Shown here piece by piece: positions 1-64,000 of a DNA stretch of 64,000 bases. Within the stretch, counting starts at the first letter, position 1, and each line of letters begins with the position of its first letter. The notes beneath the pieces are model-generated. The model did no database searches. It was given only the letters and a program-made list of their open reading frames with translations, and was not told the origin of the DNA. This stretch comes from Enterobacter asburiae (GTDB taxonomy: Bacteria; Pseudomonadota; Gammaproteobacteria; Enterobacterales; Enterobacteriaceae). Location of the stretch: positions 2,666,001 to 2,730,000 of the forward strand of contig JAAQVN010000001.1 of assembly GCA_011754535.1 (NCBI GenBank), given 5' to 3'. A program made the translations under genes and the position numbers.

Positions 1-163
1 GCCGTCCCCTGAATGGGGGGCGATGCTCGGTGACGCGCTGGAATTGATCTACGTGGCACCGTGGACGGTTATGCTGCCGGGGGCGGCGATTATGGTAAGC
101 GTGTTGCTGATCAACCTGCTGGGCGACGGTATTCGCCGTGCAATTAACGCGGGGGTGCAATAA
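1..163 (+). CDS. sapC: SapC, C-terminal end (partial)
   Basis: Only the last 53 codons are in the window; the reading frame starts at base 2 and the stop TAA is at 161-163. The fragment has a hydrophobic segment followed by a [13 protein letters not shown] tail, as in the inner-membrane permeases of peptide ABC transporters. Its stop overlaps the sapD start as TAATG, so the two are translationally coupled. By family knowledge, SapC pairs with SapB to form the channel of the SapABCDF system (antimicrobial-peptide sensitivity, putrescine export). Identification rests on the tail plus the two unmistakable downstream ATPases. Confidence 0.9.
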
Positions 164-1155
164 TGCCGCTTCTTGATATTCGCAACCTCACCATTGAATT
201 CAAAACCGGTGAAGGCTGGGTAAAAGCCGTCGATCGCATCAGCATCACCCTCGCCGAGGGCGAGATTCGCGGGCTGGTGGGGGAATCCGGCTCGGGCAAA
301 AGCCTGATCGCCAAAGCTATCTGCGGCGTGGCGAAAGATAACTGGCGCGTAACCGCCGACCGTATGCGGTTTGACGATATCGACCTGCTGCGCCTCTCCC
401 CGCGCGAGCGGCGTAAGCTGGTCGGCCATAACGTCTCGATGATTTTCCAGGAGCCACAGTCCTGCCTCGATCCGTCCGAGCGCGTAGGCAAACAGCTGAT
501 GCAGAACATTCCCGGCTGGACCTATAAAGGCCGCTGGTGGCAGCGTTTCGGCTGGCGCAAACGCCGCGCCATTGAGCTGTTGCACCGCGTCGGGATCAAA
601 GATCATAAAGACGCGATGCGCAGCTTCCCGTACGAGCTTACCGACGGCGAGTGCCAGAAAGTGATGATTGCCATCGCGCTGGCTAATCAGCCACGTTTGC
701 TGATTGCGGATGAGCCGACGAACGCAATGGAGCCAACCACGCAGGCGCAAATTTTCCGCCTGCTGTCGCGCCTGAACCAGAACAACAACACCACCATATT
801 GCTGATCAGCCATGACCTGCAAATGCTCAGCAAGTGGGCGGATAAAATTGACGTGATGTACTGCGGACAAACGGTCGAAACTGCCCCCAGTGAAGACCTG
901 ATCACCGCGCCGCACCATCCGTACACGCAGGCGCTTATCCGCGCCATTCCGGATTTTGGCAGCGCCATGCCGCACAAGAGCCGTCTGAATACCCTGCCCG
1001 GGGCGATTCCGCTGCTGGAATCATTGCCAATAGGCTGTCGTCTGGGGCCGCGTTGTCCGTATGCTCAGCGTAAATGTATCGAAACACCGCGCCTGACCGG
1101 CGCCAAAAATCATCTTTACGCCTGTCATTTCCCGCTGAACATGGAGAGAGAGTGA
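163..1155 (+). CDS. sapD: SapD, ATP-binding protein of Sap transporter
   Basis: ABC ATPase of the OppD type, 330 residues, the usual SapD length. Walker A GESGSGKS lies at residues 40-47 and Walker B LLIADEP follows the signature region. The signature motif is degenerate (LTDGECQ in place of LSGGQ), which I recall as a feature of SapD in E. coli too. The C-terminal cysteine-containing oligopeptide-transporter domain ([11 protein letters not shown]) is present. It energises SapBC at the cytoplasmic face of the inner membrane, and SapD is also known to stimulate Trk potassium uptake. The start overlaps the sapC stop, and one base separates its stop from the sapF start. Confidence 0.97.
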
Positions 1156-1156
1156 A

Positions 1157-1963
1157 ATGGTCGAAACCTTGCTGGAAGTCCGCAATCTGAGTAAGACCTT
1201 TCGCTACCGCACGGGGCTGTTTCATCGTCAGACTGTCGAAGCGGTGAAGCCGCTGAGTTTTACCCTGCGTGAAAAACAGACGCTGGCGATCATTGGCGAA
1301 AACGGCTCCGGCAAATCCACGCTGGCGAAGATGCTTGCCGGCATGGTCGAGCCCACCGCTGGCGAAGTATTGATTGACGATCATCCTCTGCAGTTTGGCG
1401 ATTACTCTTTCCGCAGCCAGCGCATCCGCATGATCTTCCAGGATCCGTCAACCTCGCTTAATCCACGCCAGCGCATTTCGCAGATCCTTGATTTCCCTCT
1501 GCGTCTGAATACCGAACTGGAGCCAGAGGCGCGCCGCAAGCGTATCTTCGAAACCCTGCGTATGGTTGGGCTGTTACCGGATCATGAAAGCTACTACCCG
1601 CATATGCTGGCCCCGGGTCAGAAACAGCGTCTGGGCCTGGCGCGCGCGTTGATTCTGCGCCCGAAAGTGATCGTTGCTGACGAAGCGCTTGCCTCGCTGG
1701 ATATGTCGATGCGTTCGCAGCTGATTAACCTGATGCTGGAATTGCAGGAAAAACAGGGGATCTCGTATATCTACGTCACCCAGCATCTGGGAATGATGAA
1801 GCACATCAGCGACCAGGTGATGGTTATGCACCAGGGGGAAGTCGTCGAGCGCGGCAGCACGGCGGATGTGATGGCCTCCCCGCTTCATGAGCTGACGAAA
1901 AGGCTGATTGCTGGTCATTTCGGTGAAGCATTGACCGCCGATGCGTGGAGAAAGGACCGTTAA
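1157..1963 (+). CDS. sapF: SapF, ATP-binding protein of Sap transporter
   Basis: Second ATPase of the Sap transporter, 268 residues, of OppF type but without the long C-terminal extension. Walker A GENGSGKST is at residues 47-55 and Walker B reads VIVADEAL. The signature is LAPGQ rather than LSGGQ, so it is degenerate like that of SapD. It is the last gene of the sap operon: a strong hairpin terminator begins 35 bases after the stop, and unrelated genes follow. Confidence 0.97.
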   Translation: MVETLLEVRNLSKTFRYRTGLFHRQTVEAVKPLSFTLREKQTLAIIGENGSGKSTLAKMLAGMVEPTAGEVLIDDHPLQFGDYSFRSQRIRMIFQDPSTSLNPRQRISQILDFPLRLNTELEPEARRKRIFETLRMVGLLPDHESYYPHMLAPGQKQRLGLARALILRPKVIVADEALASLDMSMRSQLINLMLELQEKQGISYIYVTQHLGMMKHISDQVMVMHQGEVVERGSTADVMASPLHELTKRLIAGHFGEALTADAWRKDR

Positions 1964-1997
1964 GTGCCGCGGTAAACACAGATTGCTCCGCTTAAAT

Positions 1998-2043
1998 AAG
2001 GATTAAATAGTCTGCACGCGCTATTTAATCCTTTAATTTTTTG
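1998..2043 (+). terminator. Rho-independent terminator of the sap operon
   Basis: A perfect 13-bp stem (AAGGATTAAATAG at 1998-2010 with its complement at 2021-2033), a 10-base loop and then a T-rich run (TTAATTTTTT). The A+T-rich stem is long, and it marks the boundary between the conserved sap operon and the accessory block. Confidence 0.85.
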
Positions 2044-2124
2044 TCTCCATCCCTGCTCCATAGTTTAAGCACTATCCATCAACAGTTCTTCTCCAGAATA
2101 TCCGGATATTACGGAGGAGAAGAA

Positions 2125-3039
2125 ATGAACACCGCCACTTATGTTCTGAAATACGCAGAGTATCTCATCAGAAAATGCCGTTCATATTTAATGACGGACC
2201 TTAATTTTCATACTGCAAGGCTCGAAAAGACATCAGGGAAAACCCCTGACATTAAATCACCCACTACGTTGAGTGAAAAAATCTGCCATCGACTGGTCTA
2301 TGACCATAATAATCTCTACACAATGCTTGCCGATAAACTCGCAGTCCGTGAATACGTTGCGTCCAGAACAACGCGAGTAAAAGCGGTGCCCCTGATTGGA
2401 GTATACCGCAGGTTTTCGCATATTGATTTTTCAACACTGCCCGATCAATTCGTCCTTAAGTGCAATCATGATAGTGGTAGCACAATAATCTGTACAAACA
2501 AAGACCAGTTCAATTACCGGCAGGCCCGAAAAAAGCTCAATCTCGCATTAAAGAAGAATTTGTATTACACCACGCGCGAGTGGCAGTACAAAAATATTAT
2601 ACCCGTTATACTGTGTGAGCCTTATGTCGATCTTTTCAATAATGCGGACAGGAACAGCACGCCGGAAATGCTGCGAATTCACTGTTTTCACGGCATCGCA
2701 CACTATGTTGAGGCCGATTTTACGGATGACCGCGGCAGAGAGTTTATCAACGTTTACGACCGATACTGGAATTTACAGCCTTTCCGGATGGAATACCCTA
2801 ATACGCCGGTAGCGCCCGGCGAGCCGGGGTTGTTCCGTGAGGCTTTGCTGGCCGCTCAGGAACTGGCGAATGGCCTTGACTACTGCCGCGTTGACCTCAT
2901 GCTAAAAAGCAATGAAATTTACTTCAGTGAAATAACCTTAAGCCCAAAACGAGGCAAACTGCGTATTACCCCGATGGAGTGGGATACAAAATTAGGCGCT
3001 ATATGGCAGTTGCCGCTATCGGCGGACAGGCCAGGCTGA
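2125..3039 (+). CDS. TupA-like ATP-grasp protein
   Basis: 304 residues from ATG 2125, chosen because AGGAG at 2113-2117 sits at good spacing; an in-frame TTG at 2041 has no such site and lies in the sap terminator. The pattern TLSEKI, then DK..VREYV, then FVLKCNHDSGS, then EWQYKNI, then ILCEPYV, then CRVDLML and EITLSP is what I know from TupA-like ATP-grasp proteins (PF14305). That family is usually found in polysaccharide and teichuronopeptide gene clusters, forming amide or glycan-linked bonds with ATP. Here no glycosyltransferase, polymerase or export gene accompanies it, so the substrate is unknown. The gene looks richer in A+T than the core genes around it, which suggests transfer. It converges on the sensor-kinase gene, with 14 bases between their stops. 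Confidence 0.75.
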   Translation: MNTATYVLKYAEYLIRKCRSYLMTDLNFHTARLEKTSGKTPDIKSPTTLSEKICHRLVYDHNNLYTMLADKLAVREYVASRTTRVKAVPLIGVYRRFSHIDFSTLPDQFVLKCNHDSGSTIICTNKDQFNYRQARKKLNLALKKNLYYTTREWQYKNIIPVILCEPYVDLFNNADRNSTPEMLRIHCFHGIAHYVEADFTDDRGREFINVYDRYWNLQPFRMEYPNTPVAPGEPGLFREALLAAQELANGLDYCRVDLMLKSNEIYFSEITLSPKRGKLRITPMEWDTKLGAIWQLPLSADRPG

Positions 3040-3053
3040 CCTCCCGCCAGGGC

Positions 3054-4118
3054 TCAGGCATCGGGCCAGGTCAGCTTGAACAGGGAGTGGTTTTGCTTCG
3101 ATAAGGTATACGTTACGTCGCCACCATGAGCCAGCATGATGGCTTTTACCACCGATAAGCCTAAACCACATCCTTCAGGATTCAACTCTCTGGCACCATT
3201 ATCCCGCTGGAAGGGTTGAAATAAGAAATCATGAAATTCTCTGGGGATGCCCGGCCCGCCATCCTGAATAAGAATAAAATTGCCTTTATCAGAGACGCCA
3301 TTTTTTACGATGAGTTTCCGCGAAGTTGAATAATGTAATGCGTTGTCAAACAGAACGGCCAGACACTGATTGATGCGCAAGGGGTCGAACACGCATCGCT
3401 GTTCTCTCAGCTCAGTCTTAAGCGTAAATTGGTTGCGTTTGAACTCGGGCATGAAAGTATCAAGCGCATCCTGGATTGTGCCTTTGAGGTCTGTTCTGGA
3501 TTTATACAACGTATAACCCGCCCCGCCGTCCGAGCTGATCACCCGGAGATCTTCAATCAAACGGGTTAACCCCTCAGTCTGTCTGAGAAGGTTATGAAAG
3601 AGTTGCGGATCCGGCTCAAAGACGCCGTCAACCAGCCCCTGAAGCCGACCGCGTAAAATCGTGACCGGGGTTCTCAGCTCATGGGCAATGGCGGCATTCC
3701 AGGATTTCCTCTGAATATCCAGCGTCTGGAGTTTTTCCGCCATTTCATTGAAATCCGTGACCAGATGATTGACCTCTCCGAGCCGGGAGCTGGCACAATA
3801 AGCCCGGGCGTCCAGTTGACCCTGAGAAATTTTTCTCAGGCTGGACGCTACCGCGTTTAACGGGGTGAGTATTCGCGAAGAAAGTTTGATCGTTAAAAAT
3901 ATCGCGATTATCAGACTGATTGTTGTGGCGGTCCCGATCCACACCCAGTCCCACATCGTCATCTGCTCATCATCACCCGCAACGGCGCCGCCGGGGAGGT
4001 GATCGAGAATAAAAGAGTAAAAAAACCAGGAGCCCAGTACCGCAATGGCAATTATCGTAAACGTCAGCAGCAGCATATACGTTAAGATCTGCCGACTCAG
4101 GACAGAATCTCTGTTCAT
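3054..4118 (-). CDS. AdeS-like sensor histidine kinase
   Basis: 354 residues. Two membrane segments (about 11-38 and 57-80) flank a short periplasmic loop rich in D/E, followed by a HAMP linker, the dimerisation/phosphoacceptor box AHELRTP with His146, the N box (LFDNALHYS), and G boxes QDGGPGIP and GCGLGLSVV. The stretch WNAAIAHELRTP..ILRGRLQG..DGVF..D matches my recollection of Acinetobacter baumannii AdeS more closely than E. coli BaeS. AdeS controls the AdeABC efflux pump. The start overlaps the regulator's stop by four bases (ATGA), giving one regulator-then-sensor operon. It lies divergent to an AdeB-like permease gene, as adeRS does to adeABC. The inducing signal is unknown. Confidence 0.88.
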   Translation of the reverse strand: MNRDSVLSRQILTYMLLLTFTIIAIAVLGSWFFYSFILDHLPGGAVAGDDEQMTMWDWVWIGTATTISLIIAIFLTIKLSSRILTPLNAVASSLRKISQGQLDARAYCASSRLGEVNHLVTDFNEMAEKLQTLDIQRKSWNAAIAHELRTPVTILRGRLQGLVDGVFEPDPQLFHNLLRQTEGLTRLIEDLRVISSDGGAGYTLYKSRTDLKGTIQDALDTFMPEFKRNQFTLKTELREQRCVFDPLRINQCLAVLFDNALHYSTSRKLIVKNGVSDKGNFILIQDGGPGIPREFHDFLFQPFQRDNGARELNPEGCGLGLSVVKAIMLAHGGDVTYTLSKQNHSLFKLTWPDA

Positions 4119-4819
4119 TTTTTCTCCCCAAGCCGATAGCCCATCCCCCGAATACTTTCAGGAATGCCATAAAGGCCCGCAAGCTCCAGCTTTTTACGCA
4201 GCTTGCTCATATGGCTGTCTACCGTTCTGTCGAGCGTATCGCCCTCCGGCAGACATGCGTTGAGTAACTCTTCCCTGGAACAGACCTTACGCGGGTATCT
4301 CACCAGATAAGTAAGAAGTTTAAATTCCGTCGTCGTTAATACCGGCGAGACCACCTCTTCGCCCGCGGTGACCTCAACGTAGAAATCGTCCGGATAGACC
4401 GTAATAAAAGGCGTCCTGAGAGGCACGGCCCCCGCCTGCTGGAGAGCCGGTTTGGTTCTGCGCAGCACCGCTTCAACCCGCGCGACCACTTCGGATGGGT
4501 TGAAAGGTTTGATGACGTAATCATCCGCGCCAAGCCGCAGCCCCATCAGCTTATCCACGTCCTGATCGAGAGCGGACACCATAATAACAGGCACGGTACT
4601 TTCCTGGCGGAGCGTCGTGAGTACGCTCCAGCCATCGCACAGGGGCAAATGGATGTCCAGCAAGATAAGATCCGGTTTATGGAGTCGATTGAGCGCTATC
4701 GCCTGTTCGCCCTGCCGGGCTCTCAGCGTTTTCATCCCTGAACGCTCCAAGTAACTCATCAATATATCGGCAATTTCGTCTTCATCTTCAACAACAAGGA
4801 TTAGAGTATTTTTGTTCAT
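4115..4819 (-). CDS. AdeR-like response regulator (OmpR family)
   Basis: 234 residues. The receiver domain has acidic pocket residues near 11-13, phosphoacceptor Asp55 (LILLDIHLP) and Lys104 (VIKPFNPSEV). The C-terminal winged helix carries LTTTEFKLL and RTVDSHMSKLRKKL. Phrases such as SALDQDVDKLMGLRLGADD and RTVDSHMSKLRKKLE are very close to AdeR as I recall it. The start ATG 4819 is preceded on the minus strand by GGAGATAAA. The likely targets are the divergent genes at 5085-8801, inferred from position and from the AdeRS precedent. It is the first gene of the kinase operon. Confidence 0.9.
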   Translation of the reverse strand: MNKNTLILVVEDEDEIADILMSYLERSGMKTLRARQGEQAIALNRLHKPDLILLDIHLPLCDGWSVLTTLRQESTVPVIMVSALDQDVDKLMGLRLGADDYVIKPFNPSEVVARVEAVLRRTKPALQQAGAVPLRTPFITVYPDDFYVEVTAGEEVVSPVLTTTEFKLLTYLVRYPRKVCSREELLNACLPEGDTLDRTVDSHMSKLRKKLELAGLYGIPESIRGMGYRLGEKK

Positions 4820-5084
4820 TTTATCTCCGCGGGTGAAATCCCTTTGAGCACGCTATCAGATATCTTTAGCACAATAAGACACAGGCTCCGGGAAAAAGTG
4901 CCGTGGCCGCGAAAATTTCCTGGGTTAATTTAAGTGTCCGGCAATTTCTCCATACAGCCTACACATTCAGTCAATAAAGGCTCGACAATGACAGTCCAGA
5001 ATAGTTATTCGGAGTTAAACCGTCTTCCGTTTAACGTAGTAAATACCCCTGTCGCTTAAAGGCTTTCTGAATTTGGTTGAGATA
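4820..5084. promoter_or_regulatory. Divergent regulatory region of the efflux block
   Basis: 265 bases between the regulator gene (leftward) and the small membrane-protein gene (rightward). It must hold both promoters. I see an inverted repeat GTTAAAC at 5014-5020 and GTTTAAC at 5029-5035 with an 8-base spacer, and a single TAAGTGTCCG at 4931-4940. No clear sigma-70 -35/-10 pair stands out in either direction. A short reading frame (4988-5059) lies within it. Confidence 0.5.
4988..5059 (+). CDS. Possible 23-residue leader or small protein
   Basis: ATG 4988 to TAA 5059, 23 codons, preceded by AAAGG at 4976-4980 with a 7-base spacer, which is a respectable ribosome-binding site. The peptide begins MTVQNSYSEL and ends NTPVA. 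It is polar, has no membrane segment and matches nothing I recognise. It ends 25 bases before the next start. It could be a real microprotein, a leader peptide or chance. Confidence 0.3.
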   Translation: MTVQNSYSELNRLPFNVVNTPVA

Positions 5085-5477
5085 ATGAACATGGAACTTT
5101 CGAAATACCTCTCTCCTAAAAAAATCGGCATATTCTCCCTGTTCCTGCTGCTAACGTGGGGATTACTTTATACGTGGCTGATACTGATGCATAAAATGGA
5201 TGAAAAAGTCGCCGCAACGCTGCCCTCTTCCCCCATTATCTATGGCTGCATTGCCTTGTCGGTTGTCTCTCTGATAATACAAAACAAAGCAGGTGCATTC
5301 ACAGAATTACTTCTCATCGCCTTCTGGCTGATGGTGATTTTTGTTTATCTCATTATTACGTTCACTGTTCTGCTGAACGCTACGCCAGATTTTAACGATC
5401 TGGTGTTTTACTACGAGTGTTATTTAATTCTGTTTTTTGGCGGTGCACCGCTTTACCTCATCATGAGAATGATTTAA
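5085..5477 (+). CDS. Small multispanning membrane protein, unknown
   Basis: 130 residues from ATG 5085, with ATG 5091 and TTG 5073 as alternatives; the only Shine-Dalgarno-like bases are GAG at 5079-5081, so the start is uncertain. Hydrophobicity by eye suggests four membrane segments, at about 13-33, 51-69, 73-98 and 108-128, with a few charged residues between them (KMDEK). I do not recognise the family. It occupies the place that adeA, the membrane-fusion protein, holds in Acinetobacter, and reads toward the RND permease 228 bases downstream. It has no lipobox, hairpin or beta-barrel features of a membrane-fusion protein, so it is not a diverged AdeA. A role as accessory or immunity-like partner is speculation. 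Confidence 0.65.
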   Translation: MNMELSKYLSPKKIGIFSLFLLLTWGLLYTWLILMHKMDEKVAATLPSSPIIYGCIALSVVSLIIQNKAGAFTELLLIAFWLMVIFVYLIITFTVLLNATPDFNDLVFYYECYLILFFGGAPLYLIMRMI

Positions 5478-5610
5478 ACAACCGCGCTGTTTCGCTCCAC
5501 ACTCTCTCCATAAACCGCCCATGTCCGCTAAACAGGCGAGCTGTAGAGTCTCCATCACACCATTTGAACAAAAATAACTCACTGAAATAGTTATATACCT
5601 GTTACCCATA

Positions 5611-5706
5611 ATGATGAACTTCACTAATAACCGTCGTTCTCCTCAGGGATACCGGCAAGCGCGTGTCAACCGACGACGAAATTCACGTATCTGGAAGTTA
5701 AATTAA
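5611..5706 (+). CDS. Possible short upstream ORF coupled to RND gene
   Basis: A 31-codon frame from ATG ATG at 5611-5616 to TAA 5704-5706, whose stop overlaps the permease start as TAATG. This arrangement is typical of translational coupling. The peptide is very basic (RRSPQGYRQ..VNRRRNSR) and has no domain. No good ribosome-binding site precedes it, so it may be the decayed tail of a lost upstream gene rather than a functional leader. Confidence 0.3.
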   Translation: MMNFTNNRRSPQGYRQARVNRRRNSRIWKLN

Positions 5707-8700
5707 TGCCTCATTTTTTTATTGAACGTCCCATTTTCGCCTGGGTAGTGGCGCTTTTTATCGTCCTGGCGGGTGTATTGTCTATCCCCCGGCTGCCGGT
5801 TGCGCAGTATCCGGCGGTGGCACCGCCTGGGATCATTATTTCTGTCACCTACCCGGGTGCCAGCCCCGATATTATGAATACTTCAGTGGTGTCGTTAATT
5901 GAGCGCGAAATATCTGGCGTCGATAATTTGCTCTACTTCGAATCATCCAGTGACACAACCGGTTCTGCGTCTATTACCGTGACGTTTAAGCCCGGCACGG
6001 ACATCAAGCTGGCGCAGATGGACCTTCAGAACCAGATCAAAATTGTGGAGCCGCGTTTGCCACAGGCGGTCAGGCAAAATGGTATCAACGTCGAGGCGGC
6101 AAATTCCGGATTTTTAATGATGGTGGGATTGAAATCTCCAACCGGTAAATTTGAGGAGGCCGATTTAAGCGATTATTTCGCCCGGCATGTCAGCGACGAA
6201 CTTCGCCGCGTACCTGGAGTAGGGAAAATTCAGCTTTTTGGTGGCGAAAAAGCGCTACGCATCTGGCTGGACCCAATGAAGCTTCATAGCTACGGACTTT
6301 CTGTGAGCGATGTGCTTACCGCTGTTGGCCAGCAAAATGCCCTGGTTTCACCCGGCAAGACGGGAGATGAACCGGCATCTGAAGGGCAAGGCGTAACGTA
6401 TCCGATCGCCGTCAAGGGGCAGCTCGCTTCCGTAGAGGCTTTCAGGAATATTACACTGAAATCAGAGGCGTCCGGCGCAAGGCTGAAGCTGTCCGACGTC
6501 GCACGCATTGAGTCCGGCCTGCAAAGCTACGCTTTCGGCATCCGCGAAAATGGGGTACCCGCAACGGCTGCGGCAGTCCAGTTATCGCCCGGCGCCAATG
6601 CGATGAGTACGGCTGCAGGCGTACGCGCGCGCGTCGACGAACTTTCTCAGGTGTTGCCGGAAGGAATGATGTTTACGGTTCCCTTCGATACCGCGCCTTT
6701 TGTGAAGCTTTCCATCATGAAGGTGGTGCAGACATTTGTAGAAGCGATGGTCCTGGTCTTCCTCGTGATGCTGCTGTTTCTGCACAAGATACGCTGTACG
6801 CTTATCCCGGCGATTGTTGCCCCCGTCGCACTTCTTGGCACCTTCACGGTGATGCTACTGAGTGGATACTCCATCAATATTCTGACCATGTTCGGCATTG
6901 TTCTGGCGATAGGGATTATCGTAGATGACGCTATTGTGGTCGTGGAGAACGTTGAGCGTCTGATGGAAGAAAAAAAACGCTCTCCGCGCGACGCAACCCG
7001 GGAGGCCATGAATGAAATCACGCCAGCAATTATCGGGATCACGCTGGTACTTACCGCCGTCTTTATTCCCATGGGGTTTGCTGAAGGATCCGTCGGGATT
7101 ATTTATCGACAATTTTGTATCTCCATGGCGGTATCGATACTGTTGTCGGCATTTCTTGCCCTCACGCTGACCCCCGCGCTTTGCGCGACGCTACTTAAGC
7201 CTCACAGCGCAGAGAAGCACGGTGGCGGCAGGTTCGCGGCAGGGTTTAACGCCCGCTTTCGTACGCTCACGAGGTGGTACGAATCCGGGCTGGGCACGGT
7301 GCTAAGACGAACCGGGCGTATGCTGCTGCTGTACGTTGCGCTTTGCGCTGCGCTGTTTTTGGGGCTTTCTTCGCTGCCCTCGTCCTTTCTGCCGGATGAA
7401 GATCAGGGCTATTTTATGTCCTCAATTCAGCTGCCTTCCGATGCCACCATGCAGCGCACCCTGAACGTGGTTAAAAAATTTGAAGAGGAAATTGCGGCCC
7501 GGCCGGATATTGAAAGCAACATTATGATCCTGGGGTTTGGTTTTTCAGGATCGGGCCCGAATTCGGCCATGGGCTTCACCACGCTGAAAGACTGGAAAGA
7601 TCGGCAGGGTTCGACTGCACAAAATGAAGCTGACCATATACAGGCCAGCATGGCGAGCGTCTCTGATGCCGTCACGATGAGCCTGCTCCCGCCGGCCATT
7701 TCGGATATGGGCACCTCCTCGGGCTTCACCTGGTACGTGCAGGACAGGGCGGGACTGGGCTACGAGGCGTTAAAGAGTGCGACCGATGCGCTGGTTGTGA
7801 AGGCTAATCAGCGTCCTGAACTGAGTGACGTGTATATAGACGGTCTGCCGGAAGGAACAAGTCTGGCCCTTCACATTGACCGGGAAAAAGCGGAAGCACT
7901 GGGCGTTTCATTCGATGAAATCAACCAGACGCTCTCGGTCACCATGGGGTCGAACTACGTTAATGACTACCCGAACAACGGCCGCGTTCAGCAGGTCATT
8001 ATTCAGGCCGATGCCCCTTACCGCATGCAGCCTGAGCAGATCCTGAAATTATCGGTAAAAAACCGTATGGGGCAGATGGTGCCAGTATCTACGTTTGCGA
8101 CGCTTTCCTGGAACGTTGCGCCGCAGCAGTTGACGCGTTATCAGGGATATTCTGCTATCCGCATTACCGGCAGTGCGGCCCCGGGCACATCCAGCGGTAC
8201 CGCAATGAGGGCCATGGAGACGTTGTCACGAGATTTACCGCAGGGGATGGCCGGCGAGTGGGCCGGGAGTTCATTGCAGGAGAGAAAATCCGAATCTCAA
8301 CTCCCGGGTCTGATCGTTCTGTCGATACTGGTCGTGTTCATGGTGCTCGCCGCCCTGTATGAGAGCTGGTCAATTCCCTTTGCGGTGATGCTGGTCGTTC
8401 CCCTGGGGCTTATCGGTGCGGTGGCTGCCGTTTCCGTTGCGGGCACGACGAATGATGTTTTCTTTAAGGTCGGTCTTATTACCCTGATAGGCCTCTCCGC
8501 CAAGAACGCCATTCTGATTGTCGAGTTTGCAAGGCAGCTCCACCGGGAAGGACAATCCCTGCTGGCGGCAACGATACAGGCCGCAAGCCAGCGCCTGCGC
8601 CCTATTCTGATGACATCGTTAGCCTTTACGTTAGGGGTGGTGCCACTGATGCTGGCGCGTGGCGCGAGTGACAGCACGCAGCACGCTATCGGCACCGGGG

Positions 8701-8801
8701 TGTTTGGCGGCATGATTAGCGGCACGCTTCTCGCGATCTTCTTCGTCCCGGTATTCTTTATTGTCGTTGCGCGTTTCGTTGAAGACGCCAGGGACGGATA
8801 G
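5706..8801 (+). CDS. AdeB-like RND multidrug efflux permease
   Basis: 1031 residues, full length for a hydrophobe/amphiphile-efflux RND pump. It opens with FFIERPIFAWVVALFIV (first membrane helix) and holds the usual two repeats of six helices plus two large periplasmic porter loops. The proton-relay residues are all present: Asp407 and Asp408 (IIVDDAIVVVENVER), Lys933 (SAKNAILIVEF) and Thr970 (LMTSLAFT). Segments such as FDTAPFVKLSI, LGFGFSGSGPN and NDYPNNGRVQQVI resemble AdeB more than AcrB or OqxB. Expected role: inner-membrane proton antiporter exporting drugs in a complex with a periplasmic adaptor and an outer-membrane channel. Neither partner gene is beside it, so it would have to recruit AcrA- or MdtE-like and TolC-like proteins. 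The start overlaps a short upstream frame (TAATG). No inactivating change is visible. Confidence 0.92.
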   Translation: MPHFFIERPIFAWVVALFIVLAGVLSIPRLPVAQYPAVAPPGIIISVTYPGASPDIMNTSVVSLIEREISGVDNLLYFESSSDTTGSASITVTFKPGTDIKLAQMDLQNQIKIVEPRLPQAVRQNGINVEAANSGFLMMVGLKSPTGKFEEADLSDYFARHVSDELRRVPGVGKIQLFGGEKALRIWLDPMKLHSYGLSVSDVLTAVGQQNALVSPGKTGDEPASEGQGVTYPIAVKGQLASVEAFRNITLKSEASGARLKLSDVARIESGLQSYAFGIRENGVPATAAAVQLSPGANAMSTAAGVRARVDELSQVLPEGMMFTVPFDTAPFVKLSIMKVVQTFVEAMVLVFLVMLLFLHKIRCTLIPAIVAPVALLGTFTVMLLSGYSINILTMFGIVLAIGIIVDDAIVVVENVERLMEEKKRSPRDATREAMNEITPAIIGITLVLTAVFIPMGFAEGSVGIIYRQFCISMAVSILLSAFLALTLTPALCATLLKPHSAEKHGGGRFAAGFNARFRTLTRWYESGLGTVLRRTGRMLLLYVALCAALFLGLSSLPSSFLPDEDQGYFMSSIQLPSDATMQRTLNVVKKFEEEIAARPDIESNIMILGFGFSGSGPNSAMGFTTLKDWKDRQGSTAQNEADHIQASMASVSDAVTMSLLPPAISDMGTSSGFTWYVQDRAGLGYEALKSATDALVVKANQRPELSDVYIDGLPEGTSLALHIDREKAEALGVSFDEINQTLSVTMGSNYVNDYPNNGRVQQVIIQADAPYRMQPEQILKLSVKNRMGQMVPVSTFATLSWNVAPQQLTRYQGYSAIRITGSAAPGTSSGTAMRAMETLSRDLPQGMAGEWAGSSLQERKSESQLPGLIVLSILVVFMVLAALYESWSIPFAVMLVVPLGLIGAVAAVSVAGTTNDVFFKVGLITLIGLSAKNAILIVEFARQLHREGQSLLAATIQAASQRLRPILMTSLAFTLGVVPLMLARGASDSTQHAIGTGVFGGMISGTLLAIFFVPVFFIVVARFVEDARDG

Positions 8802-8934
8802 CGGATCCTCGCTGGTTGGATGAGGCGAAGCTGCTGCCGGGTGATATACTGGACGAATGCTGAAATTTTGAGCCCCCGCCAGCCCGCGCCTCACCTTTTA
8901 GGGCATTCGTCTTCAGAGATCGGCGAGAAATATC

Positions 8935-8965
8935 GTGACACAAGGGGCCGTGAGTGGGCTATAAT
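8935..8965 (+). promoter_or_regulatory. Probable fabI promoter
   Basis: A perfect -10 TATAAT at 8960-8965, with GTGACA at 8935-8940 as a weak -35 (19-base spacing) or GACACA at 8937-8942 (17-base spacing). It lies about 90 bases before the fabI start. Two copies of AATTTCGA follow at 8963-8970 and 8974-8981; their meaning is unknown. Confidence 0.55.
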
Positions 8966-9054
8966 TTCGAGCTAATTTCGAATGATTTTGAAATACTGCC
9001 TGTAACGCTATGAATTACAAGGCAAAATAAGCAATGAATATAAGGATTAAAGCT

Positions 9055-9843
9055 ATGGGTTTTCTTTCCGGTAAGCGCATTCTGGTGACTGGCGTTGCCA
9101 GCAAACTGTCCATCGCATACGGCATCGCACAGGCAATGCATCGCGAAGGCGCTGAGCTGGCGTTCACCTACCAGAACGACAAGCTGAAAGGCCGTGTTGA
9201 AGAGTTTGCCGCGCAGCTGGGTTCCAGCATTGTTCTGGAATGTGACGTTGCACAAGACGAAAGCATCGACGGCATGTTTGCTGAACTGGCAAAAGCATGG
9301 CCGAAATTCGACGGTTTCGTTCACTCCATTGGCTTCGCTCCTGGCGACCAACTGGACGGCGACTACGTGAACGCGGTTACCCGTGATGGCTTCAAAATCG
9401 CTCACGACATCAGCTCCTACAGCTTCGTAGCGATGGCAAAATCCTGCCGCGCGATGCTGAACCCGGGTGCAGCCCTGCTGACCCTGTCCTACCTGGGCGC
9501 TGAACGTGCTATCCCTAACTACAACGTTATGGGTCTGGCGAAAGCGTCTCTGGAAGCCAACGTACGCTACATGGCAAACGCAATGGGTCCAGAAGGCGTG
9601 CGTGTTAACGCCATCTCTGCGGGTCCTATCCGTACCCTGGCGGCGTCCGGCATCAAAGATTTCCGTAAAATGCTGGCACACTGCGAAGCGGTTACCCCGA
9701 TTCGTCGTACCGTTACCATTGAAGATGTGGGTAACTCTGCTGCATTCCTGTGCTCTGATCTTTCCGCAGGTATCTCCGGCGAAGTGGTTCACGTTGACGG
9801 CGGCTTCAACATCGCTGCAATGAACGAGCTGGAAATTAAATAA
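9055..9843 (+). CDS. fabI: Enoyl-[ACP] reductase (NADH)
   Basis: 262 residues, the same length as E. coli FabI and nearly identical in sequence. It performs the last reduction in each fatty-acid elongation cycle and is the target of triclosan and isoniazid-like inhibitors. A short-chain dehydrogenase fold is shown by the nucleotide-binding [10 protein letters not shown] start and the catalytic Tyr156 and Lys163 (NYNVMGLAK). Gly93 (HSIGFAP), the position changed in classical triclosan resistance, is wild type. ATG 9055 is chosen over upstream in-frame ATG 9034 because AAGGA at 9042-9046 is correctly spaced and the protein then begins MGFLSGKR as in E. coli. Confidence 0.98.
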
Positions 9844-9849
9844 GCTGTG

Positions 9850-9880
9850 GCTCTCTTCCCGCACGGGAAGAGAGCTTACC
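9850..9880 (+). terminator. Terminator hairpin after fabI
   Basis: An 11-bp perfect stem GCTCTCTTCCC (9850-9860) with its complement at 9865-9875 and a 4-base loop. The following run is only TTACCCC, so the hairpin is strong but the T-tract is poor. Confidence 0.6.
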
Positions 9881-9999
9881 CCCTCCGCACTCCCCCCTTC
9901 GTTATTCCGTTCTGCTATTTGTTATCACCTAACAATATTTTTCCCTTTATCTGCCTTACGCCAGGATATTGATCGCCATTTTGAGATCAAGGAACGCAC

Positions 10000-10986
10000 A
10001 TGGAACAACGCCGTTTTTCCGGCAAAGGCCACTGGTATCACGAAACCCAGTCAAACCACGCGCAGCCGGATGTGCTGCCTCTGGTGCCCGAAGCCGCTAA
10101 CGTCGACGATCGTTTTTTGCTCGATTTAGCCCTGCCAGATGAGATTGTCGCCGCCTGTACCGGCTGGCTTGCTCCAGCCAGATCCTTATGCCACCAGCTG
10201 TTCCCACTCTCACTTCCCGTAAACCGCCTGCGAACGCTCAGCGCCTACGATCGGTTAAGTACCGCGTTGACGGTGGCGCAGGCCTGCGGCGTTCAACGGC
10301 TTTGCAACCACTACGCCGCCCTCCTCGCCCCGCTGCCGGGTCCCGACTCCTCCCGCGAAAGTAACCGACGGCTGGCGCAAATCACCCAGTACGCCCGCCA
10401 GCTCGCCAGCTCGCCTGACGTCATTGATGATAAGGCGCGAAACGAGCTTGATGAGGTAGGTCTGTCTACCTATGACATAGTGGTGATTAACCAGATAATC
10501 GGCTTTATCGGTTTTCAGGCGCGCGTGGTCGCCGTCTTTCAGGCGCTGCTTGGCCATCCCGTTCGCTGGTTGCCGGGCCATCATATTCAGCCACACAGCC
10601 TGCCGGCGTGCTCCGACGCGTGGATAGTGCTTCTGCCCGTTGTCGAGCTTCGCTATGCCAGTGCGCATCAACTTGAGTCCCTCTCCCGCTGGCAGGCAGA
10701 GCCCGCGCTTGAGGCGCTGACGCCGGTACTGTGTCATGAACCGACCTTGCTCGACCTGACGGGTGAGATCCTGATAAACAGCCGGGAAACGATTTCGCAT
10801 CCTCCTCCAGCGCTTACGGCAGCAGCCGAATTGCTGACACGCTCGCCGGACCGCTTCAGTGCCGCACAATTTACCCCGCTAACGGAAGAAGGACTTACTG
10901 CCGTTCAGGCGATCAACCTGCTGAGCCAATGCGCGCTGGAGGGCTGGCTCAATCGGCTAAAAGTCGCTTCCGGCAAAGCGGAATAA
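10000..10986 (+). CDS. CMD/AhpD-like peroxidase-related protein
   Basis: 328 residues, start ATG 10000 with AAGGAA at 9989-9994. It looks like two carboxymuconolactone-decarboxylase/AhpD-type units: the first around residues 80-115 (LSTALTVAQACGVQRLCNHYAALL), the second around 150-190 (GLSTYDIVVINQIIGFIGFQARVV). Proteins of this kind are annotated as peroxidase-related or CMD-domain proteins. The classic AhpD motif CxxC is not intact: the cysteines of the first unit are six apart (CGVQRLC, followed by NHY), and the second unit has none. I do not recognise a specific function. E. coli lacks a gene here between fabI and rnb. It has its own promoter space of about 120 bases and no partner gene. 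Confidence 0.55.
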   Translation: MEQRRFSGKGHWYHETQSNHAQPDVLPLVPEAANVDDRFLLDLALPDEIVAACTGWLAPARSLCHQLFPLSLPVNRLRTLSAYDRLSTALTVAQACGVQRLCNHYAALLAPLPGPDSSRESNRRLAQITQYARQLASSPDVIDDKARNELDEVGLSTYDIVVINQIIGFIGFQARVVAVFQALLGHPVRWLPGHHIQPHSLPACSDAWIVLLPVVELRYASAHQLESLSRWQAEPALEALTPVLCHEPTLLDLTGEILINSRETISHPPPALTAAAELLTRSPDRFSAAQFTPLTEEGLTAVQAINLLSQCALEGWLNRLKVASGKAE

Positions 10987-11074
10987 CCACACTCTTTCCC
11001 CAAAGAGCGCTTGCTGTAGCAGTGAGAATCGCGTAAAACTGTCAGCCGCTCAATGGCTACGAAAATAGAACATT

Positions 11075-13009
11075 ATGTTTCAGGACAACCCGCTGCTAGC
11101 GCAGCTTAAACAGCAACTGCATTCCCAGACGCCGCGTGCAGAAGGGGTCGTGAAAGCCACGGAAAAGGGCTTTGGCTTCCTTGAAGTTGACGCGCAGAAA
11201 AGCTACTTCATTCCGCCACCGCAGATGAAGAAAGTGATGCATGGCGATCGCGTCATGGCCGTCATCCATACCGAGAAAGAACGTGAATCCGCCGAGCCGG
11301 AAGAACTGATCGAGCCGTTCCTGACCCGCTTTGTGGGCAAAGTGCAGAGAAAGGACGATCGTCTTTCTGTCGTGCCGGATCACCCCCTGCTGAAAGATGC
11401 CATTCCGTGCCGCGCCGCCCGCGGCGTTGAGCATGATTTTAAAGAAGGTGACTGGGCCGTAGCAGAAATGCGCCGTCATCCTTTGAAAGGCGACCGCGGT
11501 TTCTATGCTGAACTGACCCAGTTCATCACCTTTGGCGACGACCATTTCGTCCCGTGGTGGGTCACGCTGGCGCGCCATAATCTTGAAAAAGAAGCGCCGA
11601 ACGGCGTGGCAACCGAGATGCAGGATGAAGGTCTGACGCGCCGCGATCTCACCGCGCTGGAGTTTGTCACCATCGACAGCGCCAGCACCGAAGATATGGA
11701 CGATGCGCTCTACGCTGAAGAGAGCGCCGATAGCAAACTGCATTTGACCGTCGCCATTGCCGATCCCACCGCCTGGATCGTAGAAGGCAGCAAGCTGGAC
11801 GAAACGGCGAAAATCCGCGCGTTCACGAACTACCTGCCGGGCTTTAACATCCCGATGCTGCCGCGCGAACTGTCTGACGACCTCTGCTCGCTGCGCCCAA
11901 ATGAGGTGCGTCCGGTTCTTGCCTGCCGCATGACCATTGCCGCCGATGGCGCGATTGAAGACGATATCGAGTTCTTTGCCGCCACCATCGAATCCAAAGC
12001 CAAGCTGGCCTACGATAACGTCTCCGACTGGCTGGAAAATACCGGCAGCTGGAAACCTGAATCAGACGTCATAGCCGCGCAGCTCCGTCTGCTGCACCGC
12101 ATCTGTCTGAACCGCGGCGAGTGGCGTAAAACCCACGCGCTGGTGTTCAAAGACCGACCGGATTATCGCTTTGTTCTGGGCGAGAAAGGTGAAGTGCTGG
12201 ACATCGTGGCCGAACCGCGACGCATTGCGAACCGCATCGTTGAAGAGGCAATGATTTCCGCCAACATCTGTGCCGCACGCGTGCTGCGCGACAGGCTGGG
12301 CTTTGGTATTTACAACGTTCACACCGGATTCGACCCGGCCAATACCGAAGCGCTGGCGGCTCTGCTGAAGAATCACGATGTGCATGTTGATCCGGAAGAA
12401 GTGCTGACGCTGCCAGGCTTCTGCAAGCTTCGCCGCGAGCTGGACGCTCAGCCGTCCGGTTTCCTGGATAGCCGTATTCGCCGCTTCCAGTCCTTCGCGG
12501 AAATCAGCACCGAGCCAGGCCCGCACTTCGGCCTCGGTCTGGAGGCCTACGCCACCTGGACATCCCCAATCCGCAAGTATGGCGATATGGTTAACCACCG
12601 CCTGCTGAAAGCGATTATCAAGGGCGAAACCATTGCCCGGCCTCAGGACGACACGACCCTGCAGATGGCCGAGCGTCGCCGTCTGAACCGCATGGCGGAA
12701 CGTGACGTAGGAGACTGGCTTTATGCGCGCTTCCTGCAGGATAAAGCCGGTACCGATACCCGTTTCGCGGCGGAGATCGTTGATATCAGCCGCGGCGGAA
12801 TGCGCGTACGCCTGGTGGATAACGGTGCGGTAGCCTTTATCCCTGCTCCGTTCCTGCACGCCGTTCGTGACGAACTGATCTGCAGTCAGGAAAGCGGCAC
12901 CGTGCAAATTAAAGGCGAGACGGTTTACAAAGTCACTGACGTGATTGACGTGACTATCGCTGAAGTTCGCATGGAAACCCGCAGTATTATTGCGCGCCCT
13001 GTCGCCTGA
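11075..13009 (+). CDS. rnb: Exoribonuclease II
   Basis: 644 residues, as in E. coli. RNase II degrades single-stranded RNA processively from the 3' end. The order is two N-terminal cold-shock domains, the RNB catalytic domain and a C-terminal S1 domain. The metal-binding cluster [10 protein letters not shown] carries Asp207, Asp209 and Asp210 at the same numbering as in E. coli. The start ATG 11075 has no strong Shine-Dalgarno sequence (preceded by GAAAATAGAACATT), which also holds in E. coli as far as I recall. A strong terminator follows, and the downstream pdeR gene follows the E. coli arrangement; PdeR has been reported to influence RNase II stability. Confidence 0.98.
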
Positions 13010-13020
13010 TAACCTCTGCT

Positions 13021-13062
13021 AAATTGTCGGTCATTTCCGTTCGGAAAGGCCGACAATTTTTT
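13021..13062 (+). terminator. Rho-independent terminator of rnb
   Basis: Stem AAATTGTCGG at 13021-13030 pairs with 13050-13059. A smaller TTTCC/GGAAA stem lies inside, and a T-run follows. Confidence 0.9.
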
Positions 13063-13251
13063 CTCCCGTCTTTCCCCCCGCAAAAGCATCATTTTTCTTA
13101 CTTTTTTCAGTCCCGGCTCGCCCAAAATGGCCATAATTATCTACAGTAAAAGAGTGCTGTCCTGTTCGGGCACGTGGATTTTATACGCTCAGCATTTTTA
13201 TATGCCTGATGCGTTTTATTATAAAAAAGCTCAGAAAAACAATACTTTCAC

Positions 13252-13272
13252 TGCGGCTTTGCCGCAATTTTT
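13252..13272 (+). terminator. Terminator-like hairpin upstream of pdeR
   Basis: TGCGGC (13252-13257), loop TTT, GCCGCA (13261-13266), then ATTTTT. It has the form of an intrinsic terminator, but it stands 60 bases before the pdeR start and 190 bases after the rnb terminator. It is either a second stop for rnb read-through or an attenuator in a pdeR leader. Confidence 0.55.
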
Positions 13273-13333
13273 AACGGAAAAGTCGACGGCAAATGAATAA
13301 TTTGTGCGCTAATACGTCGCGGCGGGAGAAATC

Positions 13334-15325
13334 ATGATCGACGAACTTGTGCAGAATTTGCTGTTTCGTTACACGGGTACTCACAGCCCGTGGTGGCGAT
13401 TGTCGGCTGATAGCAACGCTCTGCACCTTGCTGCCAGCGAAAATGCAGACGTCACTCAGGTGGTCACGCTGACCGACGATCAGGCCGCACTGATCCGCCA
13501 GCTAACGGTGATTACCTCCAGCCTTTCTATGAACCTTTCTCTTTATGGCGAAGAAGTTCCCGTCCATCTTGTCGGACGAAAAATAACCCGCAACGAGTGG
13601 GCCGGCACGGCCTCCGCCTGGAACGATACGCCCTCCGTGGCACGCGATCTGGCTCAGGGGCTCTCCTTTGCAGAACAGGTTGTTTCTGAAGCGAATTCCG
13701 TCATTGTTATTCTCGATCAAAACGGCAATATCCAGCGTTTTAACCGCCTGAGTGAAGAGTACACCGGTCTTAAAGAACACGAAGTCATTGGCCAGAACGT
13801 GTTTGAACTGTTCATGAGCCGCAGCGAAGCGGCAGCCTCGAAGCGCAACATTGCGGGTATCTTTCGCAACAGCAGCTCCTACGAAGTCGAACGCTGGATC
13901 AAAACGCGGAAAGGGCAACGCTTGTTTCTGTTCAGAAATAAATTCGTTCACAGCGGCAGCGGTAAAAATGAAATTTTTCTTATCTGTTCAGGGACCGACA
14001 TTACCGAAGAACGGCGGGCGCAAGAGCGCCTGCGCGTGTTGGCCAATACTGATACCATCACCGGCTTGCCAAACCGCAACGCGATCCACGAGCTGATTTC
14101 AGGCGCCATAGCCAACCGCGGCGATACGCAGGTTGGCGTGGTGTACCTCGACCTGGATAACTTCAAAAAGGTCAACGATGCCTACGGACATATGTTCGGC
14201 GATCAGCTGCTGCAGGCGGTTGCACTTGCCCTTCTGAGTTGCCTGGATGAGGGGCAAGTTTTAGCGCGGCTCGGTGGCGATGAGTTTATCGTTATGGCCA
14301 CCCATACCTCTCAGGGCTCTCTGGAAGCGATGGCGTCGCGCATTTTGACCCGCCTGCGTCAGCCGTTCAGAATCGGTCTGATTGAGGTTTACACCGGTTG
14401 CTCCCTGGGAATCGCCCTCGCGCCGCAACACGGGAACGATCGGGAAAGCGTGATTCGCAATGCCGATACCGCTATGTACACCGCCAAGGAAAACGGCCGT
14501 GGCAAGTTCTGCGTCTTCTCCCCCGAGATGAACCAGCGCGTGTTTGAGTATCTGTGGCTGGACACCAACCTGCGTAAAGCGCTGGATAACGATCAGCTCC
14601 TGATCCACTACCAGCCAAAAATCACCTGGCGCGGCGAGGTCAGAAGCCTTGAAGCGCTGGTCCGCTGGCAGTCGCCCGAGCGCGGGCTGATCCCTCCTCT
14701 GGAATTTATCTCTTATGCCGAGGAGTCCGGTTTGATTGTCCCGCTGGGTCGCTGGGTGATGCTTGATGTGGTTCGGCAGGTGGCAAAATGGCGAGACAAG
14801 GGAATTAACCTGCGCGTGGCGGTGAACGTCTCAGCACGTCAGCTCGCCGACCAGACAATTTTCAGTGAGTTAAAGCAGGCGCTTAAGGATCTGCATTTTG
14901 AGTACTGCCCTATCGATGTCGAGTTGACCGAAAGCTGTCTTATCGAAAACGAAGAGCTGGCGCTCTCTGTGATCCAGCAATTCAGCCGGCTCGGGGCACA
15001 AATTCATCTGGACGATTTCGGTACCGGCTACTCTTCTCTCTCCCAGCTGGCGCGTTTTCCTATCGATGCTATTAAGCTCGATCAGGCTTTTGTCAGAGAT
15101 ATTCATAAGCACTCTGTCTCCCAGTCTCTGGTGCGCGCCATTGTCGCAGTGGCGCAGGCGCTAAATCTGCAGGTGATTGCCGAAGGGGTGGAGAACGCAA
15201 AAGAGGACGCCTTTCTGACCAAGAACGGCGTCAACGAACGACAGGGTTTTCTTTTCGCTAAGCCGATGCCCGCTGCCGCATTCGAGCGCTGGCTAAAACG
15301 ATATCAAGCGCGACAACAGCGTTAA
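13334..15325 (+). CDS. pdeR: Cyclic-di-GMP phosphodiesterase PdeR
   Basis: 663 residues (E. coli PdeR, formerly YciR/Gmr, has 661). A PAS domain at about 110-225 is followed by a GGDEF domain with intact GGDEF at 314-318 and an EAL domain with EAL at 440-442 and [10 protein letters not shown] downstream. By knowledge of the E. coli protein, it is a trigger enzyme: it binds and breaks c-di-GMP, and at low c-di-GMP inhibits DgcM and MlrA, repressing csgD and curli. Start ATG 13334 follows GGGAG. A possible weak terminator, GCCATAA (15327) pairing with TTATGGC (15363) before TTTTTT, follows the stop. Confidence 0.95.
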
Positions 15326-15443
15326 GGCCATAAAGAGGTTCACTTTCGTTTATGTAATTTCGTTATGGCGTTTTTTCCCTTCTCTTTTGACCCTATTTTC
15401 TGCATCATTGAAATTATTAACTTTTCGTTCCTGGGGAGAGATT

Positions 15444-15626
15444 ATGTCTACTATTGATCCACAAGCTGTAGCACAACGTATTGATACCGTGCTGGATATC
15501 CTGGTGGCGGGTGATTATCACTCTGCGATCCGTAATCTCGAGATCCTGAAGTCTGAACTCCTCGCTCAGGATGGCGCTGACAATGCCCCCGAAAACCGAC
15601 AGCCTAAAGCGCCGTGGGAAGTTTAA
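15444..15626 (+). CDS. yciZ: YciZ, DUF2525 protein
   Basis: 60 residues from ATG 15444, with GGGGAG upstream at 15433-15438. The central [19 protein letters not shown] and the C-terminal PKAPWEV match the E. coli YciZ protein as I remember it (57 residues). The function is unknown; the protein is small, helical and acidic, without a membrane segment. An in-frame upstream extension to 15387 has no ribosome-binding site. It lies between pdeR and yciT, as in E. coli. Confidence 0.88.
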
Positions 15627-15669
15627 TCCCACTGTCCCAGACCTCGTTTCGCTTTATTAATTGGATGCT

Positions 15670-16422
15670 ATGAATTCCCGACAACAACTCATTTTGCAGA
15701 TGGTCATCGATCAGGGGCGCGTAAGCGTAGTCGAACTCGCGAAAACCACCGGCGTTTCCGAAGTCACCATCCGTCAGGATCTTAATCTGCTGGAAAAACA
15801 GAGCTACCTGCGCCGTGCGCATGGCTATGCCGTGCCGCTGGACAGCGACGACGTTGAGACGCGCATGATGAATAACTACGCGCTTAAACGAGAACTGGCA
15901 GAATTTGCCGCATCGCTGGTAAACCCAGGCGAGACGGTCTTTATTGAAAACGGCAGCAGCAACGCCCTGCTGGCACGTACGCTTGCCGAACAAAAAGACG
16001 TTACCATCATCACCGTCAGCAGCTATATCGCCCATTTGCTCAAAGAGACGCGCTGTGAGGTGATTTTACTGGGTGGCATTTACCAGAAAAAGAGTGAGAG
16101 CATGGTAGGCCCGCTGACCCGGCAGTATGTCCAGCAGGTTCATTTCAGTAAGGCGTTTATCGGGATTGACGGCTGGCAGCCGGAGACAGGCTTCACCGGC
16201 CGGGATATGATGCGATCTGACGTGGTTAATGCCGTCCTAGAAAAAGAGTGTGAAGCCATTGTGTTGACCGACAGTTCCAAATTTGGTGCCGTTCATCCTT
16301 ACACCATGGGTCCAGCCGCGCGCTTCAGCCGCGTAATTACCGACGAAAGGTTAAGCGACGAACATCGTATTAAACTGGAAGAAGACGGTCTCATTGTCGA
16401 TATTATTAAAACCTCCGCCTGA
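15670..16422 (+). CDS. yciT: DeoR-family regulator YciT
   Basis: 250 residues. The N-terminal DeoR winged helix ([25 protein letters not shown]) is followed by the DeoR sensor domain with [13 protein letters not shown] and KAFIGIDG motifs, which in the family binds a sugar phosphate. The E. coli homologue is linked to osmotic-stress response. ATG 15670 is used; TTG 15661 would add three residues. A hairpin (TGCGCCCG at 16431, complement at 16444) follows the stop but lacks a T-tract. Confidence 0.95.
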
Positions 16423-16629
16423 CTCCATTTTGCGCCCGTATGCCGGGCGCATATGCCCCTACGTCTGAGAGGATTCCTAACCTTCCTTTAAGAGTTTTTA
16501 CCTGTTTAACCTGCCGTAAAGTCGTAAAATTAATGTTAGCGATATAACAGGAAGTGACTATCACTTGCGTGATTACGTAACGCCTGCGCGACCAGCTTTC
16601 ACGGGAAAAGAATTAAGTATTCATTTTGA

Positions 16630-16639
16630 CTATACTTAA
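16630..16639 (+). promoter_or_regulatory. RpoS-type -10 element of osmB
   Basis: CTATACTTAA at 16630-16639 is close to the extended -10 favoured by sigma-S, with no -35 consensus 17 bases upstream. osmB is a known RpoS- and osmotically induced gene with a promoter of this kind. The element lies about 45 bases before the start codon. Confidence 0.65.
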
Positions 16640-16682
16640 CGTGTACATCTTTCCGTGAATCGATAATTCAGGAGAAAGTATT

Positions 16683-16901
16683 ATGACCTTAACCAGCAAA
16701 AAATTAGCCGCCGCTGTTCTGGCAATCACTGTAGCAATGTCCCTGAGCGCGTGCTCTAACTGGTCTAAACGTGACCGTAACACCGCTATTGGCGCCGGTG
16801 CTGGTGCGCTCGGTGGTGCAGTATTAACGGATGGTAGTACGCTGGGTACATTAGGCGGTGCCGCTGTCGGTGGTATTATCGGTCACCAGGTCGGCAAATA
16901 A
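16683..16901 (+). CDS. osmB: Osmotically inducible lipoprotein OsmB
   Basis: 72 residues, as in E. coli. Lipoprotein signal peptide with lipobox LSAC and acylated Cys24, followed by Ser25, so it should be sorted to the outer membrane. The rest is a glycine-zipper domain (GAGAGALGGAVL...GGAAVGGIIGHQVG). Start ATG 16683 follows CAGGAGAAAG. Confidence 0.97.
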   Translation: MTLTSKKLAAAVLAITVAMSLSACSNWSKRDRNTAIGAGAGALGGAVLTDGSTLGTLGGAAVGGIIGHQVGK

Positions 16902-16976
16902 TTATTCTATAAGCCTTCCCGTTATGGCGATTTAGCATCGCATTTCAGGTCTGACTAACGCACGTATATAACACGA

Positions 16977-17006
16977 GCCACGGCATTTGCCGTGGCTTAT
17001 TTATTT
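16977..17006. terminator. Terminator between osmB and yciH
   Basis: GCCACGGC (16977-16984), loop ATTT, GCCGTGGC (16989-16996), then TTATTTATTTT for the plus strand. osmB and yciH converge here, so it may also serve the pyrF-yciH transcript. Confidence 0.85.
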
Positions 17007-17332
17007 TAACCGCCTGCCAGTTTAACTTTCATGCCTTTGGCTTCAAGCAGCGATTTAATTAAATCGCGTTTATCGCCCTGTATTTCGATAATGCCGTCCT
17101 TAACGGCACCGCCGCAGCCACATTTCTTTTTCAGTTCGGCTGCCAGCTTGTTCAGTTCCGCATCATCCAGATCAATCCCGGAGATCAGGCAGACCCCCTT
17201 TCCTTTTCGTCCGCTGGTCTGACGCTGGATGCGGACAATACCGTCACCTTTCGGACGCTCCGCTTTCATTTTCGGTTCGTCTATGCGCCCGCTCTCCGTT
17301 GAGTAAACCAGACGACTGTTGGAATCGGTCAT
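17006..17332 (-). CDS. yciH: YciH, SUI1/eIF1-like protein
   Basis: 108 residues, as in E. coli. SUI1 fold: the [13 protein letters not shown] strand-loop and [17 protein letters not shown] are the family's hallmarks. The bacterial protein resembles eukaryotic initiation factor 1 and can weakly discriminate initiation complexes; its cellular role is not settled. The start overlaps the pyrF stop (ATGA), so the two are translationally coupled. Confidence 0.96.
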
Positions 17333-18069
17333 TGCGCCCCCTTTTTCAGTGATGCGTTGATAGCCTTAAGCGTCTCTGCCGGGTGCGCAGACTGCGTCAC
17401 CGGACGCCCGATAACCATGTAATCAACGCCTGCGGCCAACGCCTGCTCAGGCGTCATAATACGGCGCTGATCGCCCACGTCGCTGCCTGCCGGACGAATG
17501 CCCGGCGTAACCAGCTTAAACGCGTTGCCCAGCTCTGACTTGAAGCGCACCGCTTCCTGAGCAGAGCAGACGACGCCATCAAGGCCGCAGTTCTGCGTCA
17601 GACGCGCCAGGCGTTCAGCGTGCTCGGCTGGTGACAACGTCACGCCAAGGTCGCGCAAATCGCTTTCGTCCATGCTGGTCAGCACGGTGACCGCAATCAG
17701 TAATGGCGCATCGTTGCCGAACGGCAGGAGCGCTTCGCGAGCGGCTGTCATCATTCTCGCCCCGCCCGACGCGTGCACGTTGACCATCCACACACCCAGT
17801 TCCGCAGCGGCGGCAACGGCGTGCGCCGTGGTGTTCGGGATATCATGGAATTTAAGATCGAGGAAGACATCGAAACCGCGCTGCTGCAGATCGCGGACGA
17901 TTTGCGGTCCAAACAGCGTGAACATCTCTTTACCAACTTTCAGACGACAATCGCGGGGATCGATACCGTCGACAAAGGCCAGTGCAGCATCGCGCTTATT
18001 GTAATCAAGCGCGACAACAACAGGAGAATCCGTAATAACGCGGGAAGTGGAAGAAGTAACAGACGTCAT
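17329..18069 (-). CDS. pyrF: Orotidine 5'-phosphate decarboxylase
   Basis: 246 residues from ATG 18069, preceded by AAAGGG on the minus strand; the longer in-frame frame to 18162 has no support and is foreign to the family. The catalytic tetrad lies in [11 protein letters not shown] (Asp, Lys, Asp) and the phosphate-binding end is VTPGIRP and [11 protein letters not shown]. It makes UMP from OMP, the last step of de novo pyrimidine synthesis. It is in an operon with yciH. Confidence 0.98.
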
Positions 18070-18252
18070 GACCAGCCCTTTTCGTCTATGGGCGCGCAGC
18101 GGCGCGGAACAGATAAACGGCCAGCATTCTACCTGCCGCCGCCCTAAATTGACAGAATCCATTTACGTGCCTGCCAGACCGACAAACCGCACGGTGCTGA
18201 GAGAGAGGTAAAACTTTAGTATGTTGTAACTAAAATGAGGGATTTTAAAAAA

Positions 18253-19422
18253 TTACTGCCCGTCAAGGCCACGAATAGGCTTGATGGTAGACCAGGCACG
18301 GCAGGAAGGACAGTGCCAGTAGAGCGTATACGCGGTAAAACCACACTTCTGACAACGGTAACGCGGTTTGCTGCGCACCTGCTCGCCAACCATGTCGCGC
18401 AGCACCATCAGGCTCTCTTTGGCGCGCCCTTCTTCCGCATCGTTAAGATGGTAATCCATCAGCTTATGGAATACGCGCATCGTGGGATGACGCTGCAGCT
18501 GACGGGTAATATAAACCTGTGCGGTGTCGCTCCCCTCATATTGCTCAACCACGTCTGAGAGCATCAGCTCAGCGGTCGCGCCGGTATTCTCTTCCACGCA
18601 ACGGCGCAGGAATGCCACCCACTCTTCCTGCTTGTCCAACTGCTGATAGCAGGTTTGCAGCATTTCAAGCGTTTCGCTGACCAGCTCTTTGTCCTGGTCA
18701 ATAACCCGCAGCAGGCTTTCAACGGCTTTAGCGTAGTCGCCGCTGGCCATAAAAACACGCCCCATCATGATAGAGATGCGCGCGCTATTGCGGTCCGCGG
18801 CGGCGCCTTTCTTCAGTAACGCCATGGCTTTATCCATGTCGTCGTTGCCCATCTGCTGTAGGGCAAGCTCGCAGTAGAAATGCGCAATTTCAACGCGCTG
18901 CTTGTCTTTACCCAGCTTCACCAGACGCTCGGCCGTATCAATGGCTTTCTGCCAGTCGCTGGTGGCCTGGTAAATCTGCAGCAACTGCTGCAGCGCGCCA
19001 ATGCGGAAATCCGTTTCATCTACCAGCTGAGTGAACATATCCTCAGCGCGATCGTACAGCCCCGCGGCCATATAGTCTCGGCCCAGCTGTTGTACCGCCA
19101 GGAGACGCTGTTCGTAAGTCAGGGACGCGCTTTCCATCAGGGTCTGGTGGATACGGATGGCGCGGTCAACCTCGCCGCGAGAGCGGAACAGGTTACCGAG
19201 AGTGAGATGGGCTTCTACGGTCCCCGTATCCTCTTTCAGCATATCGAGGAACAGATCTACCGCTTTGTCCTGCTGATTGCTCAGGAGGAAGTTCACCCCC
19301 GCAACGTAGTCGCGGGAGAGTCGGTTAGCCTCATCCTGTTTTGTTTGTTGCGCACTTCTGCGGCCCATATACCAGCCATAGGCTGCGGCTACAGGCAAAA
19401 GCAGAAACAACAACTCCAGCAT
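18253..19422 (-). CDS. lapB: LapB, regulator of LpxC proteolysis and LPS assembly
   Basis: 389 residues, formerly yciM. It has an N-terminal membrane anchor (LLFLLLPVAAAYGWYMG), then about nine TPR repeats across residues 35-350, then a rubredoxin-like metal knuckle near 357-373 with two CxxC motifs (CQKCG...CPSC). It presents LpxC to the protease FtsH together with PbgA/YejM and so sets lipopolysaccharide synthesis. It lies 6 bases downstream of lapA on the same transcript. Confidence 0.97.
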   Translation of the reverse strand: MLELLFLLLPVAAAYGWYMGRRSAQQTKQDEANRLSRDYVAGVNFLLSNQQDKAVDLFLDMLKEDTGTVEAHLTLGNLFRSRGEVDRAIRIHQTLMESASLTYEQRLLAVQQLGRDYMAAGLYDRAEDMFTQLVDETDFRIGALQQLLQIYQATSDWQKAIDTAERLVKLGKDKQRVEIAHFYCELALQQMGNDDMDKAMALLKKGAAADRNSARISIMMGRVFMASGDYAKAVESLLRVIDQDKELVSETLEMLQTCYQQLDKQEEWVAFLRRCVEENTGATAELMLSDVVEQYEGSDTAQVYITRQLQRHPTMRVFHKLMDYHLNDAEEGRAKESLMVLRDMVGEQVRSKPRYRCQKCGFTAYTLYWHCPSCRAWSTIKPIRGLDGQ

Positions 19423-19428
19423 AGTCGA

Positions 19429-19737
19429 TTATTCCTTCACGACCGGCACACCTGAGCTTTCCGGAATGTCGGACGCAGGCGCAATATTATGCTCAAGTCG
19501 TTTAATTTTACGTTCAGCGCGCGCAAGAGAAACACGAACCTTCAACCAAAACAGGCCGCAAACCAGCCAGCCTATGGCAAAGCCTGCAGCAAACAGGACC
19601 GCCAGCAGACTTGATACGCGATACTCGCCCTGCGCAAGCAGATAGTTAAACGTCACCTGCTGATCGTTTTGTGCACCCAATGTGACTGAAATGACAAAAA
19701 TCGCCAATACCAGTAAGAAAATGAGTAAATATTTCAC
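19429..19737 (-). CDS. lapA: LapA, LPS assembly membrane protein
   Basis: 102 residues from GTG 19737, formerly yciS. GTG is preferred to upstream ATG 19761 because GGGAAG precedes it at good spacing and the protein then starts MKYLLIFLLV as in E. coli. Two membrane helices (about 3-22 and 42-63) precede a basic coiled-coil tail (RAERKIKRLE). It is the operon partner of lapB. Confidence 0.95.
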   Translation of the reverse strand: MKYLLIFLLVLAIFVISVTLGAQNDQQVTFNYLLAQGEYRVSSLLAVLFAAGFAIGWLVCGLFWLKVRVSLARAERKIKRLEHNIAPASDIPESSGVPVVKE

Positions 19738-19885
19738 ATTACTTCCCGTTATGTGGTTCAAGCGAATAAAGTGTGTTCAACCCACCGCAATCAGCCTTAT
19801 AAACTACCATTTTAGCGACGGGCGCGAAACGGAAAAAGTAACGCGCACGTCATGGATTTATGGGCGAAATGCACAATATCAACCG

Positions 19886-20653
19886 TCAGGCGTCGCTTTG
19901 CTCCCTTTCGGCGATCTCTTCTTTCTCTTCAGGCGGTGGCGTGAGCGGGCCGCAGAACCGTTCTGCAAGCCAGGTTGCCAGCGTTACCAGCATCCAGGAG
20001 ATCAGCGTAGCAACCACCAGGTCCCGCGGCCAGTGCATCCCCAGCAGCAAGCGGCTGCCCATAACCCCTGTCGCCCAAACCAGTAAAATCGCGATGGTCA
20101 TCGTGCGACGTCGAGGCCAAAGCAGCCCAACGCCCAGCAACGCCCAGCTGGCCGCAAACATCGTATGACCGGAAGGAAACGCGAAACCCGTCTCTTTTTG
20201 CCAGTGCTTACGCAGGAATTTAGGAATATCTTCCTGTTCCGCAAGCTGTTCTTTCACCAGCGCACCGCGATCTTTACGCTTTAAATTGTAGAACTCATCC
20301 ACCGGAACATGGTGCGCTTTTTCCAGCCAGACGACAAAAGGTCTTGGCTCCTGAACATGATCCTTTACCCAGGACTTCACACCCTGTCCAATAACGATCG
20401 CGCCACCGAGGATAGCAAAGAGCATTAGCGCCGCGCGCAATCGAAAGCGCAAGCACCACAAGAACCAGCCGCAAAGGATGACGTGGGTAATAATTCCCCA
20501 CGGTTGCGTGACCGTTTCCGTTACCCAGTATAACGTTTTCAGCCACGTGGCATTCTGCCCCGGCTGCCACATCCAGCCGGAGACCCACACGGCCAAAGGC
20601 ATAATCAGTAAAATGGCCGCGCCTGCTGCCGTACGTCTGGCGATTGAAAGCAT
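19886..20653 (-). CDS. pgpB: Phosphatidylglycerophosphatase B
   Basis: 255 residues from ATG 20653, with AAGGAG upstream; an extension to 20686 is not supported. PAP2-superfamily membrane phosphatase with about six helices. The three active-site motifs are visible: KSWVKDHVQEPRP, PSGH in FAFPSGHTMF, and SRLLLGMHWPRD. It dephosphorylates phosphatidylglycerophosphate and undecaprenyl pyrophosphate at the inner membrane. It lies between lapA and ribA, transcribed away from ribA. Confidence 0.97.
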   Translation of the reverse strand: MLSIARRTAAGAAILLIMPLAVWVSGWMWQPGQNATWLKTLYWVTETVTQPWGIITHVILCGWFLWCLRFRLRAALMLFAILGGAIVIGQGVKSWVKDHVQEPRPFVVWLEKAHHVPVDEFYNLKRKDRGALVKEQLAEQEDIPKFLRKHWQKETGFAFPSGHTMFAASWALLGVGLLWPRRRTMTIAILLVWATGVMGSRLLLGMHWPRDLVVATLISWMLVTLATWLAERFCGPLTPPPEEKEEIAEREQSDA

Positions 20654-20850
20654 GTCTTCTCCTTTTTCGCTAAGCCTCACAATCATAACTGAAATTCATT
20701 CGATGGGTGGATATGTCGGATCGTGCGTTTAACGTTCATATAGCATGGTGCCCATTAGGCGAACGTGCTGAGCTTGTGGCAAAATGAACAAATACAGAAA
20801 GCAAAACAGGCGTAAGGCACGAAACGTGTCAGCCTACTCTGGAGAATCAC

Positions 20851-21441
20851 ATGCAGCTTAAACGTGTGGCAGAAGCCAAACTGCCAACCCCATGGGGCGA
20901 TTTCCTGATGGTGGGGTTTGAAGAACTGGCAACCGGACAGGATCATGTCGCGCTGGTCTACGGCGACATTTCAGGGCAGACGCCGGTACTGTCCCGCGTC
21001 CATTCGGAGTGTCTGACCGGCGACGCGTTGTTCAGCCTGCGCTGTGATTGCGGTTTCCAGCTCGAAGCAGCCCTTACCCATATCGCCGAAGAAGGCCGCG
21101 GCGTGCTGCTCTATCACCGTCAGGAAGGTCGTAACATTGGTCTGCTGAATAAAATCCGCGCTTATGCACTGCAGGACCAGGGTTACGATACGGTGGAAGC
21201 CAACCACCAGCTCGGTTTTGCCGCCGATGAACGCGACTTCACGCTGTGCGCCGATATGTTCAAGCTGCTGGGCGTGGACGAGGTTCGCCTGCTAACCAAT
21301 AACCCGAAAAAAGTTGAGATCCTCACCGAAGCGGGGATCAACATCGTCGAGCGCGTGCCGCTGATTGTCGGCCGCAACCCGAAAAACGCCCACTATCTCG
21401 ATACCAAAGCGGCCAAAATGGGCCATCTGCTGAAAGAGTGA
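20851..21441 (+). CDS. ribA: GTP cyclohydrolase II
   Basis: 196 residues, as in E. coli. First step of riboflavin synthesis, converting GTP to a diaminopyrimidine. The zinc-binding cysteines lie in [16 protein letters not shown], and the GTP-binding and catalytic region is [20 protein letters not shown]. Start ATG 20851 follows TGGAGAATCAC. It converges on acnA through a shared terminator. Confidence 0.98.
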
Positions 21442-21445
21442 GAGT

Positions 21446-21477
21446 AAAAAGCCCGGCACAAATGCCGGGCTTTTTTT
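21446..21477. terminator. Bidirectional terminator ribA/acnA
   Basis: AAAAAGCCCGGCA, loop CAAA, TGCCGGGCTTTTTTT: the stem is 21451-21458 with 21463-21470, flanked by A and T runs, so it can work in both directions for the convergent genes. Confidence 0.95.
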
Positions 21478-21478
21478 A

Positions 21479-24154
<2,676 letters not shown>

Positions 24155-24280
24155 AAGCTCCTCCTTAATTACAGAGATGTCCTGACAATCATCAGGGCCG
24201 TAATTAAAGATAACACAAAGATGTCGTAACGTTTTGATAACAACCCGAATTGATAAATTTAGGAATGGTCCAGAGGAGAG

Positions 24281-24310
24281 CAAAACAAAAAACCCCGCCG
24301 CAGCGAGGTT
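24281..24310 (-). terminator. Terminator upstream of acnA
   Basis: On the minus strand AACCTCGC, loop TGCG, GCGGGGTT (one G-T pair) followed by TTTTGTTTTG. It ends the ymiA-yciX-small-protein transcript before acnA. Confidence 0.8.
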
Positions 24311-24317
24311 TTATCAT

Positions 24318-24419
24318 TTAGTGGATGGCCAGCCAGATGAGCTGACTCCAGAACAGAATCGACAGGGTAAAAACGCCGATCCATGACCAGTATTTTTGAG
24401 ACATCATGTTATTCATCAT
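24318..24419 (-). CDS. ymiC: Small single-helix membrane protein (YmiC-like)
   Basis: 33 residues from ATG 24419 (ATG 24416 also possible) to TAA 24318. It begins MMNNMMSQKYWSW and consists mainly of one hydrophobic helix ending in LIWLAIH. It lies just upstream of acnA, where E. coli carries a tiny membrane protein that I believe is named YmiC; the symbol is from memory and position. The ribosome-binding site is weak (GGTG). A terminator follows directly after the stop, as expected of a real gene. Confidence 0.6.
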   Translation of the reverse strand: MMNNMMSQKYWSWIGVFTLSILFWSQLIWLAIH

Positions 24420-24553
24420 AGGGACACCAGGCATTATTTATTAAACATTCCGAGGCAGGTCCTCGTGCTATATTGCTGATGTGTATTTATTAAAGAGTAC
24501 AAAGGTGCACAATCATTATTCAGACTAACTGCATCATTACGCAATAAACTAAA

Positions 24554-24724
24554 TTATTGTTTTTTGGGTTCGTCTTCCGCGAACACATCAATAAAAGCCT
24601 GCTGCTGCGGCGTCAGTTTCCAGGACGCTGGCACAGCTGTCGCAGGGGCTTTGCGTCCTTTGTGAACAGTATCATGATGCTGACACATCCGTTTTGCCGT
24701 TTCTGTACGTACCGTCACTGCCAT
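24554..24724 (-). CDS. yciX: YciX-like small protein
   Basis: 56 residues from ATG 24724, two bases after the ymiA stop. It has a basic N-terminal half and a C-terminal segment WKLTPQQQAFIDVFAEDEPKK. E. coli carries yciX at this position between ymiA and acnA, and the length agrees. The function is unknown. The name rests on position and length more than on sequence. Confidence 0.7.
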   Translation of the reverse strand: MAVTVRTETAKRMCQHHDTVHKGRKAPATAVPASWKLTPQQQAFIDVFAEDEPKKQ

Positions 24725-24726
24725 AT

Positions 24727-24867
24727 TCAACCCCAATATTTCCAGGCCAGGAGAGCAACCATCACCCAGAACAGGGCGGAAACGAGAAAGACCGCCAGCC
24801 AGGCTTTACGCTTGAGCGCAGGATCCCTTTGCGGTTCTTCACTTCCTGAAGGCATTGCTAACCTCAT
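24727..24867 (-). CDS. ymiA: YmiA, small membrane protein
   Basis: 46 residues from ATG 24867, the same length as E. coli YmiA and beginning MRLAMPSG as it does; ATG 24855 is an inner alternative. Basic and polar residues 8-22 precede one membrane helix (AWLAVFLVSALFWVMVALLAW). The function is unknown. It is the first gene of a small cluster with yciX, downstream of cysB. Confidence 0.88.
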   Translation of the reverse strand: MRLAMPSGSEEPQRDPALKRKAWLAVFLVSALFWVMVALLAWKYWG

Positions 24868-25205
24868 ACAATCGATATCGCTTATCATTTAGGACCAAAC
24901 AATTGGTACAATTAATCATCTGTTGAGATAAATCCTAAAGAAACTTTAGCCGAAAAGCCAGTGAATTTACGCATCAGGAGGCATGAAATATTCAATCTTT
25001 TGACCAGAAATAAATATTTGAAAAGAAAAATTTGCGTAGCCGTTAATTAGTTTCTATTTTTGTCGCCAATTCACGACATTAAAACCACACAAATTAAAAG
25101 GATAATGGCAATATATGGCAGGGAAAGTGCAGATGATGATAATTCTAATTTAGCTTTAAGCCGATATTTCGGTATCTTTCCCTCAGGGAAAGATACCGGG
25201 TGTGA
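24868..25205. other. Intergenic region ymiA to cysB
   Basis: 338 A+T-rich bases without a convincing gene. It should contain the promoter of ymiA and the end of the cysB transcript. The only clear structure is the hairpin at 25170-25198. Confidence 0.6.
25170..25198 (-). terminator. Long hairpin after cysB
   Basis: A perfect 13-bp stem (25170-25182 with 25186-25198) and a 3-base loop, starting 7 bases after the cysB stop. On the minus strand the bases after it are GAAATATCGGC, with no T-run, so it may protect or process the 3' end rather than terminate alone. Confidence 0.5.
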
Positions 25206-26195
<990 letters not shown>

Positions 26196-26314
26196 TTAGC
26201 GCACGCGGTCAATCGCTTAAGACGATTTGATAATAAGAAAAGGGTTAACTATAACCACTATATCATTTATAGCCCGACTGTATAGTACGGAACAAAAAAT
26301 AATAATAAGGTAAT

Positions 26315-26342
26315 AAAAAAGGGCCGGATGTCCGGCCCTTTT
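26315..26342 (-). terminator. Terminator of topA
   Basis: AAGGGCCGGA (26319-26328), loop TG, TCCGGCCCTT (26331-26340), flanked by A6 and T4. On the minus strand a TTTTTTATTACC tail follows. It lies 25 bases after the topA stop. Confidence 0.92.
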
Positions 26343-26367
26343 ACAGGTAAGTTACGGTTAAGGAAGA

Positions 26368-28965
26368 TTATTTCTTGCCTTCAACCCATTTACCATCGAC
26401 ATAGAAGGCGGACCATCCGGTCGCTTTACCCTCTTTCTCTGCCGCCACGTACTGCTGCTTCGTTTTACGGCTAAAACGGACCACCGTCTTATTGCCTTCG
26501 GGATCCTGCTGTGGCGCATCGGCCAGATAACGCAGTTTTTCAGGCAGGCGATCGCGGAAGCGATACAGCTCTTCCACCAGCGGCGCACGCGTTTCACGCG
26601 ATTTTGGGAAGGTGTTCGCGGCCAGGAAGACTCCTGCTGCGCCATCACGCAGCACGAAGTACGCGTCGGATTTCTCACACGGCAGTTCTGGCAGCGGAAC
26701 CGGATCTTCCTTCGGCGGAGCCACTTCACCGTTACGCAGTATCTTACGCGTGTTCTTACACTCGTCGTTGGTGCACGCCATGTACTTACCGAAACGCCCC
26801 ATTTTCAGGTGCATTTCAGAGCCACACTTCTCGCACTCCACGATCGGGCCGTCATAGCCTTTAATGCGGAACTCGCCCTCTTCGATCTCATACCCGTCAC
26901 AGGTTGGGTTATTACCGCAAACGTGCAGTTTGCGTTTAGGATCGATCAGGTAGCTGTCCATCGCCGTGCCGCATTTTTTGCAGCGGCGCTTGGCGCGCAG
27001 GGCGTTAGTCTCCGCATCATCACCCTCCAGCACGTTGAGAACTTCGTTCTCCGGCACCAGGTTGATGGTGGTTTTGCAGCGCTCTTTTGGCGGCAGCGCG
27101 TAGCCTGAACAGCCCAGGAAGACGCCTGTTGTCGCGGTACGGATACCCATCTTACGGCCACAGGTCGGGCAGTCGATGCTGGTAAGAACCATCTGGTTAG
27201 GCAGCATGCCGCCCTCTTCAGGATCTTTCTCCGCTTTCTCAAGCTGGTTGGTAAAGTCGCTGAAAAAACTGTCGAGAACCTTCTTCCACTCAGCCTTGTG
27301 GCTGGCCACCTCGTCGAGGCTGTCTTCCATCTGCGCGGTGAAGTCATAGTTCATCAATTCGCGGAAGTTAGCTTCCAGACGGTCGGTGACAATCTCACCC
27401 ATTTTTTCGGCATAGAAACGGCGGTTTTCTACGCGAACGTAACCGCGGTCCTGAATGGTCGAGATGATTGACGCGTAGGTTGACGGACGACCAATTCCGC
27501 GTTTTTCCAGCTCTTTAACCAGCGACGCTTCACTAAAGCGCGCAGGCGGCTTGGTGAAGTGCTGGGCCGGAACCAGATCGACAAGCGACAACTCGTCGCC
27601 TTTGTTTACCGCAGGCAGCGTACGGTCTTCATCACCTTTACGCAGCGCAGGCATCACTTTCGTCCAGCCGTCGAAGCGCAGGATACGGCCGCGCGCTTTC
27701 AGACGGAAATCGCCCGCGCCAACGGTCAGCGTAGTGGAGTCGTACTTCGCCGGCGTCATCTGACACGCGACGAACTGACGCCAGATCAACTGATACAGCT
27801 TCTGGGCGTCGGCTTCCATATCTTTCAGCGACTCGGCAAGCACAGAGACATCAGAAGGGCGAATCGCTTCGTGCGCTTCCTGAGAATTCTCTTTGCTGGC
27901 GAACTGGTTGGCGCTCTCCGGCAGGTATTTTTTACCAAAGTTGTCGCTGATATAGCCGCGCACCATGTTCACCGCGTCCTGGCTCAGGTTCGTTGAGTCA
28001 GTACGCATGTAGGTGATGTAACCTGCTTCATACAAACGCTGAGCCATCATCATGGTTTTCTTCACGCCGTAGCCCAGACGGGTGCTCGCCGCCTGTTGCA
28101 GTGTGGACGTGATAAACGGCGCGCCAGGCTTGCTGCTGGTCGGCTTATCTTCGCGTTCCAGCACCTGATATCGCGCTTTTTCCAGCAGCGCCACGGCGGC
28201 CATGGTCTGGTCGCGGTTTTCAGGGCGGAAAGGCTTATCGTTGTGATGGCTGACCTGCAGCGGCAGCGCGTCACCGCCCGGGGTGGTGACGTTGGCGTCA
28301 ACTTCCCAGAACTCTTCCGGCACGAAGGCTTTAATTTCGCGTTCACGCTCAACGACAAGACGCACGGCTACCGACTGCACGCGTCCCGCAGACAGGCCGC
28401 GGGCAATCTTTTTCCACAACAGTGGAGAAACCATGTAACCCACAACGCGGTCCATAAAGCGACGCGCCTGCTGGGCGTTTACACGGTCGATATTCAGCTC
28501 GCCCGGCTTCTCAAACGCCTGACGAATCGCATTCTTTGTAATTTCGTTAAACACTACACGGCTGTAGCGTTTGTCATCTCCCCCGATCACTTCCCGCAGG
28601 TGCCACGCAATGGCTTCCCCTTCGCGGTCAAGGTCGGTTGCGAGATAGATGTGGTCTGCTTTTTCAGCAAGCTGCTTCAGCTCGTTAACGACTTTTTCTT
28701 TCCCGGGCAGCACTTCATATTGTGCATCCCAGTTGTGCCATGGGTTAACACCCATGCGGTTGACAAGCGCGCTACGTTCATCCTTTTTAGGCTTTTTAGC
28801 CCCTTTGGTGGAGGTAGAGTCTGCGCTCTTTTTGCTGGCTGAGCCACTGGTCGGCAAATCGCGGATGTGACCAACGCTGGACTTAACCACGTAGTCATTA
28901 CCCAGATACTTATTGATCGTTTTGGCTTTTGCCGGGGACTCAACGATGACGAGAGCTTTACCCAT
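26368..28965 (-). CDS. topA: DNA topoisomerase I
   Basis: 865 residues from ATG 28965, as in E. coli; an ATG six bases upstream is the alternative. Toprim domain with [12 protein letters not shown] and [14 protein letters not shown], active-site tyrosine in [10 protein letters not shown] (about residue 319), and a C-terminal part with three four-cysteine zinc ribbons ([26 protein letters not shown]). It relaxes negative supercoils behind polymerase. Orientation and neighbours are as in E. coli, upstream of cysB. Confidence 0.98.
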
Positions 28966-29364
28966 ATTCACCTTTACCTAATTTAATTCTTCCAGGAATA
29001 CGCCGCACGTTGATTTCCCTTCCGCTGACGACGAGCCAATGATATTGCGACTGCGTCAGGGGATATCAACCCCTATGTCTTACCGAACGTCAGAATGACG
29101 ACATCCAGGTCATTGAGTTATCGGGTATTTTTCTCACATCTCGTATAATTCGTGACGAATTCCCGGTCGAATGTCAAGCAATTCTGTTGCCAGAATGACG
29201 AAAGCGCACACTCTACCTGATAAAATTCGTTACGCAACTTTATTAGCATGCAAAAGCAAATCCCGCCAACCTGCCCTCTGCACCTTATCCCCTCACATTA
29301 CAGGGAAAATTTGCCCCCAAAGCGCCCCCGGCGTAGACTATTGTCACTGTTTAAGGAGTGGATT
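28966..29364. promoter_or_regulatory. Divergent topA/yciN promoter region
   Basis: 399 bases without a supported gene. It holds the topA promoters (leftward) and that of yciN (rightward). TATAAT at 29144-29149 on the plus strand is the best -10 but has no good -35 and lies 215 bases before yciN. E. coli topA has several supercoiling-sensitive promoters here; I could not assign them individually. Confidence 0.45.
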
Positions 29365-29616
29365 ATGCAGAATACGACCCAACCTATTGACCGAGCCTCT
29401 CTGCTTATCGAAGCAAACAAGCTTATTCGTGACCATGAAGATACGCTCGCCGGCATTGAAGCCACCGGCGTTGAGCAGCGTAATGGCGTGCTGGTTTTCA
29501 GCGGTGAATACTTCCTTGACGAGCAGGGGTTACCGACCCCGAAAAGCACCGCCGTGTTTAATATGTTCAAATACCTGGCGCATACGCTTTCAGAAAAATA
29601 TCACCTGGTCGATTAA
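29365..29616 (+). CDS. yciN: YciN, DUF2498 protein
   Basis: 83 residues from ATG 29365, preceded by AAGGAG at 29353-29358. It matches the E. coli YciN protein in length and in the phrases [13 protein letters not shown] and [21 protein letters not shown] longer in-frame reading to 29248 lacks a ribosome-binding site. Small soluble protein of unknown function. Confidence 0.95.
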
Positions 29617-29620
29617 TGCA

Positions 29621-29650
29621 AAACGCGAGGCAGATGCCTCGCGTTTTTGT
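29621..29650. terminator. Bidirectional terminator yciN/sohB
   Basis: AAACGCGAGGCA (29621-29632), loop GA, TGCCTCGCGTTT (29635-29646), then TTGTTT. It sits between the convergent yciN and sohB genes. Confidence 0.93.
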
Positions 29651-30697
29651 TTACAGCAGCGGTTTTTGTCCGCGCTGTAGCCAGCGAAGCAGCAGGCGGT
29701 CCGCGCTTTCCGCCGCACTGTTGGTAAAGCGGTCCATCAGTCGTTTGCGCTGGGTAAAGCGCACGCCTACCAGTTCACGGCCTTCCATCAGGTTGAGCAG
29801 CAGGTCATCGCTGGTACCCACTTCATCCACCAGCCCTTTTTCCTGCGCCTGAATGCCGTACCAGTGCTCACCGGTCGCCACCTGTTCAATATCCAGCGTT
29901 GGGCGCATGCGGTGTACGAAGTCTTTAAACAGATGGTGGGTTTCATTCAGATCTTCACGGAATTTTTGACGCCCCTCTTCCGTGTTTTCACCCAGCAGCG
30001 TCAGGGTGCGTTTGTACTGACCTGCCGTGTGGAGTTCGATATCAATCTCTTTATTTTTCAGGAAGCGGTTAAAGTTAGGGATCTGTGCGACCACGCCAAT
30101 TGAACCAATGATGGAAAACGGCGCCGCAACAATTTTGTCCGCCACACAGGCCATCATATAGCCACCGCTCGCCGCGACTTTATCCACCGCCACGGTAAGC
30201 GGGATCTGCTTCTCTCGCAGGCGCTGCAGTTGTGAGGCGGCCAGCCCGTAACCGTGAACCACCCCGCCCGGGCTCTCAAGACGCACCACGACCTGATCCT
30301 GAGGCGTTGCCACAGCCAGCACGGCAGTCACCTCTTCGCGCAGCGAGGCGACTTCATGCGCATCCATGCTGCCTTTGAAATCGAGCACATAGACGCGAGG
30401 TTTTGCGTCAGACTGTGGCGTCGCGAGCTTCGCTTTCGCCTTCGCGGCTTTGGCTTCCTGCTTATGCTTTTTCTTCTGGGCTTTCAGCCACAGCTTTTGT
30501 TGATGACTATCAAGCAGCGAGAGGGACATCTCTTCCTGCATCTCTTTATACTGTTCGCTCAGGCGGGTAATGCGTAACTCCCCACGCTGACGCTTGCGCT
30601 GCGTCAGGTTAACAATCAGAACGGCAACCACCGCAATGGCAATTACCACCGTCGCGATTTTGGCCAAAAACAACCCATATTGAGAAAGTAATTCCAC
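29651..30697 (-). CDS. sohB: SohB, inner-membrane S49 peptidase
   Basis: 348 residues from GTG 30697, with AAGGTGGA upstream; GTG 30706 is an alternative that would lie inside this Shine-Dalgarno sequence. One N-terminal membrane helix (about 8-30), a basic Ala/Lys-rich coiled segment (about 70-95), then a signal-peptide-peptidase-A type domain with catalytic Ser in AASGGYMMA and Lys in HTAGQYKRTLT. Known as a multicopy suppressor of htrA/degP loss; substrates are uncertain. It diverges from yciK. Confidence 0.96.
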   Translation of the reverse strand: MELLSQYGLFLAKIATVVIAIAVVAVLIVNLTQRKRQRGELRITRLSEQYKEMQEEMSLSLLDSHQQKLWLKAQKKKHKQEAKAAKAKAKLATPQSDAKPRVYVLDFKGSMDAHEVASLREEVTAVLAVATPQDQVVVRLESPGGVVHGYGLAASQLQRLREKQIPLTVAVDKVAASGGYMMACVADKIVAAPFSIIGSIGVVAQIPNFNRFLKNKEIDIELHTAGQYKRTLTLLGENTEEGRQKFREDLNETHHLFKDFVHRMRPTLDIEQVATGEHWYGIQAQEKGLVDEVGTSDDLLLNLMEGRELVGVRFTQRKRLMDRFTNSAAESADRLLLRWLQRGQKPLL

Positions 30698-30948
30698 GCG
30701 TTCCACCTTGATTTAACCACGAATCTTTCACGGCAGTGTACAACAGCCCTGCCTCTGCGTCTCGCCCGTGACATTACCTCTGCGAACCGTCTTCAGGAAT
30801 CCCCGCGCTGCGGTTTAAATATTTGCAAATTGTTAATTTTACAGTAATACGTCCTGTAGACTGATTGAATTCTCACGCTAATTCGGGCATAAAGCCGAAA
30901 AGTCATTATGAAGGCGTGATTGAGATACCGTGCGCCTGAGGAGTCACC

Positions 30949-31710
30949 GTGCATTATCAACCGCAAAAAAACCTGCTGCAGAACCGGATCATTCTTGTCA
31001 CCGGCGCCAGCGATGGTATTGGTCGCGAAGCGGCCCTGACGTATGCTGAGTATGGCGCGAGCGTCATTCTGATTGGGCGCAACGAAGAAAAGCTCAAAGG
31101 GGTCGCAAAGGAAATTGAAGCCGCAGGCGGCACGCCGGCCCCCTGGTACACGCTCGATTTGCTGACATGCACGCCAGCGGAGTGCCAGGAACTTGCCCGC
31201 CGTATCAGTACCCACTACCCACGTCTGGACGGCGTGCTGCATAATGCCGGTTTGTTAGGCGAAGTGCGTCCGATGGATGAACAGGATCCGGATATCTGGC
31301 AGCAGGTCATGCAGGTTAACGTCAACGGCACCTTTTTCCTCACGCAGGCCTTGCTTCCTTTATTACTCAAATCCGAGTCCGGGTCTCTGGTCTTCACCTC
31401 TTCCAGCGTAGGCAGAGAGGGACGCGCAAACTGGGGGGCTTATGCTGTCTCAAAATTCGCGACCGAGGGCATGATGCAGGTGCTGGCGGAGGAGTATCAG
31501 AACCGCCATCTGCGCGTAAACTGCATTAACCCGGGCGGTACGCGCACCAGCATGCGTGCCAGCGCGTTCCCGACAGAAGATCCGCTGAAGCTGAAAACCC
31601 CGGCAGACATAATGCCGCTCTATCTCTGGCTGATGGGTGACGACAGCCGCCGCAAAACCGGAATGACCTTTGATGCACAGCCGGGCCGCAAACCGGGGAT
31701 TTCGCAATGA
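30949..31710 (+). CDS. yciK: YciK, short-chain dehydrogenase
   Basis: 253 residues from GTG 30949 with TGAGGAG upstream. Rossmann fold with TGASDGIGREA near the start, then HNAGLLG, then the catalytic set Ser (FTSSSVGR), Tyr and Lys (YAVSKFA). The substrate is unknown. The stop overlaps the btuR start (ATGA), so the two are co-translated as in E. coli. Confidence 0.96.
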   Translation: MHYQPQKNLLQNRIILVTGASDGIGREAALTYAEYGASVILIGRNEEKLKGVAKEIEAAGGTPAPWYTLDLLTCTPAECQELARRISTHYPRLDGVLHNAGLLGEVRPMDEQDPDIWQQVMQVNVNGTFFLTQALLPLLLKSESGSLVFTSSSVGREGRANWGAYAVSKFATEGMMQVLAEEYQNRHLRVNCINPGGTRTSMRASAFPTEDPLKLKTPADIMPLYLWLMGDDSRRKTGMTFDAQPGRKPGISQ

Positions 31711-32297
31711 GCGAAGAGCGTCATCAGCAGCGCCAGCAGCGCCTGAAGGAAAAGGTTGACGCCCGCGTCGCGGCAGCACAGGACGAGCGTGGGATCGTCA
31801 TCGTTTTTACCGGGAACGGCAAAGGCAAAACCACTGCCGCGTTTGGCACCGCTACCCGCGCCGTCGGCCACGGGCAAAAAGTGGGGGTCATCCAGTTTAT
31901 CAAAGGGGAATGGCCCAACGGTGAGCGTAATTTGCTTGAACCTCACGGCGTTGAGTTTCAGGTGATGGCGACCGGGTTTACGTGGGATACGCAGAACCGG
32001 GAAACCGATACCGCAGCCTGCCTTGCCGTCTGGGAGCACGCCAAAAGAATGCTGGCTGACCCGGCGTTAAATATGGTGCTGCTGGATGAGATCACCTATA
32101 TGGTCGCCTACGACTACCTGCCGCTGGAGGACGTACTGGATGCACTGAAGAACCGACCTGCGCATCAGACGGTTATCGTGACAGGTCGCGGGTGTCATCG
32201 GGAGATTCTGGAACTGGCAGATACCGTGAGCGAACTGCGTCCGGTCAAGCATGCGTTTGATGCAGGCATCAAAGCACAAATTGGCATTGATTACTAA
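31707..32297 (+). CDS. btuR: Cob(I)alamin adenosyltransferase
   Basis: 196 residues, as in E. coli BtuR/CobO. The P-loop GNGKGKT at residues 36-42 binds ATP. It transfers the adenosyl group to cobalamin for B12 salvage. Co-translated with yciK, with a strong terminator directly after it. Confidence 0.98.
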   Translation: MSEERHQQRQQRLKEKVDARVAAAQDERGIVIVFTGNGKGKTTAAFGTATRAVGHGQKVGVIQFIKGEWPNGERNLLEPHGVEFQVMATGFTWDTQNRETDTAACLAVWEHAKRMLADPALNMVLLDEITYMVAYDYLPLEDVLDALKNRPAHQTVIVTGRGCHREILELADTVSELRPVKHAFDAGIKAQIGIDY

Positions 32298-32300
32298 AGA

Positions 32301-32332
32301 AAAAAGCCCGGTACGTTCACCGGGCTTTTTTT
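32301..32332. terminator. Bidirectional terminator btuR/rluB
   Basis: AAAAAGCCCGGT, loop ACGTTC, ACCGGGCTTTTTTT: stem 32306-32312 with 32319-32325, flanked by A and T runs. It lies between the convergent genes. Confidence 0.95.
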
Positions 32333-32335
32333 AAA

Positions 32336-33211
32336 TCAACCGTTGTTATTCCGGCTGCCAGAGCGACGATTGCTGTTCACCTGGCTGTGTCGTTTCACCG
32401 CACGACGGATCTGATTCGCCTTCATTCGACGACGATCTTTCTCCACCGCCACTTTAGAGGTGGTTTCCGGAGTCAGGCCAACCAGCTCGCGCAGATAGTT
32501 AGTCTGGGTAAGATCCAGCTCGGTATAACCCCCGCGCGGCAGGCCTTTCGGCAGCAGAATGTCGCCGTAGCGAACGCGGATCAGGCGGCTCACCTGCACG
32601 CCAACCGCTTCCCACAGACGACGCACCTCGCGGTTACGTCCTTCGGTCAGGGTGACGTTGTACCACTGGTTAATCCCTTCACCACCGGTAAATTTGATGG
32701 TTTTGAACGCCGCAGGGCCATCTTCCAGCTGCACGCCGCGCGACAGATCGCGCAGTTTATTCTCATCAACCTGGCCAAACACGCGCACCGCGTATTCACG
32801 TTCCACTTCGCGGCTTGGGTGCATCAAACGGTTTGCCAGTTCACCATCGGTGGTAAACAGCAGCAGACCGCAAGTGTTCACGTCCAGACGACCTACGGCA
32901 ATCCAGCGAGCGCCGCGCAGTTTTGGCAGACGGTCAAACACCGTCGGACGACCTTCCGGATCGTTGCGGGTACACAGCTCGCCTTCCGGCTTGTAGTACG
33001 CCAGCACGCGGCAGATTTGTTCTGCGGACTCTTTTACGGAGATAAGATGGCCGTCGATGCGGATCTTCAGCCCCGGTACGATTTCAACGCGGTCACCCAG
33101 CGTGGCGATTTTACCGTCCACACTCACGCGGCCCGCTTCAATAATGGCTTCGATTTCACGGCGTGAACCGTGGCCGGCGCGCGCCAGCACTTTCTGTAAC
33201 TTCTCGCTCAT
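32336..33211 (-). CDS. rluB: 23S rRNA pseudouridine synthase B
   Basis: 291 residues, as in E. coli. An N-terminal S4 RNA-binding domain ([18 protein letters not shown]) precedes the RsuA-type catalytic domain with its aspartate in [14 protein letters not shown]. It makes pseudouridine 2605 in 23S rRNA. The C-terminal tail is basic and Arg/Asn-rich, typical of RluB. Confidence 0.97.
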
Positions 33212-33307
33212 TGAGCTTCCTCAGGTGTCGCCTTCACAGGCGTCGAATCAGGTCAAAACAGGGCCGAGCCCTGCTTTGATGGCCGCGTAGTATATCTGCT
33301 TACACCT

Positions 33308-33928
33308 CTACAAGAAAGGCTTAACATCACCCACGCCTTCACGAATCACTTCCGGCGCATCTTCAGTGAGATCCACAACGGTGGTCGGCTGCTGGCCGAG
33401 ATAACCGCCGTGAATAATCAGCTCCACCACTTTCTCCAGGCGATCTTTGATCTCTTCCGGATCGGACTCGGTAAACTCGCTTCCCGGCAGCATCAGCGAG
33501 GTTGAGAGCATCGGTTCGCCGAGGGTCTCCAGCAGCGCCTGGGCAATCGGGTTCGACGGCACACGCATCCCGATGGTTTTACGCTTCTCCTGCAACAGAC
33601 GGCGCGGCACCTCTTTCGTCCCTTTCAGGATGAAGGTGTAGTTCCCCGGCGTGTTGTTCTTAATCAGGCGAAACGCCACGTTATCCACATAAGCATAGGT
33701 CGACAGCTCAGAGAGATCGCGGCACATCAGAGTAAAGTTATGGCCGTCCGGCAGCTGACGGATGCGACAGATACGCTCCATCGCCCCTTTATCTTCAATT
33801 TTGCAGCCCAGCGCGTAGCCAGAATCGGTTGGGTAGACTATCACGCCCCCTTTGCGGACGATCTCCACGGCCTGGTTAATCAGACGTGGCTGCGGGTTAT
33901 CCGGATGGATATAGAAAAACTGACTCAT
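33308..33928 (-). CDS. yciO: YciO, Sua5/YrdC-family protein
   Basis: 206 residues, as in E. coli. YrdC-like fold: VYPTDSGYALGC, then LPDGHNFTLMCR, then GMRVPSNPIA. YrdC and Sua5 make threonylcarbamoyl-AMP for tRNA t6A. YciO is a paralogue with weak or different activity and its role is not settled. The start overlaps the rnm stop (ATGA), giving one operon. Confidence 0.95.
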   Translation of the reverse strand: MSQFFYIHPDNPQPRLINQAVEIVRKGGVIVYPTDSGYALGCKIEDKGAMERICRIRQLPDGHNFTLMCRDLSELSTYAYVDNVAFRLIKNNTPGNYTFILKGTKEVPRRLLQEKRKTIGMRVPSNPIAQALLETLGEPMLSTSLMLPGSEFTESDPEEIKDRLEKVVELIIHGGYLGQQPTTVVDLTEDAPEVIREGVGDVKPFL

Positions 33929-34806
33929 ACTTCCCTCTCTTCAATTTGCTGCGGCTGCTCCCAGAGCTGCCAGACCGGCTCAACGCCAGCGGGTAGCCAG
34001 AGCTTGCGCCCGAGTTCGATCCACGCGCAGGGCTGATGGAAATCAGAGCCCTGTGACCCAAGCAGGCCAAACTGGCGGGCGTAAGTCGCGAGCTGCGCGC
34101 GCTCGTTGGGCGCCTGCTGACACTGGGCGACTTCCATCGCCTCGCCACCGCATTCGGCAAAGTGCGCCAGCAGTCTTTTCAGCCATTTAGCAGAAAGATT
34201 ATACCGTCCCGGATGGGCCAGCACGGCCTTACCGCCAGAATGATGAATCACATCAATAGCTTGTTTTATTGTACACCACTGTGGCGGAACGTATCCGGTT
34301 TTCCCGCGCGCCAGATACTTTTTAAAGACGTCCGCCATGGTCGTCGCTTTACCCACTTGAACCAGAAAACGGGCGAAATGTCCGCGGGTGACCGCCCCGC
34401 CGTTCGCCAGCTTTCGCGCTCCTTCCAGCGCCCCCGGAATATGCGCCTTTTCCAGGCGCTCGCCGATCATCTCCGCGCGCTGGTTGCGACGCGTTTTTTG
34501 TTCTTGCAAAAAGGCAAGAAGTGCCGGATGTTCTATATCAATGTTCAGGCCAACGATATGAATCTCATGGTTTTCCCAGACGGTCGATATCTCGACGCCG
34601 GGGACCAGATTCAGCGCCAGCCCGCTGCGGGCAATCTCGGCGCGCGCTGCCGGAATGGCGTCGGTGGTGTCGTGATCGGTTATCGCCAGCGTGCCGACAC
34701 GCATTTCAACCGCGCGATGAACCAGGGCTTCGGGTGTCAGCAGGCCATCAGAAGCCTGAGTATGGCTGTGTAAATCATAAATAATCGCGTAGGTGGTATC
34801 GCTCAA
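33925..34806 (-). CDS. rnm: RNase AM (Rnm), PHP-family 5'-3' exonuclease
   Basis: 293 residues from TTG 34806, preceded by GGGAAG; this gives the E. coli length, whereas ATG 34818 has no ribosome-binding site. Formerly yciV/trpH. Polymerase and histidinol phosphatase (PHP) metal site: DLHSHT near the start, ITDHDT, GVEIST, then LAHPGRY and GSDFH. It matures the 5' ends of 5S, 16S and 23S rRNA and degrades short oligonucleotides. It diverges from the trp operon and is co-translated with yciO. Confidence 0.94.
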   Translation of the reverse strand: MSDTTYAIIYDLHSHTQASDGLLTPEALVHRAVEMRVGTLAITDHDTTDAIPAARAEIARSGLALNLVPGVEISTVWENHEIHIVGLNIDIEHPALLAFLQEQKTRRNQRAEMIGERLEKAHIPGALEGARKLANGGAVTRGHFARFLVQVGKATTMADVFKKYLARGKTGYVPPQWCTIKQAIDVIHHSGGKAVLAHPGRYNLSAKWLKRLLAHFAECGGEAMEVAQCQQAPNERAQLATYARQFGLLGSQGSDFHQPCAWIELGRKLWLPAGVEPVWQLWEQPQQIEEREV

Positions 34807-34882
34807 AGCACTTCCCATATCAGGTTGGAGACATCCGAAACCGCCATGATACCGACTTAACGTGAAATTCTGAAATCAAGGG

Positions 34883-34914
34883 TTGACAACACGCCACCGA
34901 ACTAGTTAACTAGT
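34883..34914 (+). promoter_or_regulatory. trp promoter and TrpR operator
   Basis: -35 TTGACA at 34883-34888, 17 bases, -10 TTAACT at 34906-34911. The perfect palindrome ACTAGTTAACTAGT at 34901-34914 covers the -10 and is the classic TrpR-tryptophan operator. Confidence 0.96.
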
Positions 34915-34945
34915 ACGAAAGTTCACACGATAAAGGTATCTGAAA

Positions 34946-34990
34946 ATGACGGCACATTTCACTCTGCACGGTTGGTGGCGCACTTCCTGA
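34946..34990 (+). CDS. trpL: trp operon leader peptide
   Basis: 14 codons, MTAHFTLHGWWRTS, with AAAGG upstream. The first half differs from the E. coli peptide, but the tandem Trp codons and RTS end are kept. Ribosome stalling at the Trp codons sets the attenuation choice. Confidence 0.95.
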   Translation: MTAHFTLHGWWRTS

Positions 34991-35034
34991 TCTTCGGGCA
35001 GTGTCACGCGTCTGCGAAATGCAAACAGATACCC

Positions 35035-35060
35035 GCCCGCTAACCAGCGGGCTTTTTTTT
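35035..35060 (+). terminator. trp attenuator
   Basis: GCCCGC (35035-35040), loop TAACCA, GCGGGC (35047-35052) and eight T: the 3:4 terminator hairpin of the trp leader, 25 bases before trpE. GGGCAGTGT upstream (34996-35004) belongs to the alternative 2:3 pairing arm. Confidence 0.95.
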
Positions 35061-35085
35061 GAACAGAATAAATGAGAACAACAAC

Positions 35086-36648
35086 ATGCAAACAGCCAAA
35101 CCCCATCTTGAACTGTTGACCTGCGAGGCGGCCTATCGCCACAACCCGACCGCGCTGTTTCATCAGGTGTGCGGCGCGCGTCCGGCGACGCTGCTGCTGG
35201 AGTCTGCGGATATCGACAGCAAGGACGATCTGAAAAGCCTGCTGCTGGTCGACAGCGCGCTGCGCATTACCGCATTAGGTGACACTGTCACCATTAAGGC
35301 TCTCTCTGACAATGGCGCATCGCTGCTGCCGCTGTTAGATGAGGCTCTGCCTGCGGGCATCGACAATGAACGTCACCCTGACCTGCGAATTTTGCATTTC
35401 CCGCCGGTAAGCCAGCTGCTGGACGAAGACGCGCGCCTCTGCTCGCTGTCCGTATTCGATGCCTTCCGACTGCTGCAAAATCTGGTGACCGTGCCGGAAG
35501 ATGAGCGTGAAGCCATGTTCTTCGGGGGGCTGTTTGCTTACGACCTGGTTGCCGGTTTTGAAGATTTGCCGGAAACCGAGCAGGGCAACCGCTGCCCGGA
35601 CTACTGTTTCTATCTGGCCGAAACCCTGCTGGTGATTGACCATCAGAAACAATACACCCGCATTCAGGCCAGCCTGTTCACGCCTTCTGGCGCTGAGAAA
35701 AATCGTCTGGAGCACCGCATTGCCCAACTGCAGCAGCAAATGACGGAAGCGCCGCCTGCGCTACCGGTGCAACGCGTCGAGAAGATGACCTGTGAGGTTA
35801 ACCAGACCGACGATCAATACGGTGCCGTGGTTCGCCAGATGCAAAAGGCGATTCGCGCCGGGGAGATTTTCCAGGTGGTGCCTTCCCGCCGTTTCTCTCT
35901 GCCCTGCCCGTCGCCGCTTGCAGCTTACGACGTGCTGAAGAAGAGCAACCCGAGCCCGTACATGTTCTTTATGCAGGACAACGATTTCACGCTGTTCGGC
36001 GCCTCGCCGGAAAGCTCGCTGAAATATGACGCCACCAGCCGCCAGATTGAGATCTACCCGATTGCAGGTACCCGTCCGCGAGGCCGTCGTGCCGATGGCT
36101 CGCTGGACCGCGATCTGGACAGTCGCATCGAACTGGAAATGCGTACCGACCATAAGGAGCTCTCCGAGCACCTGATGCTGGTTGACCTGGCGCGTAACGA
36201 CCTGGCGCGTATTTGCACGCCGGGCAGCCGCTACGTGGCGGACCTGACCAAAGTCGACCGCTACTCCTTCGTGATGCACCTGGTCTCCCGCGTGGTGGGT
36301 GAGCTGCGCAGCGACCTCGACGTACTGCACGCCTACCGCGCCTGTATGAACATGGGCACCCTGAGCGGCGCGCCGAAGGTGCGTGCCATGCAGCTTATCG
36401 CCGAAGCGGAAGGACGTCGGCGCGGGAGCTATGGCGGCGCGGTGGGTTACTTCACCGCCCACGGCGACCTCGATACCTGCATCGTGATCCGTTCCGCCTA
36501 CGTAGAGGACGGTATTGCTACCGTTCAGGCCGGCGCCGGGATTGTTCTCGACTCTGTTCCGCAGTCTGAAGCTGACGAAACCCGCAGTAAAGCGCGCGCG
36601 GTATTGCGCGCCATCGCTACCGCACACCACGCACAGGAGATTTTCTGA
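35086..36648 (+). CDS. trpE: Anthranilate synthase component I
   Basis: 520 residues from ATG 35086, as in E. coli. It makes anthranilate from chorismate using ammonia from TrpG. The tryptophan feedback site LLLES with Ser40 is intact, and the chorismate-binding domain has [21 protein letters not shown] and GAPKVRAM. First structural gene of the trp operon; its stop overlaps the trpGD start (TGATG). Confidence 0.98.
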
Positions 36649-38243
36649 TGGCTGACATTCTGCTGCTCGATAATATCGACTCCTTTACCTATAACCTGGC
36701 AGATCAGCTGCGTGCAAATGGCCACAACGTCGTTATCTACCGTAACCACGTTCCGGCTCAGACCCTGATTGACCGTCTGGCGACCATGCAAAACCCGGTG
36801 CTGATGCTCTCCCCGGGGCCGGGCGCGCCGAGCGAAGCGGGCTGTATGCCCGAGCTGCTGACCCGCATGCGCGGCAAGCTGCCAATTATCGGTATCTGCC
36901 TGGGTCACCAGGCGATCGTGGAAGCCTACGGCGGCTACGTCGGCCAGGCGGGCGAGATCCTGCACGGTAAAGCCTCCAGCATTGAACATGACGGCCAGGC
37001 AATGTTTGCCGGGCTGCCGAATCCGCTCCCGGTCGCGCGCTACCATTCGCTGGTCGGCAGCAACATTCCGGCCGGGCTGACCATCAACGCCTCGTTCGAA
37101 GGGATGGTGATGGCGGTACGCCACGATGCGGATCGCGTCTGCGGCATGCAGTTCCACCCGGAATCTATTTTGACCTCCAATGGCGCACGCCTGCTGGAGC
37201 AGACCCTTGACTGGGCGTTACAGAAGCTGGAGCAGACCAACACCCTGCAGCCGATTCTGGAAAAACTATATCAGGCGCAGACCCTGAGCCAGCAGGAGAG
37301 CCACCAGCTCTTCTCCGCCGTGGTGCGCGGTGAGCTGAAGCCTGAACAACTGGCGGCAGCGCTGGTCAGCATGAAGGTGCGCGGCGAAAGCCCGCAGGAG
37401 ATCGCCGGCGCGGCCACTGCCCTGCTGGAAAATGCCGCCCCGTTCCCGCGCCCTGACTATCAGTTTGCCGATATCGTCGGAACCGGTGGTGACGGCAGCA
37501 ACAGTATTAACATCTCCACCGCCAGCGCGTTCGTGGCGGCGGCGTGTGGTTTGAAGGTAGCGAAACACGGTAACCGCAGCGTCTCCAGCCGTTCAGGCTC
37601 GTCCGATCTGCTGGCCGCTTTTGGCATCAACCTGGAGATGAATGCCGAGCGTTCACGCGAAGCGCTGGACGATCTGGGCGTTTGCTTCCTGTTTGCGCCG
37701 AAATATCACACCGGTTTCCGCCACGCCATGCCGGTTCGCCAGCAGCTTAAAACCCGCACGCTGTTTAACGTGCTCGGCCCGCTGATCAACCCAGCCCATC
37801 CGCCACTGGCACTAATTGGCGTTTACAGCCCTGAGCTGGTCCTGCCGATTGCCGAAACGCTGCGCGTGCTGGGTTACAAACGCGCCGCCGTGGTGCACAG
37901 CGGCGGAATGGATGAAGTTTCGCTGCATGCGCCGACGCTGGTGGCCGAGCTTAACGATGGCGAAGTGCTCAGCTATCAGCTTGAGGCGTCTGATTTCGGC
38001 TTAACGCCGTACCATCAGGAAGCGCTGGCAGGCGGTACGCCGGAAGAAAACCGTGACATTCTGACGCGCTTACTACAAGGTAAAGGTGAGGCCGCTCATG
38101 AGGCCGCCGTGGCTGCCAACGTCGCCATGCTGATGCGTTTGCACGGTGAGGAAGACCTGAAGGCCAATGCTCAAAAAGTTCTGGATGTACTGCGCTCCGG
38201 TGCAGCTTACGATCGCGTTACCGCACTTGCGGCAAGAGGGTAA
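36648..38243 (+). CDS. trpGD: Glutamine amidotransferase / anthranilate phosphoribosyltransferase
   Basis: 531-residue fusion, the form found in enterobacteria. Residues 1-195: class I glutamine amidotransferase with Cys84 (GICLGHQ) and the His/Glu pair in MQFHPES. Residues about 200-531: anthranilate phosphoribosyltransferase with [14 protein letters not shown] and [13 protein letters not shown]. It is coupled to trpE by a one-base stop-start overlap, which keeps the two subunits equimolar. Confidence 0.98.
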
Positions 38244-38246
38244 AGA

Positions 38247-39605
38247 ATGCAGACCGTTTTAGCGAAAATCGTTGCCGATAAGGCCATCTGGGTGGAAGCC
38301 CGCAAAGCAGAGCAGCCGCTTGCCAGTTTCCAGAATGACGTCGTCCCAAGCAGCCGTCGTTTCTATGACGCCCTGCAGGGGGCACGCACCGCCTTTATTC
38401 TGGAGTGCAAAAAGGCGTCTCCCTCAAAAGGCGTTATTCGTGACGATTTTGACCCGGCGCGTATCGCCGGTATTTATAAGCATCATGCGTCGGCTATCTC
38501 CGTGCTGACGGATGAGAAATATTTCCAGGGCAGCTTCGATTTTCTGCCGATCGTCAGCGGCATCGCGCCGCAGCCGATCCTGTGCAAAGACTTTATTATC
38601 GATCCGTATCAGATCTGGTTGGCGCGTTTCTACCAGGCCGATGCCTGCCTGCTGATGCTCTCGGTACTGGACGACGAACAGTATCGCCAGCTTGCTGCCG
38701 TGGCGCACAGCCTGAAAATGGGCGTGCTGACCGAAGTGAGTAACGAAGAAGAGCTCGAGCGTGCCATTGCGCTGGAAGCCAAAGTGGTCGGCATCAACAA
38801 CCGCGATCTTCGCGACCTGTCGATTGACCTGAACCGCACGCGCCAGCTGGCTCCGCGTCTGGGTTCTGGCGTCACGGTGATCAGCGAATCCGGCATTAAC
38901 AGCTACGCCCAAGTGCGCGAGCTGAGCCACTTCGCCAACGGTTTCCTGATTGGCTCCGCCATGATGGAGCATGACGATCTCAACGCGGCGGTGCGTCGCG
39001 TGCTGCTGGGTGAAAACAAAGTCTGCGGCTTAACCCGTGAACAGGATGCACTGGCCGCGTATGAGGCTGGGGCAATCTATGGCGGTTTGATCTTCGTTGA
39101 TGCTTCTCCTCGCACAGTCAATGAGGAACAGGCCCGCAAGGTTATCGCAGCGGCCCCGCTGAGCTATGTTGGCGTATTCCGCAATGCGGATATCGCGGAC
39201 GTTGTGGCAAAAGCCGCGACGTTATCCCTGAGTGCCGTTCAGCTCCATGGCGAAGAAGACCAGGCGTATATCAATGCCCTGCGCGATGCGCTGGCACCGC
39301 AGGTTCAGATTTGGAAAGCGCAAAGCGTGGGCAGCACCCTGCCCGCACGTAATCTTAACCACGTTGACAAATACGTGCTCGATAACGGCCAGGGCGGCAC
39401 CGGACAGCGTTTTGACTGGTCGCTGCTGAACGGCGAAAAGCTGGACAACGTCCTGCTGGCGGGCGGATTAAGTCCGGATAACTGTGTGGAAGCCGCGAAA
39501 ACCGGCTGTGCAGGCCTCGATTTCAATTCAGGCGTAGAGTCGCAACCGGGTATAAAAGATGCCAGCAAGCTGGCCTCAGTGTTTAAAACTCTGCGTGCAT
39601 ATTAA
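38247..39605 (+). CDS. trpCF: Indole-3-glycerol-phosphate synthase / PRA isomerase
   Basis: 452-residue bifunctional protein, as in E. coli. The N-terminal half is indole-glycerol-phosphate synthase ([30 protein letters not shown]). From about 256 it is phosphoribosylanthranilate isomerase ([10 protein letters not shown] with catalytic Cys, then LAGGLSPDN). It starts three bases after the trpGD stop. Confidence 0.98.
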
Positions 39606-39615
39606 GGAAGAGAAG

Positions 39616-40809
39616 ATGACGACATTACTTAACCCGTATTTTGGTGAGTTCGGCGGGATGTACGTTCCGCAAATCCTGATGCCCGCGCTGCGCCAGCTGG
39701 AAGAAGCGTTCGTGAGCGCGCAGAAAGATCCGGCGTTTCAGGCGGAGTTTACCGACCTGCTGAAAAACTATGCCGGCCGTCCAACCGCGCTGACCAAATG
39801 CCGCAACCTGACCGAAGGCACCAAAACCACGCTTTATCTTAAGCGTGAAGATCTGCTGCACGGCGGCGCGCATAAAACTAACCAGGTGCTGGGCCAGGCG
39901 CTGCTCGCAAAGCGTATGGGTAAAACCGAAATCATCGCCGAAACCGGCGCGGGACAGCACGGCGTGGCTTCTGCGCTCGCCAGCGCCCTGCTCGGCCTGA
40001 AGTGCCGCATCTACATGGGCGCGAAAGACGTTGAGCGTCAGTCGCCGAACGTGTTCCGTATGCGCCTGATGGGTGCGGAAGTGATCCCGGTGCACAGCGG
40101 CTCCGCGACGCTGAAAGATGCCTGTAACGAAGCGCTGCGCGACTGGTCAGGCAGCTACGAAACCGCGCACTATATGCTCGGTACCGCGGCGGGCCCGCAC
40201 CCGTTCCCGACCATTGTGCGCGAATTCCAGCGCATGATCGGTGAAGAGACCAAAGCGCAAATCCTTGAAAAAGAGGGGCGTCTGCCGGATGCGGTGATTG
40301 CCTGCGTTGGCGGCGGATCTAACGCCATCGGCATGTTTGCCGATTTTATCGACGAAACCCGCGTAGGGTTGATTGGCGTCGAGCCTGCCGGTCACGGGAT
40401 TGAAACCGGCGAGCACGGCGCGCCGCTGAAGCATGGCCGCGTGGGGATTTACTTCGGCATGAAAGCCCCGATGATGCAGACCGATGAAGGGCAGATTGAA
40501 GAGTCTTACTCGATTTCTGCCGGACTGGATTTCCCGTCCGTTGGGCCACAGCACGCGTTCCTGAACAGCACGGGGCGCGCGGATTATGTCTCCATTACCG
40601 ATGATGAAGCGCTGGAAGCCTTCAAAACGCTGTGCCGCAGCGAAGGTATCATCCCGGCACTTGAGTCTTCACACGCGCTGGCGCACGCGCTGAAAATGAT
40701 GAAAGAGAACCCGGAAAAAGAGCAGCTGCTGGTCGTTAACCTTTCCGGTCGCGGTGACAAAGATATCTTCACCGTTCACGATATTCTGAAAGCACGAGGG
40801 GAAATCTGA
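39616..40809 (+). CDS. trpB: Tryptophan synthase beta chain
   Basis: 397 residues from ATG 39616, with AAGGAAGAG upstream; an in-frame ATG 39559 inside trpCF is rejected. The PLP lysine is Lys87 in [11 protein letters not shown], and the phosphate of PLP is held by GGGSNAIG. It condenses indole with serine. The stop overlaps the trpA start (TGATG). Confidence 0.98.
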
Positions 40810-41618
40810 TGGAACGCTACGATAATGCATTTGCTGAACTGAAATCCCGCCAGGAAGGCGCGTTCGTTCCCTTCGTTACCCTGGGCGACCCTGGCCCGGA
40901 GCAGTCTCTGAAGATTATCGACGCCCTGATCGAAGCCGGTGCCGACGCGCTGGAGCTGGGCATTCCATTCTCCGATCCGCTGGCGGATGGCCCGACCATC
41001 CAGAACGCCACCCTGCGCGCGTTTGCCGCAGGCGTAACCCCAACCCAGTGCTTTGAGATGCTGACGGCGATCCGCCAGAAGCACCCGACCATTCCGATTG
41101 GCCTGCTGATGTACGCCAACCTGGTGTTTAACCGTGGTGTTGACGAGTTCTACGCCGAGTGCGCGCGCGTGGGTGTTGACTCGGTGCTGGTAGCAGACGT
41201 GCCCGTTGAAGAGTCTGCGCCGTTCCGCCAGGCGGCAATGCGCCATAATGTCGCCCCGATTTTCATCTGCCCACCAAACGCTGATGACGAACTGCTGCGC
41301 CAGATTGCCTCTTACGGACGCGGATATACCTACCTGCTCTCCCGCGCAGGCGTGACCGGTGCCGAGAATAAAGCCGCACTGCCGCTGCATCATCTGGTGG
41401 AGAAGCTGGCCGAATACCATGCCGCGCCTCCGCTGCAGGGCTTCGGGATTTCCTCTCCGGATCAGGTCACTGCGGCAATTGAGGCGAAGGCGGCTGGCGC
41501 CATCTCCGGCTCCGCGATAGTGAAGATCATCGAGAAGAACGTGGACAAGCCCGAGCAGATGCTGAACGAATTGAAAGCGTTCGTGACCGCAATGAAAGCG
41601 GCGACGCGGAAAGCATAA
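40809..41618 (+). CDS. trpA: Tryptophan synthase alpha chain
   Basis: 269 residues. TIM barrel that cleaves indole-3-glycerol phosphate and channels indole to TrpB. Catalytic Glu49 ([10 protein letters not shown]) and Asp60 (LADGPTIQ) are at the canonical numbers. Last gene of the trp operon. Confidence 0.98.
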
Positions 41619-41625
41619 TCCCTCC

Positions 41626-41651
41626 ACCGTCTGGCATCTCTGCCAGACGGT
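41626..41651 (+). terminator. Terminator of the trp operon
   Basis: ACCGTCTGGCA (41626-41636), loop TCTC, TGCCAGACGGT (41641-41651), followed by TACGCCTCC. The stem is strong and the T-tract poor, like E. coli trp t, which relies on Rho further downstream. Confidence 0.8.
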
Positions 41652-41799
41652 TACGCCTCCTTCACCATCCACTACAAAGGATCACGTCAAAATTGATCCC
41701 TTCGATATTTTCGGTGTGAATAGCTTCCCATTCTTGCCTGCAGGCGTATGATCTGGACTCTTTTTTATCTTTAATCCTTCTGAGTTCAGAGGCTTATTC

Positions 41800-43011
41800 A
41801 TGTCATGGCAATACTTCAAGCAAACTTACCTGGTTAAGTTCTGGTCACCAGTTCCGGCCGTCATCGCGGCAGGCATTCTTTCTACTTATTATTTCGGCAT
41901 TACCGGCACCTTCTGGGCCGTCACCGGCGAGTTCACCCGCTGGGGTGGTCAGCTGCTGCAACTTGCAGGCGTGCATACCGAAGAGTGGGGCTACTTCAAA
42001 CTGATTCACCTGGAAGGCACACCGCTTACCCGCATCGACGGGATGATGATTGTCGGCATGTTTGGCGGCTGCTTCGCCGCGGCGCTGTGGGCAAACAACG
42101 TTAAGCTGCGCATGCCCAAAAGCCGTATTCGCATTCTGCAGGCGGTAGCAGGGGGTATAATTGCCGGGTTTGGTGCCCGCCTGGCGATGGGCTGCAACCT
42201 GGCCGCATTCTTTACGGGGATTCCGCAGTTCTCGCTTCATGCCTGGTTTTTTGCTGTCGCCACGGCAATCGGCTCTTACTTTGGGGCAAAATTCACCCTG
42301 CTGCCGCTGTTCCGCATCCCGGTGAAAATAACAAAAGTCAGCGCGGCGTCCCCGCTAACCCAGAAGCCGGACCAGGCAAAGCGTCGTTTCCGCCTGGGTA
42401 TGCTGGTCTTTTTTGCCATGATCGCGTGGGCCATTTGCACAGCGATGAATCAGCCGAAGCTTGGCCTGGCGATGTTGTTCGGCGTCGGCTTTGGCCTGCT
42501 GATCGAACGCGCGCAGATCTGCTTTACCTCCGCGTTTCGCGATATGTGGATCACCGGACGGACGATGATGGCGAAGGCAATCATTGCCGGTATGGCGGTG
42601 AGCGCCATCGGCATCTTCAGCTACGTTCAGTTAGGCGTGGAACCGAAAATCATGTGGGCTGGCCCAAACGCGGTGATTGGCGGCCTGTTGTTTGGCTTCG
42701 GGATTGTGCTGGCGGGCGGGTGTGAAACCGGCTGGATGTATCGCGCGGTAGAGGGACAGGTGCACTACTGGTGGGTCGGGCTGGGTAACGTCATCGGCTC
42801 AACCATTCTGGCGTACTACTGGGACGACGTCTCTCCGGTACTTGCAACGAACTGGGACAAGGTCAACCTGCTGAGCACCTTCGGTCCCCTTGGCGGTCTG
42901 CTGGTCACCTATGCCCTGCTGCTGGTCGCTTTTTTACTGGTTGTTGCGCAGGAGAAACGTTTCTTCCGCCGCGCCACCGTTAAAACTGAAACGCAGGAGA
43001 ACGCTGCATGA
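41800..43011 (+). CDS. yedE: YedE, YeeE/TsuA-family transporter
   Basis: 403 residues, close to E. coli YedE (401). About ten membrane segments with two sulphur-transport repeats. Conserved cysteines are in LAMGCNLAAFF, ERAQICFTSAF and LAGGCETGW, the kind of cysteines that pass thiosulphate through the related TsuA/YeeE channel. YedE is also discussed for selenium metabolism; the substrate is unproven. It overlaps yedF by four bases (ATGA). In E. coli yedEF sits near the flagellar genes, not here. Confidence 0.93.
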   Translation: MSWQYFKQTYLVKFWSPVPAVIAAGILSTYYFGITGTFWAVTGEFTRWGGQLLQLAGVHTEEWGYFKLIHLEGTPLTRIDGMMIVGMFGGCFAAALWANNVKLRMPKSRIRILQAVAGGIIAGFGARLAMGCNLAAFFTGIPQFSLHAWFFAVATAIGSYFGAKFTLLPLFRIPVKITKVSAASPLTQKPDQAKRRFRLGMLVFFAMIAWAICTAMNQPKLGLAMLFGVGFGLLIERAQICFTSAFRDMWITGRTMMAKAIIAGMAVSAIGIFSYVQLGVEPKIMWAGPNAVIGGLLFGFGIVLAGGCETGWMYRAVEGQVHYWWVGLGNVIGSTILAYYWDDVSPVLATNWDKVNLLSTFGPLGGLLVTYALLLVAFLLVVAQEKRFFRRATVKTETQENAA

Positions 43012-43241
43012 AAGAGATCGTCCCCAATTATCGACTGGATATGGTCGGTGAACCCTGCCCGTATCCGGCGGTTGCCACGCTTGAGGCGCTACCGCAGCTC
43101 AAAAAAGGTGAAATTCTGGAGGTGGTCAGCGATTGTCCGCAGTCCATCAACAACATTCCGCTGGATGCGAAAAACCACGGTTATACGGTGCTGGATATCC
43201 AGCAGGACGGGCCAACCATTCGCTATTTGATTCAGAAGTAA
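43008..43241 (+). CDS. yedF: YedF, TusA-like sulphur carrier
   Basis: 77 residues, as in E. coli YedF. TusA/SirA fold with the conserved CPYP motif at residues 17-20, where Cys17 would carry the persulphide. Co-translated with yedE, which suggests the carrier takes sulphur (or selenium) from the transporter. Confidence 0.95.
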   Translation: MKEIVPNYRLDMVGEPCPYPAVATLEALPQLKKGEILEVVSDCPQSINNIPLDAKNHGYTVLDIQQDGPTIRYLIQK

Positions 43242-43250
43242 TATACGAAA

Positions 43251-43270
43251 TGCGCCCCTTCGGGGGCGCA
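43251..43270. terminator. Hairpin between yedF and ompW
   Basis: TGCGCCCC (43251-43258), TTCG tetraloop, GGGGCGCA (43263-43270). It is very stable, between convergent genes, with only weak T-runs on either side. Confidence 0.75.
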
Positions 43271-43284
43271 TCGAACAGCCTGAA

Positions 43285-43917
43285 TTAGAAACGATAACCC
43301 GCAGAGAACATAAACACCCACGGATCCAGACGCGTATTGATGCTTTGCTGCTCACCGCCCGCCTTGAAGCGCACGTCCGTATCAATGTCCATGTACCAGA
43401 CCGAGGCGTTGATCAGCCAGTCGCGGTTAATCAGATAGTCCAGACCAACCTGCCCCGCCATGCCCCACGAGTCTTTCAGGCTGAGATCGGAGAGACCTGC
43501 CTCTTTCCCGGTATCGTTGAATTTCTCATCGAAGAAGGTGGTGTAGTTGACACCTGCGCCAATATACGGACGCACCTTGCTGCTGGCATCGCCAAAGTAC
43601 CATTGCGCCATCAGCGTTGGCGGCAAATGGTGAACCGTGGCGATATCACCGGTTGCCCCAAGACCGACCCGGTGACGGAACGGCGTTGCCGCCAGAAGCT
43701 CAACGCCAACGTTATCCGTCGCCATATAGGTGAACGTTAACCCCAACTGGGTGTTGTTACTGACGTTAAAACCGCCCATCCCCAGCACGTTATCCGAACC
43801 TTCAGTTGGGCGAACCGTGGCCGAACCGGCACGAATAAAGAACTCGCCTGCTTCATGCGCGTACGCGCCGCCAGAGAGACTGCTTAATACAAGGGCTGCC
43901 ACCGCTAATTTTTTCAT
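43285..43917 (-). CDS. ompW: Outer membrane protein W
   Basis: 210 residues (212 in E. coli). Signal peptide 1-20 with cleavage after AYA, then an eight-stranded beta-barrel ending in aromatic FSAGYRF, with Phe as last residue as outer-membrane proteins require. Small hydrophobic channel, colicin S4 receptor, induced without oxygen and by stress. Single gene. Confidence 0.97.
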   Translation of the reverse strand: MKKLAVAALVLSSLSGGAYAHEAGEFFIRAGSATVRPTEGSDNVLGMGGFNVSNNTQLGLTFTYMATDNVGVELLAATPFRHRVGLGATGDIATVHHLPPTLMAQWYFGDASSKVRPYIGAGVNYTTFFDEKFNDTGKEAGLSDLSLKDSWGMAGQVGLDYLINRDWLINASVWYMDIDTDVRFKAGGEQQSINTRLDPWVFMFSAGYRF

Positions 43918-44199
43918 ATCCGCTCCATCGTTGTGGTTTTAATCGCGGATGAGAATATACTCACAAAAGAGTAATAAGTGATCTGCCACAGATCACATTA
44001 AAACCAGTAAGTTAACATTCATTGATCTGGGTTAATTTTTTGTGGCGCCCTGAAAAGCAATAAGTTGTTTCTATGTCAATTTTTAGCATTTCACAGTTAC
44101 AAAATTTTCTCTTTTCTCCCTCTTGCTCTTCCTCTGGCGGCTGGATAATTTATCGTTCTCACAAGTTGATTTGATGCGTTCTTCTTTTGCAGGTGTGCC
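43918..44199. promoter_or_regulatory. ompW upstream region with FNR-like site
   Basis: 282 bases. TTGATCTGGGTTAA at 44023-44036 is close to the FNR consensus TTGAT-N4-ATCAA, and E. coli ompW is FNR-activated. GTGATCTG and CAGATCAC at 43979-43997 form a perfect 8-bp inverted repeat whose spacing (11 bases between GTGA and TCAC) does not fit CRP. Confidence 0.45.
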
Positions 44200-44604
44200 A
44201 TGAGTGAAGTTAACCCGTGCATGACGTGCGGAGCCTGTTGTGCGTATTTTCGAGTCTCTTTCTACTGGGCCGAAGCCAGCGATGGCGGCGGTACCGTTCC
44301 GGTTCATCTCACTGAGCCAGTCACTCCTTTTCTGCGGTGTATGCGCGGCACAAACCAAAAGCAGAGCCGCTGCGCGGCCTTACAGGGGGAGCCGGGCATC
44401 TCTACCCGGTGCGCTATCTATGAAGATCGCCCCAGCCCGTGCCGGGAATTTGCCATGTCCGGCGAAGATGGGCAGGTCAATGAAGCCTGTAATCGTGCCC
44501 GGGCACGCTTTGGATTACCGCCGTTTTACAAAGATATGCTTTTCCATACAAGCCTTGATGCTGCCACAGCAGGTGCATCCGGTGTACAATTGCCGGCTAA
44601 TTAA
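44200..44604 (+). CDS. YkgJ-family cysteine-cluster protein
   Basis: 134 residues from ATG 44200 with AGGTG upstream. UPF0153 pattern: [13 protein letters not shown] (Cys 7, 10, 13, 14), then [26 protein letters not shown] and NEACNRAR, a set of about nine cysteines that binds zinc or an iron-sulphur cluster. The E. coli relative YkgJ lies elsewhere. The function is unknown. It stands 25 bases before yciC in the same direction and may be co-transcribed. Confidence 0.85.
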
Positions 44605-44629
44605 CACCTGCAATACTCAAGGAGAGTGC

Positions 44630-45373
44630 ATGTCTATCACGGCGAAGTCTGTCTACCGTGACACGGGAAATTTTTTCCGCAATCAGTTCATTACCTTTTT
44701 ACTGATCGCGTTGCTTTGCGCCTTTATCACTGTGGTGCTGGGTCATGCGTTCTCACCGAGTCAAGAACAGATTGCCAGCCTGAGCCAGGGCGACCATCTG
44801 GCAGGAAGCGTGGGGCTGTTTGAACTGGTGCAAAACATGACGCCGGAGCAGCAACAGATTCTGCTGCGGGCTTCTGCCGCATCCACTTTCTCCGGGCTCA
44901 TTGGTAATGCGATTCTGGCAGGTGGCGTTCTGCTGATGATTCAGCTGGTGTCGGCGGGCCACCGGGTCAGCGCCTTACGGGCGATTGGAGCCAGCGCGCC
45001 GGTCTTACCTAAGCTGTTTATCCTGATCTTTTTAACCACCATGCTGGTGCAGATGGGGATTATGCTGGTCGTGGTGCCGGGTGTGTTACTCGCTATCGTG
45101 CTTGCTTTTGCTCCCGTGATGGTCGTGCAGGATAAAATGGGGATTTTTACCGCGATGCGCAGCAGCATCAGGCTGGCATGGGCGAACATGCGTCTGGTAG
45201 CGCCCGCCGTGATCGGCTGGCTGCTGGCAAAAACGCTCCTGCTCCTGTTTGCACCCAATTTTGCGGTATTAACCCCGAATGTTGGCGCGGTGGTCGCGAA
45301 TACGCTGAGCAACCTGATTTCAGCGGTACTGCTGGTCTATCTGTTCCGCCTGTATATGTTAATTCGTCAGTAA
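44630..45373 (+). CDS. yciC: YciC, UPF0259 membrane protein
   Basis: 247 residues from ATG 44630 with AAGGAGAG upstream; a longer in-frame reading to 44240 overlaps the previous gene and is rejected. About six membrane segments. The function is not firmly established, although envelope-homeostasis and antibiotic-tolerance roles have been proposed for YciB/YciC. A GCCGGGA/TCCCGGC hairpin (45381-45404) lies before yciB. Confidence 0.95.
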
Positions 45374-45429
45374 TCCTGATGCCGGGAGGATGATCTTTCC
45401 CGGCTCAACAGAGAAGATGGAATCACAGA

Positions 45430-45969
45430 ATGAAGCAGTTTCTTGATTTTTTACCGCTGGTTGTCTTTTTCGCATTTTATAAGCTGTATGACATTTATGC
45501 TGCGACCACGGCGCTGATTATTGCGACTGCGGTTGTGCTGATCTACAGCTGGGTGCGCTACCGTAAAGTTGAAAAAATGGCGCTGGTGACGTTCGTCCTG
45601 GTCGCCGTATTCGGTGGACTAACCCTTTTCTTCCACAATGATGAATTCATTAAGTGGAAAGTTACGGTGATCTATGCGCTGTTTGCGGGTGCCTTACTGA
45701 TCAGCCAGTGGGTGATGAAAAAACCTCTGATTCAGCGCATGCTCGGCAAAGAGCTGACGCTGCCTCAGGAGGTCTGGTCTCGCCTGAATATCGCCTGGGC
45801 GGTGTTCTTTATCCTTTGCGGTCTTGCCAATATCTATATTGCCTTCTGGCTGCCGCAAAACATTTGGGTCAACTTTAAGGTCTTCGGCCTGACGGCCCTG
45901 ACGCTGATTTTCACCCTGCTAAGCGGCGTTTATATTTATCGCCACATGCCGCAGGACGATAAGCACTGA
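45430..45969 (+). CDS. yciB: YciB, septation-linked inner-membrane protein
   Basis: 179 residues, as in E. coli (IspZ/YciB family). Five or so membrane helices, beginning [25 protein letters not shown] in pattern. It affects cell elongation, septation and membrane integrity with DcrB. A possible terminator, GACCAGAACG (45979) with complement at 46000, follows. Confidence 0.96.
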
Positions 45970-46073
45970 TTGCTGACTGACCAGAACGTGTTCGACAGGC
46001 GTTCTGGTCTATTCTCTCCGCTGTGAAATCATAGTAGCATCCCGCCTGAAGTCTTCCGTTATGAGTTAAAACA

Positions 46074-46469
46074 ATGACAACAAATAACGCCCCTCAGGGC
46101 GAACTGGTTTTACGCACACTGGCAATGCCCGCTGACACCAATGCCAATGGCGATATTTTTGGCGGCTGGCTGATGTCGCAGATGGATATGGGCGGCGCAA
46201 TTCTGGCAAAAGAGATTGCTCATGGGCGCGTGGTGACCGTGCGGGTGGATGGAATGACCTTCCTGCGCCCGGTTGCGGTAGGTGATGTGGTTTGCTGTTA
46301 CGCCCGTTGCGTAAAACGCGGCAATACCTCCATCTCCATCAACATTGAAGTCTGGGTGAAGAAAGTCTCTTCTGAACCGATTGGACAGCGCTATAAAGCA
46401 ACTGAAGCGCTGTTTATTTATGTAGCTGTCGATAGCGAGGGTAAACCTCGTCAGCTTCCGCCAGCCTGA
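46074..46469 (+). CDS. yciA: YciA, acyl-CoA thioesterase
   Basis: 131 residues. Hot-dog-fold thioesterase: LVLRTLAMPADTNANGDIFGGWL holds the active-site Asn/Asp region, and the dimer interface follows. Broad-range acyl-CoA hydrolase. It converges on tonB through a shared terminator. Confidence 0.97.
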   Translation: MTTNNAPQGELVLRTLAMPADTNANGDIFGGWLMSQMDMGGAILAKEIAHGRVVTVRVDGMTFLRPVAVGDVVCCYARCVKRGNTSISINIEVWVKKVSSEPIGQRYKATEALFIYVAVDSEGKPRQLPPA

Positions 46470-46482
46470 ACGACAGGCAAAA

Positions 46483-46506
46483 AAAAGCCTCCTTCCGGAG
46501 GCTTTT
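46483..46506. terminator. Bidirectional terminator yciA/tonB
   Basis: AAAAGCCTCC, loop TTCC, GGAGGCTTTT. This is the known two-way terminator of this gene pair in enterobacteria. Confidence 0.95.
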
Positions 46507-46507
46507 C

Positions 46508-47230
46508 TTATTCCATCTGCGCCCCGCCATTAAGGCGGAAAACAATGTTCACGATCAGTCCACTACCCGGTTTACCGGGTTCGTAGCGCCATCTGCGCAT
46601 CGCCGATTTCACTTCGCGCTCGAACATATTTGAAGGTTGAGCAGACAGGATTTCCACGTTATCAACGCGGCCATCCGCAGTGACGTCAAATTTCACCCGT
46701 ACGCGGCCTTCAATGCGTAAGGCCTGAGCTCGCGCCGGGTACTGAGGCTGATTACGGCTCAACGCACGTGGGCCTGCCGGTGCGGCAACCGTCGGCTTCG
46801 CGGCCGGCGCGCTGTTATTCATAACCGGACGCGAAGGCGCCGTATTCTCGACCGGCTGGGTCGCGCGAGGTTCAACCGGGCGTTCTTCATGTTTTGGACG
46901 CTCTTCAATCTTCTTAACCGGCTTTGGCTTCGGCTTAGGTTTTGGCTTTGGTTCAGGTTTATGGATCACCACCGGTGCTTCCTTCGGTGGTTCCGGGACC
47001 GGCTCGGGTTCCGGCTCAGGCTCAGCAACAGGCTGTGGCGGGGGCGGCGCAACCTGCGGCGGTTCGAGATCCGCTGGCGAGACCATGGTCACCGAGATCG
47101 GCTGGGCGGGTGCGGGCATTTCAATAACCTGATGAACCGAAGTGTAGAGCAAACCCGCCACGACGGCACCGTGAATCACGACGGACAGCAGCGTCGGCCA
47201 GGGAAAGCGGCGAGGTAAATCAAGGGTCAT
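46508..47230 (-). CDS. tonB: TonB energy transducer
   Basis: 240 residues from ATG 47230 (E. coli 239). N-terminal membrane anchor with the Ser16/His20 pair that contacts ExbD, then a Pro-rich spacer with Glu-Pro repeats (about 68-82) followed by Lys-Pro repeats (about 92-105), and a C-terminal domain (ALSRNQPQYPARAQ..RIEGRVRVKFDV..MRRWRYEPGKP) that binds TonB boxes. It couples the proton gradient to outer-membrane siderophore and B12 receptors. The ribosome-binding site is weak; upstream in-frame ATGs exist at 47242, 47236 and 47281. Confidence 0.97.
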   Translation of the reverse strand: MTLDLPRRFPWPTLLSVVIHGAVVAGLLYTSVHQVIEMPAPAQPISVTMVSPADLEPPQVAPPPPQPVAEPEPEPEPVPEPPKEAPVVIHKPEPKPKPKPKPKPVKKIEERPKHEERPVEPRATQPVENTAPSRPVMNNSAPAAKPTVAAPAGPRALSRNQPQYPARAQALRIEGRVRVKFDVTADGRVDNVEILSAQPSNMFEREVKSAMRRWRYEPGKPGSGLIVNIVFRLNGGAQME

Positions 47231-47277
47231 CGAAGTCATAATCATCAACGTTAAAAAACCGAACTCCGATTTTAAAT

Positions 47278-47296
47278 GCAAATAGCAATCATATTC
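47278..47296. promoter_or_regulatory. Fur box of tonB
   Basis: GCAAATAGCAATCATATTC matches the 19-bp Fur consensus at 12 positions by my count. It sits 48 bases upstream of the tonB start, where the iron-regulated promoter of E. coli tonB lies. Confidence 0.7.
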
Positions 47297-47452
47297 AATA
47301 AGACACTTTGTTCTGGCGCAATTTAAGCGCTGGAGTGGTCAAAAAAGGGGCACTCAGATCGGGGGATTAACGTTGCTTTTATCTTTACATTGCAGTTAAT
47401 TGCCCTTTCACATAACGTAACTGACACTTTATTACGCTTAAGGAGCTTCACC

Positions 47453-47749
47453 GTGCTTTACGTGATCTACTCTGAAGATGTCGCTGATTCCCTCGAAAAA
47501 CGTCTCTCGGTTCGCCCTGCCCATCTGGCTCGCCTGCAGTTGCTCCAGGACGAAGGCCGTTTGTTGACCGCAGGTCCAATGCCTGCTGTTGACAGCAATG
47601 ACCCTGGAGCCGCCGGTTTTTCTGGCTCCACGGTCATTGCGGAGTTTGAGTCTCAGGAAGCGGCGCAGGCCTGGGCTGACGCAGACCCATACGTTGCGGC
47701 GGGTGTGTATGCGAAAGTGACGGTGCGGCCATATAAGAAAGTGTTCTGA
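47453..47749 (+). CDS. yciI: YciI family protein
   Basis: 98 residues from GTG 47453, with AAGGAG at 47440-47445; it then reads MLYVIYSED as in E. coli YciI. Ferredoxin-like dimeric fold related to muconolactone isomerases, with conserved His and Asp ([31 protein letters not shown]). The catalytic role is unproven. It diverges from tonB. Confidence 0.95.
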
Positions 47750-47752
47750 TGT

Positions 47753-47777
47753 AAAAAGGCTCCGGGAGGAGCCTTTT
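47753..47777 (+). terminator. Terminator of yciI
   Basis: AAAAAGGCTCC, loop GGGA, GGAGCCTTTT. It lies just after the yciI stop and just before the end of the convergent regulator gene. Confidence 0.9.
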
Positions 47778-47794
47778 ATTGATCGCCAGTCAGT

Positions 47795-48748
47795 TCAGAC
47801 ATCTTTACGCCAGGTAAATTGCTGTTCTGTAATAAGGCTTCCCCATTGGTCACCTTCCCACTCTTTGGCTAACCTGAAACCAAGCGATTCATACAGACTT
47901 CTTGCGGCCGTCAGTTTATTGAATGTCCACAGATGTACGGCAGAAAAACCTGCGCTATCGCAAAAGCGCATCGCTTCGGTCAGAAGTTTTTTACCAACAC
48001 CATATCCACGACAGCCGTCATCAAGAATAAACCAGCGAAGGTGAGCTTCCCCTGGCTTTAAATCTTCACCATCAATTGCCACCGAGCCGACAATTTTGTC
48101 GTTCAGTATTGCCAGCCAGACCTGGTTACAGGGCTTCTCCAGTCGCTCACTAAACTCGGCCAGCCCTGAGGCCACTTTCGCTTCGAAGAAGCGACCGAAA
48201 TTATGCTCCCGGGAATAATAACTGCCATGCATCTCCACGATTCTACCAATCATTCCAGGCAGATAGCCCGACACAATTTTCAACGCGTCGGGTTGAACAT
48301 TATCTGGCGTTTCACGGCCAGCCAGCAGCGCTCTGGCATAAAGTGAAAGACCCTGAGAGATCGTTTTCTGTTGCAACGGATCCAGTGTCTTTATGGCGTT
48401 CAACACGCGATCGCTGCTGTAGGTATTAATTTGTCTGACTGTTTCCTGACCTTTTGCCGTCAGTCGCAGGCGCTTCGTTCTGGCATCTTCGCTGGAAATG
48501 ACTTCTTCAAGTTCACCTGCTGCAATCAGGCGCGCCAGCATCCGGCTGACGCTGGATTTTTCCAGACCTAACAATTGCACCAGTTGGCCAGCGGTCATTT
48601 CTTTCTGCAAATCAAGTTCGACAAGGGTATGAACAGCCGAGGGGGAATAATTCGTTGAGGCCAGCGTCGAGGCCATAAAGCCTAATTCGCGCACCATCAA
48701 ACGTGAGGCGCTACGGATATCGCTGACAAGAGGGGTTTCGATGGGCAT
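47795..48748 (-). CDS. MarR-GNAT fusion protein
   Basis: 317 residues from ATG 48748, with CGGAGATAATAAC upstream; the extension to 48808 crosses the operator and is rejected. Residues 1-140 form a MarR winged helix (MTAGQLVQLLGLEKSSVSRML..LEEVISSEDARTKRLRLTAKG in pattern). Residues about 160-315 form a GNAT acetyltransferase with acetyl-CoA motif RGYGVGKKLL and LYESLGFRLAKEW. Such fusions are known as bifunctional helix-turn-helix/GNAT proteins; the ligand and acceptor are unknown. A very long palindrome over its own promoter and ribosome-binding site points to autoregulation. It is not part of the E. coli core at this site. Confidence 0.9.
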   Translation of the reverse strand: MPIETPLVSDIRSASRLMVRELGFMASTLASTNYSPSAVHTLVELDLQKEMTAGQLVQLLGLEKSSVSRMLARLIAAGELEEVISSEDARTKRLRLTAKGQETVRQINTYSSDRVLNAIKTLDPLQQKTISQGLSLYARALLAGRETPDNVQPDALKIVSGYLPGMIGRIVEMHGSYYSREHNFGRFFEAKVASGLAEFSERLEKPCNQVWLAILNDKIVGSVAIDGEDLKPGEAHLRWFILDDGCRGYGVGKKLLTEAMRFCDSAGFSAVHLWTFNKLTAARSLYESLGFRLAKEWEGDQWGSLITEQQFTWRKDV

Positions 48749-48755
48749 GTTATTA

Positions 48756-48804
48756 TCTCCGCTATTTAGTTGTACTATACAACTAAATAGCGGAGAGTTG
48801 TCAA
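48756..48804 (-). promoter_or_regulatory. Operator/promoter of MarR-GNAT gene
   Basis: TCTCCGCTATTTAGTTGTA (48756-48774), centre CTA, and its exact complement at 48778-48796: a 41-bp palindrome with 19-bp arms. On the minus strand TTGACA at 48804-48799 and TATAGT in the centre (19-base spacing) can serve as the promoter. The distal arm contains the GGAG Shine-Dalgarno sequence. Confidence 0.8.
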
Positions 48805-48808
48805 ACAT

Positions 48809-48830
48809 AAAAAAGGCTCCCTCAGGAGCC
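48809..48830 (-). terminator. Terminator of leuE
   Basis: On the minus strand GGCTCC, loop TGAG, GGAGCC, TTTTTT. It lies 11 bases after the leuE stop and directly upstream of the MarR-GNAT promoter. Confidence 0.88.
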
Positions 48831-48840
48831 TATTGTCACA

Positions 48841-49476
48841 TCAATGCAGCGACGCTAACCGCGCCGCAAATCCGACAAACAGCAGCCCTATCAGCCCGTT
48901 TCCCAACTTTGCCAGCTTCTTTTTGGTTTTCAGATAACGCGTGACAAACGCCCCGGAGAAGATCAGGAAGCTCATGTACATAAAGCTAATCAGCTCAAGC
49001 GTGGTGGCAAGGATCAGGAAAGAGGTCCCGGTATTTTGCGCATTCACGTCGATAAACTGCACAAAGAACGAAACGTAGAACAGAATCGCTTTTGGATTGG
49101 TCAGGCTCAGGACGAGGGAGCGTTTCATGATCGTGCTGGCCGGCTCGGTTCCGCTCTCTGGAGCGTTATTCTGACGGGTAATTACCGACCAGATCATTTT
49201 GCCCCCCAGCCACAGCAGATAGAAGGCCCCAAGATAGCGCACGATATTAAAGAGTACTGGGGTCGTCTGGATCAATGCCGCAACACCCGCCCAGGCCAGA
49301 AACATCAATACCGCATCACCGATAAACACACCGGTCGCGGCAAGATACCCTTTTTTCACTCCGTGACCAATCCCGGTTTTCAGCACAAACAGGGTGTTTG
49401 GCCCGGGAACCAGCACGATAAAAAATGCGCCAACGACATACGTCCAGAAATTCAGTACACCAAACTCCGCAAACAC
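48841..49476 (-). CDS. leuE: LeuE, leucine exporter (LysE/RhtB family)
   Basis: 211 residues from GTG 49476 with AGGAGGGAG upstream. Six membrane helices; N-terminal motif [19 protein letters not shown] and [20 protein letters not shown] identify the LysE family. It is closest to E. coli YeaS/LeuE (212 residues), which exports leucine and analogues. In E. coli leuE lies at about 40 min, so its position here is different. The neighbour MarR-GNAT gene has its own promoter. Confidence 0.88.
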
Positions 49477-49549
49477 CTCTCCCTCCTTTTGCTAAAAATA
49501 ACCGGAATATCGACGCAATAACGATATTCGCAAAATCAGACACTATAAA

Positions 49550-49573
49550 ATCAGCGGGCACCTTGCGGTGCCC
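49550..49573 (-). terminator. Terminator of yciY
   Basis: On the minus strand GGGCACC, loop GCAA, GGTGCCC, then GCTGATTTTA. It is 10 bases after the yciY stop. Confidence 0.7.
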
Positions 49574-49582
49574 TCATGGGTT

Positions 49583-49756
49583 TCAGATATCCTGGACTGC
49601 GAACAGCAACGCATTGCGGTGCCGGGTCAATCCACATTTTCTGATGGCGTGGATACGCATATTGCGGCGGGATTGTGCTTCCAGCCAACGAGCCTTACGA
49701 CGACTCACCTGTCGCAACATGCGCCAGCGCCCTACTTCTGTTCTACTGCGCTTCAT
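49583..49756 (-). CDS. yciY: YciY, small basic protein
   Basis: 57 residues from ATG 49756, the length and sequence pattern of E. coli YciY (MKRSRTEVGRWRM, then RWLEAQSRRNMRI). It is very rich in arginine with no membrane segment; function unknown. As in E. coli it lies upstream of and divergent from cls. It is easily missed because of its size. Confidence 0.9.
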   Translation of the reverse strand: MKRSRTEVGRWRMLRQVSRRKARWLEAQSRRNMRIHAIRKCGLTRHRNALLFAVQDI

Positions 49757-49900
49757 GTCTACAACTCTTTCTCAAACAGAGTCGCCATTATAAACCCAAC
49801 CCGGCAGCAAACCAGCGCTTTTACCTGGCGTTTTTATTTGCCAGATGAATCCTGATGCGTACACTCATAACAATACGCTTTCAAAAGGATTTTTTTAACT

Positions 49901-51361
49901 ATGACAACCTTCTACACCGTGGTGAGTTGGCTGGTCATTCTGGGATACTGGCTGTTAATCGCGGGTGTGACGTTACGCATCCTGATGAAGCGCAGAGCCG
50001 TACCCTCTGCCATGGCCTGGCTTCTGATCATTTATATCCTCCCACTGGTGGGAATTATTGCCTATCTCTCTTTCGGTGAGCTTCATTTGGGTAAACGCCG
50101 GGCCGAGCGGGCGCGTGCCATGTGGCCTTCCACCGCGAAATGGCTTAACGATCTCAAAGCCTGCAAGCATATCTTTGCCGAGGAGAACAGTAGCGTCGCC
50201 TCCTCGCTGTTTAAGCTCTGCGAGCGCCGCCAGGGGATTGGCGGCGTGAAGGGCAATCAGCTCCAGCTACTGACGTCGTCCGATGATGTCATGCAGGCGT
50301 TGATTCGCGATATTCAACTGGCTCGCCATAATATTGAGATGGTGTTTTATATCTGGCAGCCCGGCGGCATGGCTGACCAGGTCGCTGAGTCGCTGATGGC
50401 GGCCGCACGCCGGGGGATCCACTGCCGTCTGATGCTGGACTCCGCGGGCAGCGTGGCATTTTTCCGTAGCCCCTGGGCGGGCATGATGCGTAACGCCGGT
50501 ATCGAGGTGGTTGAGGCGCTGAAGGTTAATCTCCTGCGCGTGTTTCTGCGCCGGATGGACCTTCGCCAGCACCGTAAAATGGTCATGATCGATAACTATA
50601 TTGCCTACACAGGCAGTATGAACATGGTTGACCCGCGCTTCTTTAAACAGGATTCCGGCGTCGGGCAATGGGTGGATCTGATGGCGCGAATGGAGGGGCC
50701 GATTGCCACCTCGATGGGCATCGTGTACTCCTGCGACTGGGAAATAGAGACCGGCAAGCGTATCCTGCCGCCGCCGCCGGATGGCAATATCATGCCGTTT
50801 GAAGAGGCCAGCGGCCATACAATTCATACCATCGCCTCCGGACCAGGCTTCCCGGAGGACTTGATTCATCAGGCGCTGCTGACGGCAACCTACTCCGCGC
50901 GTGAATATCTGATCATGACGACGCCCTACTTTGTCCCCAGCGATGACCTGCTGCACGCGATTTGTACCGCAGCGCAGCGCGGTGTCGATGTGAGTATCAT
51001 TCTGCCGCGCAAAAATGACTCCCTTCTGGTGGGCTGGGCCAGCCGTGCCTTCTTTAGCGAACTGCTGGCTGCCGGGGTGAAAATTTATCAGTTTGAAGGC
51101 GGGCTATTGCACACCAAGAGCGTGCTGGTCGACGGCGAGTTAAGCCTGGTGGGCACGGTTAACCTTGATATGCGCAGCCTGTGGCTAAACTTTGAAATCA
51201 CCCTGGTGATTGATGACGCTGGCTTTGGCGGTGACCTGGCGGCAGTTCAGGATGACTATATCTCCCGCTCGCGACTGCTGGATGCCAGGCTGTGGGTAAA
51301 ACGTCCGCTATGGCAGCGAATAGCTGAACGACTGTTTTACTTCTTTAGTCCGTTGCTGTAA
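49901..51361 (+). CDS. clsA: Cardiolipin synthase A
   Basis: 486 residues, as in E. coli. Two N-terminal membrane helices (about 3-60) precede two phospholipase-D repeats with HKD motifs: [12 protein letters not shown] near 225 and [15 protein letters not shown] near 405. It joins two phosphatidylglycerols to cardiolipin and glycerol. Start ATG 49901 follows AAAAGGA at somewhat long spacing. yciU follows closely. Confidence 0.97.
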
Positions 51362-51724
<363 letters not shown>

Positions 51725-51725
51725 T

Positions 51726-51754
51726 AAAAAAGGCTGCGATGGCAGCCTTTTTTA
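51726..51754. terminator. Bidirectional terminator yciU/ion channel
   Basis: AAAAAAGGCTGC, loop GATG, GCAGCCTTTTTT between the convergent genes. Confidence 0.93.
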
Positions 51755-51755
51755 T

Positions 51756-52592
51756 TTAATCCGGTAACGCACTTCCACAGCGGTTGCAAAACCGCGCGCT
51801 GTGTTCATGATCGGCCTGGTGGCAGTTCGGACATTTGCGCCGCTGTTTATGGTTCTGAAACGCGCTGCTCATGTGCGTGGTGATAAGCCCCGTCGGGATG
51901 GCAATAACCGAGTACCCAATCAGAATCAGCACGGATGCCACTATCCGCCCCAGCGGCGTATGGGGCGTGATATCGCCATACCCCACGGTCGTAACGGTCA
52001 CTATCGCCCAGTAGACGGACGCATTGAGCGTCGCGAAGCCATATTTCGGCCCTTCTATCAAATACATCAGCGCGCCGAAAACAATCATGACGATGGCAAT
52101 AAACGAATAGAAAAGAATAAGCTGGTGTCGTGCGCTGACGATCGCGCTCCAGAATACCCGCAGCGACGGCATAAAGCGCAGCAACTTCAGGATACGTAAT
52201 ACCCGAATAACGCGCATCGCTCGCCAGGCGAAAACATAGTTGAGGCTGATCTCCGGCCACAACCACATCACATAGAGCGGCAGGATAGTGGCTAAATCAA
52301 TGAAGCCCCAGAAGCTGAAGACGTACTTTGCCGGGTTGGGCCAACAAACTACCCGCAAAATATACTCAGCGGTAAAGACCAGGGTGATAATCAATTCCAG
52401 CCAGACAAAGGCATGCCATTCCTCAAATGTCAGGTGATACTGCGTACCAACACCCGATTCAATAAATATGACCACTACGCTGAGTAGCGCAAAGAGCGCG
52501 CAGAGACCTTCAAAACGGCGTCCCGATACCGTTTCAGGATCGAATAAAAGATGATAGAGCCGACGACGGGCTGAGGTGAATAAACGCGACAC
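51756..52592 (-). CDS. Kv-type voltage-gated ion channel with zinc ribbon
   Basis: 278 residues from GTG 52592, preceded by GAGG; in-frame ATGs further upstream run into oppF and are rejected. Six-helix ion-transport domain (about 27-245). The S4 helix carries regularly spaced basic residues (Arg124, 127, 130, 133, Lys136, Arg139), and the selectivity filter TVGYGD at 202-207 indicates potassium. The tail CPNC..FCNRCG (Cys254, 257, 269, 272) is a zinc ribbon. It is not homologous to E. coli Kch, which has a RCK domain and lies on the other side of cls. The physiological role is unknown. It runs in the same direction as opp, downstream of the opp terminator. Confidence 0.85.
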   Translation of the reverse strand: MSRLFTSARRRLYHLLFDPETVSGRRFEGLCALFALLSVVVIFIESGVGTQYHLTFEEWHAFVWLELIITLVFTAEYILRVVCWPNPAKYVFSFWGFIDLATILPLYVMWLWPEISLNYVFAWRAMRVIRVLRILKLLRFMPSLRVFWSAIVSARHQLILFYSFIAIVMIVFGALMYLIEGPKYGFATLNASVYWAIVTVTTVGYGDITPHTPLGRIVASVLILIGYSVIAIPTGLITTHMSSAFQNHKQRRKCPNCHQADHEHSARFCNRCGSALPD

Positions 52593-52600
52593 AATAACCT

Positions 52601-52636
52601 CGCAAAAAATAAGGGCTGACATCATGTCAGCCCTTA
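52601..52636 (-). terminator. Terminator of the opp operon
   Basis: TAAGGGCTGACA (52610-52621), loop TCA, TGTCAGCCCTTA (52625-52636). On the minus strand the stem ends in TTATTTTTT. It starts 4 bases after the oppF stop and overlaps the approach to the ion-channel start. Confidence 0.93.
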
Positions 52637-52639
52637 CGA

Positions 52640-53644
52640 TTATAACGGGTCTACTTTCAGGCAGGAAACCGCATGTCGGAAACTGCCTTCCAGAACCGGT
52701 CGCGTTTTCGCACATTCCGGCCCCGCCATCGGGCATCGCGTGCGGAACACGCAGCCCGACGGCGGGTTAATTGGCGACGGCAATTCCCCTTCCAGAAGCT
52801 GAATCGTTTTATTCTTTTCCAGATCGGGGTCGGGGATCGGCACCGCCGACATCAGCGCTCTGGTGTAAGGGTGCAGCGGGTTGTGGTACACCTCATCGTA
52901 GGTACCTAACTCCACGGCATGGCCCAGATACATCACCAGCACGCGGTCTGAGATGTGTTTTACCACCGCCAGGTCGTGCGCGATAAAGATCAGCGACAGC
53001 CCCATTTCTCGTTGCAGCTTCTGAAGCAGGTTCACCACCTGCGCCTGAATAGACACGTCCAGCGCGGAAACCGGCTCATCACAGATTATCAGCTTAGGTT
53101 CGAGGATCAGCGCACGAGCAATACCAATACGCTGGCACTGGCCGCCGGAGAATTCGTGCGGATAACGGTTGATGAGGTTAGGCAACAGGCCGACTTTCAG
53201 CATCATCGCCTTCACGCGGTCGCGCACTTCCTGACGCGACATCTTAGGATGATAGGTGCGCAGCGGCTCGGCGATAATCTCACCGATGGTCATGCGCGGG
53301 TTTAATGACGCCAGCGGATCCTGGAAAATCATCTGGATATCGCTGCGCACGTCGCGCCACTCGTCGGGCTTCATGCCCAGCAGATCTTTACCCAGCCAGG
53401 CTACTTTGCCGCCGGTGGCTTTCACCAGTCCGATAATCGCACGCGCAAAGGTGGATTTACCGCAGCCAGACTCTCCCACCACACCCAGGGTCTCCCCTTC
53501 GTACAGGCGCAGCGTGACGCCATCCACCGCTTTCAGGGTCTTCGGCGGCTGCCAGAACCACTGTTTGCCGTCTTTGATGTCGAAATGCACCTTGAGGTCA
53601 GCGATTTCGAGAAGCACGTTGCGTTTTTCATCTACTGCGTTCAT
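52640..53644 (-). CDS. oppF: Oligopeptide transporter ATPase OppF
   Basis: 334 residues, as in E. coli. Walker A GESGCGKST at 57-65, signature SGGQCQRIGIARAL, Walker B LIICDEPVSALD, and a C-terminal oligopeptide-transporter domain with GCVFRTRCP. One of the two ATPases driving OppBC. Its start overlaps the oppD stop (ATGA). Confidence 0.98.
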   Translation of the reverse strand: MNAVDEKRNVLLEIADLKVHFDIKDGKQWFWQPPKTLKAVDGVTLRLYEGETLGVVGESGCGKSTFARAIIGLVKATGGKVAWLGKDLLGMKPDEWRDVRSDIQMIFQDPLASLNPRMTIGEIIAEPLRTYHPKMSRQEVRDRVKAMMLKVGLLPNLINRYPHEFSGGQCQRIGIARALILEPKLIICDEPVSALDVSIQAQVVNLLQKLQREMGLSLIFIAHDLAVVKHISDRVLVMYLGHAVELGTYDEVYHNPLHPYTRALMSAVPIPDPDLEKNKTIQLLEGELPSPINPPSGCVFRTRCPMAGPECAKTRPVLEGSFRHAVSCLKVDPL

Positions 53645-54654
53645 ACCAGCTCCTCCTGCGGCTTAAAGCAGGCGCGCAGACGGCCTGGGGCAAATTCTTC
53701 CAGCGGCGGCGCGCTGTTGCAGATTTCCATTGCGTGCGGGCAGCGCGGCTGGAATGGACAGCCTTTCGGCAGACGCAGCAGGTTTGGCGGGTTGCCAGGA
53801 ATGGTGAGCAGGGATTCCCCTTCCGCATCAAGACGCGGCACCGCGTTCAGCAGGCCAATGGAGTAAGGATGGGCAGGCTGATAGAACACGTCACGCGCTT
53901 TGCCGTATTCCATGGTGCGCCCGGCATACATCACCAGCACTTTGTCACAGATACCTGCCACGACACCAAGATCGTGGGTGATCATGATAATCGCCGTGTT
54001 GAACTCACGCTTAAGCTCGTTCAACAGGGTCATGATTTGCGCCTGAACGGTCACGTCCAGCGCGGTAGTCGGTTCATCGGCAATCAGCAGCTTCGGCCGA
54101 CACAGCAGCGCCATCGCAATCATCACGCGCTGACGCATACCGCCGGAAAACTCGTGCGGGAACATGCGCATGCGCTTGCGCGCTTCCGGCATTTTCACCG
54201 CATCCAGCATTTTCACGGATTCCTCAAAGGCTTCCGCTTTGCCCAGGCCTTTGTGCAGCATCAGGACTTCCATAAGCTGCTCGCCGACGCGCATATACGG
54301 GTTCAGCGAAGTCATCGGATCCTGGAAAATCATTGAGATTTGTTCGGCGCGAAGCTTGTTCAGCTCGTGCTCCGGTAAGTTGAGGATTTCACGGCCGTTG
54401 AATTTTGCCGAACCGCCAATCACGCCGTTCGCGGCCAGCAGGCCCATCAGCGCAAAAGCGGTCTGGGATTTTCCGGAACCGGATTCCCCCACGATCCCCA
54501 GCGTTTCACCTTTGCTCAGGTTAAAGTTGAGATCGTTGACTGCGGTCACATCCCCGTCCGGCGTTTTAAAGGTCACGCGGAGGTCTTTCACATCCAGCAG
54601 AAGGTTGCTCTGCTGTTGCGCCTGAGGCGCGGTGGCCGTTTCAATTATTGTCAT
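53641..54654 (-). CDS. oppD: Oligopeptide transporter ATPase OppD
   Basis: 337 residues. Walker A GESGSGKS at 56-63, signature SGGMRQRVMIAMAL, Walker [13 protein letters not shown], and the cysteine-containing C-terminal domain (GCPFQPRCPHA; homologues bind an iron-sulphur cluster there). Partner of OppF. It starts 11 bases after the oppC stop. Confidence 0.98.
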   Translation of the reverse strand: MTIIETATAPQAQQQSNLLLDVKDLRVTFKTPDGDVTAVNDLNFNLSKGETLGIVGESGSGKSQTAFALMGLLAANGVIGGSAKFNGREILNLPEHELNKLRAEQISMIFQDPMTSLNPYMRVGEQLMEVLMLHKGLGKAEAFEESVKMLDAVKMPEARKRMRMFPHEFSGGMRQRVMIAMALLCRPKLLIADEPTTALDVTVQAQIMTLLNELKREFNTAIIMITHDLGVVAGICDKVLVMYAGRTMEYGKARDVFYQPAHPYSIGLLNAVPRLDAEGESLLTIPGNPPNLLRLPKGCPFQPRCPHAMEICNSAPPLEEFAPGRLRACFKPQEELV

Positions 54655-54665
54655 GACGGCGCTCC

Positions 54666-55574
54666 TTAACGGTCTTTCGGGTCGAGGGCATCACGCAGGC
54701 CATCGCCGATAAAGTTAAAACAAAACAGGGTGACGACCAGGAAACCCGCCGGATAAAGCAACAGCCACGGTGAAACTTCCATCGAGTTTGCGCCGTCGCT
54801 CAGCAGCGCGCCCCAGCTGCTCAGTGGCTCCTGCGTACCCAGCCCCAGGAAGCTGAGGAAGGATTCAAACAGGATCATGCTTGGCACCAGCAGTGATGCA
54901 TAGACCACCACCACGCCCAGCACGTTAGGCACGATATGACGAACCACGATATTACTGGTTGATACGCCCCCTACCTGCGCCGCTTCGATAAACTCTTTGC
55001 GTTTGAGGCTCAGCGTCTGGCCGCGCACGATACGCGCCATATCCAGCCAGGAAACCATCCCGATAGCCACGAAGATCAACAGGATGTTCTGGCCAAAGAA
55101 GGTCACCAGCAAAATAACGAAGAACATAAACGGGAAGGAGTTCAGGATTTCCAGCAAACGCATCATCACTGAGTCTACTTTGCCGCCAAGGTAGCCGGAG
55201 AGCGCGCCGTAAAGCGTCCCCACAATCACCGCCACCAGCGCAGCGGCGATACCGACCATCAGGGAAATACGACCACCAATCGCCACGCGCACCAGCAAAT
55301 CACGGCCGGATGAATCGGTACCGAAATAGTGGCCAGACTCCATATCCGGCGCGCTGGACATCATGCCCCAGTCCGTATCGAAATAGGTAAATTGCGACAG
55401 CATAGGTGCCAGGGTCACAAAAAGCGCGATGATCACCAGAACCACCAGGCTGGCGACCGCGGCACGGTTGTGCATAAAGCGACGGCGCGCGTCCTGCCAG
55501 AGGCTACGACCTTCTACTTCCAGTTTTTCACTGAAGTTTTCCAGCACCTCGCTGTTTTTCTTACTCAACATCAT
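54666..55574 (-). CDS. oppC: Oligopeptide transporter permease OppC
   Basis: 302 residues, six membrane helices, with the ABC-permease EAA loop (FIEAAQVGGVSTSNIVVRHIVPN in pattern). Forms the channel with OppB. Separated from oppB by 14 bases. Confidence 0.98.
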   Translation of the reverse strand: MMLSKKNSEVLENFSEKLEVEGRSLWQDARRRFMHNRAAVASLVVLVIIALFVTLAPMLSQFTYFDTDWGMMSSAPDMESGHYFGTDSSGRDLLVRVAIGGRISLMVGIAAALVAVIVGTLYGALSGYLGGKVDSVMMRLLEILNSFPFMFFVILLVTFFGQNILLIFVAIGMVSWLDMARIVRGQTLSLKRKEFIEAAQVGGVSTSNIVVRHIVPNVLGVVVVYASLLVPSMILFESFLSFLGLGTQEPLSSWGALLSDGANSMEVSPWLLLYPAGFLVVTLFCFNFIGDGLRDALDPKDR

Positions 55575-55588
55575 GGCGTGCTCCAGCG

Positions 55589-56509
55589 TTAGTAACGGAT
55601 TTTCGGGTCGATAACGGCATACAGCACATCGACAACGGCGTTAAAGAGAATGGTCAGCGCGCCCACAAGGATCGTGAGGCTCAGAACGAGCGAGTAGTCA
55701 CGGTTAAGCGCCCCGTTAACGAACAGCTGACCAATGCCCGGCAGGCCATAGATCGTTTCGATAACCATTGAACCCGTAATGATGCCGACGAATGCCGGTC
55801 CCATATAGGAAAGCACTGGCAGCAGCGCCGGCTTGAGCGCGTGGCGGAAGATGATCCGGCGCATCGGCAGCCCTTTCGCGCGTGCGGTACGGATGAAGTT
55901 TGAGTGCAGCACTTCGATCATAGAACCACGGGTGATACGCGCAATACTGGCGATGTATGCCAGCGATAATGCCACCATCGGTAAAATCATGAACTTCAAA
56001 GCCCCGCCGTTCCAGCCGCCCCCGGGCAGCCATTTCAGCGTGATGGCAAATATCATCACCAGCAATGGCGCGACAACGAAACTGGGTATCACTACCCCGG
56101 TCATTGCCACCCCCATTACGGCATAATCCCATTTGGTATTTTGTCTGAGCGCGGCGATAACGCCTGCGGTGACTCCGAGAACGACGGCCAGAATGAATGC
56201 TGCAGCACCCAGTTTTGCCGACACCGGGAAGCTGGAGGCCACCAGGTCGTTAACGGAATAGTCTTTATATTTAAATGACGGTCCAAAATCACCGTGCGCC
56301 AGCTGCTTCAGATAGTTGAAGTATTGGGTGGTGATGGGATCGTTTAAGTGATACTTCGCCTCGATGTTCGCCATAACTTCCGGCGGCAGCGTGCGTTCAC
56401 CGGTAAATGGACTTCCCGGCGCGAGACGCATCATAAAGAAGGAAATCGTAATTAGAATAAATAGCGTTGGTATCGCTTCTAAGCAGCGACGCAGGATAAA
56501 TTTCAACAT
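55589..56509 (-). CDS. oppB: Oligopeptide transporter permease OppB
   Basis: 306 residues, six helices, EAA-type loop FIRTARAKGLPMRRIIFRH. Channel partner of OppC. Preceded by a hairpin that separates it from the highly expressed oppA. Confidence 0.98.
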   Translation of the reverse strand: MLKFILRRCLEAIPTLFILITISFFMMRLAPGSPFTGERTLPPEVMANIEAKYHLNDPITTQYFNYLKQLAHGDFGPSFKYKDYSVNDLVASSFPVSAKLGAAAFILAVVLGVTAGVIAALRQNTKWDYAVMGVAMTGVVIPSFVVAPLLVMIFAITLKWLPGGGWNGGALKFMILPMVALSLAYIASIARITRGSMIEVLHSNFIRTARAKGLPMRRIIFRHALKPALLPVLSYMGPAFVGIITGSMVIETIYGLPGIGQLFVNGALNRDYSLVLSLTILVGALTILFNAVVDVLYAVIDPKIRY

Positions 56510-56558
56510 TGCCCGTACCTTCTGGCGTGTGCCTGATGAATGTTACAAAGTAGACACA

Positions 56559-56583
56559 GTGGGGCAAGCCAGGCTCGCCCCAC
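56559..56583 (-). terminator. Intercistronic hairpin oppA-oppB
   Basis: GTGGGGC (56559-56565) pairs with GCCCCAC (56577-56583), with a further inner AGCC/GGCT stem. No T-run follows, so it more likely stabilises the oppA mRNA or attenuates than ends transcription, consistent with more binding protein than permease. Confidence 0.65.
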
Positions 56584-56592
56584 GTATTGCCA

Positions 56593-58224
56593 TTAATGCT
56601 TGATAATATAGAGATTCTTAACGGAAATATTATCCAACGGGTCTTTACCGGTATAACCCCCTACCCACGGTTTCACCAGACGGGCGTTAACGTAGTAGTA
56701 AACCGGTACAATTGCAGAGTCTTTATCGAGCTGCTCTTCTGATTTCGCGTACAGCTCTGCGCGCTGCGCATCGTCAGACACTTTCAGCGTTTCGGCGATG
56801 ATCTTGTCGAACGCCGGGCTCTTATAGTGCGCCGTGTTGTTGGAACTGTCGCTGAGCATGGTGTTCAGGAATGAGGTTGGTTCGTTATAGTCCGCACACC
56901 AGCCCGCACGCGCCACGTCGAAGGTCCCCTGATGACGCGTATCGAGGAAGGTTTTCCACTCCTGGTTTTCCAGCTTAACGTTCACGCCCAGGTTTTTCTT
57001 CCAGATAGACGCCACCGCAATCGCCAGTTTCTTATGCAGATCTGATGTGTTGTACAGCAGGTTAAACGTCAGCGGTTTATCTGCGGTGTATCCTGCTTCA
57101 GCCAGCAGTTTTTTCGCCTCTTCGTTTCGTTTTTCCTGTGACCACTTGAACCACTCAGGCTCAACCAGCTTCATCCCATCGGTATACGGAGGTGTGTAGC
57201 TGTACGCTGGCAGATCGCCCTGGTTTTTCACTTTGTTCACGATAATATCGCGATCCAGTGCCAGCTTCAGCGCAGTACGAACGCGCACGTCGGTGAACGG
57301 TGCTTTCTGGTTGTTGATTTCGTAGTAATAGGTGCACAGATACGGATCGACGTGAACTTCTTTCGGGATCTCTTTCTTCAGCTTCTGGAACAGTTCAATC
57401 GGCATGTTGTTATAGGTCATGTCGATTTCGCCGCTGCGGTAGCGGTTAACGTCGGTCACTTCGGAAGAGATTGGCAGGTAGGTGACCTGATTAATAACGG
57501 TCTTAGCGTTATCCCAGTACTGCGGGTTACGCTCCAGCACCATACGTTCGTTGACCACCCAGTCTTTGAGCTTATAGGCACCGTTGGTCACGATATTGGC
57601 AGGCTGTGTCCATTTTTCACCAAATTTTTCGACAGCGGATTTTGGTACAGGCGATACGGACGGGTGAACCAGCAGCTTATAGAAGTACGGAACAGGTTCG
57701 CTCAACGTCACTTCAAAGGTATTAGCATCAATCGCCTTCACGCCCAGGTCGGTGACCGGCTTTTTACCAGCGATGATGTCATCGATATTGGCGATGTGGC
57801 CATACTGCAGATAGCTCGCATACGGAGAAGCGGTGTTTGGATTCGCCAGACGCTGCCAGCTATACACGAAATCTTCGGCGGTAACCGGTGTACCGTCGGA
57901 CCATTTGGCATCTTTACGCAGATGGAAGGTCCAGACTTTGAAATCTTTGTTTTCCCACTTTTCTGCCACACCCGGTGCCGGGTGGCCGTCTACGTCAGTC
58001 ACCAGCAAGCCTTCGAAAAGGTCGCGGTTAACGTTCGACTCAGGAACGCCTTCAATTTTGTGCGGGTCGAGAGACTGCACTTCCGCACCGTTGTTACGAA
58101 CCAGCGTCTGTTTCTCCGCCAGTTGAACACCTGCAGGAACGTCCGCAGCCATTGCAGCGTTGCCCGCGATTAGCGCAGTTAAAATCCCCGCCGCTACCAG
58201 ATTTTTTTTTGTGATGATGGACAT
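56593..58224 (-). CDS. oppA: Periplasmic oligopeptide-binding protein OppA
   Basis: 543 residues, as in E. coli. Signal peptide 1-26 with cleavage after AMA. Class C solute-binding fold (NRDLFEGLLVTDVDG, WSDGTPVTAEDFVYSWQRL). Binds 2-5-residue peptides. The 5' leader just before the start (58225-58234) is CA-rich (CCAACACA), the kind of site bound by the small RNA GcvB, which represses oppA in E. coli and Salmonella. Start ATG 58224 with GGAG ten bases upstream. Confidence 0.98.
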   Translation of the reverse strand: MSIITKKNLVAAGILTALIAGNAAMAADVPAGVQLAEKQTLVRNNGAEVQSLDPHKIEGVPESNVNRDLFEGLLVTDVDGHPAPGVAEKWENKDFKVWTFHLRKDAKWSDGTPVTAEDFVYSWQRLANPNTASPYASYLQYGHIANIDDIIAGKKPVTDLGVKAIDANTFEVTLSEPVPYFYKLLVHPSVSPVPKSAVEKFGEKWTQPANIVTNGAYKLKDWVVNERMVLERNPQYWDNAKTVINQVTYLPISSEVTDVNRYRSGEIDMTYNNMPIELFQKLKKEIPKEVHVDPYLCTYYYEINNQKAPFTDVRVRTALKLALDRDIIVNKVKNQGDLPAYSYTPPYTDGMKLVEPEWFKWSQEKRNEEAKKLLAEAGYTADKPLTFNLLYNTSDLHKKLAIAVASIWKKNLGVNVKLENQEWKTFLDTRHQGTFDVARAGWCADYNEPTSFLNTMLSDSSNNTAHYKSPAFDKIIAETLKVSDDAQRAELYAKSEEQLDKDSAIVPVYYYVNARLVKPWVGGYTGKDPLDNISVKNLYIIKH

Positions 58225-58954
58225 TGTGTTGGTACTCCACTCATTATAATTACTGGCTTTCGCCAGCTGTTTAATCCCCTGTTGGGGCCTGTACAGCGCA
58301 GGAGTTTTTTTTGCTGCTGTCAGGTTCTTTTTTTACTTCTTGCTATCACCGACTTTTTTATTACTGACCGCTCGTATGGCCGTCTTGCGTCGATTCTTGC
58401 CAGGCCTCCCCTGTTTGAGACCTGTGCCGGATATCTGAGAAGAGGACTATATGAAAATAATTCTCATCTGGTTGTTTTATGCTGCAAAATATTAGGCCGG
58501 AAAGTATCAAATGGCGTAAACACGCGCCAATACATTTTGCAAATTTGTTAAGCAATTCTCTTTTACAGTGAGTGCCGTATCTTTGGTGGCGGCCCTGCCA
58601 GACGTTGAACATTAAGAAAAACCAATAATATTCAAAATGATAGAGAAAGTTTTCTCTACAAGCGCGTCGCTGCGCTATCGTCGCGTGATTTTGTACAAAA
58701 ATTTAACAACTGGTTATTATTTAGCACATTCATCTACATGAATGTTGAAATTACTAATATCATTTCGGTTATCACTCAGCAAGCCCCAGACTATCGTGTG
58801 AGTAAAATAACAGAGCGTTCGAAGATTTTCTGCGCAGGTGGACTGGAGGGGAATTCATAACTCTATGAAATACAAGCAATGAACATTATTAGTAGAATTT
58901 ATTATGATATGTGAGCATTTCAACTTTATTTATATGATTTGCTGATAATTACAT
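58225..58954. promoter_or_regulatory. Long oppA upstream region
   Basis: About 730 A+T-rich bases between oppA and ychE with no supported gene. The oppA promoter and its long leader should lie here. Long upstream space is also present in E. coli, where Lrp acts. I could not assign a promoter with confidence; short open frames on both strands look like chance. Confidence 0.5.
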
Positions 58955-58978
58955 AAAAAAATCGGCGCCGCAGCGCCG
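58955..58978 (-). terminator. Terminator of ychE
   Basis: On the minus strand CGGCGC, loop TGCG, GCGCCG, then ATTTTTTTATG. It lies 17 bases after the ychE stop, so oppA has its own promoter. Confidence 0.9.
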
Positions 58979-58995
58979 TTCTTTCATATGAAATA

Positions 58996-59643
58996 TCAAT
59001 GCAACAAGCCGGGGAAAATGCTTTTAATACCCGTTACAATGAACTCGATCCCGAGTGCCATCAACAGCAGCCCCATGATACGCGTAATAACGTTAATGCC
59101 CGTCTGCCCCAGCAAGCGCACCAGCCACGGCGCCATGCGGAATACACCCCAGCAACAGAGCGCGAAAACGGCAATTGCGACGGAAAAGCCAATCAGGTGC
59201 ATGAGACTATGGTAACGCGTGCCCCAGACAATCGTCGAACTGATGGCACCCGGCCCGGCCATCAGGGGTAACGCCAGCGGAACCACGCCGATACTTTCGC
59301 GAATGGCGGTTTCTGACTTTTCCTGCTTGTTCTGCTTATCCTCACCCAGCTTACCGCTGATCATGGACATGGCAATGGTCACCACCAGGATCCCGCCCGC
59401 AATGCGGAAGGAGTCAATCGAGATGCCAAAGATCTGGAGAATGGCATCTCCCAGGAAAAGCGAGGTGAGCAAAATGATCGCCACAGACAGGTTAGCGGTG
59501 AGATTGGTTTTGTTCCGGGCCGCCGCCGTCTGGTAACTGGTCATACTAATGAAGACAGGAATGATCCCCACCGGGTTGACCAGGGCAAACAAACCAATAA
59601 AAAATTTGAAATACGTAGGAAAATCAAAGAGCGTTTGGATCAC
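58996..59643 (-). CDS. ychE: YchE, MarC-family membrane protein
   Basis: 215 residues from GTG 59643 with GGAGCAAAAC upstream, the E. coli length. Six helices of the UPF0056/MarC family (LVNPVGIIPVFISMT). The function is unknown; MarC itself is not a drug pump despite older claims. It diverges from adhE. Confidence 0.94.
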   Translation of the reverse strand: MIQTLFDFPTYFKFFIGLFALVNPVGIIPVFISMTSYQTAAARNKTNLTANLSVAIILLTSLFLGDAILQIFGISIDSFRIAGGILVVTIAMSMISGKLGEDKQNKQEKSETAIRESIGVVPLALPLMAGPGAISSTIVWGTRYHSLMHLIGFSVAIAVFALCCWGVFRMAPWLVRLLGQTGINVITRIMGLLLMALGIEFIVTGIKSIFPGLLH

Positions 59644-60121
59644 GTTTTGCTCCGCTTTTGCGCATGCCCGGGACTGGTACGTTGTCATGAAAAATCGCGC
59701 TGAAGATACGCTTTTTATTAGCATACTTCACCAGAAATCTGTGCCAAAACGTTAGCATTTCAGAATGTTAAACATATGTTGAGACAATGATAGCGCCACT
59801 TCCAATAGTTACTTAATTAATTAACAGTGGAAATATATCCATTAAATAACCCTGCTGAAAGGTATCAGCTTAGTGGAAAATTGACGCAGATCATGATTTC
59901 TGTACTCAGAAGTGAGTAATCTTGATTACGCCCCCAGGGAGGTCACCTGACAAAAAGGGATGATGCTAAGGTAAGGCTCTTTTAGTAAATTAGTGTACTG
60001 GAGCATAAAGTAACCCTTTGTTTTACTTTATGTAACGCAAGTCGTATTGGCACTGTCTATACTGTCTGACGTATCGAGCGCTGGTTTACTAAAAGAGTTT
60101 AAACATTATCAGGAGAGCATT
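59644..60121 (+). promoter_or_regulatory. adhE promoter and structured leader
   Basis: 478 bases. CTCTTTTAGTAAA (59977-59989) has an exact inverted copy at 60085-60097, ending 13 bases before the adhE Shine-Dalgarno sequence (CAGGAGAG). Inside it a second perfect stem CATAAAGTAA (60004-60013)/TTACTTTATG (60023-60032) occurs. E. coli adhE translation needs RNase III to open a leader structure; this pairing is a good candidate. Promoter elements were not assigned. Confidence 0.6.
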
Positions 60122-62800
60122 ATGGCTGTTACTAATATCGCTGAACTGAACGCCCTCGTCGAGCGCGTTAAAAAAGCCCAGCGTGAATATGCCAATTTCA
60201 CCCAAGAACAGGTTGATAAAATCTTCCGCGCGGCCGCTCTGGCTGCTGCAGATGCTCGAATCCCTCTCGCTAAAATGGCCGTTGCCGAATCTGGCATGGG
60301 TATCGTTGAAGATAAAGTGATCAAAAACCACTTTGCTTCTGAGTATATCTACAACGCCTATAAAGATGAGAAAACCTGTGGCGTTCTGTCTGAAGACGAC
60401 ACCTTCGGGACGATCACAATCGCCGAACCTATCGGTATCATTTGCGGTATTGTTCCAACCACTAACCCAACTTCAACGGCTATCTTCAAATCACTGATCA
60501 GCCTGAAGACCCGTAACGCAATCATCTTCTCTCCACATCCACGTGCGAAAGACGCGACAAATAAAGCAGCAGACATCGTTCTGCAGGCTGCAATTGCCGC
60601 TGGCGCACCAAAAGATCTGATTGGCTGGATCGACCAACCTTCTGTTGAGCTGTCCAACGCGCTGATGCATCACCCGGACATTAACCTGATTCTGGCGACC
60701 GGTGGTCCTGGCATGGTTAAAGCGGCATATAGCTCCGGTAAACCAGCTATCGGTGTGGGTGCAGGTAACACCCCAGTTGTTATCGATGAAACCGCTGACA
60801 TCAAACGTGCTGTGGCGTCTGTTCTGATGTCTAAAACCTTCGATAACGGCGTTATCTGTGCATCTGAACAGTCTGTTGTTGTTGTCGATTCCGTGTACGA
60901 CGCAGTACGCGAACGTTTCGCCAGCCACGGTGGCTACCTGCTGCAGGGTAAAGAGCTGAAAGCGGTTCAGGACATTATCCTGAAAAATGGCGCGCTCAAC
61001 GCCGCTATCGTGGGTCAGCCAGCCTATAAGATCGCTGAACTCGCAGGCTTTACCGTTCCGGCAACCACCAAAATCCTGATCGGTGAAGTTAAAGTTGTCG
61101 ACGAAAGCGAGCCGTTTGCTCACGAAAAACTGTCTCCAACGCTTGCTATGTACCGTGCGAAAGATTTCGAAGACGCGGTAGAGAAAGCCGAGAAGCTGGT
61201 TGCCATGGGCGGTATCGGTCATACCTCATGTCTGTACACCGACCAGGATAACCAGCCAGAGCGTGTTGCCCACTTCGGTCAGATGATGAAAACAGCCCGT
61301 ATCCTGATTAACACCCCTGCTTCTCAGGGTGGTATTGGCGACCTGTATAACTTTAAACTCGCACCTTCCCTGACTCTGGGTTGTGGTTCCTGGGGTGGTA
61401 ACTCCATCTCTGAAAACGTTGGTCCAAAACACCTGATCAACAAGAAAACCGTTGCTAAGCGAGCTGAAAACATGTTGTGGCACAAACTTCCGAAATCTAT
61501 CTACTTCCGCCGTGGCTCTCTGCCAATCGCGCTGGATGAAGTGATTACTGATGGCCACAAACGTGCGCTCATCGTGACTGACCGTTTCCTGTTCAACAAC
61601 GGCTACGCTGACCAGATCACCTCTGTACTGAAAGCGGCTGGCGTCGAAACTGAAGTGTTCTTCGAAGTTGAAGCTGACCCGACCCTGAGCGTTGTACGCA
61701 AAGGTGCTGAGCTGGCGAATTCATTCAAACCAGATGTGATTATCGCACTGGGTGGTGGTTCCCCAATGGACGCCGCGAAAATCATGTGGGTTATGTACGA
61801 GCATCCGGAAACCCACTTCGAAGAACTGGCGCTGCGCTTTATGGACATCCGTAAACGTATCTACAAGTTCCCGAAAATGGGCGTGAAAGCGAAAATGATC
61901 GCCGTCACTACCACTTCCGGTACCGGTTCAGAAGTGACACCATTTGCGGTGGTAACGGATGACGCAACAGGTCAGAAATATCCACTGGCTGACTACGCGC
62001 TGACCCCAGATATGGCTATCGTTGATGCCAACCTGGTTATGGAGATGCCGAAATCTCTGTGTGCATTCGGTGGTCTGGATGCGGTCACTCACGCCCTGGA
62101 AGCCTACGTTTCTGTACTGGCGTCTGAGTTCTCTGACGGTCAGGCTCTGCAGGCTCTGAAACTGCTGAAAGAAAACCTGCCTGCGTCCTACAACGAAGGT
62201 TCTAAAAACCCAGTAGCACGTGAACGTGTCCACAGTGCAGCAACCATCGCCGGTATCGCGTTTGCGAACGCCTTCCTGGGTGTTTGCCACTCTATGGCGC
62301 ACAAGCTGGGTTCACAGTTCCACATTCCTCACGGTCTGGCGAACGCCCTGTTGATAAGCAACGTTATCCGTTATAACGCTAACGACAACCCAACCAAGCA
62401 GACTGCTTTCAGCCAGTACGACCGTCCGCAAGCGCGTCGTCGTTATGCTGAAATCGCTGACCACCTTGGTCTGAGCGCACCGGGCGACCGTACTGCTGCG
62501 AAGATTGAGAAACTGCTGGCATGGCTGGAAAGCCTGAAAGCTGAACTGGGTATTCCTAAATCTATCCGTGAAGCAGGCGTTCAGGAAGCTGACTTCCTCG
62601 CTCACGTAGACAAGCTGTCTGAAGATGCCTTCGATGACCAGTGTACTGGTGCTAACCCGCGCTACCCCCTGATCTCCGAGCTGAAACAGATCCTGCTGGA
62701 TACCTACTATGGTCGTGAGTTCAAGGAAGGTGACGTTGCTGCTGTGAAAACAGAAGCTCCTGTCATTAAAGCTGACAAGAAAGCGAAGAAAAGTGCTTAA
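60122..62800 (+). CDS. adhE: Bifunctional aldehyde-alcohol dehydrogenase AdhE
   Basis: 892 residues from ATG 60122 (E. coli 891); the upstream in-frame ATG 60047 lies in the leader and is rejected. The N-terminal half is CoA-acylating aldehyde dehydrogenase with catalytic Cys in NGVICASEQS (about residue 246). The C-terminal half is an iron-dependent alcohol dehydrogenase (ALGGGSPMDAAK, then metal-binding His in HSMAHKLGSQFHIPHG). It makes ethanol from acetyl-CoA in fermentation and assembles into spirosomes. The C-terminus is Lys/Ala-rich. Codon use looks strongly biased, as in a highly expressed gene. Confidence 0.98.
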   Translation: MAVTNIAELNALVERVKKAQREYANFTQEQVDKIFRAAALAAADARIPLAKMAVAESGMGIVEDKVIKNHFASEYIYNAYKDEKTCGVLSEDDTFGTITIAEPIGIICGIVPTTNPTSTAIFKSLISLKTRNAIIFSPHPRAKDATNKAADIVLQAAIAAGAPKDLIGWIDQPSVELSNALMHHPDINLILATGGPGMVKAAYSSGKPAIGVGAGNTPVVIDETADIKRAVASVLMSKTFDNGVICASEQSVVVVDSVYDAVRERFASHGGYLLQGKELKAVQDIILKNGALNAAIVGQPAYKIAELAGFTVPATTKILIGEVKVVDESEPFAHEKLSPTLAMYRAKDFEDAVEKAEKLVAMGGIGHTSCLYTDQDNQPERVAHFGQMMKTARILINTPASQGGIGDLYNFKLAPSLTLGCGSWGGNSISENVGPKHLINKKTVAKRAENMLWHKLPKSIYFRRGSLPIALDEVITDGHKRALIVTDRFLFNNGYADQITSVLKAAGVETEVFFEVEADPTLSVVRKGAELANSFKPDVIIALGGGSPMDAAKIMWVMYEHPETHFEELALRFMDIRKRIYKFPKMGVKAKMIAVTTTSGTGSEVTPFAVVTDDATGQKYPLADYALTPDMAIVDANLVMEMPKSLCAFGGLDAVTHALEAYVSVLASEFSDGQALQALKLLKENLPASYNEGSKNPVARERVHSAATIAGIAFANAFLGVCHSMAHKLGSQFHIPHGLANALLISNVIRYNANDNPTKQTAFSQYDRPQARRRYAEIADHLGLSAPGDRTAAKIEKLLAWLESLKAELGIPKSIREAGVQEADFLAHVDKLSEDAFDDQCTGANPRYPLISELKQILLDTYYGREFKEGDVAAVKTEAPVIKADKKAKKSA

Positions 62801-62814
62801 CTGACAGCCTGATG

Positions 62815-62843
62815 AAAAAACCCGCCTTCGTGGCGGGTTTTTT
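62815..62843. terminator. Bidirectional terminator adhE/tdk
   Basis: AAAAAACCCGCC, loop TTCGT, GGCGGGTTTTTT: stem about 62818-62826 with 62832-62840. Confidence 0.95.
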
Positions 62844-62865
62844 TATGTCTGAACAACAGCAGATA

Positions 62866-63480
62866 TTATTTTCTGTTGTCGTGCTGGATCGCCGTGAGCG
62901 AGCCTACGGACAATGCTTCCTTATAATGCTTACGACAGACCGACACATAGCGTTCATTGCCGCCAATCACCACCTGCTCACCGTCCGCATAAGGTTTTCC
63001 GGCATGGTCGAGACGAAGCACCATGCTGGCCTTGCGTCCGCAGAAGCAGATAGTTTTCAGTTCAACCAGCTTATCTGACCAGGCAAGCAGATACTGGCTT
63101 CCGGCAAACAGTTCCCCGCGGAAGTCTGTACGCAGCCCGTAGCACAGGACGGGGATATCGAGCTCATCAACCACTTCAGAGAGCGCGTGCACCTGTTCAC
63201 GCGTCAGGAACTGGCTTTCATCAACCAGAACGCAGTGAATAGGCTCTGACGCATGCGCAGCGCGGATATCCTCCAGCAGGTCAGTTTGCGGGTTAAAAAG
63301 CCTGGCTGGCGAAGAGAGGCCTATTCTGGAACTCACCTTCCCTGCACCGAAGCGATCGTCGATTTCAGCAGTATAAACAACGGTACGCATTCCTCGTTCC
63401 TGGTAATTGTATGAGGATTGGAGCAGCGCGGTGGATTTACCGGCATTCATTGCCGAATAGTAGAAATAAAGTTGTGCCAT
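62866..63480 (-). CDS. tdk: Thymidine kinase
   Basis: 204 residues (205 in E. coli). P-loop SAMNAGKST near residues 9-17, Walker B-like VLVDESQFL with catalytic Glu, lasso-domain zinc cysteines in ICFCGRKA and SVCRKH. It phosphorylates thymidine for salvage. It converges on adhE and diverges from hns. Confidence 0.98.
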
Positions 63481-64000
63481 TGGCCGTCAAACCCTAATCA
63501 ATGTGTAATATTCCCGATGATTCATTGTACCATATTTTGTCTGGTCATCAGCGACACGCCGCACAAACGATGCCGTGCTGAAAGGTGTAAAACACCTTCT
63601 TTTCGCAAAAATAATACGTTAAAACAGAGAGTAATGGAGCTCATGCTGATGAATAGGTTATATGGTTAGCCAAACATAACACTTCTTTTTATAGTGGAAT
63701 CCGCGTTCATTAAAATTCACTATTTATTAACTATTCCTGCCTTAGCGCCGTAGCCTGGAACTAATACAAAAGGCTGATATTTATCCGCCGAAACTATAAT
63801 TCCTGCGGTAAATGTCACAAAAAAAGATGCAAGCGGCGGGGTTAAGCAGGTTATCGTGATAACAAGCGAGACTGTCGAAGAGGAAATTTAAGTTAGCGTA
63901 ATTAATAATAGCGGCTTTATTTAGTATTTTTTGAATTCCTTACATTCCTGGCTATTGCACATCTGAATTTATGGCTCTATTATTAGGTCAACAAACCACC
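63481..64000 (+). promoter_or_regulatory. tdk-hns intergenic region, hns promoter
   Basis: 520 A+T-rich bases without a gene. The last bases (GGTCAACAAACCACC) resemble the E. coli hns leader, so the hns start codon should lie about 30-40 bases past the window end. TTGCAC at 63955-63960 with CTATTA or TATTAT near 63977-63984 is a plausible hns promoter. A-tract-rich DNA here fits H-NS autoregulation. Confidence 0.55.

What the first reader, a model, noticed from the sequence alone, without database searches (positions are those of the whole stretch)
3054..8801. AdeRS-AdeB-like efflux locus that has lost its membrane-fusion protein
The kinase and regulator resemble Acinetobacter AdeS/AdeR and the permease resembles AdeB (proton-relay residues intact), in the same divergent geometry as adeRS/adeABC. 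No adeA (periplasmic adaptor) or adeC gene is present: the adeA position is taken by a 130-residue membrane protein and non-coding DNA. Either the pump borrows an adaptor and TolC from elsewhere, or it works in an unusual way. An intact, apparently regulated but incomplete RND system in an enterobacterium is worth study for drug resistance.
Basis: partly seen in the sequence, partly recalled or inferred. Interest (0 to 1): 0.7.

Follow-up and report, generated by a model that had tools for sequence, protein, structure and literature searches.

The report
Colistin-response locus with adaptor-less pump
This is the Enterobacter copy of a known antibiotic-defence locus (crrB-crrA-crrC-kexD): a sensor pair that switches on a drug pump which has no adaptor gene of its own and, in a close relative, works with the housekeeping AcrA and TolC proteins.

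Summary
Kinase, regulator, 134-residue membrane protein and permease are CrrB, CrrA, CrrC and KexD: CrrC passes NCBI's CrrC cut-off, K. pneumoniae CrrB and KexD are 68% and 83% identical. The same locus in E. cloacae ATCC 13047 was reported to need AcrA and TolC (PMC9664853) and to be an AdeRS-AdeB homologue with only the permease present (PMC11892822). AcrA and TolC genes are present here.

What the calls add: (1) 28 adaptor-less KexD-type permeases form one clade among adaptor-bearing AdeB-like pumps, so the adaptor was probably lost once, long ago. (2) The 'non-coding' DNA before kexD is the scar of an ABC_membrane_3 gene, not of adeA. (3) Three AdeR-type direct repeats lie before crrC, kexD and the neighbouring ATP-grasp gene (2125-3039): 3 of only 4 such sites in 64 kb, found in 32, 28 and 31 of 33 crr loci, window included. 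That predicts a CrrA regulon that includes an ATP-grasp ligase.

The parts
1998..2033 (+). terminator-like hairpin after sapF
   Evidence: 14-pair stem and T-run, (consensus scan only: 7 such sites in the region scanned, 4.1 expected)
2045..2062 (+). predicted CrrA box 3; begins 80 bp before ATG 2125 of the ATP-grasp gene
   Evidence: 11 of 14 bases of the two half-sites; one of 4 sites at that score in 64 kb, both strands; same spacing in 29 of 33 crr loci
2125..3039 (+). TupA-like ATP-grasp ligase gene (ORF listed from TTG 2041; ATG 2125 follows a ribosome-binding-site-like GGAGGAG)
   Evidence: PF14305, 145 bits against a cut-off of 25; beside crrB in the crr loci
3054..4118 (-). crrB, sensor histidine kinase (AdeS-like)
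   Evidence: (67.6% to annotated K. pneumoniae CrrB); H-box histidine at residue 146
4115..4819 (-). crrA, OmpR-type response regulator (AdeR-like)
   Evidence: (78% to K. pneumoniae)
4948..4965 (+). predicted CrrA box 1, between crrA and crrC
   Evidence: 2 pattern matches in 64 kb, 0.02 expected; a fragment with a like motif was bound by the regulator of E. cloacae in PMC11892822
5073..5477 (+). crrC, four-helix membrane protein (true start probably ATG 5085 or 5091)
   Evidence: NF051485 CrrC, 165.4 bits, cut-off 150; model pLDDT 85.8
5495..5512 (+). predicted CrrA box 2, before kexD
   Evidence: 13 of 14
5611..5701 (+). scar of a deleted ABC_membrane_3 (ECL_01759-type) gene: first and last codons remain, about 0.8 kb missing, frame lost
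   Evidence: alignment of the window with six relatives; PF13748 in relatives
5706..8801 (+). kexD, RND permease without adaptor

Best explanation
This is a crr locus. Stress by cationic agents activates CrrA through CrrB and probably other kinases; CrrA binds AdeR-type direct repeats and switches on crrC, kexD and, as predicted here, the ATP-grasp gene. CrrC raises polymyxin tolerance through lipid A modification (the route differs between reports). KexD, a proton-driven permease whose lineage lost its own adaptor long ago, docks on the housekeeping adaptor AcrA and TolC, competing with AcrB, as AcrD does (recalled). Shown here by sequence: gene identities, lack of an adaptor, presence of AcrA and TolC genes, one adaptor-less clade, three conserved repeats. 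Shown by others in a related species: AcrA/TolC dependence, CrrA control of crrC and kexD. Inferred: that this holds in this strain, and that the ATP-grasp gene is a direct CrrA target.
For: CrrC equivalog. Orthologues in K. pneumoniae with annotated CrrB. E. cloacae ATCC 13047: NOSO-502 MIC falls from 256 to 8 without acrA and to 2 without tolC, rises to 2048 without acrB, and is 2 without both acrB and kexD; regulator needed for kexD and crrC expression; regulator binds the motif fragment. AcrA 825.6 bits (cut-off 765), TolC 817 (495), AcrD 2256 (1854) in this genome; PmrB 538 (314). Trees. Repeats. K. pneumoniae RNA-seq: crrA, crrC, the pump and a neighbouring 'glycosyl transferase' rise up to over 500-fold in crrB-mutant populations under colistin; in the crrB mutant with colistin crrC and that neighbour rise about 256-fold.
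Against: Nothing was measured in this strain. CrrA and CrrB have no NCBIfam model of their own in the listing; the AdeR and AdeS models score below cut-off. In ATCC 13047 crrC, ECL_01759 and kexD lie on one transcript, so box 2 need not be a separate promoter. Deleting the CrrB homologue there had little effect on crrC and colistin MIC, so another kinase must act. In the K. pneumoniae crrB mutant without drug only crrC rose more than 256-fold; pump and 'glycosyltransferase' rose 2-4 fold. One study found that a kexD knockout changed only colistin susceptibility. The repeat pattern was drawn from box 1 and a recalled AdeR site, then used to find boxes 2 and 3; the loci are kin, so their counts are not independent. 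Box 2 is lacking in 5 of 33 loci.
Confidence: 0.93

Rival explanations
1. A recent local deletion removed an adeA-like adaptor from this genome, leaving a crippled pump.
For: There is a real deletion scar between crrC and kexD.
Against: The scar's two ends match the first and last codons of an ABC_membrane_3 gene. No adaptor was found inside the crr block of 32 distinct related loci. The pump's proton-relay residues are intact.
Confidence: 0.02
2. KexD works without any adaptor, or uses CrrC or the ABC_membrane_3 protein in place of one.
For: Those genes lie between regulator and pump; the ABC_membrane_3 gene stands directly before the pump in four Pantoea loci and on an E. coli plasmid that have no CrrC.
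Against: Both look like inner-membrane proteins without an adaptor domain. The ABC gene is missing in this genome and in several relatives. AcrA and TolC were needed in ATCC 13047.
Confidence: 0.03
3. KexD uses another adaptor of this genome as well as, or instead of, AcrA.
For: Eight further RND-type adaptors beside AcrA lie next to permeases in this genome.
Against: Deletion of acrA alone cut the NOSO-502 MIC 32-fold in ATCC 13047; but it left 8 against 2 without tolC.
Confidence: 0.1

Closest known systems
crrAB-crrC-kexD of Klebsiella pneumoniae
   Same: Same genes and order, same neighbour (ATP-grasp gene beside crrB), no adaptor found; CrrB 67.6%, CrrA 78%, KexD 83% identical.
   Different: Different chromosomal site; the record looked at has the ABC_membrane_3 gene, an IS element and interrupted crrC and kexD frames.
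ECL_01758-ECL_01762 of Enterobacter cloacae ATCC 13047 (also called AdeB/AdeR of E. cloacae)
   Same: Same locus in the same genus, published as having only the permease and as AcrA/TolC-dependent (PMC9664853, PMC11892822).
   Different: ATCC 13047 has ECL_01759 between crrC and kexD; here that gene is a scar. Absence of ECL_01759 was already reported for Enterobacter cloacae complex clusters IV and IX.
AdeRS-AdeABC of Acinetobacter and relatives elsewhere (such as DzrR-DesABC)
   Same: Regulator and permease kin, often divergent layout, CTCCA(C/T)-type direct repeats.
   Different: The relatives looked at have an adaptor gene directly before the permease; their permeases are about 60-64% identical to KexD.
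AcrD
   Same: RND permease without an adaptor gene beside it, in the same genome.
   Different: Different clade, 49% identity; a second, independent adaptor loss on the tree.

Membership tests
crr locus (CrrAB-CrrC-KexD) | CrrC protein above NCBIfam NF051485 cut-off | tested here: met
   165.4 bits, cut-off 150
crr locus (CrrAB-CrrC-KexD) | Orthologous CrrA, CrrB, KexD in the same order | tested here: met
   against K. pneumoniae; against relatives
crr locus (CrrAB-CrrC-KexD) | CrrA activates crrC and kexD | not testable with these tools
   shown in ATCC 13047; repeats found here
crr locus (CrrAB-CrrC-KexD) | KexD functions with AcrA and TolC | not testable with these tools
   shown in ATCC 13047; both genes present here
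AdeRS-AdeABC | AdeR and AdeS above their equivalog cut-offs | tested here: not met
   AdeR 260.8 (cut-off 340), AdeS 303.9 (500)
AdeRS-AdeABC | Adaptor AdeA in the permease operon | tested here: not met
AdeRS-AdeABC | AdeR-type direct repeat in the divergent spacer | tested here: met
   4948-4965; AdeR repeat as printed in PMC10052836
AcrB / AcrD | Permease above equivalog cut-off | tested here: not met
   AcrB model 1123 (cut-off 2150), AcrD model 1173 (1854)
MdtABC-BaeSR | Permease, kinase and regulator above equivalog cut-offs | tested here: not met
   MdtC 493 (1774), BaeS 159 (603), BaeR 172 (380)

The most novel reading that the evidence does not exclude
The crr locus is a three-box CrrA regulon whose neglected third arm is an ATP-grasp ligase (called a glycosyltransferase in print, if BN373_26571 is its orthologue), a likely surface-modifying partner of CrrC; and its pump belongs to one clade of AdeB-type permeases that shed its adaptor once in Enterobacterales, where AcrA is at hand, and has since been re-wired to different neighbours (CrrAB, TetR, another two-component system, an NRPS cluster) and moved on plasmids.
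Probability: 0.55. Interest if true: 0.5.

Novelty: already known. Interest (0 to 1): 0.3.

Why it matters
The locus affects tolerance to last-line cationic drugs in Enterobacter and Klebsiella. That the pump depends on AcrA tells where it can be blocked. The conserved repeats point to an ATP-grasp gene as a direct member of the regulon, which would explain the strongly induced 'glycosyltransferase' neighbour in K. pneumoniae RNA-seq. The clade result shows that adaptor loss in RND pumps happened at least twice on the trees made here (KexD clade and AcrD) and was stable.

Tried and rejected

Rows dropped before counts. First tree: of the loci held, the near-identical genus loci L054, L056, L057, L059-L063 and L066, duplicates, the class-level L125-L139, and the broken or split permeases of L071, L087, L108 and L145 were not put in; L004, L005 and L008 (distant permeases; the first two a tandem, MdtBC-like by recall) were taken out. 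Second tree: 36 of the 56 rows, my choice. Five genomes fetched twice (L052/L072, L060/L074, L061/L076, L063/L073, L064/L075) were counted once.

Full report
What is there. The window lies at 2666001-2730000 of a 4.96 Mb genome; the nearest named relative found at this locus is Enterobacter chuandaensis (CrrC 96%, KexD 97%). Between sapF (1157-1963) and fabI lie a TupA-like ATP-grasp gene (+), a kinase and a regulator (-), a 134-codon membrane ORF (+) and an RND permease (+). NCBI's model names the small membrane protein CrrC above its cut-off; kinase and regulator score best on AdeS and AdeR but below cut-off; the permease passes only two general RND subfamily models. By solved structures the nearest relatives are AdeS, AdeR and 6ows/7b8p, which I recall to be AdeB.

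Identity. A K. pneumoniae record with annotated CrrB has the same block: CrrB 67.6%, CrrA 78%, KexD 83%, with an 'ATP-grasp fold amidoligase' beside crrB. The locus is therefore crrB-crrA / crrC-kexD. In the genus, a KexD of 82% identity or more over nearly its full length is present in 19 of 61 genomes, this one included; G392 matches only over residues 1-596 in an assembly whose crrA, crrB and crrC frames are split, and G406 holds a 66% relative of another system. A search of 392 genomes of the family for CrrC rang in 13, 9 of them over the cut-off.

The missing adaptor. Of the genome's 12 RND permeases, 9 have an adaptor gene next to them and a tenth follows one of these; KexD and AcrD have none. 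I searched with 10 adaptor sequences in 39 loci. 37 of these are crr loci, from 32 distinct genomes or plasmids; with the window that makes 33. None of the 32 has an adaptor in the crr block; four (L081, L083, L084, L087) have an adaptor-like match 3 kb or more outside it; the window was checked. The two non-crr loci, L070 and L110, have an adaptor directly before the permease. Seven further KexD-type loci without CrrC (an E. coli plasmid, five Pantoea, one Erwinia; permeases 69.6-80.3%) have none in the 13-15 kb looked at, while nine loci with permeases at 60.4-65.5% all have one directly before it, as do three class-level relatives at 61%.

Single loss. In a tree of 56 permeases (quick method) the 28 adaptor-less KexD-type rows are one clade (SH-aLRT 100) inside a 41-row AdeB-like clade (100); with AcrD the label needs two changes; the adaptor-bearing sister pair L070 and L144 joins at 94. 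In a second tree of 36 of these rows the 18 adaptor-less rows are one clade with 100/100 support and in 100% of 200 bootstrap trees; the same sister pair joins at 96/94. The labels are mine; the 28 rows hold near-copies; both runs warn of long branches among the distant rows; loci were taken as they came up, not sampled evenly.

The scar. In 12 of 18 genus loci looked at an ORF of about 303 codons lies between crrC and kexD; two of them tested are PF13748 ABC_membrane_3, and the one examined has no Walker A or LSGG motif. By position it is the ECL_01759 of ATCC 13047. In the window and in E. chuandaensis only its first and last codons remain, out of frame; L058 keeps other remnants, L055 and L064 next to nothing. 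PMC9664853 (passages) already reports clusters of the E. cloacae complex without ECL_01759.

Repeats. Alignment of the crrA-crrC spacer of 13 loci showed a conserved CTCCA(C/T)A-N4-CT(C/A)CACA repeat, close to the reverse complement of the AdeR site printed in PMC10052836 (passage). A pattern search with one mismatch found two matches in 64 kb with 0.02 expected: 4948-4965 and 5495-5512. Scoring the two half-sites out of 14, the window holds 4 sites of 11 or more on both strands; three lie before crrC, kexD and the ATP-grasp gene. Among 33 distinct crr loci, window included, box 1 scores 11 or more in 32 (in L084 and L087 more than 300 bases from crrA); box 2 scores 12 or more in 25, 11 in 3 and is lacking in 5; box 3 scores 11 or more in 31, 29 of them with the same spacing, 71-74 bp before a codon two codons ahead of the window's ATG. 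0.6% of random 206-base stretches of the window reach 11. In the whole genome a relaxed pattern gave 9 matches, 3 here, and the only two exact ones are here; the reversed control gave 3. Of ten adaptor-bearing relatives whose regulator spacer was scored, six have a site of 11 or 12 (L110, L112, L113, L145, L151, L154) and four do not (L146, L147, L153, L155). No site of 12 or more was found in L140-L143. The pattern was not blind, and the loci are kin.

Literature. PMC9664853 (abstract, passages and sections 8-11): the ATCC 13047 locus, AcrA/TolC dependence, control by the CrrA homologue. PMC11892822 (abstract, passages, sections 7 and 9): AdeR and AdeB homologues in E. cloacae, only the permease present, one motif upstream of the regulator, binding shown, one transcript for ECL_01760 to ECL_01758. 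PMC6026146 (passages): in K. pneumoniae, crrA, crrC, the pump BN373_26531 and a 'glycosyl transferase' BN373_26571 next to crrB are induced with crrB mutations; it cites earlier work for the same. So induction of that neighbour is already in print; by its number it should be the ATP-grasp gene, but I did not see its sequence. PMC7331594 (passages): kexD has no adjacent adaptor gene and was tested in E. coli with the host's AcrA. Two searches for the ATP-grasp gene as a CrrA target listed 12 of 40 and 12 of 27 papers; no listed title or abstract start names it so, and I read only PMC6026146 and PMC9664853 among them. In the parts of PMC11892822 that I read only one motif is mentioned; figures and supplements were not seen.

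CrrC. The model has four long helices (pLDDT 85.8) and no convincing match of known structure.

Verdict. Observation confirmed; interpretation half right; system already known in this genus. The added detail is the three-box regulon with the ATP-grasp gene and the single ancestral adaptor loss.

Noticed in passing
L109 (Salmonella enterica IncFII plasmid NZ_CP022492.1): A whole crr block (kinase, regulator, CrrC frame, a TetR gene, ABC six-TM gene, RND permease 80%, ATP-grasp gene) on a plasmid typed as mobilizable.
   Followed up: partly
L140 (E. coli plasmid CP057372.1): TetR + ABC six-TM + KexD-type permease (80%) + GNAT, no CrrC and no adaptor found, on a plasmid typed as mobilizable.
   Followed up: partly
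L110 (IncC plasmid NZ_ON209152.1; kinases of the same score on other plasmid records): A complete AdeRS-AdeABC-like set (two-component system divergent from adaptor, permease 60% to KexD, outer-membrane channel) on a plasmid typed as conjugative.
   Followed up: partly
L070 (G406) 2678-13756: The same sapF-fabI site holds a different RND system (MFS, adaptor, permease 66% to KexD, a TetR-like frame) in one genus member.
   Followed up: partly
L143 (Pantoea agglomerans plasmid NZ_CP068441.1): A KexD-type permease without adaptor sits beside NRPS genes, perhaps as a self-resistance pump.
   Followed up: no
L052/L072 (Enterobacter chuandaensis): crrB matches in two overlapping pieces of different frame, so it looks frameshifted in this strain.
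   Followed up: no
L108 (K. pneumoniae CP125156.1): crrC and kexD frames are interrupted and an ISKpn26 copy lies between crrC and the ABC gene; the record is a chromosome-sized 'plasmid'.
   Followed up: no
literature: PMC7331594 gives ECL_01758 and KexD as 97% identical, PMC9664853 gives 74% nucleotide identity to K. pneumoniae kexD; the window KexD is 83% identical to a K. pneumoniae protein.
   Followed up: no
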